A DNA stretch of 42,681 nucleotides from an uncultured Prevotellaceae bacterium (GTDB taxonomy: Bacteria > Bacteroidota > Bacteroidia > Bacteroidales > Muribaculaceae). The notes beneath the pieces are model-generated. The model ran no database searches and was not told the origin of the DNA. It worked only from the letters and a program-made list of their open reading frames with translations. The DNA is taken from NCBI GenBank assembly GCA_900317835.1, contig ONIL01000035.1, positions 1 to 42,681 of the forward strand, given 5' to 3'. Made by a program: the position numbers and the translations under genes. Positions 1 through 42,681 of this stretch are shown one piece after another; position 1 is the stretch's first letter, and each line of letters opens with the position of its first letter.

Positions 1-672
1 GACGGTGATCCCGAGGTAGCTGCTTCGGGTGCTGGTGTCGGTGGTTCGTCTTCGGTAGGCTTCGACTACTGCGGCGTTCCTGCTACCCGCCAGTATGCAC
101 TGGGTATCAACCTCGTGTTCGGTACCGATCTCGCAGCTCCCGCTCGCGTGAACACTGCCGAGCTCGACCTGCTCAACGGCCAGATCAACGACCTGCGCAA
201 CCAGCTCGCTAACGCTCAGAACGCCAGCAACGCCCGCATCGCTCAGCTCGAGAACGACCTCGCTGCTGCCAACCGCGCTCTGGCCAACTGCAAGAACGAC
301 CTGAATGCTGCCAAGAATATCGCACCCCAGGTGATCGATCGCAGCAAGCAGTTCATGAACGTGCTTGTTCACTTCCCCGTGAACAAGACTGGTATCGGCG
401 CTGACCAGCGTCCCAATGTAGAGCGCGTTGCTGCTTACATGAAGAGCCATCCCGAGGCTACCTGCGAAATCAAGGGTTATGCCTCGAAGGAAGGTCCTGC
501 CGACAACAACATCAAGCTCGCTAACGGCCGTGCCGCCAGCGTGAGGGATATGCTCGTGAACAAGTATGGTATCGCTGCCAACCGCATCAAAGCTGAAGGC
601 CAGGGTATCAGCGAAATGTTTGACGAATTGAGCTGGAACCGCGTTTCCATCTGCGAAATCATCGTGAAGTAA
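1..672 (+). CDS. OmpA-family outer membrane protein, C-terminal part (5' truncated by window edge)
   Basis: This is the C-terminal 223 residues of an outer-membrane protein whose start lies before the window. The first ~40 visible residues end in a strand-like stretch (YALGINLVFG) that looks like the last strand of a beta barrel. A heptad-like alpha-helical linker rich in Asn, Leu and Ala follows (about residues 52-100). The last ~110 residues match the OmpA C-terminal peptidoglycan-binding fold, with GYASKEG and NGRAASV motifs. The Asp that contacts diaminopimelate in E. coli OmpA is replaced by Ser (GYAS), a form I know from other Bacteroidetes; the Arg of the RAxxV helix is kept. The expected role is to tether the outer membrane to peptidoglycan. 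It lies 30 bp before a SusD-like gene, where a SusC gene would be usual. Family confidence is high; exact role is unknown. Confidence 0.85.
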   Translation, partial: DGDPEVAASGAGVGGSSSVGFDYCGVPATRQYALGINLVFGTDLAAPARVNTAELDLLNGQINDLRNQLANAQNASNARIAQLENDLAAANRALANCKNDLNAAKNIAPQVIDRSKQFMNVLVHFPVNKTGIGADQRPNVERVAAYMKSHPEATCEIKGYASKEGPADNNIKLANGRAASVRDMLVNKYGIAANRIKAEGQGISEMFDELSWNRVSICEIIVK

Positions 673-702
673 GTATTAACTGACTAAAAAAACAGATATA
701 AT

Positions 703-2581
703 ATGAAATCATTGAAATCAATTATACTGTGCGGTCTGGGAGTTCTGGCGGTTATCGCTGACCTCTTGCAACGACTGGCTTGATGTGAACGTTGACCCCG
801 ATAGCCCTTCGGCCGAGTCCACGACCTATGACCAGCGTTTGGCGCACATTGAGTTCTATACCAACAGCGGCTTGCAGTTCGGCGCATGGCGCACCACCAT
901 GGGCATGGGTGACTGGACCCGTAGCGCCACCAATGGCGGTACCTATATGCAGGCCTCCTATTGGCATCCCGTTGATGGTCAGGTGACCACCGTTTATCAG
1001 TGGTGGTTCGTTGGCGCTTATGCCAACGTGCCTGACATGATCGCTAAGGCTGAGGCTGTCGAGAACTGGCAATTTGCCGGTGCTGGCTACCTGATTAAGG
1101 CTTATGGCTTCATGGCCATGACCGACCTCCATGGTGAGATGCCTTACACCCAGGCAGGCGCTGAGCCCGCTACTCCCGAGTATGACACGGGCAAGACCAT
1201 CTATCTGGGCTGCTTTGAGTGCATCGACAAGGCCATCGAGTACCTCGAGAAGGGTCAGAGCCAGGATCCCAACCTGCCCACGCTGGCAGCTGGTGACTGG
1301 TGGAACCACGGTGACCTGAACAAGTGGATCAAGCTCGCCTACATGTTGAAGGCCCGCTGGATCAACAAGTTGAACAAGAAGGGTGCCGGTAGTTACAAGG
1401 ATGGTAAGTATGATGCAGACGAAATCCTGCGCTGCCTTGACAAGGCTATGCAGAGCAACGCCGACAATACCATCGTTAACCACACCGACGACAACGGCGC
1501 AACCCACGACAACCTGGGTTGGGATGAGCCCGTTGACTACTCGCCCTTGTTCTCGGTTAGCGGTATGAATGCTGGCTACATGGCTACCAAGATGCTCTAT
1601 GACAACCTGACCAACTTTGCAGGCAAGGGCGTCGAGGATCCCCGTGCCGACCACATCCTGCCTTGGGCTTACAGCCCCAACAAGGATGACAACAGCCGCA
1701 CCGACGTGAAGTGGGTAGGCAACTGGCGCCGTACCTTGGGCGTTGACATGGCTAGTGAAATCTTTAGCCAGGGTGGCCCGTTGCGCGCTATGTTCAATAT
1801 TGCCACTAATAGTTGGTACATCAGCTCGGCTAACGAGGAGCGCCTGGGTGATACCGTCTATATCGAGGGTACTAGTGACTGTAAGGGTTACTTCGCTAAT
1901 CCCAGCATCCTGTACTGCCGCGCCGGTAGTGGTCAGTTCCAGTCTGCTGAGTCAGGTACTTTCTATACCCGCGTAAGTTCACCGACCTACATCGGCACCT
2001 ATGCAGAGTGCTGCTTCATCAAGGCCGAGACCCTCTTCAAGAAGGGTGACAAGGCTGGCGCTTACAATGCCTACAAGGCAGGTATCAAGGCCAGCTGTGA
2101 ACTGATGAACGAGAAGCTGAAAGTATGGATTGCTGAGGATCCCAGTCTTGCTGACTGCCCGTCATTCACCCCGATGACCGATGATGCCATCAACAACTTC
2201 CTGAACAACGGTATCGGCACTCAGAGCGAGCTGACCCTGGGTCACATCCTCACTCAGAAGCGTATCGCCCTCATGTTCTCTTATGAGATCTGGAACGATA
2301 TGCGCCGCTATGACTTCGACAAGAACATCTTCTTCGGTTGGTCAATTCCCGCTCAGCACTACAAGGTAGCTGCCGCTATGCTGGCTATCCCCGAGGGCAA
2401 GCAGTATCGTCGCTGGCGTCAGTGCTCACACGAGTACAACTACAACAGCAAGAACCTGCAGGCCATCGGTGCTCAGGTTCCCGGCGCCCGCATGACCGAC
2501 GGCGAGGGTAACGAAGTGATGTGGAACCGTCAGGATGACGCTTGGACCATCCCCGTATGGTGGGATAGCGACCAGGAGTAA
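703..2581 (+). CDS. SusD/RagB-family nutrient-binding lipoprotein, frameshifted in the signal peptide
   Basis: The 785-2581 frame encodes a ~600-residue SusD-like protein (SusD_2 type) ending in PVWWDSDQE. SusD proteins sit on the outer membrane surface and cap a SusC TonB-dependent transporter to capture glycans or peptides. The mature N-terminus TSCNDWLDVNVDPD is typical, with the lipid-bearing Cys at 767-769. No ATG, GTG or TTG precedes that Cys in this frame. A perfect signal peptide begins at ATG 703 in another frame (MKSLKSIILCGLGVLAVIA), and that frame stops at 781. Removing one base near 757-760 (gctg) joins both parts as VLAVIATSCNDW. So either a base is inserted (mutation or sequencing error), or the gene is expressed only from GTG 785 without a lipoprotein signal. 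No SusC gene is visible next to it. A strong terminator follows. Confidence 0.88.
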
Positions 2582-2605
2582 TCCTCCACATTAGGATTCA
2601 TCAAT

Positions 2606-2647
2606 AAAAACGTCCGCCGAGGCTTTTCGCCCCGGCGGCGTTTTTTG
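2606..2647 (+). terminator. Rho-independent terminator after the SusD-like gene
   Basis: The hairpin CCGCCGaGGC / GCCcCGGCGG has a TTTTC loop and a single A-C mismatch, and is followed by a run of six T. It begins about 30 bp after the SusD-like stop codon. Confidence 0.9.
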
Positions 2648-2672
2648 AAATCGGATACTTTCAGTATCTTTG
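2644..2672 (+). promoter_or_regulatory. Bacteroidetes-type promoter for pgeF, overlapping the terminator T-tract
   Basis: TATCTTTG (2665-2672) matches the TAnnTTTG -7 box. A TTTG at 2644-2647 lies 17 bp upstream, slightly short of the usual 19-21, and is made of the last bases of the preceding terminator. The start codon at 2690 would leave a leader of only about 10 nt. Confidence 0.6.
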
Positions 2673-2689
2673 CCACATCATTTGAGGAT

Positions 2690-3481
2690 ATGGAACTGGA
2701 GAAATTGGATTTCGCAAGACCTCTGGTGGACGTTGAGGCATTCTCGACCACACGAGGCGAGGTGTCGGGCAAGAGCGCCTATTCGGGTGTGAACTTGTGT
2801 GACTATGTGGGTGATGATGCCCTGCGGGTGCTGGACGCGCGGCTGACGTTGGCCATGCAACTGGGTATCGACTTGGATGACCTGGTGATGCCACGGCAGA
2901 CGCACTCGTGCCGTGTGGCAGTGATCAATGAGGATTTCCTCTCACTGGATATCGAGAAACAAGAGGCTGCGCTCGAGGGCGTTGACGCTCTGGTGACGCC
3001 GCTCAGCGGTGTGGCCATCGGAGTGAATACTGCCGACTGTGTGCCGATTGTGCTTGCCGACGAGGCGGCTGGCGTCATTGCTGTGGCTCATGCGGGATGG
3101 CGCGGAACGGTGGGCTGCATCGCCCGTGCCGTTGTCGAGGAAATGTGCCGTCAGGGTGCTCAAGCCGAGCGCATAGTGGCCTCGATGGGCCCAAGCATCT
3201 GCCAGGACTGCTTTGAAGTGGGAGACGAAGTGGTGGAAGCCTTTGAGAAGGCCCGATTTGATCTGGGGACCATTGTGGCGAGGGATGCATCCACTGGCAA
3301 GGCCCATATCGACCTGCGTGCCGCCAACCGTGACGTGCTGATTGCCGCTGGCGTTCCTGCAGGCAACATTGTCCAGTCGCAGCACTGTTCGCGTTGTGAA
3401 CACGGGCGTTTTTTCTCGGCCCGGCGTTTAGGTATTGACAGCGGCAGGACGTTTACAGGAATCTACCGCAAATTACGATAA
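2690..3481 (+). CDS. pgeF: Peptidoglycan editing factor PgeF (laccase-domain / YfiH family)
   Basis: This 263-residue protein belongs to the YfiH/PgeF family, once called polyphenol oxidases. In E. coli the protein removes wrongly incorporated L-Ser from UDP-MurNAc peptide precursors. Family motifs are present: PRQTHS, NTADCVPI, AHAGWRGT and GPSICQDCFEVG, which hold the His and Cys metal-site residues. I chose ATG 2690 (MELEKLDF). An upstream in-frame TTG at 2645 lies inside the preceding terminator and before the likely transcription start, so it is unlikely. The gene stands alone: a terminator precedes it and REP-like hairpins follow. Bacteroidetes homologues are usually about this length. 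Confidence 0.93.
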   Translation: MELEKLDFARPLVDVEAFSTTRGEVSGKSAYSGVNLCDYVGDDALRVLDARLTLAMQLGIDLDDLVMPRQTHSCRVAVINEDFLSLDIEKQEAALEGVDALVTPLSGVAIGVNTADCVPIVLADEAAGVIAVAHAGWRGTVGCIARAVVEEMCRQGAQAERIVASMGPSICQDCFEVGDEVVEAFEKARFDLGTIVARDASTGKAHIDLRAANRDVLIAAGVPAGNIVQSQHCSRCEHGRFFSARRLGIDSGRTFTGIYRKLR

Positions 3482-3515
3482 GTGTTCGAGTAGAACTAGC
3501 AGTGCCATTAAGAAA

Positions 3516-3623
3516 GCAGGCCAGAGGTCTGCACAAGGCTGTAAGCCTTGACTAGCATAAACCCCAGGGCGCACAGGTCGAAAGACCTTGTGTGGCCTGG
3601 GGTCTTTCGGCTAGGAATGGAAT
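3516..3623. repeat. Cluster of REP-like hairpins on the left of the RAYT gene
   Basis: The gap between pgeF and the transposase (3482-3642) holds only hairpins. They are GCAGGCC-AGA-GGTCTGC (3516-3532), CAAGGCT-GTA-AGCCTTG (3534-3550), and a longer ACCCCAGG...CCTGGGGT hairpin enclosing GGTC-GAAA-GACC (about 3560-3604). The first, read on the other strand, nearly repeats the hairpin at 4271-4287 on the right side of the transposase, so the two flanks are partial mirror images. No ORF is evident here. Confidence 0.7.
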
Positions 3624-3642
3624 GGGCCCCGTAGGGGGCCAC
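3624..3642. repeat. Left 19-bp REP-like inverted repeat of the RAYT element
   Basis: GGGCCCCGTAGGGGGCCAC is the exact reverse complement of 4164-4182. It ends directly at the transposase stop codon. Read on the minus strand it is a GTGG foot followed by a 6-bp GGCCCC/GGGGCC stem with a CTAC loop. This is the layout of REP sequences recognised by RAYT proteins. Confidence 0.85.
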
Positions 3643-4089
3643 TTAGGTCAGACGATAGTCATTCCACTCAATTCCAGCGTTTAGTATGTGTTTACGATAT
3701 TCATTTTCAAAGGTCTCCCGTTGATGATGAGTGCGCTGGTTCCTGATGTATTCGGCCACCATTTCCTTATCACGCAGTGCATAAGTGAAAGCCCCATACT
3801 CTTTCCCCCATCCTGCGAATAGTGGAAAAGACTCGCGATTTTGTTTGATCCACTGGCTTGTTGACAACTTGATGTCTCGTACGAGATCAGATAAACGCAC
3901 CGATGGATGGAGATTAATCAACAGGTGAATGTGATTCTCAATGCCATTGATGGCAAAGAGTGTCGATTGGGAGCTCTGCACAACACGCGCGATGTAACGA
4001 TACAACTGGTCGCACGAAGTGAGGGGCAAGGTCATCTCGCGCCTATAGGTATTGATAACGATATGATAGATGGCTGTTACTGCACTCAT
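3643..4089 (-). CDS. REP-associated tyrosine transposase (RAYT; IS200-like Y1 HUH superfamily)
   Basis: This 148-residue protein has the IS200/Y1 transposase fold. The HUH motif is HIHLL (about residues 53-57, in NGIENHIHLLI), and the likely catalytic Tyr lies in the downstream helix MVAEYIRNQ (about residue 114). RAYT proteins nick single-stranded DNA at REP hairpins and are thought to spread them; they are usually domesticated single-copy genes. Here the gene is bracketed by a perfect 19-bp inverted REP-like repeat and more hairpins, which supports RAYT over a free IS200 element. It has its own consensus promoter (4111-4142). Length fits the family and the frame is intact, so it is probably functional. 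Confidence 0.88.
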   Translation of the reverse strand: MSAVTAIYHIVINTYRREMTLPLTSCDQLYRYIARVVQSSQSTLFAINGIENHIHLLINLHPSVRLSDLVRDIKLSTSQWIKQNRESFPLFAGWGKEYGAFTYALRDKEMVAEYIRNQRTHHQRETFENEYRKHILNAGIEWNDYRLT

Positions 4090-4110
4090 AATATATCAGT
4101 TTTGAGATGA

Positions 4111-4142
4111 CAAAGTTACTATAAAATATAGAAGAGTGCAAA
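4111..4142 (-). promoter_or_regulatory. Consensus promoter of the RAYT gene
   Basis: On the minus strand TTTG (4142-4139), 20 bp, then TAACTTTG (4118-4111), a full match to the Bacteroidetes consensus. It lies 21 bp before the start codon and inside the REP-bounded unit. Confidence 0.75.
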
Positions 4143-4163
4143 ACTGAGCATCGCCTCTTGTGA

Positions 4164-4182
4164 GTGGCCCCCTACGGGGCCC
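4164..4182. repeat. Right 19-bp REP-like inverted repeat of the RAYT element
   Basis: GTGGCCCCCTACGGGGCCC is the perfect reverse complement of 3624-3642: a GTGG foot, then stem GGCCCC / GGGGCC with loop CTAC. Confidence 0.85.
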
Positions 4183-4212
4183 GAGCTGGATAGAGTCATT
4201 GTCACCAAGCCA

Positions 4213-4299
4213 CGAGGACCTTCGGCCCTCGCGCCATGGTGTTAGTTCAAGCTGAGGCCGCTGGCCTCATGCAGACCTTCGGCCTGCTCGGCTAGCCGA
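4213..4299. repeat. REP-like hairpin cluster on the right of the RAYT gene
   Basis: In the gene-free stretch 4090-4458 there are four hairpins: CGAGGACC-TTC-GGCCCTCG (4213-4231), TGAGGCC-GCT-GGCCTCA (4253-4269), GCAGACC-TTC-GGCCTGC (4271-4287) and the 12-bp palindrome TCGGCTAGCCGA (4288-4299). Two share the core GACCTTCGGCC. TCGGCTAG also occurs at 3607-3614 on the left side. The rest of the stretch (4300-4394) shows no gene or clear signal. Confidence 0.7.
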
Positions 4300-4394
4300 T
4301 TTTCATCATGAATAGTTTAGGGATGTTCGCCAAGGGGCTGATATTTGGTCAACTTGCTTGCTAATAGTGAGTCCTTAATTAGCTTTGGGACGAT

Positions 4395-4442
4395 AAAATA
4401 CAGTGATGTCCGCCTCACAAGAGGCGGACATCACTGTATTTT
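4395..4442. terminator. 22-bp perfect hairpin, terminator for the metallopeptidase gene
   Basis: The two 22-nt arms (4395-4416 and 4421-4442) are perfect reverse complements around an ACAA loop. The stem has a GC-rich top (CGCCTC/GAGGCG) and an AAAA/TTTT base, so it can work as a terminator in both directions. It begins 16 bp after the stop codon of the minus-strand gene. Confidence 0.85.
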
Positions 4443-4458
4443 GTTTTAAACTGTTCGA

Positions 4459-5328
4459 TTACAGGGTGGCGTCGCTCTCCTGGAAGGTGGTGGCGCGGCG
4501 CACGTCGCCCGTCTGGTAACCCAGCTTGAACCATTTCATGCGCTGGGCGCTGGTGCCGTGGGTGAAGCTCTCGGGCTGTGCATAGCCCTGTGCACGCTTC
4601 TGCAGGTAGTCGTCACCGATCTTCTGGGCGCAGTCGATAGCCTCCATCAGGTCCCTGTCGCTGATGGAGTTGAAGTAGCGATTCTCATAGTGTGCCCACA
4701 CGCCGGCATAGAAGTCGGCCATGAGCTCCAGGCGAACGCTGTACTTGTTGGCGTTGGTCTGATTGGTGGCCTGCATGCGCTGGTGTGCCTGGTCGAGTGT
4801 ACCCATCAAGTACTCGATGTGGTGACCCACCTCGTGGGCGATAACATAGGCCTTGGCAAGGCTGGAGTTGTCACCCTGCACACCAAGTTGCCTGTCCATT
4901 GTCTGGAAGAAAGCCAGGTCCAGATAAACTTTCTGGTCACCCGAGCAATAGAAGGGGCCCATAGCAGCCTGGCCCTGGCCGCAAGCAGTCCGAGTGGCAC
5001 CCGTGTAAAGTACCAGTTTGGGAGGGGGGTATTGGCCGATGCCATATTCCTTGAAAATCTGGGCCCAGATATCCTCGGTGCTGGCAATCACCTGGCTGGC
5101 AAATACAGCGAGTTCCTCTTCCTCAGCTGTTGCCACATGACCGTTTTCAGTCTGGATAGCCGATCCGCCCACCTGTTGTATCACGTCGCCGATATCGCCA
5201 CCCATCAGCAGGGCAATCAAACCAGCGATAATCAATCCGCCAATACCGCCCATGCCCACTTTGGTGCCTGTGCTCATACCACGGCGATCTTCAACATTTT
5301 CGCTTTCGCGTCTTCCTTCGAGTCTCAT
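4459..5328 (-). CDS. ypfJ: YpfJ-family neutral zinc metallopeptidase
   Basis: This 289-residue protein matches the putative neutral zinc metallopeptidase family (E. coli YpfJ). An N-terminal charged segment is followed by one Gly/Ile/Leu-rich membrane helix (about residues 24-43), so the protease domain probably faces the periplasm. The catalytic motif HEVGHH is at residues 165-170, and a conserved RLELMADFYAG helix about 35 residues later would carry the third zinc ligand. The substrate is unknown for the family. The gene is transcribed divergently from glgB across a 212-bp gap and ends at a strong 22-bp hairpin. The length is normal for the family. Confidence 0.92.
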   Translation of the reverse strand: MRLEGRRESENVEDRRGMSTGTKVGMGGIGGLIIAGLIALLMGGDIGDVIQQVGGSAIQTENGHVATAEEEELAVFASQVIASTEDIWAQIFKEYGIGQYPPPKLVLYTGATRTACGQGQAAMGPFYCSGDQKVYLDLAFFQTMDRQLGVQGDNSSLAKAYVIAHEVGHHIEYLMGTLDQAHQRMQATNQTNANKYSVRLELMADFYAGVWAHYENRYFNSISDRDLMEAIDCAQKIGDDYLQKRAQGYAQPESFTHGTSAQRMKWFKLGYQTGDVRRATTFQESDATL

Positions 5329-5373
5329 AGTATAAATGATATTTTAGTTGTTAGTATTCTCTTCTAAAGAGTG

Positions 5374-5381
5374 CAAATTTA
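5374..5381 (-). promoter_or_regulatory. -7 box for the ypfJ-like gene
   Basis: Minus-strand TAAATTTG matches TAnnTTTG and lies 45 bp before the start codon. No clear -33 TTTG was seen at the right distance. Confidence 0.45.
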
Positions 5382-5497
5382 GGAATTTTTTTAATAATCC
5401 TTCATAAACTGATGATTTTTTCTCATAAATTGCAATCGTTTTCAAGGTCTTGCAGCAAAAAAAATGCCAAAAAGCGCATTGAATGACAGCAAATTTG

Positions 5498-5505
5498 TAC
5501 CTTTG
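5498..5505 (+). promoter_or_regulatory. -7 box for glgB
   Basis: TACCTTTG matches TAnnTTTG and lies 35 bp before the glgB start. ATTG at 5478-5481 is a weak -33 candidate with 16-bp spacing. Confidence 0.5.
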
Positions 5506-5540
5506 TACTCATCACAATCACCAATCAAGAACTGTGCATT

Positions 5541-7607
5541 ATGAGAAAGAAAAAGAATCTTGCGATTATCAACGATGACCCGTGGCTGGAGCCTTATAGC
5601 GATGCCATCAACGGGCGCCATCAGGATGCCTTGAACAAGTTGGCAGAACTCACAGGCGGCACCGGCAATCTGGTTGAGTTTGCCAACGCCTATAACTACT
5701 ACGGCCTTCACCGCACTAGTGATGGCGGTTGGGTATTCCGCGAATGGGCACCCAATGCCACCGAGATTTACCTTGTCGGCCAGTTCAACGATTGGCGTGA
5801 GTGTGCCCCCTACAAGCTCAAGCGCCTGGAGAACGGCAATTGGGAAATTGTGCTGCCCCAGCGTGCTATGCGTCACGGCGACCTGTACAAGTTGCGCGTG
5901 CACTGGCAGGGTGGGGAAGGTGAGCGCATTCCGGCCTACGCAACGCGGGTCGTTCAGGATGAGAAGACCTATATCTTCTCGGCTCAGGTTTGGTCTCCTG
6001 AGGAGGCTTACGAATTCAAGGTAAAGGACTTTGTGCCCAACACGTCACCGCTGCTCATCTATGAGTGCCACATCGGCATGGCGCAGAACCGTGAGGGCGT
6101 GGGCACCTATGAGGAATTCCGTGTCAACGTGCTGCCCCGCATTATTGCCGACGGCTACAACGCGATCCAGATCATGGCAATCCAAGAGCATCCCTATTAC
6201 GGCTCTTTCGGTTATCACGTGTCCAGCTTTTATGCCGCCTCGTCCCGTTTCGGCACTCCTGAGGAATTGAAGCATCTCATCGATGATGCCCATGCGGCAG
6301 GAGTTGCCGTCATCATGGATATCGTTCACTCCCATGCCGTGAAGAACGAGGTCGAGGGCCTGGGCCGTTTTGACGGCACAGGTGACCTGTATTTCTACGG
6401 TGACGACAAGCGCGAGCATCCCGCGTGGGATTCCCTGTGCTTCGACTACGGCAAGAACGCTGTGCTCAATTTCCTGCTCTCCAACTGCAAGTATTGGTTG
6501 AAGGAGTATGGGTTTGACGGTTTCCGCTTCGATGGCGTGACGTCGATGTTGTATTACAGCCATGGTTTGGGACAGGCCTTCGGCAGTTATGACGACTATT
6601 ATAATGGTGGTGAGGACACCAATGCCATCACCTACCTCACACTTGCCAACGAGCTCATTCATACCGTGAATCCCAATGCTATCACTATCGCCGAGGAAAT
6701 GAGCGGTATGCCTGGCTTGGCCCGAAAGTTCAAGGACGGTGGCATCGGCTTTGACTACCGCATGGCGATGGGCATCCCCGACTACTGGATCAAGACCATC
6801 AAGGAACGTAAAGACGAGGACTGGAAGCCGACTTCCATCTTCTGGGAACTTACCAACCGCCGCGCCGACGAGAAGACAGTATCCTATGCCGAAAGCCATG
6901 ACCAGGCACTTGTGGGTGATAAGACGATCATCTTCCGCCTGATAGATAAGGAGATGTACTGGCACATGATGACTGATGACCATGATGGTACAGTTGACCG
7001 TGGCATGGCGTTGCACAAGATGATTCGCCTGGTGACGGCATCGCTCATCAACGGCGCCTACCTCAATTTCATGGGCAATGAGTGGGGGCATCCTGAATGG
7101 ATTGACTTCCCGCGCCAGGGCAATGGATGGAGCTACAAGTATGCCCGTCGACAGTGGGATCTTGTGGATCGCGAGGACCTCAAGTACCAGTTCCTCAACA
7201 ACTGGGACAATGACATGATCCACCTCATCGGCAGTGTGAAGAATTTCCAGAAATTGCCGGTGCGCAAACTTTGGGACAAGGATGATGACCAAGTGCTGGC
7301 TTACATGCGTGGAGATCTCGTGTTCGTGTTCAACTTCAGTCCCAACCGATCACATGTGGACTATCCTATGCTGGCACCCGAGGGCGAATATCAAGGTGTG
7401 TTTGACAGTGATGATGCCCGTTATGGCGGTTATGGTAATATCGATAGCACTGTGAATCACTTTACTGAGCACGATGGCCTGTATGCTGCTGCTCATCTGG
7501 GTTGGCTCAAACTGTATCTGCCCGCCCGCAGCGCCCAAGTGCTGCGGCTTAAGCCTGCACGCGTCCGCAGGCCTGCAGCCAAGAAATCGACGACGAAGAA
7601 GAAATAA
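5541..7607 (+). CDS. glgB: 1,4-alpha-glucan branching enzyme GlgB
   Basis: GlgB cuts alpha-1,4 glucan chains and re-attaches them as alpha-1,6 branches during glycogen synthesis in the cytoplasm. The 688-residue protein has an N-terminal CBM48/early-set domain (WVFREWAPNATEIYLVGQF, about residues 64-83) and a GH13 barrel. Catalytic signatures are GFRFDGVT with the nucleophile Asp331, IAEEMSG with the acid/base Glu385, and ESHDQ with His453-Asp454. The C-terminal tail is unusually basic (RVRRPAAKKSTTKKK). It stands alone between its own promoter and a strong terminator, with no other glycogen gene beside it. The length matches Bacteroidetes GlgB. Confidence 0.96.
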   Translation: MRKKKNLAIINDDPWLEPYSDAINGRHQDALNKLAELTGGTGNLVEFANAYNYYGLHRTSDGGWVFREWAPNATEIYLVGQFNDWRECAPYKLKRLENGNWEIVLPQRAMRHGDLYKLRVHWQGGEGERIPAYATRVVQDEKTYIFSAQVWSPEEAYEFKVKDFVPNTSPLLIYECHIGMAQNREGVGTYEEFRVNVLPRIIADGYNAIQIMAIQEHPYYGSFGYHVSSFYAASSRFGTPEELKHLIDDAHAAGVAVIMDIVHSHAVKNEVEGLGRFDGTGDLYFYGDDKREHPAWDSLCFDYGKNAVLNFLLSNCKYWLKEYGFDGFRFDGVTSMLYYSHGLGQAFGSYDDYYNGGEDTNAITYLTLANELIHTVNPNAITIAEEMSGMPGLARKFKDGGIGFDYRMAMGIPDYWIKTIKERKDEDWKPTSIFWELTNRRADEKTVSYAESHDQALVGDKTIIFRLIDKEMYWHMMTDDHDGTVDRGMALHKMIRLVTASLINGAYLNFMGNEWGHPEWIDFPRQGNGWSYKYARRQWDLVDREDLKYQFLNNWDNDMIHLIGSVKNFQKLPVRKLWDKDDDQVLAYMRGDLVFVFNFSPNRSHVDYPMLAPEGEYQGVFDSDDARYGGYGNIDSTVNHFTEHDGLYAAAHLGWLKLYLPARSAQVLRLKPARVRRPAAKKSTTKKK

Positions 7608-7636
7608 CTGCGAACTCGCAAACCACCTAATAGAAT

Positions 7637-7681
7637 GTATGGCTTTGGAACGATTTCGTTCCAAGGCCATACGCGTTTTTG
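7637..7681 (+). terminator. Rho-independent terminator of glgB
   Basis: GTATGGCTTTGGAACG (7637-7652) pairs with CGTTCCAAGGCCATAC (7657-7672), a 16-bp stem with one G-T wobble and an ATTT loop, followed by GCGTTTTTG. It sits between the convergent glgB and U32 genes. Confidence 0.9.
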
Positions 7682-7696
7682 ATTACCCTGTGGATT

Positions 7697-8968
7697 TTAC
7701 TTGTCGAAGCGGGATTTTTCTTGATTGGGGATAACCTGCAGCCACAGGTAGAGCTTGTCGCTGGGGCGGATTTTCTCGGGTACGGCAATTGAGAAATGCT
7801 CGCCCTTGACGGTTTTCTCAACGGGCTTGAGATCGACGCGTATTTCCTCAATCGTCAAGGGGATAGCGCCTGTAGTGGGGCCGATGATCCATGCTTCGTC
7901 GCCCACGTGCAGCTCGCCCGCTTCCATGAGGAACTCGGCAACACCCAGTTTGCTATAATAGCGGATGCCCTTGGCGACATAGTGCTTGACGCGGGTGGCG
8001 CTGGAGCCGTATTTGGCCGACCATTCGCCCAACCGTTGGCCCATGTAGTAGCCGTCCCAGAAACCACGGTTGAACACCTTGGCCAGCCTCTCGTTCCACT
8101 CCTCGATGCGCTCCTCGGAATAAGTGCCGTCACAGATGGCGTTCAGGGCCTCGTCGTAGCAGCCAGCCACCGTGCGCACATACTCGGCACCACGTGCTCG
8201 GCCCTCGATCTTAAAGACGGTCACTCCCGCATCCACCATCTTGTTGAGGAAGTGGATGGTTTTCAGATCCTTGGGCGACATGATGTACTTGTTCTCGATG
8301 GCGAGTTCGTCGCCATTCTCGCGGTCGGTGACAATGTAGCCTCGACGGCAAATCTGGCGGCAGGCCCCGCGATTGGCACTGGTGTTCTCCTGGTGCAGGC
8401 TCATGTAACACTTGCCGCTCACCGCCATACACAGCGCTCCGTGACAGAACATTTCCAGTCTCACGCGCTCGCAGTGCGGGCCGCGAACGTCATTTTCCTC
8501 GATGAAACCGCTGATTTTCTTCACCTGATCGAGGTTGAGCTCGCGTGCGAGGACCATCACGTCGGCCCACTCGCTATAGTAACGAACCGCCTCGCTATTG
8601 CTCACGTTGACCTGGGTGGAGATGTGCACTTCCACGCCGATGCTGCGTGCAAACAGGATGGTTGCCATGTCGCTGGCGATGATGGCACTAACACGGGCAT
8701 CGCGAGCGGCAGTGACAATCTGGCGCATGTAGTCCATGTCCTCGTCATAGACGATGGTGTTGACTGTCAAGTAGCTTTTCATGCCGTGCTCGTGACACCA
8801 CTCGGCAATAGTGCGCAGGTCGTCAAGGGTGAAATTAACGCTCGAACGCGATCGCATGTTCAAGCCCTCGATGCCAAAGTAGATGGCATCGGCACCACCC
8901 TGGTGGGCGGCATATAGCGATTCCCAAGAGCCCACAGGGGCCATGATTTCAAAATCAACACGATTCAT
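7697..8968 (-). CDS. U32-family peptidase / tRNA uridine 5-hydroxylase (TrhP/YegQ-like)
   Basis: This 423-residue protein has the N-terminal (beta/alpha) barrel of the U32 family (EIMAPVGSWESLYAAHQGGA) and the family signature EMFCHGALC. Cys175, Cys180 and Cys187, with Cys203 and Cys207, are candidates for the Fe-S cluster reported in the TrhP group. E. coli YegQ/TrhP makes 5-hydroxyuridine at tRNA position 34 using prephenate; other members were described as collagenases. The RNA role is more likely for this Cys-rich form, but the sequence does not settle it. The gene lies downstream of mutS on the same strand, separated by the GxxExxY cassette, whose left repeat ends 16 bp before this start codon. 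Confidence 0.87.
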   Translation of the reverse strand: MNRVDFEIMAPVGSWESLYAAHQGGADAIYFGIEGLNMRSRSSVNFTLDDLRTIAEWCHEHGMKSYLTVNTIVYDEDMDYMRQIVTAARDARVSAIIASDMATILFARSIGVEVHISTQVNVSNSEAVRYYSEWADVMVLARELNLDQVKKISGFIEENDVRGPHCERVRLEMFCHGALCMAVSGKCYMSLHQENTSANRGACRQICRRGYIVTDRENGDELAIENKYIMSPKDLKTIHFLNKMVDAGVTVFKIEGRARGAEYVRTVAGCYDEALNAICDGTYSEERIEEWNERLAKVFNRGFWDGYYMGQRLGEWSAKYGSSATRVKHYVAKGIRYYSKLGVAEFLMEAGELHVGDEAWIIGPTTGAIPLTIEEIRVDLKPVEKTVKGEHFSIAVPEKIRPSDKLYLWLQVIPNQEKSRFDK

Positions 8969-8984
8969 ATATCATATCTTTTTT

Positions 8985-9021
8985 AACTACGAATTACACG
9001 AATTAAACGAATGGCATCCGC
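8985..9021. repeat. Left terminal inverted repeat of the GxxExxY cassette
   Basis: This 37-nt arm matches the reverse complement of 9499-9536 at 35 positions, with two substitutions and one indel. It contains tandem CGAATTA-like units. The plus-strand flank is a T run on both sides (8979-8984 and after 9536), which may be a short target duplication. Confidence 0.85.
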
Positions 9022-9075
9022 GTTCTTATTATATCAAATTATGCGAATTGAGTATTGCATATAATTGTAGGTTAG

Positions 9076-9468
9076 TTACTTAGATGCGTTTTTGTTGATG
9101 TTGCAGAAACGCTCAGTTTTTAAACTGGTTTCGCCAAAATTGGCAAGGATTCCCAACTCATAGCCTGTTGCTTTCAGATAATTGATGACTTGGGCTTTTT
9201 CAACATCTGACATCTTGCTGATGGCTTTCAATTCGACAATAATCTTGCCGTAGCACACAAAATCAGCGATATACTCTTGCTGTAAAGGAACTCCTTTATA
9301 GTATATCTTCAAATTGACTTCTCTTTGGAAAGGAATTCCCTCATCGATGAATTCGCGTTCTAATGCTTCCTGATAAACTTTCTCCAGGAATCCGCAACCC
9401 AATTCACGATGAACCCTCATCATGCAACCAATAATTTTATATGATTCTTCCGGATAGATGATTGTCAT
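9076..9468 (-). CDS. GxxExxY family protein (PD-(D/E)XK nuclease-like)
   Basis: This 130-residue protein carries the family signature GFLEKVY (Gly26, Glu29, Tyr32). It also has a nuclease-like core in which Asp69 (YIADFVC) and Glu79-x-Lys81 (VELKA) fit a PD-(D/E)XK active site. All four key positions are intact. The family is common in gut Bacteroidetes and many other bacteria, but its function is not established. The gene is enclosed by long inverted repeats, and the surrounding DNA is more AT-rich than the flanking housekeeping genes. Both points suggest acquisition as a cassette. No typical promoter was seen; a weak CGAATTTG lies just upstream. Confidence 0.85.
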   Translation of the reverse strand: MTIIYPEESYKIIGCMMRVHRELGCGFLEKVYQEALEREFIDEGIPFQREVNLKIYYKGVPLQQEYIADFVCYGKIIVELKAISKMSDVEKAQVINYLKATGYELGILANFGETSLKTERFCNINKNASK

Positions 9469-9498
9469 GTCAATTAGTCAAATTCGTTATAATTGAGT

Positions 9499-9536
9499 GC
9501 GGATGCCAATTAGTTTAATTCGCGTAATTCGTAGTT
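9499..9536. repeat. Right terminal inverted repeat of the GxxExxY cassette
   Basis: This 38-nt arm is the near-perfect reverse complement of 8985-9021. It contains CAATTAG (9507-9513) and CGTAATTCGTAGTT (9523-9536), both present at 36139-36159. Confidence 0.85.
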
Positions 9537-9544
9537 TTTTAGAA

Positions 9545-12166
9545 TTATCGTTGTTTCTTGCCTGTGAGGATGCCCTTGATATCATAGAGTTTGTTCAGGG
9601 CCTCGACGGGCGTGAGGTTGTTGATGTCGATGGTGAGTATCTCGTCGCGGATTTGACTCAGCACGGGGTCATCGAGCTGGAAAATCGACAACTGGTAGCC
9701 TGAGCGGTTGGCAGCAACGTCGCCCAGATCCTTGGTGACGGCATTGCCTCCCTGGCTGTTGGCCTCGAGTTGCTTGAGCACCTCGTCGGCGCGCTTGACA
9801 ATGCTTGGTGGCATGCCCGCCAGTTTAGCGACATGAATACCGAAGCTGTGCTCACTGCCACCCTTGACCAACTGGCGCACAAACACGACCTTGCCGTTGA
9901 TTTCCTTGACCGAAACATTATAATTGACGATGCGCTTGAACGACTTCTCCATCTCGTTCAACTCATGATAGTGGGTGGCAAAGAGCGTCTTGGGCCGTGC
10001 GGCATGCTCGTGGATGTGCTCGACGATGCTCCATGCGATGGATATGCCGTCATAGGTGCTTGTGCCGCGGCCCAACTCGTCGAACAGGATGAGGCTGCGC
10101 TGGCTCATGTTGTTGAGGATGGCAGCGGCCTCGGTCATCTCGACCATGAAGGTCGATTCGCCCAGCGAGATATTGTCGCTGGCTCCCACGCGGGTGAAAA
10201 TCTTGTCCACGATGCCGATACGGGCCTGTTCGGCAGGCACGAAACTGCCCATTTGTGCCATCAGGGTGATGAGGGCGGTCTGTCGCAGCAGGGCCGATTT
10301 ACCGGCCATGTTGGGACCGGTGATGATCATGATCTGCTGGTCGTCGTTGCTCAGGCGGATGCTGTTGGGCACATAGGTCTCGCCTGGGGGTAACTGGCAC
10401 TCGATGACAGGATGCCGGCCCATGGCGATGTCAATGTCCAGGCTGTCGTCGAGCACGGGACGGTTGTAACGGTTTTCCATCGCCACACGCGTCAGGGCAT
10501 TGAGGCAATCGAGTTGTGCGATGATGGCGCTGTCGCCTTGGATGGCTGGGATATACTCGGTGACTGCAGTGACCAGTTCGTTGAACAGGCGCGTCTCGAT
10601 GATGAGAATCTTCTCCTCGGCGCCCAGAATTTTCTCCTCATATTCCTTGAGTTCCTGGGTCACATAACGCTCGGCATTGACTAGCGTCTGCTTGCGTATC
10701 CACTCAGGTGGCACTTTGTCCTTGTGGGTGTTGCGCACCTCGATGTAGTAGCCGAACACGTTGTTATAGGCTATTTTCAGGCTTGGAATACCTGTCTGGT
10801 CACTCAGGCTGCGCTGCATGGCTACAAGGTAGTCCTTTCCACTGCTCGAGATGTCGCGCAGTTCATCAAGTTGATCATCCACGCCGTGACGGATGACGTT
10901 GCCGCGGTTGGTCTGATTGGGCGCATCAGGGTTGATTTCGCGCTCAATGCGGTCGCGGATGATAGTACAAGGGTTCAACTGTTCGCCCAGGTTGTTCAGC
11001 ACGTCGCATGCCGCTTGTTGGCAGTATTGCTTGATGGGCTCGATAGCCTGCAGGGCATTCTTGAGTTGGACCAGCTCGCGTGGGGTGATGCGACCCACGG
11101 CAGCCTTGGATGTGAGCCGTTCCAGGTCGCCGATGAGTTCCAGCCGCTCCTTGACCAGATCGCGTCCCTCGGGGTCACGCATGAAGTGCTCGATAACATC
11201 CAGGCGGCGGTTGATAGCCTTGGCGTCCTGCAAGGGGAAAAGAATCCAACGCCTGATCATGCGCCCACCCATCGGTGAAATGGTGCGGTCGATGACGTCG
11301 AGCAGCGACTTGCCGTCATCATTCATGGGCTCAACAAGCTCCAGGTTGCGGATGGTGAACTTGTCGAGGCGCACGTAGCGCTCGGCCTCGATGCGCGACA
11401 GCGTGGTGATGTGTCCCAATTGAGTGTGCTGGGTGATATCCAAGTAATGGAGAATGGCGCCGCTGGCGATGATAGCGTTGTCCATTTTTGTGATGCCGAA
11501 GCCCTTGAGGCTGCGTGTCTCGAAGTGCTTCAACAGACGGTCATTGGCCGACTCCAGGGTGAAAACCCAGTCCTCGAGTTCGAACGTCAGGTAGCGCGAC
11601 GAGAAGGTGGCAGTGAAGCGCTGGCGGTTGCTGCGCTCGATGAGCACCTCCTTGGGAGAAAAATTGACCAGCAGTTTATCGACATACTCCTCATTACCCT
11701 CGGCGGTGAGGAATTCGCCGGTGCTGATGTCGAGGAACGCCACGCCGAGCATCTTTTTCCCAAAATGCACTGCGGCAAGGAAGTTATTCTCCTTGCGGTC
11801 GAGCATCGTGCCGCCCACGACCACGCCAGGCGTCACCAGTTCGGTGATGCCGCGTTTGACGAGTTTCTTGGTCAGTTTGGGATCTTCCAGCTGGTCACAG
11901 ATGGCGACGCGCTTGCCGGCACGCACCAGCTTGGGCAGATAAGTGTCGAGCGCATGATGGGGAAAACCCGCCATCTCGGTCGCTGACGCGGCTCCATTAC
12001 TGCGCCGCGTCAAGGTAATGCCCAGGATCTCGCTGGCGGTCACCGCATCCTGCAGGTAGGTCTCATAGAAGTCTCCCACACGGAACAGCAGTATTGCGTC
12101 GGGATGCTTGGCCTTCATCGCGACAAACTGCTTCATCATCGGTGTATTTAGCGGGTCTTTTCCCAT
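9545..12166 (-). CDS. mutS: DNA mismatch repair protein MutS
   Basis: MutS recognises mismatches and small loops in newly copied DNA and recruits MutL. The 873-residue protein has the mismatch-contacting motif GDFYE near the N-terminus. The C-terminal ABC-type ATPase has Walker [14 protein letters not shown] (about residue 615) and Walker [16 protein letters not shown] (about 691). I chose ATG 12166 ([14 protein letters not shown]). A longer version starts with TTG at 12199, but that codon lies inside a TAACTTTG -7 box, so it should not be translated. The length is typical of MutS1. The zinc-ribbon gene lies upstream on the same strand; the GxxExxY cassette abuts the 3' end. Confidence 0.96.
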
Positions 12167-12196
12167 TGTGTCGGCATCAAAATGATTTTTAACCCA

Positions 12197-12204
12197 CAAA
12201 GTTA
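12197..12204 (-). promoter_or_regulatory. -7 box for mutS
   Basis: Minus-strand TAACTTTG, 30 bp before the chosen mutS start. It covers the alternative TTG start at 12199 and therefore argues for ATG 12166. Confidence 0.5.
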
Positions 12205-12254
12205 ATCATTTTGTCGCAAATGGCGACCCTGCGTTCCCGATTATTTGTGCTGAA

Positions 12255-12920
12255 TCACATTCCGCAGGCTTTTAGTAAGAAGATGAAAAACATGAAGAGG
12301 ACGAACCATGTCATGCATCCTGTCCTGCGGGGGCGGCCAACAGGTGGTATAGTGCGCGGGTCATCGCCTTGGCCCATGGTCTCGGGGATGTCATACAGAC
12401 CGCGATGGGGAATGAGAATCTGACGGGGACCACCGTTGTTATAGGGCCCTATGATACCGCCCTCCTCGAGTTGGCGAATCAGTTGCGCAGCACGCTCGTC
12501 GCTGATGTGGAAGTGGTCTCGCAGCATCATCGGCGTGATGGACAAGCAGGTCATCAGATACTGCACGGCATCATTGTATAACGGGTCACTGTTGGGCAAT
12601 GGGGGTGGCAGGATGGTCGCGTCCTCAGTGACATCGACGACGGGTGTAGTGGATCGCGCTGGCGAGTCGAAACTGGTGCCGCAGTTGGGGCAGAAGTGAG
12701 CACCTGTGCTTGCCTCGTGTCCGCACTTGGGGCAATTGATGGTGCGTGACCGCTCGACCTTTGTGTCAAGGTTGAGGGAATCATCAGGGATATAGGCAAA
12801 ATCGCCCACAATCTGTAATTTGCTCAAGCACTGTGGACAGATGACCTGGTAGTCGCTGTTGATGAGGACCTCGGTGCTCAAGTCCATCTTCTTGCCGCAT
12901 TTGGGACAGGTGTATAGCAT
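12255..12920 (-). CDS. Zinc-ribbon membrane protein with FtsK-gamma-like winged helix
   Basis: I do not recognise a named family for the whole 221-residue protein. An N-terminal zinc ribbon (CPKC ... CPQC, residues 5-31) is followed by a second (CPKC ... CPNC, about 63-82). After a Pro/Thr-rich linker comes a segment of about 50 residues (DPLYNDAVQYLM ... AAQLIRQLEEGGIIGP) that resembles the FtsK gamma winged helix, the module that reads KOPS DNA in FtsK. A basic stretch (RPRRTG) and one hydrophobic C-terminal helix (about 203-218) would anchor it in the membrane with the other domains in the cytoplasm. It has a perfect promoter and lies upstream of mutS. The function may be nucleic-acid sensing at the membrane; that is inference only. 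Confidence 0.7.
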   Translation of the reverse strand: MLYTCPKCGKKMDLSTEVLINSDYQVICPQCLSKLQIVGDFAYIPDDSLNLDTKVERSRTINCPKCGHEASTGAHFCPNCGTSFDSPARSTTPVVDVTEDATILPPPLPNSDPLYNDAVQYLMTCLSITPMMLRDHFHISDERAAQLIRQLEEGGIIGPYNNGGPRQILIPHRGLYDIPETMGQGDDPRTIPPVGRPRRTGCMTWFVLFMFFIFLLKACGM

Positions 12921-12942
12921 AATCGTCGTTTTTTGTTAGTTG

Positions 12943-12974
12943 CAAAGGTAATGGAAATCACTTTAATCTGCAAA
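12943..12974 (-). promoter_or_regulatory. Consensus promoter of the zinc-ribbon gene
   Basis: On the minus strand TTTG (12974-12971), 20 bp, then TACCTTTG (12950-12943). This is a perfect Bacteroidetes consensus, 22 bp before the start codon. Confidence 0.8.
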
Positions 12975-13070
12975 TACAGCAAAAATTGTGCCGTTTCGAG
13001 GAATCAGAAGAAAAAAGCAGTCGCCCGTTGTGGTGGGTGACTGCAGTTATCGTTTCTTGTAGTGATATTG

Positions 13071-13295
13071 TTAGTACTCGTCAGGATCGAAGAAGAAATC
13101 GTCGTCGTTGGTCGGGTAGTCGGGCCAAATGTCCTCGATGGACTCGTAGGTGTCGCCTTCGTCCTCGATTTCCTGCAGGTTCTCTATCACTTCGAGAGGT
13201 GCGCCACTGCGCACGGCATAATCGATGAGCTCGGCCTTGGTTGCGGGCCAGGGAGCATCCTCGAGTTTTGTTGCCAGTTCAAGTGTCCAATACAT
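13071..13295 (-). CDS. DUF2795 family small acidic protein
   Basis: This 74-residue protein (MYWTLELATKLEDAPWPATK at its start) matches a highly conserved small Bacteroidetes protein assigned to DUF2795. The middle (ELIDYAVRSGAPLEVIENLQ) fits the short helical fold of that family, and the C-terminus is very acidic (DDDFFFDPDEY). No enzymatic motif, signal peptide or membrane helix is present, so it should be cytoplasmic. The function is not known. It is a single gene with its own -7 box (13348-13355), between the adenosyltransferase and the zinc-ribbon gene. Confidence 0.85.
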   Translation of the reverse strand: MYWTLELATKLEDAPWPATKAELIDYAVRSGAPLEVIENLQEIEDEGDTYESIEDIWPDYPTNDDDFFFDPDEY

Positions 13296-13347
13296 AGTTT
13301 TTCTTGTTGTGCTTTTTTATGAAAAATCCTGTGTTTTAAAAATTGCG

Positions 13348-13355
13348 CAAAAGTA
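13348..13355 (-). promoter_or_regulatory. -7 box for the DUF2795 gene
   Basis: Minus-strand TACTTTTG matches TAnnTTTG, 52 bp before the start codon. No clear -33 element. Confidence 0.4.
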
Positions 13356-13371
13356 ATACTATTTTTCAATA

Positions 13372-13926
13372 CTAAGCATTCTTATCCCAATAAATTTCTT
13401 CGACTTGGTTCTGAATGTTGTTAAATCTTGCAAAAACAAAGAAGAAATCGCTCAATCGGTTCAGGTATTCAAGCACGAGCGGCTCAACGTGGGCGGTGCG
13501 GGCAAGCGTCACCACACGGCGCTCGGCACGGCGGGTGATGGTGCGGCAGCGGTCGGCGGTGGCCGAAAGGCGTGTGCCACCAGGCAGGATGAAACCGCGC
13601 ATGGGCGGCAGATCCTTGCTCATCTCGTCCATCATCTTCTCGAGTGCGTCGACATCCTCTTGAGTCAAGCCGTAGGGTGTGGCATCCTCACGGTCGTCGG
13701 CCAGATAGGCGCCGATGTTGAAGAGTTTGTTCTGGGCCTTGCGCAGCAGAGCCACGATATCGGGGTAATCGAGCTTAGTGTTGTGCAGCAGCACGCCCAT
13801 GTTGCTGTTCAACTCATCGACGGTGCCGTAGGCCTCGACGCGTACGTCATCTTTGCTCACGCGGTTGCCGCTCACCAGCGACGTCATTCCGGCATCGCCG
13901 GTACGGGTATAAACTTTTCCTTTCAT
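13372..13926 (-). CDS. Cob(I)yrinic acid a,c-diamide / corrinoid adenosyltransferase, PduO type
   Basis: The enzyme transfers the adenosyl group of ATP to cob(I)alamin to make coenzyme B12. The 184-residue protein begins with the PduO-type ATP-binding signature (KVYTRTGDAGMTSL, then GNRVSKDDVRVEAYGTVDEL), and the conserved C-terminal half has ILPGGTRLSA and RAERRVV. It is a helical-bundle trimer in known members. No other B12 gene is nearby and I saw no cobalamin riboswitch in the 140-bp upstream gap, so it may serve salvage of imported corrinoid. The length is typical. Confidence 0.93.
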   Translation of the reverse strand: MKGKVYTRTGDAGMTSLVSGNRVSKDDVRVEAYGTVDELNSNMGVLLHNTKLDYPDIVALLRKAQNKLFNIGAYLADDREDATPYGLTQEDVDALEKMMDEMSKDLPPMRGFILPGGTRLSATADRCRTITRRAERRVVTLARTAHVEPLVLEYLNRLSDFFFVFARFNNIQNQVEEIYWDKNA

Positions 13927-14066
13927 GTCAGCTTATTTATTATTGTGTTATTTATTATCTTAACGGGCAATCATGTCCATTGTTGTGCCTGCCGCAAGAA
14001 CTGTGCCATCCCGTCCCGCATGACGCAATGGCATACATCAATCATGATGACTCTATCGATGATGGT

Positions 14067-15158
14067 CTAGAACCTGAAGATGTCGCAGAAGATGATGGCT
14101 ACTGCCCATTCATAGGGGCGGGCATCACAGTAGCCGAGCGTCTTTGAGTTCTGTTTCATGTCAATGCGTCCTCCCGCATGTACCTCGGCGACAGTAGCAT
14201 TGGAGCCAGGAACAGAAATCGAGCCGCCGCTGGTCACCGTGCACACCTTGTTGCCACGGACGTAGATGTCACCGCTGCTGATGCGGCCGATGGTGCTGCC
14301 CGAGCCGTCCTTGATGTCACCGCTGCCTTTCGGCAGTTGGCCAATCTTCTTGTGTGAACTGTTATAGACCACGCCATTGGCATCCACATAGCCCCGGCTG
14401 CCGTTCTTTTCTATGGTCCATTCCTGCACTTTCTTGGCTGTGGTGTTGTTGGACTTCTTGCCGTTGGCCTGATTGCTCTTCGGTTGATTGGCGCTTTCGG
14501 CCTTGCGTTTTGCTTCTGCCTCCTGTGCCGCCTTTAACCTGGCTTCCTCGGCCTGTTTTCTCTCCTGTTCAAGGCGTTGTTTCTCCTCATTGATTTTTGC
14601 CCTGGCGGTGGCAATGCCTTGCTTGTCAAACAGAATACCGAAGTAGATGTAGGCGGCCACCTGCTTGTCGATGCCTTGGGCTTTACCAATCGACATGCCC
14701 TCGAGTGTCACATTGCCGTCGTCGCCAATATGGCCGATGACCTCGCCATCCATCATCACATCACCATTGGCGGCCAGGGTGAGGTATGGGGCTGTACTGT
14801 GGCAGTTGACGATGCCTCCGTCAAGCACCTCACCGACCTTGCGGCTGTCATCAAATGTCACATCGCCGTTTTTCTCGATGGTATAGATGACATTTTTGCC
14901 CGATCGCTTTCCCTCCTTGTGAAGGTCATCGAACACAATCTTCTTGGTCCTCGCGCGATAAAAGCCCCTGTGAGCGTCCATATAGTAGAAATCAACGTCT
15001 CCATTGGTCTTTTTGATTTCCTCGTCCACTTTCTCCTTGACTTCCTTAGCCTTATCGACGGCCTTCTTGCCCTTGTTGATCAGGCCGCCAAGCTGGGCCT
15101 GTGCCGGCAGGCAGCACAATAATGTCATTATCAGCAATACAAATCCTGTTCTTTTCAT
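14067..15158 (-). CDS. Secreted repeat protein with coiled coil, possible beta-flower type
   Basis: I cannot assign a function. The 363-residue protein has a clear signal peptide (MKRTGFVLLIMTLLCCLPAQAQ). Next come a Lys-rich helix (residues 28-50), a region of short Gly-rich turns (NGDVMMDGEVIGHIGDDGNV) and a Glu/Lys/Ala-rich coiled coil (about 190-235). A C-terminal set of short repeats follows (GSTIGRISSGDIYVRG, TSGGSISVPG, HAGGRIDM). The ~12-residue spacing with I-G and D-G turns resembles the 5-fold beta-flower proteins annotated in Bacteroidales. The C-terminus is hydrophobic and ends in IFRF. It is probably periplasmic or surface-exposed. It has its own -7 box. Confidence 0.65.
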   Translation of the reverse strand: MKRTGFVLLIMTLLCCLPAQAQLGGLINKGKKAVDKAKEVKEKVDEEIKKTNGDVDFYYMDAHRGFYRARTKKIVFDDLHKEGKRSGKNVIYTIEKNGDVTFDDSRKVGEVLDGGIVNCHSTAPYLTLAANGDVMMDGEVIGHIGDDGNVTLEGMSIGKAQGIDKQVAAYIYFGILFDKQGIATARAKINEEKQRLEQERKQAEEARLKAAQEAEAKRKAESANQPKSNQANGKKSNNTTAKKVQEWTIEKNGSRGYVDANGVVYNSSHKKIGQLPKGSGDIKDGSGSTIGRISSGDIYVRGNKVCTVTSGGSISVPGSNATVAEVHAGGRIDMKQNSKTLGYCDARPYEWAVAIIFCDIFRF

Positions 15159-15197
15159 AATCTTACTGTTTTAACGTGATGATTGATGTTATTGCAA

Positions 15198-15205
15198 CAA
15201 AGATA
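15198..15205 (-). promoter_or_regulatory. -7 box for the secreted repeat protein gene
   Basis: Minus-strand TATCTTTG, 39 bp before the start codon at 15158. Confidence 0.45.
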
Positions 15206-15306
15206 GTAAATATTTTTGGCTCAATCTGCATTTTTGAGGATTTTTGTCTCTCGTTTAGCAGGTAAAAAAGGAGATATTTCTGCCATGCCGATTATCATAG
15301 ATAACG

Positions 15307-15329
15307 CGAGGGGGTTTGTGACCCCCTCG
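15307..15329 (-). terminator. Hairpin after the BspA-like gene, candidate terminator
   Basis: CGAGGGGGT pairs with ACCCCCTCG around a 5-nt loop, 24 bp beyond the minus-strand stop codon. No T run follows on the minus strand, so termination is plausible but not clear. Confidence 0.4.
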
Positions 15330-15353
15330 ATGCGCTCATGATGATGTGCTATT

Positions 15354-18352
15354 TTAATTACCTTTTATGATCAAGTCGATGACGATGTTCAAGTCACTGA
15401 TGTTGACCTCGCCGTTGTCGTCCAAATCGGCAGCGGGTGCACGGGTATGGCCAGCGTTGCCGCCCATGATGACGACATCAATCACGCTGTTGGCATCGGC
15501 GATAGTGACCTCACCGTCTCCGTTCACGTCACCAGGGATGTAATAGTTTCCCTTGTAAATAATCCGGCCATTCTCAATGACATGGCTCAAGTGATAAAAT
15601 ACCTGCATACCCGTGATTAGCGTGGGGAAATAGTACAATGGCATTCCATAACCGCTCACATAACCATAACCCTCGATAATCAACATCTCGTTTTGGGGAC
15701 CATAATCCCGTACATAGTGGTGGCGTTTGCACAGATGATTCGTACCGACTGCAATAGTGTCAGTGTAAGTATAATCAGGGAAAAAGCCTTCATATTCTTC
15801 ATATAGGCTCGTTGGATCATTAAAATCATAGAGAACGAACTCGTCGGCAGCAACCGAATAATTTGGATTACTGCTGACAACTAAACCGAGTCCGACAGGG
15901 CATTGCGGGTACCACCTGCCTTCAGGTAGGATGGCATATACCTTTTTGTCTTCCTCACGCAGGTATGCTGGCACGAAGTCCTGTGTGGTTTCCTCACCAG
16001 TTGAAGTCAAATAGGAGAGTTGGACAGGTTTATAGCTCTTCCCATCTATCACTGTGTCTCCCTTCAGTTCAAAACTATAGTATTGGATACCGTCTGCCAT
16101 ACCTAATACCTCGACATTAAACGGGTTGTCGTAGTAGTATACCCACTTGACGCCCTCGCGCACGAAGGGTACGTACTCGTAATCGTCGTCGTTCACGTCT
16201 CCCATGATTAGATCTTCCACAATCTGTCCGAAATACGGATACCAGTTCTCATCAGTCCGATAAGCATCAGCCGTCCCCTGCAACACATGGAGCGTACGAC
16301 CAGAGTAATCACCATCATCCAAATAGAATTGATAATACCCGATAGATACTCTCGAGAGGTCAGCAATGTAGCAATACACATCCGTCAGTCCTGTGCAGCC
16401 AGAGAACGCCTCGGTACCGATCTGAGTGACCGAGTTGGGGATGACGATGCTGGTCAGCCCAGTGCAGCACTGGAACGCCCCATAGCCGATAGAAGTCATC
16501 GATTTGGGGATATCGATGCTGGTCAGTCCTGTGCAGCCAGAGAACGCCTCGGTACCGATCTGAGTGACCGAGTTGGGGATGTCGATGCTGGTCAGTCCTG
16601 TGCAGCCGTAGAACGCCCCGTAACCAATAGAAGTTACCGAATTGGGGATGTCGATATCGGTCAGTGGATAATCGTGTTCTTGCAGCCAAAAATTAACGTA
16701 TTAGAGGCGGTCTCTATAATTGCATTGCAGTTGTTGCGCGAATCATATTTTGGATTGCCACTTTCTACCACGATGCTGGTCAGCCTAGGGCAGTTAAAGA
16801 ACGCCCCGTTACCGATAGAAGTCACCGAGTTGGAAATGACGATGCTGGCCAGCCCTGTGCAGCCAGAGAACGCCTCGGTACCGATCTGAGTGACCGAGTT
16901 GGGGATATCGATGCTGGTCAGACCAGTGCAGTCCTCGAACGCCCCATAACCGATAGAAGTTACCGAGTTGGAAATGACGATGCTGGTCAGCCCAGTGCAG
17001 CCAGAGAACGCATTTTTACCGATCTCAGTTACCGAGTTAGGGATGACTATGCTGGTCAGTCCAGTGCAGCCAGAGAACGTCCTATCATCGATAGAAGTTA
17101 CCGAGTTAGAGATAACGATACTGGTCAGGCCCGAGCAGTGAAAGAACGCCCTGTTACCGATAGAAGTTACCGAGTTAGGGATGACGATACTGGTCAGACC
17201 AGTGCAGTCCTCGAACGCCCGGTTATCGATAGATGTTACCGAGTTGGGAATATCGATGCTGGTCAGACCAGTGCAGTTCTTAAACGCATATTCACCGATA
17301 GATGTTACCGAGTTGGGGATGCCTACGCTGGTCAATCCAGTGCACCTCAAGAACGCCCCGTTACCGATAGTAATTACCGAGTTGGGGATGACTATGCTGG
17401 TCAGGCCAGTGCAGTCAGCAAACGTCCAATCATCGATAGCAGTCACCGAGTTGGGGATGTCGATGCTGGTCAGGCCAGTGCAGCCAGAGAACGCATCTTT
17501 ACCGATAGAAGTTACTGAGTTAGGGATGTCGATGTTGGTCAACTTATTGCAGCCACAGAACGCAAAGTCGCCGATAGCAGTTACCGAGTTGGGGATGACG
17601 ATGCTGGTCAGACCAGTACATTCATCGAACGCATAGTCACTGATCTCAGTTACCGAGCTGGAGATGTCGATGCTGGTCAGCCTAGTGCACCAAGCGAACG
17701 CCCAGGGGCCGATAGCAGTTACCGAGTTGGGGATGACAATGCTGGTCAGGCCCCTGCAGTCTCTGAACGCAGATTCTCCGATCTCAGTTACCGAGTTGGG
17801 GATGACGAAGCTGGTCAGTCTTGTGCAGCCATCGAACGTCCAACCCTCGATAGTAGTTACCGAGTTAGAAATGACGATGCTGGTCAGGCCCGAGCAGCCT
17901 CCGAATGCCCTAAGACCGATAGAAGTAACCGAGTTGGGGATGACTATGCTGGTTAGCCCCGTGGCCTCGAACGCCCTGGAACCGATATAAGTTACCGAGT
18001 CGGGAATGACGATGCTGGTCAGACTCCCGCAGCGATCGAACGCAGATTCGCCGATCCCAGTTACCGAGTTGGGGATGACGACGCTGGTCAGTTGAGTGCA
18101 GTCATAGAACGCAAAGGCACCGATAGCAGTTACCGGGTAGGAGATTCCATTGTAGGTGACGGTGTCCGGGATGACGACAGAGCCTGAATACTCATTTTCA
18201 AATGTGTCAAAATATGAACCTCTGAAGGTCACAGCGACCTCGTTGCCATTGATCTTGTAATAGATGCCATCGACCTCGAAGTCGTGGGCCGTGGCGGTAG
18301 CTGACAACAGGAGCGCCAGCAAGATTGTCATCAGTTTTTTTGTCGTGTTCAT
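15354..18352 (-). pseudogene. BspA-like leucine-rich repeat surface protein with dockerin-like tail, one frameshift
   Basis: One ~999-residue gene is split into two frames. The N-terminal part (18352-16661) has a signal peptide (MNTTKKLMTILLALLLSATA) and an intro domain (DFEVDGIYYKI), then 20 LRRs of 23 residues with the pattern TSIVIPNSVTSIGxxAFxxC, plus an irregular insert ending GCKNTIIH. The C-terminal frame (to 15354) continues with four more LRRs, a beta-rich domain of ~200 residues, and a C-terminal dockerin-like pair of Ca-binding loops (DVNGDGEVTIAD, DLDDNGEVNISD). Adding one base at about 16664-16669 (ATTATC-CCACTG for ATTATCCACTG) restores NTIIPLTDIDIPNSV, so the break is probably a C lost from CCC. 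It may be a true mutation or a sequencing error. BspA proteins bind host matrix proteins or other bacteria. Confidence 0.85.
16380..18130 (-). repeat. Array of about 24 LRR-encoding 69-bp repeats
   Basis: The 69-bp unit gives one 23-residue LRR. One unit lacks a residue (SRAFEATGL), and one irregular insert separates units 20 and 21. Units ending TQIGTEAFSGCTGL occur three times and are nearly identical at the DNA level (near 16390-16440, 16530-16580 and 16855-16905), which suggests recent duplication or gene conversion. Confidence 0.9.
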
Positions 18353-18399
18353 AATGATATGTCGTTTTAGTTAATAATAATCGCACTTGAGTTCACTTG

Positions 18400-18407
18400 C
18401 AAAGTTA
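18400..18407 (-). promoter_or_regulatory. -7 box for the BspA-like gene
   Basis: Minus-strand TAACTTTG, 47 bp before the start. It lies in the 256-bp gap shared with the divergent TPR regulator. Confidence 0.45.
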
Positions 18408-18537
18408 TAACTAATTTGTCAAAAAAGCCCCTCATTCCAATCTCATTTTTGCAAATGCAAGTGACTGGAAATCAATCATCTAAAAAATTAAAATCTCATT
18501 TTCCTATCATCGTCGTGAGAATTAGGTGGGAAAGTGT

Positions 18538-18545
18538 TATTTTTG
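18538..18545 (+). promoter_or_regulatory. -7 box for the TPR/HTH regulator gene
   Basis: TATTTTTG matches TAnnTTTG, 63 bp before the chosen start at 18609. Confidence 0.4.
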
Positions 18546-18608
18546 CGTTAGGTTTTCACCGTTTTGGCAATGAAAGCCTGGAAATCTAAACACAAACAGT
18601 TCTATCAA

Positions 18609-20318
18609 ATGATAAACGTTAGAAATTTCTTCATTCCGCTTGCTGCGCTCATTGCCCTTGTGATGGGCGGCTGCCACCACGACAGCGCCATGATGAGTGA
18701 GCTTGCCCGCATCGACTCGATGGTCTATCACCAGCATGAGAAAGAGGCCTTGCCCCTGTTGCTGCAGATGAAAACCGACCAATTGAGCAAGCAGGAGCGG
18801 GCCTATCATACCGTGTTGTTGTCAATGGCGATGTACAAGAACTACGTCCCCTGCACCAGCGACTCGGCGATTAACGAGGCTGTCTGCTATTACAGGAATA
18901 AGGGTGATGACTTGAAGTACCTGAAGGCGCTTGTCGCCCAGGGCTGCGTCAACGAGGACATAGGTCAGCTTGAGCAGGCGGTCGAGAGCTACCATCAGGC
19001 TGAACAGCTGCCGTTAGCCACCGACAGCTCGATGATCGCCTATGCCAAATTGAGGTTAGGTGTTTTGTATCAGGAACAGGTCATCGGCTCTGGCACCATC
19101 GCCCTGGAGAAGTATAACGAGGCGCTACCCCTGTATAGGGCACTTGGCGACAAGCATTATGAGCTGGTGTGCCTAACGAGCATTGGCGGCATTTACCGCA
19201 ATATTGAAGAGAAGCATGATTCGGCGGTGATTTGCATGAAGGACGCTATCGCCCTGGCCCAAGAACTGGGCGACCAATACCACGCCTTTGCCAATCGATA
19301 CCTCCTCTCGGAATACTACTTGCTGCGCGAGCAGAACTATGTGAAGAGCAAGAAATATGCGCTGCAAGCCGTCGCGGCCGATCCTGCTATCATCGACCAT
19401 CCGCGTGCCCATTACCGGCTCGCGACGTCCTACTTGAACCTGGGGCGCCCCGACTCGGCGGTTTACTACCTGAACAGGGCTCCCCGCGCCACGAGCGCCA
19501 GGGACAGTATCGTTTACCTTGAGCTGATGTCCGATCTGGAGCACCAGTATAGGAAAAATGATGCGAAATCTAAAGACTACATGCAAATGGCTCACGCCAT
19601 AGCCGACTCGTTGACCATCAATGGCCTAAACCATCGGCTACTGGAAGTGGAGAAGAAGTATGACCACCAGCTGGCGGTGCTGAAACAGATAGAAAATGAG
19701 TCCCGCCTGAAAGAGGCCTTGCTGCTGGCAGCGTTGCTGGCGCTGGGGCTGCTGGCGCTGACTTTCCTCGTGTGGCGGTACAAGAACCAGCTGAAGATGA
19801 GGCAAAACGAGGTAGAGATGCTCAAGGCCGACCTAAACGGCTCGCTGGCGAGCCTGGAACAGATGCAGGCTCGGCTTGACGCCAGGGAACTGAACGATGA
19901 GAGCCAGAAAGCCCAGAGCGATGAACTGCGCGCCATCATCACCCAGCAGATTGACGCCGTGCATCAGTTGATGGCGTGGTCCTACCAGTATGATGGGGAT
20001 AAATTTGCCGCAAAGTTCAGGGAAATGATGACCGTGCCCGGCATGGACGACGACAGCAGCTACTGGTCCCATTTGCAGGCGCTGGTCAACGAGCTGCACG
20101 ATAATGTGCTCGTCAAGGCGCAAGAGGAGGCTGGTGGCACGCTCAACGAGAGCGAGTTGAACCTGCTGGCGCTCTATTGTTGCGGTTTCTCGCGCACGGT
20201 GATCATGGTGTGCATGGATTACAAGAACATCGGCACAGTCTATAACAAGAAACTGCAAATCGCCAAGAAACTCCACGTTACTGACCTCGATGAATTTGTG
20301 GCTCGAGTTGCTCGCTGA
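18609..20318 (+). CDS. Membrane-anchored TPR protein with C-terminal HTH (one-component regulator)
   Basis: The 569-residue protein starts with a lipoprotein-type signal (MINVRNFFIPLAALIALVMGGC); I chose ATG 18609 because it gives this signal directly, though 18564 is also open. A periplasmic TPR array fills about residues 25-350 (repeated A..Y..A patterns such as EQAVESYHQAEQLP). One membrane helix (about 372-393) is followed by a cytoplasmic coiled coil (about 400-450). The C-terminal ~60 residues (LNESELNLLALYCCGFS ... KKLHVTDLDEFV) look like a LuxR-type helix-turn-helix. This layout is frequent in Bacteroidetes and suggests signal-driven transcription control from the membrane. The gene is divergent from the BspA-like surface protein, a natural candidate target; that link is inference. 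Confidence 0.8.
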   Translation: MINVRNFFIPLAALIALVMGGCHHDSAMMSELARIDSMVYHQHEKEALPLLLQMKTDQLSKQERAYHTVLLSMAMYKNYVPCTSDSAINEAVCYYRNKGDDLKYLKALVAQGCVNEDIGQLEQAVESYHQAEQLPLATDSSMIAYAKLRLGVLYQEQVIGSGTIALEKYNEALPLYRALGDKHYELVCLTSIGGIYRNIEEKHDSAVICMKDAIALAQELGDQYHAFANRYLLSEYYLLREQNYVKSKKYALQAVAADPAIIDHPRAHYRLATSYLNLGRPDSAVYYLNRAPRATSARDSIVYLELMSDLEHQYRKNDAKSKDYMQMAHAIADSLTINGLNHRLLEVEKKYDHQLAVLKQIENESRLKEALLLAALLALGLLALTFLVWRYKNQLKMRQNEVEMLKADLNGSLASLEQMQARLDARELNDESQKAQSDELRAIITQQIDAVHQLMAWSYQYDGDKFAAKFREMMTVPGMDDDSSYWSHLQALVNELHDNVLVKAQEEAGGTLNESELNLLALYCCGFSRTVIMVCMDYKNIGTVYNKKLQIAKKLHVTDLDEFVARVAR

Positions 20319-20397
20319 TTAAAGGTTACTTAAAGGCCACCCTCCTGGTGTTATCCATCAATTTGGAGTAGTTGATATGTATGCAAACTCGTGTTTT

Positions 20398-21192
20398 TTA
20401 GAACTCAACGCCTAGTTTGAAGGATAGGCAGTGATAGGGGTCGTTCTGGAAGTTCGGATAGTCTGGTTTGTAGTCCAAGTGCTTGATGGCATTTTCGCCG
20501 TAGGTGCGGACAACAATGTCGGTACTTTGCATGCTGTATCCCAACGAGATATTCATGGCTAGTTTGTCGGTCAGTCCCACTCGGCATCCCAGCGAGGAAT
20601 TGAACATGATTCCATAGGCTTTATTGCCTAGCGTGTATCCCACGCGGAAGTCCAGATAGGGAGAATACCTGTTCTTTAACAAGTCGAGCCTGATGTCGGC
20701 AAACACAGGGAACATGTAAAAATCAGCTTTTTGCCCAAAATTATCTTTAAAGTGCTGCTTGTGGCTGATTTTCATTCCAGCACCGGCACCTACAAACAGA
20801 TAGGGCTTCAGTTGATAGCCATGAGCTGTACTGAAACCAAAGTGATTTCGGGATTGGGCGTCAATGGATTTGTAGAATTCCAGATCGAAGAAGCCGCGGT
20901 AGCCTTTCTGCGGCCCTTTGCCGGGGGTGAAGTCGCTGCCCATCGACTGCTGCGGCTGCCAGTCTTCCTTGGTAATCTGCTTGATGCGGTCCCAGTAGAT
21001 GGTCTGCAGCGTGCCGTCATCCTCCTGGATGACCAGCGAGTCCAGCGGAGCATAGGTCACAATCTTGCCCCTCACGCGGTGGCCGTTTTTCAACTTCACT
21101 ACCTCTTGTTTCTCGTGTTTTTTCTGTGTTTGCGCCTGGAGAGCCACACCGCCCATCAAGCACAATGCCAGTATTAAGATTACTTTTTTCAT
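20398..21192 (-). CDS. Putative outer-membrane beta-barrel protein
   Basis: Function unknown. The 264-residue protein has a signal peptide (MKKVILILALCLMGGVALQAQ), then a short beta-rich segment (KLKNGHRVRGKIVTYAPLD, LVIQEDDGTLQTIYWDRI) like a small SH3-type or YxxD repeat seen in Bacteroidetes secreted proteins. The rest (about residues 95-264) alternates aromatic and small residues in strand-like stretches (YLFVGAGAGMKI, YSPYLDFRVGYTLG, LAMNISLGYSM) and ends in a C-terminal Phe (LKLGVEF-like end, KLGVEF), typical of outer-membrane barrels. A -7 box is present upstream. It is monocistronic as far as can be seen. Confidence 0.7.
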   Translation of the reverse strand: MKKVILILALCLMGGVALQAQTQKKHEKQEVVKLKNGHRVRGKIVTYAPLDSLVIQEDDGTLQTIYWDRIKQITKEDWQPQQSMGSDFTPGKGPQKGYRGFFDLEFYKSIDAQSRNHFGFSTAHGYQLKPYLFVGAGAGMKISHKQHFKDNFGQKADFYMFPVFADIRLDLLKNRYSPYLDFRVGYTLGNKAYGIMFNSSLGCRVGLTDKLAMNISLGYSMQSTDIVVRTYGENAIKHLDYKPDYPNFQNDPYHCLSFKLGVEF

Positions 21193-21224
21193 GTGATATC
21201 TCGTTTATGGTTAGTATTCGGTTA

Positions 21225-21232
21225 CAAAGTTA
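21225..21232 (-). promoter_or_regulatory. -7 box for the barrel protein gene
   Basis: Minus-strand TAACTTTG, 32 bp before the start codon at 21192. Confidence 0.45.
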
Positions 21233-21299
21233 TATAATATTTCTGAATACATTTACCCTCCTCCATTTTAATATTTTGTTAACAGCTCTTGGGCGGGTA

Positions 21300-21839
21300 T
21301 CACTGTTTGAGGGATTGGAGGGTGGTGAGGAGGTCGTCGGGGGTGCGGGCGACAATTGAGCGGTTGAGGTCCTTACCGCGTCCAAAGGGGGAGTGGAATA
21401 AGGCATCAAGTTGAGCAACCATTGAATCGAACATGCCATCGAGGTCAGCGACAATGATGGGACGATGATCGTTATTGCCAATACACATGATACAGAGGGT
21501 GGAAATCCACTCGTCGAGGGTGCCGATGCCGCCAGGTAATACAACAAACACGTCGCCATGTTCAATCATGTATTGCTTGCGTTCTTGCAGGTCTCTTGTG
21601 GCAACCATCTCGTCACACAACGGTTCAGAAAGGTGAGAAAACACTGCCGGGAGAACGCCCACAATGCGACCTCCCGCCTCGTGGACAGCCTGGGCAGTGG
21701 CATGCATGAGCCCTTGATCGGCACCGCCATAAATCAACGTGTGCCCGTTTTCACCTATCCACTGACCCAGCACGGTGGCCAAATGCAGATACTTATTGTC
21801 TAAATTGTCTTGTGCACTACAGTAAACGACGATATTCAT
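21300..21839 (-). CDS. LOG family protein (TIGR00730, nucleoside-monophosphate phosphoribohydrolase-like)
   Basis: This 179-residue Rossmann-fold protein has the two LOG family motifs: LPGGIGTLDE at 101-110 (PGGxGTxxE) and the Arg-Lys pair in LQERKQYM (about 84-91). Characterised members cleave cytokinin riboside 5'-monophosphate or AMP to free base and ribose 5-phosphate. In bacteria without plant contact the natural substrate is unclear. The N-terminal IVVYCSAQ is the usual first strand, and the length is normal. It follows birA on the same strand with a 61-bp gap. The family call is firm; the substrate is not. Confidence 0.92.
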   Translation of the reverse strand: MNIVVYCSAQDNLDNKYLHLATVLGQWIGENGHTLIYGGADQGLMHATAQAVHEAGGRIVGVLPAVFSHLSEPLCDEMVATRDLQERKQYMIEHGDVFVVLPGGIGTLDEWISTLCIMCIGNNDHRPIIVADLDGMFDSMVAQLDALFHSPFGRGKDLNRSIVARTPDDLLTTLQSLKQ

Positions 21840-21900
21840 TTTCAGTTTTTGGTTTTTAGTCTTCAGTTCAGTCTTCAGGATGAATGCTAATGCCTAAAAC

Positions 21901-22653
21901 CTAAAGACTTATGCCTTCGATAATATGTTTGACTTCTTTGAAGAGGTAGTCATGGCGGGTGCCGTCCTCGTGTTGGAGGGTGAGGGTGCCGTCGGGGGCA
22001 ATGCCTGCCACGCTGGCCATCAAGTGATGACCCGCCGCATCTTCCCAGGGATGCAACTGGCCATCATTACGGTACAATGCTGCCATGTAGCGACGGTGCA
22101 GGTCGGCACGGGCGTTGTTGTCGGTCAGTGAATCCACCAGTTGCTCGATGCGGGAGCAGACACGCTTCAGCAGAGTCATCAGGTCGTGCTCATGGCCCGT
22201 GATGTTGATGAGCGAAACGGGATTGGGCGCATCGCTGACAAATCGCACCTGATTGACGTTGATGCCGATGCCCGCGATGCTGTGGGTGATGCCGGCTCCG
22301 TCCAGCGAACTTTCAATCAACATTCCACAGACCTTTTTGTCCTGCCAATACACATCGTTGGGCCACTTGACCGTGAAACCCTCGCCAGCTTCGGCCGTCA
22401 AAGCCTCAATGACCGCCAGGGCGGCCGCCTCGCTCAAGTAGAACTGGTCGCGGGCCTTGACGGGCGGGCGCTTGAGCAGGAATGAAAATGTGAGGTTCTT
22501 GCCGTCCTCACTCTCCCAGGAGTTGCCCTTCTGACCGCGTCCGGCAGTTTGGCTAGGGGTATAAATGACCGTACCGCCGGGCAGCGTTGCCGCCAGGCGG
22601 GACAGGTAGGTGTTGGTACTCGCTGTCTGGTTGACCTTGAGGTAGTGTGGCAT
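21901..22653 (-). CDS. birA: Biotin--[acetyl-CoA-carboxylase] ligase BirA (monofunctional)
   Basis: BirA activates biotin as biotinyl-AMP and attaches it to the carrier-protein lysine of acetyl-CoA carboxylase and related enzymes. The 250-residue protein has the biotin site motifs STNTYL (12-17), the adenylate loop GRGQKGNSW (38-46) and KWPNDVYW (about 99-106). The C-terminal small SH3-like domain is present (GIAPDGTLTLQHEDG). There is no N-terminal DNA-binding winged helix, so it should not act as a repressor. It starts 6 bp after tsaE ends, which points to co-transcription. Confidence 0.95.
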   Translation of the reverse strand: MPHYLKVNQTASTNTYLSRLAATLPGGTVIYTPSQTAGRGQKGNSWESEDGKNLTFSFLLKRPPVKARDQFYLSEAAALAVIEALTAEAGEGFTVKWPNDVYWQDKKVCGMLIESSLDGAGITHSIAGIGINVNQVRFVSDAPNPVSLINITGHEHDLMTLLKRVCSRIEQLVDSLTDNNARADLHRRYMAALYRNDGQLHPWEDAAGHHLMASVAGIAPDGTLTLQHEDGTRHDYLFKEVKHIIEGISL

Positions 22654-22659
22654 GGCGTG

Positions 22660-23103
22660 TCAGGCGAGGTCGGGGAACGTCATCTTGAGCGTGCGGCTGT
22701 CGTCCTCGTTCACGGTGATGTCAACGCGCACGGTATCGTCGGGCAGCAGGTCCTCGATGCGCTCGGGCCACTCGATGAAGCACAGCGCTCCGCTATCGAA
22801 ATAGTCCTCGGCGCCCAAGTCAACAGCCTCTTCCTCTTTCTCGAGGCGGTAGCAGTCGAAGTGGTAGATCAATTCGGCTGTGGTGTCACTGCGGTACTCG
22901 TTGATGATGGCAAACGAGGGCGAGTTGGTCGGGTCACTCTCCACGCCCAGCTGGCGGCACAGCGCATTGATGAATGTCGTCTTGCCTGCGCCCATCTCGC
23001 CGTAGAAGGCATAAACCGTTAGGTCGCCCATCTCGGTCATGAACTTGTAGGCAGCGTCATCGATAGCCTCCAGATTGGGAATCGGTATTTCAATGGTTTT
23101 CAT
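22660..23103 (-). CDS. tsaE: tRNA threonylcarbamoyladenosine biosynthesis ATPase TsaE
   Basis: TsaE is the ATPase that, with TsaB and TsaD, transfers threonylcarbamoyl to A37 of ANN-decoding tRNAs. The 147-residue protein shows the P-loop GEMGAGKTT at 35-43, a following [11 protein letters not shown] segment, and the YHFDCYRLE motif typical of the family. The C-terminal [12 protein letters not shown] is also characteristic. The length is usual for TsaE. The gene lies between porX (49-bp gap) and birA (6-bp gap) on the same strand. Confidence 0.95.
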
Positions 23104-23152
23104 ATTTTAGTATTTATTTGGCCGTGACATGGTCGCGGCTTGGTGAAACTTA

Positions 23153-24697
23153 TTATTTGGGTGACAGCGTCACGATGGGCACGAGCATCTCTTCCATCGA
23201 GATGCCGCCGTGCTGGAACGTGTCGTTGTAGTAGGAAACGTAGTAGTTGTAGTTGTTGGGATAGGCGAAGAAATCGCGGTTCATCGCAAAGATATAGGTG
23301 CTCGAGATGTTGGGAGCAGGCAGGCCCACGCGCTTGGGTTGCTTGATCTCAAACACTTGCTTGCCGTTGTAGGTGAGGCTCTTGCCCACCTTGTAGCGCA
23401 GGTTGGTGTTGATGTTCTTGTCGCCAATGACGTTGATGGGGCGATCCACCTTGATGGTGCCGTGATCGGTGGTGAGCACCACCTTGTAGCCATTCTCGGC
23501 CATCAGCTTGAAGATGTCGAGCACGTTGGAGTTCTTGAACCACGACACGGTGACCGAGCGATAGGCTTCATCACTGTTGGCCAGCTCGCGTATCATCTTG
23601 GACTCGGTGCGTGCGTGTGACAGCATGTCCACAAAGTTGAACACCAGCACATTGAGTTCATAATTCTTGAACATCCCGAAGTTCTGCATCAACTTCTCGC
23701 CGGCGGCGCTGTCGTTCATCTTGGTGTAAGAGAAATGCACCTTGCGGCGGTAGCGGTCGAGCAGCGTCTGGATGAGAGGCGCCTCGTTCAGGTTCTTGCC
23801 CTCCTCACTTTCCTCATCGACCCACAGGTCGGGGAACATGCGCTCGATGTCCACGGGCATGAGTCCCGAGAAGATGGCATTGCGGGCATACTGAGTGGCC
23901 GTGGGCAGGATGGTCGTGTACAGTTCCTCGCTCTCGACATTATAGAAGTCAGCAAGGAGCGGGCTGACCATCTTCCACTGGTCGAGCCTGAAGTTGTCGA
24001 TAACGACAAAGCAAACCTTCTCGCCCTTATCGATCAAGGGGAGCACCTTGGTCTTGAACAGCTCATTGCTGCGCAACGGGTGCTCGGGCTGATTCATCCA
24101 GCTCTCGTAGTTGCGCTTGATGAACTTGGAAAAGGCGCTGTTGGCCTCAACCTTCTGCATCTTGAGCATCTCGTCCATCTGGGTGTCGGTGTTGGAAAGT
24201 GTCAACTCCCATCTGACGAGGGTGGAGTAGAGTTCATACCAGTCGTCGATAGTCTGCGCCGAGTTGATCATCTGGCCAATGCGCATGAATTCCTGGCGGT
24301 AATCGCCTGATACTTTTTCGGCGATAAGAGCCTCGCTGTGCAGGTTTTTCTTGATAGACAGCAGGATTTGCATGGGGTTGACCGGCTTGATCAGGTAATC
24401 GGCGATTTCACTGCCGATGGCCTGGTTCATGATGTCTTCCTCCTCGCTCTTGGTGATCATGATGACGGGGACGTTGGGCTGCATGATCTTGATGCGCTGC
24501 AAGGCCTCCAGTCCGCTGATGCCGGGCATGTTCTCGTCGAGGATGATCAGGTTGAAAATCTGGCTACCCAGGGCATCGAGTGCGTCGCGCCCGTTGGTGA
24601 CGGTTTCTACCTCATAGCCCTTGTTTTCAAGGAAGAGGATGTGTGGCTTTAACAGGTCAATCTCATCATCGGCCCATAGAATTCTTTCTTTACTCAT
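23153..24697 (-). CDS. porX: PorX-type response regulator with PglZ/alkaline-phosphatase domain
   Basis: The 514-residue protein has an N-terminal receiver domain with the acidic pair Asp10-Asp11 and phospho-acceptor Asp54 (LIILDENMPGISG). A helical linker is followed by a PglZ/alkaline phosphatase-like domain, where CFVVIDNFRLDQW, the TATQYARN loop and LTTDHGT carry the metal- and substrate-binding residues. In Porphyromonas gingivalis PorX regulates and binds the type IX secretion system, and the domain hydrolyses nucleotides. I chose ATG 24697 (MSKERILWADDE); the open frame continues upstream to 25138, but that part is antisense-free shadow of the PorW tail on the same strand in another frame. 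It starts 13 bp after the porW-like stop. Confidence 0.93.
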   Translation of the reverse strand: MSKERILWADDEIDLLKPHILFLENKGYEVETVTNGRDALDALGSQIFNLIILDENMPGISGLEALQRIKIMQPNVPVIMITKSEEEDIMNQAIGSEIADYLIKPVNPMQILLSIKKNLHSEALIAEKVSGDYRQEFMRIGQMINSAQTIDDWYELYSTLVRWELTLSNTDTQMDEMLKMQKVEANSAFSKFIKRNYESWMNQPEHPLRSNELFKTKVLPLIDKGEKVCFVVIDNFRLDQWKMVSPLLADFYNVESEELYTTILPTATQYARNAIFSGLMPVDIERMFPDLWVDEESEEGKNLNEAPLIQTLLDRYRRKVHFSYTKMNDSAAGEKLMQNFGMFKNYELNVLVFNFVDMLSHARTESKMIRELANSDEAYRSVTVSWFKNSNVLDIFKLMAENGYKVVLTTDHGTIKVDRPINVIGDKNINTNLRYKVGKSLTYNGKQVFEIKQPKRVGLPAPNISSTYIFAMNRDFFAYPNNYNYYVSYYNDTFQHGGISMEEMLVPIVTLSPK

Positions 24698-24710
24698 TAT
24701 ACTGTTGTTG

Positions 24711-27700
24711 TTAATCGTTCTTGTTGTTGGGCGTTTTGGATTGGCTGGACTGGTTCTCACGGTCCTGCTGACGGTCCTTGGCCTGTTGCTTGCGTTCGTC
24801 GGCCTTGGCGCGGCGTTCCTGCTCGCGCTCCTTCTGGCGCTGCTTGCGTTCTTGCTCACGGGCCTTGGCTTGCTCCTTGCGCTCCTTTTGCTTTTCCTTG
24901 CGTTCGCGTTCGCGCTCCTTGGCTTTTTCTTTGCGCTCCTTCTCACGCTGTTTAGCGAGTTCCTTGCGCTCTTTAGCCTTGTCCTTGCGGGCCTGTTCCT
25001 TCGCCTTCTTAGCGTCCTTCTTAGCCTGTTCGGCAGCCTTGTAGGCAGCCTTTGCCGAGTCTTCACGCCACTTGTAGCGGAAGTCGCGCTCTTTCTCTTT
25101 CTCCTTCTCGGCTTGCTCGATGGAGTCTTGCTCGGCAATCTCGGCTATGCGGTCCAGCTTGCGCTGGTGCTTCTGTTCCTTCTTGATGCTGTCATCAATT
25201 TCCTTCTGACGCTTGCGTTCGGCCTTTTCGCGGGCCTTGGCTTCACGTTCCAGCTGCTTGAGGTGCTCTTCCTCGGCACGCTCTTTAGCTTTGCGCTCCT
25301 TATCGCTGAGTGTCGTCTGGGTCTCGTTGACGGTTGGCTTGTTGCGGTAGTCGCTGGCCTTGATTTCCTGTTTCTCGGCTTCGAGACGTGCCTTTTCGGC
25401 AGCCTCAGCTTCGAGACGTGCCTTTTCTTCGGCTTCCTCGATGGCTTTTGCCTCAGCATCCTTGCGGGCCAGCTCGGCTTCCTCACGTGCTATCTGTTCG
25501 GCCTCGAGTCGTTCCTTCTCGCGCTCGGCGGCGGCCTGTGCTTCAGCCTCTTCCATGGCCTTCTTTTCGGCCTCGTCGAGCTCTTTCTTCTCAAGGTCAC
25601 TGTGCTCCTTGTCGTTCTTCTCCTCCAGATAGTTGAAGTAGTCCTCAAAGGTGCGGCCCTCGTTGAGCAGCAGGTTGAAGTTGTCCACGCTGATGATGAC
25701 GTAGTGCACCTGTCGCGGGATATTGATGGAGTTGTCTTGTTCGAACAATGTGCGGTAGTGGGAGGCCTCCTTGAAGTTGTCAAGTCCCTTGACCACGAGC
25801 AATCCCAGTGTGCCGAAGTTCATCTGTTCGATGTCATAATCCTTGACTTTGAAGGCGTTGAAGTTGTGGCGTGCCACCTCAAAGAGCAACATGTTGCCGT
25901 TCACGCTATCCATCGGGTAGAGCAGGATGAATACTTGGGGCTTGTCGTTGTCCTCGGCAAACGGAGTGAATGTGCGCTCCAGCGTTTGAGACGAAGTGTC
26001 ATTGCTCAGTCGCGTGGTCCACAACATACCGCGCATGTTGGATCCTCCGCCTTCGAGCCTGCGGCCCTGGTTGAGCTGTTTTACAATCTCGGATGCCACA
26101 GGTGTGATGTCGGTCTGCGGATAGCGCTGCAGCATGTCCTTGAGCGTTTCCTTGAACTTATCGTGATCCTTCTCGGTGAGGTAACTCAAGGCATCGATGA
26201 ACATGAACTTGGGCATGATTTTGGACAGAGGATACTTGCGCATCATCTCGGCATAGGCTTCGTGCACCGCCTGGTGGTTGTCGGCGAGGTAGTTGGCATA
26301 GGCCGCCTCATACATCGACTCCTGATCGCGGTTCATGTTCTTGAGGTTCTCCAGATAATTGGGATCCTGCATCACCATACCGTACTTGGATTCCGGGAAG
26401 TTGATGAGGATGCTGTCGCGGTAAGGCTGAGCATCGGCATCCTGCCCGTTGCGCATGAACATCATGTACATGTTGTAGTAGACGTCCAGGCGGTAGGTGT
26501 TGTCAGGATATTCATGGAGCAATTGGTTGAACTCGTAGGCCGCAGCGTTGTAGTCCTCCATCTTATCCTTGAGAATAATGCCCATGTTGTACAGGCCCTC
26601 CTGGATGATCTCGTGGGCCGACTGGATTTCCTCCTCGGTCTTGGGAATCTGCTTGAGATAGTATTCCTCGAAGTGCGGGTCCTCGGCCCGCTTCAGAGCT
26701 TCGACATCAACCTTGACAGTGTCGCCGTTCTCATCGATAACCACGCTGTCGGCTAGAGCCATCAACGTGCTGTCATTTTCCTCGTCATCGAACGAGAAAG
26801 TGGTTTTGTTCCTGCGTCGCCAGTTGTCCTCTAGTTTGCGGCTGCCCCACAGTTTCTGGAACTGGGTTTTTCCGGCATTTTTGGTGGAGGTGTTGTAGAA
26901 ATACCATGAGTTGTCGGTATTCATCGTGTAGGTCGAGGGGGCATTCTTGTTGTCGCCCAGCTGGCTGCCCTTGGCGTCTTGCTGTGCCAGGTATTCTTGG
27001 CGAGCAGCCTCCTCGGCCTCCTCTTTCTCTTTTTTCTTGAGATCCTCGATGATCTTGGCAATGACGGCTTTCTGTTCTTCGGGAGTCATTGCGGCAAGCA
27101 TGAGCAGGGAGTCCTGCAAAGTCACGTTTTGAGAGTAAACCGCAAGTTCATCGAGCACGTCGCTACGCTTCTTGAGCAGCTTGTAGTTGGGATAGTCCTC
27201 GTTGACCAGCGGGATAGCTTCGGCATAGCAGGGCTGTGCATCGTCATACTGGCGTCGGGCGAAGTAGATGCCGCCCAGCGTGAGTTGGCTGATGGCCTTG
27301 TCCACACCGTTGCGGGTGCTCTTCTCGGCGGCCAGTCGGTAATTCTCGATGGCGCTGAGGGTGTCGCCGTGCGTGAGGTACAGGTTGCCGATGGCATAGT
27401 AAATCTGGTCTAGGTATTCCTTGTTGCGGTCATAGCGGGTCATGCGCTTCAAGGCCTTGACCTCGCTGGCGATATTAGCGCCCTCATAGACGGCGCTCTG
27501 CTTGATGCGCGCGTTAAACTTGGTGCGGTAAGTCGAGCTGTTGCTGCTACCGGCCTGCTTGTATGCCAAATAAGCATTGTGTTTGTCACCGATTTCCTCG
27601 TAGAGCTGACCAAGCAGGAACGACATGCGCACCTTGTCGCTGCCCTTGAAACCCTTGACGGCTTGTTCCAGGTAGGGGATGGCTTGTTCGGGCTCTTGAG

Positions 27701-28382
27701 CTTTGATATGATAGTCGGCAAAAGCAGCATTGGCCAGTGCCCTAATTCGCTTGTTGGTGATTTGGTCAAGATGGACGTGGGTTAACACATTGTCGGCCTC
27801 GTTGGGCCAGCCCATGGCACAATAGCACAGGGCCTCACGCACCTGACACTCCTGTACCAGGTCGTTTTTCCATGTGAAGTGGCGTGCGATATAGCGGAAC
27901 GTGGCTGCAGCATCAAGAAAGTCGCCCTTCATATACTGTGACTTAGCCATCAAGTACCATGCGTTGTGCAGATAGGGGTTATATTCATCGCGGGCGAGCC
28001 ATTCGCGGTACTTGGGGTCGTTGTTCTTGCCGCTTTTGCGTTTAGGTTTCTTCTTGATGGAGTGCAGGGCGATAGCCTTCTCCATCTTCTCGATGGTGCG
28101 CTCAAAACTGCCCGAGGGCTGTGGAGCCTTAGGATTGGAGCGTGCCTCGGCGGGGTGCATGAACAGACGCTGGGAATAGTCATCCTCGTAGGCATCCATC
28201 ATGGCCTTCATCTGCTCGTCATAGTTGGTCTTGCCGTGGAAATAGACGTTGTATTTGGTAGTGAATGAGTGCCAAAAACGTGAACGCGCGGTGTTGGTCT
28301 TGTTGCTGCAAGCAGCAAGTATGACCATCATCGCTAGCATCATTACTGGTATGAATCGTCGTGTCCTGTTCAAATTGGCCAA
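24711..28382 (-). CDS. porW: PorW/SprE-type TPR lipoprotein with long charged C-terminal tail
   Basis: PorW (SprE in Flavobacterium) is a TPR lipoprotein needed for type IX secretion and gliding. The 1223-residue protein has a lipoprotein signal (RTRRFIPVMMLAMMVILAAC, Cys about residue 25), the family start FWHSFTTKYNVYFHGKTNYD, and TPR-like helices to about residue 700. Residues ~915-1223 form a very charged Glu/Lys/Arg/Ala-rich helix or coiled coil. The start is TTG 28382: the first ATG (28343) would leave a signal peptide without its basic n-region. Downstream is porX, so the two T9SS-linked genes form a unit. The tail is longer and more basic than I would expect for the family. Confidence 0.87.
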   Translation of the reverse strand: MANLNRTRRFIPVMMLAMMVILAACSNKTNTARSRFWHSFTTKYNVYFHGKTNYDEQMKAMMDAYEDDYSQRLFMHPAEARSNPKAPQPSGSFERTIEKMEKAIALHSIKKKPKRKSGKNNDPKYREWLARDEYNPYLHNAWYLMAKSQYMKGDFLDAAATFRYIARHFTWKNDLVQECQVREALCYCAMGWPNEADNVLTHVHLDQITNKRIRALANAAFADYHIKAQEPEQAIPYLEQAVKGFKGSDKVRMSFLLGQLYEEIGDKHNAYLAYKQAGSSNSSTYRTKFNARIKQSAVYEGANIASEVKALKRMTRYDRNKEYLDQIYYAIGNLYLTHGDTLSAIENYRLAAEKSTRNGVDKAISQLTLGGIYFARRQYDDAQPCYAEAIPLVNEDYPNYKLLKKRSDVLDELAVYSQNVTLQDSLLMLAAMTPEEQKAVIAKIIEDLKKKEKEEAEEAARQEYLAQQDAKGSQLGDNKNAPSTYTMNTDNSWYFYNTSTKNAGKTQFQKLWGSRKLEDNWRRRNKTTFSFDDEENDSTLMALADSVVIDENGDTVKVDVEALKRAEDPHFEEYYLKQIPKTEEEIQSAHEIIQEGLYNMGIILKDKMEDYNAAAYEFNQLLHEYPDNTYRLDVYYNMYMMFMRNGQDADAQPYRDSILINFPESKYGMVMQDPNYLENLKNMNRDQESMYEAAYANYLADNHQAVHEAYAEMMRKYPLSKIMPKFMFIDALSYLTEKDHDKFKETLKDMLQRYPQTDITPVASEIVKQLNQGRRLEGGGSNMRGMLWTTRLSNDTSSQTLERTFTPFAEDNDKPQVFILLYPMDSVNGNMLLFEVARHNFNAFKVKDYDIEQMNFGTLGLLVVKGLDNFKEASHYRTLFEQDNSINIPRQVHYVIISVDNFNLLLNEGRTFEDYFNYLEEKNDKEHSDLEKKELDEAEKKAMEEAEAQAAAEREKERLEAEQIAREEAELARKDAEAKAIEEAEEKARLEAEAAEKARLEAEKQEIKASDYRNKPTVNETQTTLSDKERKAKERAEEEHLKQLEREAKAREKAERKRQKEIDDSIKKEQKHQRKLDRIAEIAEQDSIEQAEKEKEKERDFRYKWREDSAKAAYKAAEQAKKDAKKAKEQARKDKAKERKELAKQREKERKEKAKERERERKEKQKERKEQAKAREQERKQRQKEREQERRAKADERKQQAKDRQQDRENQSSQSKTPNNKND

Positions 28383-28501
28383 ATTTGTAATTCAGTATCT
28401 ATAAAACGAGCCGGTTGCGGTTTTATTGCCTTGCCGATGAATTTCGGCTTTTTGCAAGCGGGAACTCACAATATTATGGCAACGCGAGAGAACAGTGAAG
28501 C

Positions 28502-28921
28502 CTAGACATGGGCTGCTAGGGCCAGGAACTCGTCGCGGATGGGGGCAGGCATGATCAGCCCGCGGTGCTTGATACTTTGTCCCCAACCCAGCAGGTCGGC
28601 TGGCCGCAACGTGTAGAGCACGTCGCGCCACAGTTCCATTTCCTGGTCGGTGTATCCGTCCTCGCCGCGTCCGGCAAAGGCGTCCAGTTCCTCGTCATCA
28701 TAGTAGGTGACCTCTTGACGGCACTCGCCCGCGAGAATCTGTTCGCTGGGGCAGATTGAGCGGATGCCGCATGACTCATCAGTACAGCCCTGGCTAGCGG
28801 GTAAATCCTCGGTTTCATCGGATTTTTCTGGCTCATTACGATGGTAGAACAGTTGGTCGATGAGCCAGACAATAGCACCGCCCACTACCAGTATCGCCAG
28901 TAATATCAACGCCGGTTTCAT
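28502..28921 (-). CDS. Conserved Bacteroidales membrane protein with Cys-rich motif, function unknown
   Basis: This 139-residue protein has an N-terminal membrane helix (ALILLAILVVGGAIVWLIDQ), a charged linker and then a Cys cluster (GCTDESCGIRSICPSEQ, plus a fourth Cys in AGEC). A conserved tail follows (TYYDDEELDAFAGRGEDGY ... ELWRDVLYTLRP). I recall similar proteins throughout Bacteroidales, sometimes labelled phospholipase without visible support. The Cys cluster could bind a metal or form disulfides. It lies directly upstream of porW on the same strand (119-bp gap) with its own -7 box. No function should be assigned. Confidence 0.7.
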   Translation of the reverse strand: MKPALILLAILVVGGAIVWLIDQLFYHRNEPEKSDETEDLPASQGCTDESCGIRSICPSEQILAGECRQEVTYYDDEELDAFAGRGEDGYTDQEMELWRDVLYTLRPADLLGWGQSIKHRGLIMPAPIRDEFLALAAHV

Positions 28922-28964
28922 CAGTTCGCTCTATTGTTCATGATTTGATATCTCTTTCAGGCTC

Positions 28965-28972
28965 CAAAGGTA
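28965..28972 (-). promoter_or_regulatory. -7 box for the 28502-28921 gene
   Basis: Minus-strand TACCTTTG, 43 bp before the start codon. Confidence 0.45.
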
Positions 28973-29006
28973 CGAAAAAGTTCCGATATGCCCCAATCCT
29001 TTCAGT

Positions 29007-29609
29007 TTATTGGGAATTGACCATGATCCCTTCGTCGGCAAAAGCAATCAATTCCTTGTCTCCTAAGCTGTCGCCATAGGCATATAGGAAATATTCCTCC
29101 CTGCGAGGCTCGACTTGCAGTAACCTCGAGACTTTCTCGGGTCCATAGCAGTTTTTTGTCTTGAATTGTCCTGTGACGATGCCCTCACCATTGACCTCGA
29201 TTTCGGTAGCTAGTACAGATTTGATTCCCAGAGTCTTACTCCAAGGTCCAATCCACTCGGGCAAACTGGCCGAGACGATATACACCGTATCGCCGTTGGT
29301 GACGTGTTCCTTCAGTGTGCTGATGGTTTGCTCATTCCTCATCTTGTCGATTTCATCGGAGAATTCCCGAGCCAATTCAGCAAAACGGCTGTATTTCCAC
29401 CCCTTGAAGAAATGAGAGAATACCCGTTGCTTGGCTTTGCTGTGGGAATAAATGCCCACCAGCATTAATAGCAGCATCGGGGCATGCCACGCAAATCCAA
29501 TGTAGTAACGCCACGGGCCGCAGGCATACCTGATGAATGCCAGGAATGAATCGCGGGTCGTGAGCGTCCCGTCGAAGTCAAAAACAGCGATATTCCTTTT
29601 CATACCCAT
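29007..29609 (-). CDS. HAD-IB family phosphatase
   Basis: This 200-residue protein has all HAD motifs: FDFDGTLT (nucleophile and acid/base Asp, residues 10-17), the motif II Ser in YIVSAS, a motif III Lys near KNCYGPEK, and YGDSLGDKEL. A hydrophobic cap segment (FAWHAPMLLLMLVGIY) could sit at the membrane, as in HAD-IB enzymes acting on lipid phosphates or PSP-like substrates. It is the last gene of a four-gene operon, 10 bp after the acyltransferase. Because the operon also has a UbiA-type phosphoribosyltransferase homologue, dephosphorylation of a polyprenyl-phospho-ribose-5-phosphate is an attractive role, but this is inference. Confidence 0.85.
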   Translation of the reverse strand: MGMKRNIAVFDFDGTLTTRDSFLAFIRYACGPWRYYIGFAWHAPMLLLMLVGIYSHSKAKQRVFSHFFKGWKYSRFAELAREFSDEIDKMRNEQTISTLKEHVTNGDTVYIVSASLPEWIGPWSKTLGIKSVLATEIEVNGEGIVTGQFKTKNCYGPEKVSRLLQVEPRREEYFLYAYGDSLGDKELIAFADEGIMVNSQ

Positions 29610-29619
29610 CCTTGCACAT

Positions 29620-30639
29620 TTAGAGTCTCAACTTTTTCATTACCCAGCGCTCCAACGGATAAGTCAGATAAGAAAGCGCCGTTGACAGCAAGAACACCAA
29701 GGAAGCATCCAGCAACAGTCTGAGCCCCGGTAATGGGAGGTCAAGCGGCATCTTTTGTCGCAGGATGCTCACAATAGTGTAAACAACACTCTGATAAAGG
29801 TAGATGTTATATCCCCGCTCGTTCCAAATCTTGAAAACGAGGTTATATTTCAAGGTGATGTTCCCGAGAACCAGCGACAAGGCACTGATGGCAAACAGGC
29901 TGTACACCACATATACCCAGTCGGGCGGGAACTTGTGGTCTTGCATCGGGCAGAAGTTTCCTCCCAGCAGGAACATATAGGCCAGGATGATGGCCAGTGA
30001 TATCAATCCTGTCAGTGCCCGTGTACGGGTATTCATCTGCTTGTAAAAGAGATATCCGGCGACCATGAAGATATTGAAGCACAGCACTTGTTTTAACAAC
30101 GTCAGGTCAGGTAATGCCTGAACAATCAGGAAGAGGACAAGGCAAACTGCAAAATAGACTATGTGGTTGATTTTCCTCATCAGTTTGACCTGTAAGGGGA
30201 ATGTGCAGCTGAGGATGAGATAAGGTGGAATGAACCACAGGTGCCAGATGAACGAGAACTGCGGGATGTACTTGGCTAAAAGCACGTTTAAATAGTCCTC
30301 TCCATCATATTGCGTGATGTCAAAAAAAGCATGACGTGAAAGCCCGACCCAATTCAATACCAATGAACTGATGATGCCTGTGAGGATGAGCACAAGGGCG
30401 TAGATGTAGTAGGGGGCGACAACCCTCTTGAATCTGTTCTTGACGGTTTCCCATGTGCCGCGGTTTGACTTGCTGACCGACAATGATGCACCCGAGATGA
30501 AGAAGACCGAAGGCATCGCGAATAGCATGATGGACAAAAGCGGTTCTCCAGCATCTCCAAGCAAGTAGCAGCAGTGTATGATACACACCATGTATATCAT
30601 TACAATTGCGCGGTAGATATCGAGTTGACGGTCTCTCAT
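29620..30639 (-). CDS. Acyltransferase 3 family membrane protein
   Basis: The 339-residue polytopic protein has the acyltransferase-3 layout: about ten membrane helices and an N-terminal RQLDIYRAIVMIYMVCIIH (helix 1 with the position of the catalytic His). FISGASLSVSK and NRFKRVVAPYYIYAL follow, as in OatA/NodX-type enzymes. These transfer acyl groups, often acetyl or succinyl, to surface glycans or lipids. I chose ATG 30639 (MRDRQLDIYR); the longer frame to 30711 would overlap the UbiA gene. The gap to UbiA is 23 bp and to the HAD gene 10 bp, so it belongs to the same operon. The substrate is unknown. Confidence 0.87.
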   Translation of the reverse strand: MRDRQLDIYRAIVMIYMVCIIHCCYLLGDAGEPLLSIMLFAMPSVFFISGASLSVSKSNRGTWETVKNRFKRVVAPYYIYALVLILTGIISSLVLNWVGLSRHAFFDITQYDGEDYLNVLLAKYIPQFSFIWHLWFIPPYLILSCTFPLQVKLMRKINHIVYFAVCLVLFLIVQALPDLTLLKQVLCFNIFMVAGYLFYKQMNTRTRALTGLISLAIILAYMFLLGGNFCPMQDHKFPPDWVYVVYSLFAISALSLVLGNITLKYNLVFKIWNERGYNIYLYQSVVYTIVSILRQKMPLDLPLPGLRLLLDASLVFLLSTALSYLTYPLERWVMKKLRL

Positions 30640-30662
30640 AGGTGGGTTATTACAGATTGTCG

Positions 30663-31535
30663 TTAGAGGTAGATGATGAGCGCGAAGCTCGCAATCCAGC
30701 AGATGATGCACCCCTGGATGAAGCGATCGTGGAGCAGAACCCTTGTGGGACTGCCGTTTTTCACGTCAACAATGGTAATCTGGAGGTAACGGATAATGCC
30801 TGCCAGGACGAACAGCGACGTGAGATAGACGTACGGGCTGTTGAAGCGCTCAACAACCTCGGGTGAGACCGTGTACAGGATGTAACACACCATCGTGATG
30901 CTGGCGACGATGCTGATGGCCTCGTTGAGGAAAGGCAGGTTGTATTGGCTTGCAGTCTTTCTCGTCTCAACACCGCTGCTCTCAAACATGACTACATCGT
31001 CCCTGCGCTTGGCAAAAGCCAGAAACAACGCCAGGAGGAAGGTCATCAGCACTATCCAGTGGGTGATGTGGATGTCTGTCGCCAGACCTCCTGCCAGCAC
31101 ACGAAGGACGAAGCCAGTTGCAATGATAAACACATCGACAATGGCCAGGTGCTTCAACTTCAAGGAATAGGCGATATTCAGGATAATGTAAGCCCCGATA
31201 ACGAGGAACAGCATACTGTTGCGCCCGATGAGTGCCACGAGTGCCAGTGACAGAATGACGCACACGGCCATGACGATATAGCCGGTTCTCGCACTCACGG
31301 CACCGCTCGCAATGGGCCGGTTGCGCTTCTCGTGGTGCTTCCTGTCGGCCTCGGCGTCCTGGATGTCGTTGAAGCAGTAAATGCCGCTAGATGCAAAGCA
31401 GAACGCGACGAAAACGAGAATGCAGGGAACCAGCAGTTCCACATCAAACAGGTGTCGGTCAAAGAACAAGGGCAGGAAAACGAAGAGGTTCTTGAGCCAT
31501 TGTTGGGGACGCAGTAATTGTAGTATTGGTGTCAT
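30663..31535 (-). CDS. UbiA-family prenyltransferase, decaprenyl-phosphate phosphoribosyltransferase-like
   Basis: The 290-residue integral membrane protein is most like the DPPR synthase branch of UbiA (mycobacterial Rv3806c). Shared features are RPQQWLKNLFVFLPL at the start, FNDIQDAEADR (NDxxDxxxD, Mg/pyrophosphate site), KRNRPIASG, and VDVFIIATGFVLRVLAGG followed by FAKRRDD. That branch joins phosphoribosyl pyrophosphate to polyprenyl phosphate, the first step to polyprenyl-phospho-arabinose or -ribose donors. I chose ATG 31535 (MTPILQLL), whose ATGA overlaps the upstream stop by 4 bp, suggesting translational coupling. A menaquinone-type role is less likely given these motifs, but it is not excluded by sequence alone. 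Confidence 0.85.
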   Translation of the reverse strand: MTPILQLLRPQQWLKNLFVFLPLFFDRHLFDVELLVPCILVFVAFCFASSGIYCFNDIQDAEADRKHHEKRNRPIASGAVSARTGYIVMAVCVILSLALVALIGRNSMLFLVIGAYIILNIAYSLKLKHLAIVDVFIIATGFVLRVLAGGLATDIHITHWIVLMTFLLALFLAFAKRRDDVVMFESSGVETRKTASQYNLPFLNEAISIVASITMVCYILYTVSPEVVERFNSPYVYLTSLFVLAGIIRYLQITIVDVKNGSPTRVLLHDRFIQGCIICWIASFALIIYL

Positions 31536-32851
31536 GAGATCAATGTTGCGATAGGGTGGATGATATCGGCGAACCACAGGCAAATCCGCTGTTGGATTGT
31601 GTTGATGTGGTCAAGAGGCGCAAAGTAGGAAGGCACAGGGGCTAGCAATACCAGCAAGATGTAGGTGCAAGGTGAGCGCATGAACCTGTTGCCAGTGATG
31701 AATTGCTGAACCGCAGTTGATAACCTTGTCAACTGTGGTGCAAATGCAACTTGCTCGTCCTTGAACGTGTGGTAGAAGAAGAGTGAGGAGATGATCCAGT
31801 AGGGTAGTGTCCTGCCCCAGTCACATGACAGGATGGTGAACATGGGCAGCAAGGTAATGAATTGAATCACAGCGACATCACTCATGAGGGTGTGGTCCAT
31901 CTGTCGTGTGCGGTACACGCCCATGTTGACTGCGTTGAGTCGGGTAAGCAGGAAGTAACCGGCCAACAGGTTGAACAGGACCAAAGGAATTCTCCATCCT
32001 GAAGGATTGGTTTGTCCGACAAGAGATGTGACGAGATGGTAAGGGAAAATCACTCTTGCGTCCCAACCTAATGCACCCACGCCATTACCGATGGTTGCCG
32101 CGTCGGCCTGATAGTTGCTGATCACTGGTTCCCACGATGCCCAGACGCATTGTGCCGTACTCTCATTACCCTTGAACAGGCAGACTGCCGCCATAACGAG
32201 CAAAACGGGCAGGAAACGCATCAGGCATGTTGTGACACTGCTTGAGATTGACTCCTGGCGGCTGCGGCTATAATGAAAACAGTACAGCATCAAGATGGGA
32301 AATGTGTAAAAAAATGATGCCTCGTGTATCAGGAGCTGTAGAGCGGCCACAAGATAGAATGCCGTCCACGCCGTCCATTTCCTGGGGTTGTTGATTGCGT
32401 GCCTGAACAACAGGAATAGGCCATAGGTCAACATCAGAGAGAGGTGGTCCCGGCGCGCCCATGTACTGAACATGGTGAATCCAAGGCAAAAGCCGGTGGG
32501 AATAATCAGCAATGCCCATCCCTGCCGCCTGAAGATGCGTAGAATAACGTACAGAATAATCATCGTGCTGATGATGCAAAAGGCAGTGACGGTCACCCTG
32601 ATGTCAAAGGGAAACCACTGCTCCAGTGTCCATAGCAATTGCCCGATGATGCCGCGCCTGACAAAACCGCCCTGATAGTTGATGAGCCATTCGCTGATTT
32701 CCCATGACTGGTAGCTGGGATTGAAGAAACCGCAATTCTCAAGGCGCTCCCAACTGGTCTTGCATGAGAAGAAGAAAAACAACAAGAAAACAAACCATGA
32801 AAACAGTAGTTCACAGTTCACTCGCTTGCCAGATTGCCATATTCTCGTCAT
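31532..32851 (-). CDS. Polytopic membrane protein, possible GT-C-type glycosyltransferase
   Basis: I do not recognise a named family. The 439-residue protein has about ten or more hydrophobic helices. A first extracytoplasmic loop carries conserved-looking polar motifs (WEISEWLINYQGGFVRRGII), then WARRDHLSL and a HEASFFYTF segment between helices. Large periplasmic loops with Asp/Glu and Arg near the first helices are usual for GT-C enzymes, which use polyprenyl-phosphate sugars. Being first in an operon with a DPPR-synthase-like UbiA enzyme supports that reading, but no catalytic residue can be proved here. A -7 box (32871-32878) lies 19 bp upstream of the start. Confidence 0.6.
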   Translation of the reverse strand: MTRIWQSGKRVNCELLFSWFVFLLFFFFSCKTSWERLENCGFFNPSYQSWEISEWLINYQGGFVRRGIIGQLLWTLEQWFPFDIRVTVTAFCIISTMIILYVILRIFRRQGWALLIIPTGFCLGFTMFSTWARRDHLSLMLTYGLFLLFRHAINNPRKWTAWTAFYLVAALQLLIHEASFFYTFPILMLYCFHYSRSRQESISSSVTTCLMRFLPVLLVMAAVCLFKGNESTAQCVWASWEPVISNYQADAATIGNGVGALGWDARVIFPYHLVTSLVGQTNPSGWRIPLVLFNLLAGYFLLTRLNAVNMGVYRTRQMDHTLMSDVAVIQFITLLPMFTILSCDWGRTLPYWIISSLFFYHTFKDEQVAFAPQLTRLSTAVQQFITGNRFMRSPCTYILLVLLAPVPSYFAPLDHINTIQQRICLWFADIIHPIATLIS

Positions 32852-32870
32852 GGGCCTGTCGTTGTTGTCA

Positions 32871-32878
32871 CAAAGTTA
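32871..32878 (-). promoter_or_regulatory. -7 box for the UbiA/HAD/acyltransferase operon
   Basis: Minus-strand TAACTTTG, 19 bp before the first gene of the operon. It implies a very short leader. Confidence 0.45.
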
Positions 32879-33103
32879 CAGTTATTAGTTGACAGCGAGG
32901 TTACTCAACCATGATTTAACATATTTTCAATATGTAATAACCATTAAACAGTTAATTTAATTATATAAATTGACGACATCGCTTATCAAGACAAAAACAC
33001 AGCTCTCGCTTCATGAAAAAGTCACTATTGGCAGCAGATTGTCAAAAAATTTGACGATTAAACGTAAAATAATTAGACAAATGCCATTTTCGGGCATGAA
33101 ATG

Positions 33104-33135
33104 TTTGATGGGATGCATCATGTAGTGTATTTTTG
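33104..33135 (+). promoter_or_regulatory. Consensus promoter of the M16 peptidase gene
   Basis: TTTG (33104-33107), 20 bp, TATTTTTG (33128-33135): an exact consensus match. The leader to the start codon at 33218 is about 75 nt. Confidence 0.8.
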
Positions 33136-33217
33136 TGGCAAGAAGTCGCGAGAATGGTTCCTACTTAATAAGAAATCACATAATTAACACTCAGTATAAT
33201 TATTAAACCCAACAATT

Positions 33218-36052
33218 ATGAAGATGAAGAGATTAGTGTTCGCTTTGCTGCTTTTGGTCACAGCATTCAGCGTCAGTATGGGCTTCGCCCAGCAGTCCTA
33301 TTCACTTCCTGTGGATCAAGCCGTGAGAATCGGCAAATTGGACAACGGATTGACCTATTACATCCGTCACAACAATTACCCTGAAAACCGTGCCAACTTC
33401 TACATTGCCCAGCGTGTGGGAGCCATGCAGGAAGAAGATGACCAGAACGGTCTGGCCCACTTTCTGGAGCACATGGCCTTCAATGGCAGTGAGAATTTCA
33501 ACGGTGAGGGCAATGGCATTATGGATTTCATCCAGAGGATAGGCCTTAACTTTGGCTCAGACGTGAATGCCTATACCTATTTTACCGAAACCGTCTATAA
33601 CATCGACAATGTCCCCACCGCACGTCAGAGCGCATTGGACTCTTGCCTGCTTGTGCTCAAGGACTGGAGCCACGGCTTGTTGCTCACCGATGAGGAGATC
33701 GACAAGGAGCGCGGTGTGATCCACGAGGAGTGGCGCCTGGGTCGTGACGCTTCGGAACGCATGCGCAACCGTCAAATGGAAACCTTGTTCCCTGGCTCGA
33801 AGTATGCTAAGCGCGACGTCATCGGATCGATGGACGTTGTTGACTATTTCCCTTATCAGGTGCTGCGAGACTACTACCACAAGTGGTATCGTCCCGACAA
33901 TCAGGCACTGGTCATCGTGGGTGACGTGGACGTGGATTACACCGAGGCCAAGATCCGCGAGATGTTTAAGGACATTCCTGGCCCCGCTGCCGATGCTGCA
34001 AAGGTTGAGTCCTATCCCGTTCCCGACAACGAGGAGCCCATCATCGCGATTGACAAGGATGTTGAAATGCAGCTCAGCTTTGTTCAACTGATGTTCAAGC
34101 ATGATATCGTCGAGAAGGAAGAAAAGGGCGATATGAACTACCTTGTCTTCAACTATATGAAATACATGATGAGCACGATGCTCAATCAGCGTTTCCAGGA
34201 GAAGGCGCAGGATCCTGACTGTCCCTTTATCCAGGCTTATGGATATGATTCCAGTTACATGGGTGCCAACACTAAGGACGCCTTCTCACTGGCCGTCGTT
34301 CCCAAGGAGGGAATGATCGAGGCCGCAACACAGGCCGGTATGGTCGAGGCGCTGCGTGCAGCCAAGTATGGCTTCACCGCTACTGAATATGCGCGCGCCC
34401 AAGAAGACTACATGAGCTACCTTGAGCGTCAGTATAACGAGCGTGACAAGGTGCATAACAGAAATTATACCCAGCAGTGCTACCGTCACTTCCTGGATAA
34501 TGAGCCATTGATTTCGATCGAGGACAATTACCAACTCATGAAGATGATTGCCCCCAATGTCCCCGTTGAAGCCATCAACGCATTGTTGCCCGAACTCATC
34601 AGCACCGATGGAAAAAATCTGGTTGTTCTCAACTTTAACCAGGAGAAGGAGGGTGCCGTTTATCCTACCAAGGATGGTCTGATGGCTGCGATCACTGCCG
34701 CCGAGAAGGCCGACATTACCCCCTATGTCGACAACGTGAAGCAAGAACCCCTGATCTCGAAGTTGCCCAAGAAGGGAAAAGTGGTCAAGGAGAGTTACAA
34801 CGAGAGGCTGGGCTACAAGGAGCTGGAGCTGAACAATGGTGTTCACGTACTGCTCAAACCCACCGACTTCAAACAGGATGAGATTTACATGATGGCCTAC
34901 CAGCGCGGAGGCAGTTCGCTCTATGGAGAGAAGGATTGGGCCAATTGTTCGATGTTTGACGACGTCATTGAAATCAGCGGGTTGGGCGGCTTCAGCAACA
35001 CTGAGTTGAAGAAGGCGCTTGCCGGCAAGCGGGTAAGCATCAGTCAGAATATGTATTCTTATGATGATTATGTGACTGGCACCAGCAATGTCAAGGACCT
35101 GGAAACCCTGTTCCAGCTCCTTTATCTCCAGTTCACTGATGTCACAAAGGATGAAAAGAACTATAACACGCTAATCAACGCCCTCGACCTGGTTCTCAAG
35201 AACAAGGATCTTAACCCCGACCAGGTGTTCAATGATTCGCTCAGCTATATCCAGAATAACTATAGCTGGCGCAATAAACCGTTTAACGTTGAAGACTTAA
35301 AGCTTCTGGACTATGACCGGATCCTGGAAATCGGCAAAGAGCGCACTGCCAATGCGGCCAGTTATACCTTCCTGTTCGTCGGCTCATTTGACGAGGCAAC
35401 TATCCGTCCGCTCATCGAGCAGTATATCGCATCGCTCCCCGCCAAGAAGGGCGCGAAGTCCAATTGGGCCAATATCGCCAATCACCCCGAGGGCCAGACC
35501 ATCAAGCACTTTGACCATCAGATGGAGACTCCCAAGACCACTATCAGCGTGGAATGGTATGACATGCAGACACCTTACACGCTGGAAAACAACATCAAGG
35601 CTCAGTTGCTTGGCAAGGTGATGAAAAGGATTTACCGTGACAAGATCCGTGAAGATGCAGGTGCGGCCTATTCTGTAAGCGCTTACGGCTACTCTTATAT
35701 CGAGGGCGATAAGCCTTTTACCTCAGTGTCGGTCTATGTGCCTCTTAAGCCCGAATATACCGATGAGGCTTTGGGAATCATCAACGATGAGATTATCAAG
35801 GTGTGTGAGAACATTGATGCCTCCAGTCTTGAGGACTTCAAGAAGGCCATGCTCAAGGACCACGAGACCCAGGTCAAGGAAAACGGGTACTGGTATAGCG
35901 TGATCGGCGCATATGCTAACCGTGGTATTGACAACCATACCGACTATGAAGAAATCGTAAAGGCTCAGACACCCGAATCGATTGCCGCCTTTGCCCGTCA
36001 GCTGTTGACAGCAGGCAACAAACTCGAGGTGGTCATGACCCCGAAGCAATAA
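33218..36052 (+). CDS. M16 family (insulinase/pitrilysin-like) zinc peptidase, secreted
   Basis: The 944-residue protein has a signal peptide (MKMKRLVFALLLLVTAF ... GFAQQ) and the two-lobe M16B/C layout. The inverted zinc motif HFLEH is at residues 81-85, and the more distal Glu lies in a helix beginning RGVIHEEWR (about 170). The second half repeats the fold without a full zinc motif, as is normal. The conserved Arg-Tyr pair of the inactive lobe is plausible near REDAGAAYSVSAYGYSY. Members degrade peptides in the periplasm. It has a strong promoter, is apparently monocistronic, and is followed by the 55-bp palindromic element. Length and motifs are intact. Confidence 0.93.
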   Translation: MKMKRLVFALLLLVTAFSVSMGFAQQSYSLPVDQAVRIGKLDNGLTYYIRHNNYPENRANFYIAQRVGAMQEEDDQNGLAHFLEHMAFNGSENFNGEGNGIMDFIQRIGLNFGSDVNAYTYFTETVYNIDNVPTARQSALDSCLLVLKDWSHGLLLTDEEIDKERGVIHEEWRLGRDASERMRNRQMETLFPGSKYAKRDVIGSMDVVDYFPYQVLRDYYHKWYRPDNQALVIVGDVDVDYTEAKIREMFKDIPGPAADAAKVESYPVPDNEEPIIAIDKDVEMQLSFVQLMFKHDIVEKEEKGDMNYLVFNYMKYMMSTMLNQRFQEKAQDPDCPFIQAYGYDSSYMGANTKDAFSLAVVPKEGMIEAATQAGMVEALRAAKYGFTATEYARAQEDYMSYLERQYNERDKVHNRNYTQQCYRHFLDNEPLISIEDNYQLMKMIAPNVPVEAINALLPELISTDGKNLVVLNFNQEKEGAVYPTKDGLMAAITAAEKADITPYVDNVKQEPLISKLPKKGKVVKESYNERLGYKELELNNGVHVLLKPTDFKQDEIYMMAYQRGGSSLYGEKDWANCSMFDDVIEISGLGGFSNTELKKALAGKRVSISQNMYSYDDYVTGTSNVKDLETLFQLLYLQFTDVTKDEKNYNTLINALDLVLKNKDLNPDQVFNDSLSYIQNNYSWRNKPFNVEDLKLLDYDRILEIGKERTANAASYTFLFVGSFDEATIRPLIEQYIASLPAKKGAKSNWANIANHPEGQTIKHFDHQMETPKTTISVEWYDMQTPYTLENNIKAQLLGKVMKRIYRDKIREDAGAAYSVSAYGYSYIEGDKPFTSVSVYVPLKPEYTDEALGIINDEIIKVCENIDASSLEDFKKAMLKDHETQVKENGYWYSVIGAYANRGIDNHTDYEEIVKAQTPESIAAFARQLLTAGNKLEVVMTPKQ

Positions 36053-36104
36053 ACTTCACTAAAAAGGCGCCGTACTGATCAACTGAATCGGCCCTATAAA
36101 TGGC

Positions 36105-36159
36105 GAATTACGCTAATTGGACGACTTTGACATCGTGGCAATTAGCGTAATTCGTAGTT
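36105..36159. repeat. Solo palindromic element related to the GxxExxY cassette ends
   Basis: Perfect 15-bp arms GAATTACGCTAATTG (36105-36119) and CAATTAGCGTAATTC (36139-36153) flank a 19-nt centre. The right side continues as CGTAATTCGTAGTT (36146-36159), identical to 9523-9536, and CAATTAG matches 9507-9513. It lies in the 270-bp gap between the M16 gene and rimP and has no ORF. It looks like a MITE-type derivative. Confidence 0.75.
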
Positions 36160-36228
36160 ATTGGCAGGTTAAATAGTGTTAAATAATATAAAATTCTGTG
36201 TGGTTATTGGCGCTTTTATACATTAAAT

Positions 36229-36260
36229 ATTGCGTGAATGGCGGGAAAATAGTACTTTTG
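36229..36260 (+). promoter_or_regulatory. Promoter of the rimP-nusA-infB-folK operon
   Basis: ATTG (36229-36232), 20 bp, TACTTTTG (36253-36260). The start of rimP is 62 bp beyond the -7 box. Confidence 0.7.
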
Positions 36261-36322
36261 CACCAGCATTCGTGAGAGGGGGCAATCGGGCTTCCTCGTT
36301 TTTATTATAATTTTTTGAACCG

Positions 36323-36784
36323 ATGATAGACAAGACGGCACTGGAGCAAGTGATTAACGAGGCCCTAGAGGACACCAAGATGTTTCTGGTCTCCCTCAAG
36401 GTGAGCAAGGACAACGTGATTGACGTTGCCCTGGATAGTGATGAGGATATCACCATCGATGACTGTGTGGCAGTCAACGATGCCGTGCTGGCCGCGTTTG
36501 ACCGCGACACGGGTGAGGACTACGAATTGACGGTGGGTTCCTATGGCATCACTTCACCGTTGCTGCTGCCTCGCCAGTACCGCAAGAGCGTGGGAGGTGA
36601 GGTCGAGGTGCTGACCTGCGACGGCCGTAAGCTCAAGGGTGTGCTTGCCGATGCCGACGACGAGGGCTTCACGCTGACAATGACCGTCAAGCGCAAGCTC
36701 GAGGGCAAGAAACGCCCCGAATTGGTTGAGGAGCAGGAGCGCTTCAATTACAGTGACATTAAATATACAAAAAATATCATTTAA
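36323..36784 (+). CDS. rimP: Ribosome maturation factor RimP
   Basis: RimP assists maturation of the 30S ribosomal subunit. The 153-residue protein has the N-terminal alpha/beta domain (DNVIDVALDSDEDITIDDCV, VNDAVLAAF) and the C-terminal SH3-like domain (VEVLTCDGRKLKGVLADADD). The usual GLDRPL motif is only partly kept as YGITSPLLLPRQYRK, which is normal for Bacteroidetes. It is the first gene of rimP-nusA-infB, 8 bp before nusA, with a promoter upstream. The gene order alone is near diagnostic. Confidence 0.95.
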   Translation: MIDKTALEQVINEALEDTKMFLVSLKVSKDNVIDVALDSDEDITIDDCVAVNDAVLAAFDRDTGEDYELTVGSYGITSPLLLPRQYRKSVGGEVEVLTCDGRKLKGVLADADDEGFTLTMTVKRKLEGKKRPELVEEQERFNYSDIKYTKNII

Positions 36785-36792
36785 ACGACATT

Positions 36793-38049
36793 ATGGCTAA
36801 AAGAGAAGAAGCGGTCAACATGACCGAGCAGTTTGCCGAGTTTAAGGAGCTCAAGGACATCGACAAGACGACACTCATCAGCGTGCTGGAGGAGTCCTTC
36901 CGCAGCGTGTTGTCCAAGATGTTTGGCAATGACGATAACTTTGACGTGATCGTGAACCCTGACAAGGGCGACTGTGAGATTTACCAGAATCTGGAGGTTG
37001 TGAATGACGGTGAGGTGGAGAATCCCAACAAGCAGATTTCGCTGAGCGATGCCCAGGCCGATGATGATCCTGACTGTGAGGTGGGCGAGGAGCATACCCG
37101 CAAGATTGACTTCGCCAAGTTCGGCAGGCGCGCTATCCTTAACCTGCGCCAGACGTTAGCCAGCAAAATACTTGACTTGCAGAAGGATGCCATCTATAAT
37201 AAGTTTAAGGCCCTTGAGGGCCAGCTGGTGGCCGGTGAGGTATATCAAGTGTGGAAACGCGAGGTGCTGCTGCTGGACGACGAGAAAAATGAGCTGATGT
37301 TGCCCAAGGAAGAGCAGATTCCTACCGACATCTATCGCAAGGGCGATGTTGTTCGCGCCGTCATCGAGCGTGTTGACAACACCAACAATAACCCCAAGGT
37401 GATCGTGTCACGCACAAGCCAAGACTTCCTGCGCCGCCTGTTTGAGCAGGAGGTGCCTGAGATCCACGACGGACTGATTGTCATCCGTGCCGTCGCCCGC
37501 ATTCCTGGTGAACGTGCCAAGATTGCCGTTGAGAGCTATGACGACCGCATCGACCCGGTTGGTGCCTGTGTCGGCGTGAAGGGTGCCCGCATCCATGGTA
37601 TCGTGCGTGAGTTGCGCAACGAGAACATCGACGTGATCAACTACACCAGCAATCCCCAGCTGCTCATCCAGCGTGCCTTGAGTCCTGCTAAGATCTCGTC
37701 TATCAGGCTCGATGACGAGAACAAGCATGCCGAGGTATTTCTGCGTCCCGAGGAGGTTTCCCTTGCCATCGGTAAGGGTGGCCTGAACATCAAGTTGGCC
37801 AGCATCTTGACCGGTTATAGCATCGACGTTTACCGTGATGTTGAGACCGAGGGCGAGGAGGATATCTATCTCGACGAGTTCAAGGACGAGGTTGACGAGT
37901 GGGTAATCGAGGCTCTCAAAAATGTGGGTCTTGCAACCGCCAAGTCGGTATTGCGCACTCCGCGTGAGGACCTCATCGACCGCGCCGACCTTGAGGAGGA
38001 CACTGTTGACAATCTGCTTGCAATCCTCAGAACCGAGTTTGAGGATTAA
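36793..38049 (+). CDS. nusA: Transcription termination/antitermination factor NusA
   Basis: NusA binds RNA polymerase and nascent RNA and modulates pausing, termination and antitermination. The 418-residue protein has the N-terminal RNAP-binding domain and an S1 domain (about residues 135-200: AGEVYQVWKREVLLLDD). Two KH domains follow (DPVGACVGVKGARIHGIV, EVSLAIGKGGLNIKLAS), and a short C-terminal helical region closes it. It lacks the long acidic repeats of gamma-proteobacterial NusA, so ~420 residues is expected. It lies between rimP (8-bp gap) and infB (93-bp gap). Confidence 0.97.
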   Translation: MAKREEAVNMTEQFAEFKELKDIDKTTLISVLEESFRSVLSKMFGNDDNFDVIVNPDKGDCEIYQNLEVVNDGEVENPNKQISLSDAQADDDPDCEVGEEHTRKIDFAKFGRRAILNLRQTLASKILDLQKDAIYNKFKALEGQLVAGEVYQVWKREVLLLDDEKNELMLPKEEQIPTDIYRKGDVVRAVIERVDNTNNNPKVIVSRTSQDFLRRLFEQEVPEIHDGLIVIRAVARIPGERAKIAVESYDDRIDPVGACVGVKGARIHGIVRELRNENIDVINYTSNPQLLIQRALSPAKISSIRLDDENKHAEVFLRPEEVSLAIGKGGLNIKLASILTGYSIDVYRDVETEGEEDIYLDEFKDEVDEWVIEALKNVGLATAKSVLRTPREDLIDRADLEEDTVDNLLAILRTEFED

Positions 38050-38142
38050 GCGTCCCAAAACAATAACATTCATCAATTTTCTCAACACAAAATATAGAAG
38101 CCGAAAGCATATTGCCGAAAGCGAACCGATAAAAGACATTAT

Positions 38143-40929
38143 ATGGCGATAAAGATTAGTAAAGTCATCGCAGATTTAAACGTGGGAAGGCAGACCATCG
38201 AGGAATTCCTGCACAAGAAAGGCATCGAGATCGACGCTAGCATCAATGCGCGCATCCAGGACGATGTCTATGAAATGCTTGTCAAGGAGTTCAAGCCCGA
38301 CATGGACCTCAAGAGCAAGTCGGACAAGATGGCCAATGAGCGGCAGAAGGAGAAAGCCAAGCACAATGCCGCCAAGGAACACGAAATCAAGACCGTCGTG
38401 CCTGGTCAGAAGCCTACATTCTTGGGCAAGATAGACCTGGAAGCTGCCAGCAAACCCAAACCTGTGGCCAAACCCGCTGCTGAAAAGAAGCTTGAGCCCG
38501 AGCCTAAAAAGGTTGAGGCACCTGCTGAAGTTCCTGAGGAGGTTCCCGCCAAGATCGAGACTCCCATTGCGGAGCCGACCGTTGAGGCCCCCGAGCCCAA
38601 GCCTGCCGCTGAACCCGTGGCCGAGCCTGTGGCAGCCGAGCCCGTGGTCGAGCCTGTTGTCGAAGCAACTGAGGCCAAGCAGGAGGAAGATAAGGACGAT
38701 GATGTCTTCAAGCCCGTTTCCGAGACTGTCGGTGGCCCGCAACTCAAGGTGGTGGGCAAGGTGGACTTGACCTCGCTCAACCAGCAGACCCGTCCCCGCA
38801 AGAAGAGCAAGGAGGAGAAGCGCAACGAGCGCATCGCCAAGGCTCAAGCCGAGGGTGGCAGCAAGCGCAAGCGCAAACGCATCGGCAAGGAGAAAATTGA
38901 CATTGAGAGTGCCAGCAATCAGCCTGCTCCACAATCGGGCAAGAATCGTGGAGGCAACAAGGATGATCAGGCTGCTAAGCGTGGCGGCAAGGACAAGAAG
39001 GCCAACCGCAAGCCCTTGCGTCCCGAGGTAAGCGAGGAGGATGTTCAGCGCCAGATGAAGGAGACGCTGGCTCGCCTCACTGCCAAGAGCAATAAAAAGG
39101 CTGCCGCACGTCGCCGTGAGCGCCGTGAGGAACATCGCGAGGAGGTCCGCGAGGAAGCCGCACTGGCAGCAGCACAGAGCAAGATTTTGAAGCTCACCGA
39201 GTTTGTGACGGCCAATGACTTGGCTATCATGATGAATGTGCCCATTAACAAGGTTATCGCCACTTGTATGAACCTGGGCGTGATGGTGAGCATCAACCAG
39301 CGACTGGATGCCGAGACCATCAACATCGTTGCCGATGAGTTCGGCTTCAAGACCGAATACACCAGTGCTGAGGTAGTCGAGGCTATCAGCGAGGAAGCCG
39401 ATAACCCCGAAGATCTCGTTCAGCGTCCCCCTGTCGTTACCGTTATGGGCCACGTCGACCATGGTAAGACCTCGCTGCTGGACTACATCCGCAATTCTAA
39501 CGTGATCGCAGGTGAGGCCGGTGGTATCACGCAGCACATTGGTGCCTATAACGTGAAGTTGCCCAACGGCCGCCGCATCACCTTCCTGGATACCCCTGGT
39601 CACGAGGCGTTTACCGCAATGCGTGCCCGCGGTGCCAAGGTGACCGACATTGTTATCGTGATTGTGGCTGCCGACGACAGCGTCATGCCGCAGACGGTCG
39701 AGGCGTTGAACCACGCATCGGCTGCAGGCGTACCCATCATTTTTGCCATCAACAAGATTGACAAGCCGGGTGCTAACCCCGAGAAGATCAAGGAGGAGCT
39801 GGCCCAGATGAATTACCTTGTTGAGGATTGGGGCGGCAAGTATCAGAGTCAGGATATTTCGGCTAAGAAGGGCATTGGCGTGAATGAGCTGATGGAGAAA
39901 GTTTTGCTCGAGGCCGACATGCTTGACCTGAAGGCCAATCCCAACCGCAAGGCCACTGGTTCAATCATCGAGTCTTCGCTGGACAAGGGTCGTGGCTATA
40001 TTGCTACCGTGCTGGTGGACAATGGCACCCTGCGTGTGGGCGACATCGTGCTGGCCGGAACCCACTTCGGCAAGGTCAAGGCGATGTTTAACGAGCGCAA
40101 CATGCGCATCACCGAGAGCGGCCCATCGACCCCCGCGTTGATTTTGGGCTTGGACGGTGCACCCACTGCCGGTGACAAGTTCAATGTCATGGATACCGAC
40201 CAGGAAGCCCGCCAGATTGCCAACAAGCGTGAGCAGTTGCAGCGTGAGCTGAATCGTCGCACCCAGACCCGTGTCAGCCTTGAGGACATCGGTCGTCGCA
40301 GGGCACTGGGTGAGTTCCACGAGCTCAATATCATCGTCAAGGGTGATGTGGACGGCTCGATCGAGGCCTTGAGCGATTCGCTCATCAAGCTCTCGACCCC
40401 CGAGGTGCAGGTGAACGTTATCCACAAGGCCGTCGGTGCTATTACCGAGAGCGACGTCACCCTGGCAGCTGCCAGCGATGCCTATATCGTCGGCTTCCAG
40501 GTGCGCCCGTCGGCTTCGGCCAAGCGTGCCGCCGAGCAGGAAGGTGTCGATATCCGCTTGTATTCCATCATCTATGACGCCATCGAGGAGGTCAAGAGCG
40601 CGATGGAAGGTATGTTGCAGCCCGACATCAAGGAAGAGGTTATCGGCAGTGCCGAGGTGCGACAGGTTTACCACATCAGCAAGGTGGGAACCATTGCCGG
40701 TGCCATGGTTGTCGAGGGCAAGATCAAGCGTGGCGGCAAGGTGCGTGTCATTCGCGACGGTATCGTTATCCACACGGGTGAGCTTGCCTCCCTCAAGCGC
40801 TTTAAGGATGATGCCAAGGAGGTTACCAGCGGCTATGACTGCGGCTTGAGCCTCAAGTCCTATAACGACTTGCAGGAAATGGATATCATCGAAGCCTTTG
40901 AGGAAATCGAGGTCCACAAGACCCTGTAA
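38143..40929 (+). CDS. infB: Translation initiation factor IF-2
   Basis: IF-2 is the GTPase that brings initiator tRNA to the 30S subunit. The 928-residue protein has an N-terminal IF2_N domain, then a long Lys/Glu/Pro/Ala-rich linker (about 60-330) with poly-basic stretches (KRKRKRIGK). A second IF2_N-like region ([19 protein letters not shown]) is followed by the G domain. G motifs are GHVDHGKTS (about 436-444), DTPGHE (about 483) and NKID (about 535). Domains II-IV follow with no gap. The length and long low-complexity linker are normal for Bacteroidetes. It ends 3 bp before folK. Confidence 0.97.
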
Positions 40930-40932
40930 CAC

Positions 40933-41412
40933 ATGATCTATTACCTGAATATAGGTAGTAATATAGGCGACCGGCGCGATAATCTTTATCGCGCCGTCGT
41001 TTCATTGTCGGCAGGTAGGGGTGGCTGCACCGTTTCAAGCCTTGTTGAGAGCGAGCCCTGGGGATTTGAGAGCAGTAACCATTTCATGAATGTGGGTGTG
41101 AGGATCGTCAGTGATATCCCTCCACTCGAAATGCTCGACCGCATCCACATTATTGAGCGGCGCATGGGCAGCGCTTCCCATCGAGATGAAAAAGGTGGCT
41201 ATATTGACCGCCTGGTGGATATCGATATTGTGGCTATTGATGACATGGTTATTGACTTGCCCATGCTGCAAGTGCCACATCCTCATCTTGCCAACCGCGA
41301 TTTCTTTTTGATTCCTATGGTGCAGCTGGCTCCTGAGTGGCATCACCCTGTCACAGGGCTTACTGCCTCCCAAATGCTTGAAATACTGCAAAGAAACACA
41401 CACCTCTCGTGA
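40933..41412 (+). CDS. folK: 2-amino-4-hydroxy-6-hydroxymethyldihydropteridine pyrophosphokinase FolK
   Basis: FolK transfers pyrophosphate from ATP to 6-hydroxymethyl-dihydropterin in folate synthesis. The 159-residue protein has the N-terminal LNIGSNIGDRRDNL, the ESEPWGFES segment, RLVDIDIVAIDD (Mg-binding Asp pair) and HPHLANRDFFLIPMVQLAPEW at the C-terminal half, the classical HPPK signature. The start is 3 bp after the infB stop, so it is very likely read in the rimP-nusA-infB transcript. Other folate genes are not adjacent. The 293-bp gap after it has no clear terminator. Confidence 0.96.
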   Translation: MIYYLNIGSNIGDRRDNLYRAVVSLSAGRGGCTVSSLVESEPWGFESSNHFMNVGVRIVSDIPPLEMLDRIHIIERRMGSASHRDEKGGYIDRLVDIDIVAIDDMVIDLPMLQVPHPHLANRDFFLIPMVQLAPEWHHPVTGLTASQMLEILQRNTHLS

Positions 41413-41616
41413 CATCATTAAATAGGTGGGAAAAAATACGGGTGACGCAAAACTGTTAACATTGATGAGCATGATAGCGAACTCAGGCGCATCATCCCAC
41501 ATGCACATCATGTAAAGCGCTGGATATCCATTCAGGCATGGCTGTCAAAACACAACGACGTGAATCATGACCCCACATCGGGCAGGAAAAAACTGGCAAA
41601 AATCTTCTTATTTTTT

Positions 41617-41646
41617 ATTGTTATTATGGATTTTTTAATATCTTTG
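41617..41646 (+). promoter_or_regulatory. Promoter of the LRR protein gene
   Basis: ATTG (41617-41620), 18 bp, TATCTTTG (41639-41646), 59 bp before the start codon. Confidence 0.6.
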
Positions 41647-41705
41647 CAGAATACAAAGATACATTTTAATAAACCGTATTTTATTAACCCCTAAAATGAT
41701 ATATT

Positions 41706-42681
41706 ATGAGAAAGCTTCTACTTATTTCCATGGCTGTGCTGTTAGCATCGCTGGCGGCGCATGCCGATGTGGTTATCAACGCCACCAACTTCCCTGACGC
41801 GAATTTCCGCACCTACCTGCTGGGCCAGTATCCCAGCGGCACCATCACCACGGCGCAACTCAACGCCCGGGACACGTTGAATCTGTCATCCAAAGGCATT
41901 TCCGACATGACAGGTGTGCAGTATTTTACCCAATTGAAAAGGTTGGATCTATACTCCAACAATCTCACTTCGATTAATGTGAGCGCCAACACCAAGCTGA
42001 TTTACCTCAACTTGGGCTACAACAAGTTGACGTCAATCAACGTGGAAAGTAATACGGTGCTGCAAGAGCTGTATCTCCAAAGCAACCAACTCACCACAGT
42101 CAGTGTGAACAATCACAGCAGTCTGAAAACGCTGTGGGTACGGGACAACACCACCCTGACGGGCTTCTACTGCTGGCGTGATGCGCTGACCAGCGTTGAC
42201 GTGACAGGTTGCACAGCACTGCAGTTTCTCAAGATTTACAACAACTATAACTTGACGAGTATCTATGGCTTGGCGGACTGCACCAATTTGACCTGGCTGG
42301 ATGTCGAGGACACGTCGTTCAGCGACTTGAGTGCTGTTACGCACATGACCAAGCTGGAAACGTTGCTGGCGGGCAATACCAAAATCACCTCCCTCTATAC
42401 CAGTCATAGCGGCAGCCTAAAAAACCTGCAAGTAGCTGGCGACACGCAATTGACCGATCTCATCTGCAACAGCGAGAACTTGACAACGCTCAAGGTAACT
42501 GGCTGCACGGCATTGAGCACGCTCAAATGCTACTACAATGATAATCTAACTGCTATCACTGGCCTTGCCGATTGTAAGGCGCTGACCTATCTGGACTGTG
42601 AGGACTGTGCCATCACCGAACTGCCCGGCGTGAACAACATGAACAACCTGCAAACGCTGTGGGCCCGTAACAACCAGTTGA
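41706..42681 (+). CDS. Secreted leucine-rich repeat protein (3' truncated by window edge)
   Basis: The frame is open from ATG 41706 to the window end (325 codons), so the full length is unknown. A signal peptide (MRKLLLISMAVLLASLAAHA) is followed by INATNFPDANFRTYL, a segment often found before LRRs in Bacteroidales and Firmicutes surface proteins. Irregular LRRs of about 21-23 residues follow (LKRLDLYSNNLTSINVS, LIYLNLGYNKLTSINVE, LQELYLQSNQLTTVSV). Several later repeats carry Cys. The repeat type differs from the BspA-like repeats at 16-18 kb (internalin-like here). It is probably a surface or secreted binding protein. The anchor is not visible. Confidence 0.85.
   Translation, partial: MRKLLLISMAVLLASLAAHADVVINATNFPDANFRTYLLGQYPSGTITTAQLNARDTLNLSSKGISDMTGVQYFTQLKRLDLYSNNLTSINVSANTKLIYLNLGYNKLTSINVESNTVLQELYLQSNQLTTVSVNNHSSLKTLWVRDNTTLTGFYCWRDALTSVDVTGCTALQFLKIYNNYNLTSIYGLADCTNLTWLDVEDTSFSDLSAVTHMTKLETLLAGNTKITSLYTSHSGSLKNLQVAGDTQLTDLICNSENLTTLKVTGCTALSTLKCYYNDNLTAITGLADCKALTYLDCEDCAITELPGVNNMNNLQTLWARNNQL

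Follow-up and report, generated by a model that had tools for sequence, protein, structure and literature searches.

The locus at positions 8985-9536 of the window, by which is meant the whole stretch of 42,681 nucleotides analysed, consists of a small GxxExxY gene enclosed by two inverted arms. On balance, it is considered to be a copy of a gene-bearing palindrome of the REPIN/RAYT-like kind, in which an unrelated nuclease would recognise the arms and promote occasional copying or insertion. The architecture recurs at numerous sites, in several phyla and with variable occupancy, and it is accompanied by relics and by dispersed copies that lack an ORF. The elements tend to lie just past the stop codon of a same-strand gene, and purifying selection acts on the protein. 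The recurrence in the genome of origin, in its relatives and in distant phyla is suggestive of a mobile element of a kind that has attracted little notice. GxxExxY genes are common, yet the family names (TIGR04256, PF13366) give no function.

The locus and its protein

The features of the locus, with its neighbours and one related palindrome, are as follows.

9076-9468 (-): GxxExxY gene, 130 amino acids, predicted PD-(D/E)XK fold; conserved D and ExK present
8985-9021 (+): inverted arm adjoining the U32 gene, 37 nt; CGAATT units of about 9 nt, plus GGCATCCGC
9499-9536 (-): inverted arm adjoining mutS, 38 nt; the upstream arm of the GxxExxY gene
8985-9051 (+): imperfect extension of the U32-side arm, 67 nt; from alignment (score 66) and folding
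9470-9536 (-): imperfect extension of the mutS-side arm, 67 nt; weaker pairing
9545-12199 (-): mutS, same-strand upstream neighbour, given for context; MutS model PRK05399, 1021.5 bits
7697-8968 (-): U32 family gene, same-strand downstream neighbour, given for context; Peptidase_U32, 209.3 bits
36104-36154 (no strand): ORF-less palindrome of the CGAATT type, with 16-nt perfect arms and a 19-nt loop, situated past an M16 peptidase gene

The initial annotation had described an ORF of 130 residues with an intact GxxExxY motif and D-ExK residues inside arms of 37 and 38 nt, and its coordinates, mismatches, spacers and T runs were all confirmed. The arm pair 8985-9021/9499-9536 has 35 matches, 2 substitutions and 1 indel; the gap-free portion detected in a repeat search is 8985-9012/9509-9536, at 93%. 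The cassette is separated by 8 bp from mutS (end 9545) and by 16 bp from the U32 gene (start 8968), and both of its ends are bordered by A/T runs. The minus strand of 8968-9545 folds with a z value of -8.28, and none of 100 shuffled sequences folded equally well. The inverted ends and the short ORF-less relatives recall MITEs and insertion sequences. However, the GxxExxY ORF is the only gene in the unit, it matches TIGR04256 and PF13366 only, profile searches gave no match of a DDE or HUH enzyme to it, and no target duplication was defined. The IVP family (PF05635) likewise gave no match to this ORF in a profile search.

The window protein is a clear member of the GxxExxY/PDDEXK_3 family. It scores 148.2 bits against TIGR04256, where the curated cut-off is 35 bits, and 139.4 bits against Pfam PDDEXK_3 (PF13366). 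Residues Gly26, Glu29 and Tyr32 of the motif, together with Asp69, Glu79 and Lys81, are invariant in all 37 aligned proteins, the window protein among them. In a Foldseek search with the predicted structure (pLDDT 94), the best matches among solved structures were LHK-Exo (3syy, E 1.5e-4), SSO0001 (4ic1), MGME1 and lambda exonuclease. The TM value for 4ic1, by query length, is 0.58 for chain A and 0.59 for chain G; SSO0001 is a Cas4 protein. By its modelled structure the window protein is a member of the PD-(D/E)XK superfamily, and it is important to note that Foldseek gives the superfamily and no specific function.

The palindromic packaging of this family was not found in the literature searched: searches of the open-licence PMC literature gave no title or abstract that places GxxExxY genes within palindromic arms, and the papers found to contain the word GxxExxY mention it in passing. 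A match to an arm-like word, in a paper on Bacteroides fragilis, proved to be a PCR primer (PMC3090145).

Copies, sites and occupancy in the genome and genus

Arms of this kind also occur elsewhere. The arm pattern, allowing up to 3 mismatches, has 39 matches in the 3.07-Mb genome of origin and further matches in relatives, while the reversed pattern has none in that genome. Inspection of 28 of the arm stretches gave 17 ORF-less palindromes, 1 gene-bearing copy and 10 stretches for which a partner arm was not found. The ORF-less palindromes of this genome are about 50-100 bp long. One of them, 74 nt in length, has two near-copies elsewhere in the genome, one at 91% across 67 nt and the other at 90% across 69 nt, the centre included. 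Three GxxExxY loci are present in the genome, all within inverted arms, and one is apparently frameshifted. The third copy (L006, C22 at 79.7 kb) has different arms, the ends of which are GC-rich hairpins, CCGTGCTTCGCACGG and CCGCCCGTCAGGGCGG, with a REP-like look. The palindrome at 36104-36154 of the window lies about 50 bp past the stop codon of the M16 peptidase gene and is too diverged for the pattern that gave the 39 hits.

Flanking inverted repeats were scored at 31 loci of the genus, namely 2 from the genome of origin and the 29 best-scoring from relatives. All 31 have scores between 26 and 81, as compared with a mean of 16.7 and a maximum of 26 for shuffled sequences; the weakest locus, L049, merely ties the best shuffle. 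A second null, in which the left arm was aligned with the right arm of another locus, gave a mean of 24.2, a 95% point of 55 and a maximum of 91. These cross-locus scores are high because many arms are alike, and most single arm scores are therefore not above the level of related arms.

The interval between mutS and the U32 gene was surveyed in 68 stretches, the window's own included. The U32 gene was not recognised as the next gene in 36 of these, and the contents of the remaining 32 were tallied by eye. A full cassette is found in 8 (again with the window's own), a rearranged one in 1 and a truncated one in 2, while 4 carry an ORF-less palindrome with the same arms and 2 have other content. 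Twelve are occupied by other periodic palindromes, of the TAAGTTT type (5), the TCTAGA type (4) and the CCTTAAAG type (3). The last 3, from diverged relatives, are palindrome-free spacers of 2, 17 and 52 bp. The gene is thus not a constant inhabitant of the mutS-U32 interval, as spacers without it occur among the relatives. Arms confined to this one locus, or a gene always present here, would have refuted the reading of the initial annotation, and neither is the case. That annotation had also proposed to look for empty sites here; variable occupancy and palindrome-free spacers were found, but these spacers belong to diverged relatives and are not clean empty alleles. The palindromes of CCTTAAAG and TCTAGA units lie in the mutS-U32 spacers of L081, L099, L243, L097, L242, L246 and L255, and palindromes that look like those of IVP genes occupy this interval in five species.

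Presence and absence of the cassette are also seen beyond mutS-U32. At a second site, represented by 30 stretches (the downstream gene was recognised in 29, which were read by eye), a full cassette is present in 4 and decayed contents within arms in 2. The other 23 of the 29 have no such arms at the junction, and 6 of these 23 bear a different short CGAATT palindrome. In L310, L313, L318 and L332, compared with L311, L315, L316 and L322, the cassette stands in place of a native spacer of about 100-120 bp. It seems to replace the native spacer at this site rather than to interrupt it. No target-site duplication was apparent by eye at mutS-U32 or at the second site; at both, the cassette-free sites are too diverged for junctions to be placed.

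Arms and gene together recur at different sites, which the initial annotation had named as support for its reading: the 41 genus elements represent no fewer than 18 site groups. This number is a lower bound because flank similarity grouped L062 with the second site, while other analyses place it elsewhere; the set leaves out L002, L046, L308 and L309, which are not placeable. At one shared site, L296 has CGAATT arms and a protein closest to those of CGAATT elements elsewhere (0.67-0.71, against at most 0.59 for proteins of the same site). The protein of L058, at this same site, is also closest to one from another site with the same arm type (0.76, against at most 0.62). On a protein tree of 27 rows, in which proteins at least 80% alike were collapsed and the arm labels of L049, L053, L064, L069 and L304 were set by hand, arm type clusters with 7 changes, compared with a mean of 12.9 for shuffled labels, and none of 200 shuffles did as well. 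With one element per site there are 7 changes against 8.8 shuffled (23 of 200 shuffles, not significant), and a co-evolution of arm and protein independent of site was not established at this level.

Between the mutS-U32 copies the median dN/dS is 0.087 (28 pairs from 8 species), a value of purifying selection. A host gene could show an equally low dN/dS. Such a gene might encode a nuclease acting in repair or defence, or a regulator; the flanking arms would be its operators, the dispersed palindromes would serve as additional binding sites or make up a regulon, and any mobility would be incidental. In agreement with this, the cassette has been kept at mutS-U32 in 8 species. Relatives of the gene product are also rare on mobile replicons, as a single query protein at E 1e-5 found them on 7 of 72,556 plasmids and another single query found them on 0 of 50,697 phages. 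However, the gene is patchily distributed (74 of 148 genomes sampled from the phylum) and its sites are varied. Frameshifted and truncated copies exist, and so do ORF-less elements that have been copied. A host role of this kind is regarded as rather unlikely. An excerpt of PMC12085832 describes an alga-infecting virus that carries a gene annotated GxxExxY.

Within the genus, the gene is found in 89 of 101 genomes, with 1-9 matches per positive genome, fragments counted. These matches are few and diverged, and movement is therefore rare or old. The number of arm matches in a genome follows how close its best protein is to that of the window (Spearman 0.59, 101 genomes, kinship uncorrected). 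The median arm count is 25 in the 30 genomes that have a protein at E<1e-44 and 0 in the other 71; as exceptions, 16 of the 101 genomes have at least 10 arms yet no close protein. The 12 genomes of the genus without a GxxExxY match have 0-7 arm matches each.

A transposase gene in the window could conceivably move the cassettes in trans. Window positions 3624-4182 contain a Y1_Tnp gene (IS200-like, PF01797; 3643-4089, minus strand) inside its own GC-rich inverted repeats, which together look like a RAYT-like unit. It is the one PF01797 match found in the genome of origin, and 92 of the 101 genus genomes have such a gene. However, its repeats are unlike the CGAATT arms, and individual examples show that the two features may occur apart. 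There are 25 arm matches in genome G013 and 33 in G089, neither of which has a Y1 match; G042, with 12 Y1 matches, and G002, with 8, are without an arm match. Mobilisation by the Y1 transposase is the least probable of the explanations considered.

Arm grammar and position in other phyla

For the wider survey, 80 named loci from several phyla were compared. They are the best 80 of 578 candidates kept, the ranking being by similarity to a GPGLLES-subgroup protein from Bacteroidota, while the GCGFLE subgroup of the window protein was surveyed in the genus only. Twenty of the 80 lie outside Bacteroidota, Ignavibacteria and Chlorobi, the groups being assigned from record titles. The inverted-repeat test was applied to 78 of them, as L139 and L197 were short of flank. 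The repeats beat 100 shuffles at 48 of the 78 loci. In a rerun the figure was 51 of 78, compared with 3 of 43 for neighbour genes, and 27 loci had no significant inverted repeat. Of 29 loci in the phylum sample, 21 exceeded their own shuffles; 2 of the 29 were mis-called (L120, with the strand wrong, and L132). The shuffles for this sample, for both runs on the named loci and for the IVP loci described below permute two-base blocks.

The arms share a degenerate unit, C[AG]CN[AG]A[GT], and successive units are mostly 9-10 nt apart. At least two inward units on each side are found in 50 of the 80 named loci, where 2 of 44 controls have them. The corresponding figures for the genus-plus-phylum set (L046 and L132 left out) are 30 of 58 loci and 0 of 8 controls. 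This test is not blind, because the motif was derived with the arms of these very loci already in view. By group, the units occur in 37 of 60 loci from Bacteroidota, Ignavibacteria and Chlorobi, 5 of 5 from Cyanobacteria, 3 of 4 from Chloroflexota, 2 of 5 from Planctomycetota, 1 of 2 from Acidobacteriota and in the single loci from Bacillota and from an unclassified source, and they are lacking in the single loci from Verrucomicrobiota and Lentisphaerota.

These controls bear on a neutral explanation, in which the palindromes would be kept symmetrical by template switching, a process known as quasipalindrome correction, and the protein would have no function. The arms do match within an element: in 17 of 37 genus elements the two arms match each other better than any arm of the same type from another site, where 3.1 would be expected. 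Several unrelated palindrome types in the same mutS-U32 spacer would also agree with such a process. However, it leaves unexplained the joint occurrence of one protein family and one arm grammar in several phyla, as well as the dN/dS of about 0.09, and arms are rare around the control genes both as inverted repeats and as units. This explanation appears very unlikely.

The elements tend to occupy a particular position. Of 68 named loci, 62 have an upstream neighbour that shares their strand, compared with 58 of 84 control pairs (p = 0.0011), and the arm begins between -15 and +20 nt from the stop codon of the upstream gene in 26 of 39 named loci, with ORFs called mechanically. A location directly past stop codons on the same strand, the A and T runs at the ends and the strong fold would all be expected of an element acting in RNA. 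The palindrome would then be a 3'-UTR hairpin, a terminator or a processing site like the 23S rRNA intervening sequences, and the gene a passenger of the transcript. The IVP genes, which encode the protein type of those intervening sequences, have analogous arms. However, there is no excess of arm mismatches that would be tolerated in RNA: in 95 of 143 elements (those with a score of at least 28), 104 mismatches are G-U-compatible in the sense RNA and 130 are not, a difference (p = 0.10) in the direction opposite to that of RNA pairing. The unit grammar recurs across phyla and is not needed for pairing alone, and no Rfam family is above threshold anywhere in the window. An RNA-level role is considered unlikely.

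Comparison with known systems and a possible mechanism

It is important to compare the cassette with REPIN/RAYT systems, as outlined in excerpts of PMC2817692 and PMC3733652. In both cases a small nuclease-type gene lies within inverted palindromic repeats and many ORF-less copies are present. The number of repeats follows the presence of the gene in both, here with the uncorrected correlation and the 16 exceptions given above. The differences lie in the enzyme, which is PD-(D/E)XK here and a Y1 HUH transposase there; in the arms, which here are runs of units about 9-10 nt apart; and in the rate of change, as rayt is described as evolving rapidly in the excerpt of PMC2817692 and the GxxExxY gene is strongly constrained. 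According to the excerpt of PMC3733652, REPs carry GTAG at one end. By eye, the CGAATT-type arms end in CTAC...GTAG, while arms of the ATGCG, CAGATT and CACAGAG types do not. The Y1 enzyme, the defining feature of REPIN/RAYT, is absent from the cassette, and the element is therefore not classed as such.

The 23S rRNA intervening sequences with IVP/S23 proteins also have a small ORF in a long inverted-repeat hairpin, as described in part of PMC4990558. They contain a different protein family and lie in rRNA, whereas the GxxExxY unit lies between protein genes. Of 99 phylum genomes, 75 have IVP (23S_rRNA_IVP) genes, and free-standing genes of this type are likewise placed in periodic inverted arms, with repeats above their own shuffles at 16 of 30 loci tested. 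Their units, judged by eye, are about 7 nt long, compared with about 9-10 nt in the GxxExxY cassettes. One of the 30, L044 (C28 of the genome of origin, about 905-1340), has a 23S_rRNA_IVP gene within inverted arms of TTAGTCC units of about 7 nt.

For the preferred reading, that of a gene-bearing palindrome with its own nuclease, the following course of events may be proposed. Two inverted arms of degenerate units, spaced by about 9-10 nt, enclose a small gene for a putative PD-(D/E)XK nuclease. The arms are probably the DNA target of the GxxExxY protein, which could recognise the units as double-stranded or hairpin DNA. We infer that the protein has nuclease activity and that the element is moved or copied by it; no transposition event was seen. 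The small insertion system proposed in the initial annotation, whose protein might mobilise or resolve its own palindromic ends, is partly supported by the recurrence of the unit, by the variable occupancy of mutS-U32 and by the second site. The ORF-less derivatives, the unit grammar of other phyla, the location past stop codons and the IVP cassettes go beyond that annotation. The protein would now and then bring about the copying or insertion of its palindrome, much as has been proposed for RAYT transposases acting on REPs. The ORF-less palindromes with the same ends might be non-autonomous derivatives that arose by internal deletion and were also copied as units. Insertions would be found, or tolerated, right after a same-strand stop codon, where transcription from upstream could read the nuclease gene.

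A wider proposal, which we put forward only tentatively, is that the GxxExxY cassettes form a separate class of mobile palindromes in several phyla, the nuclease propagating its arm array by acting on a hairpin that is extruded where genes have their 3' ends. The 23S-IVP cassettes with their units of about 7 nt might be a second, parallel class, and a family of "periodic palindromes" might thus have gone unnoticed beside the REPINs. If the arms are indeed the substrate, a role open to testing could be assigned to the large and uncharacterised GxxExxY family, and the origin of many intergenic palindromes in several phyla would be explained. Short palindromic repeats would then have PD-(D/E)XK enzymes as partners in addition to HUH enzymes.

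The window contains one further inverted repeat, at 4395-4442. It is a perfect repeat of 22 bp around a loop of 4 nt; a T-rich stretch follows, and the whole is terminator-like in appearance.
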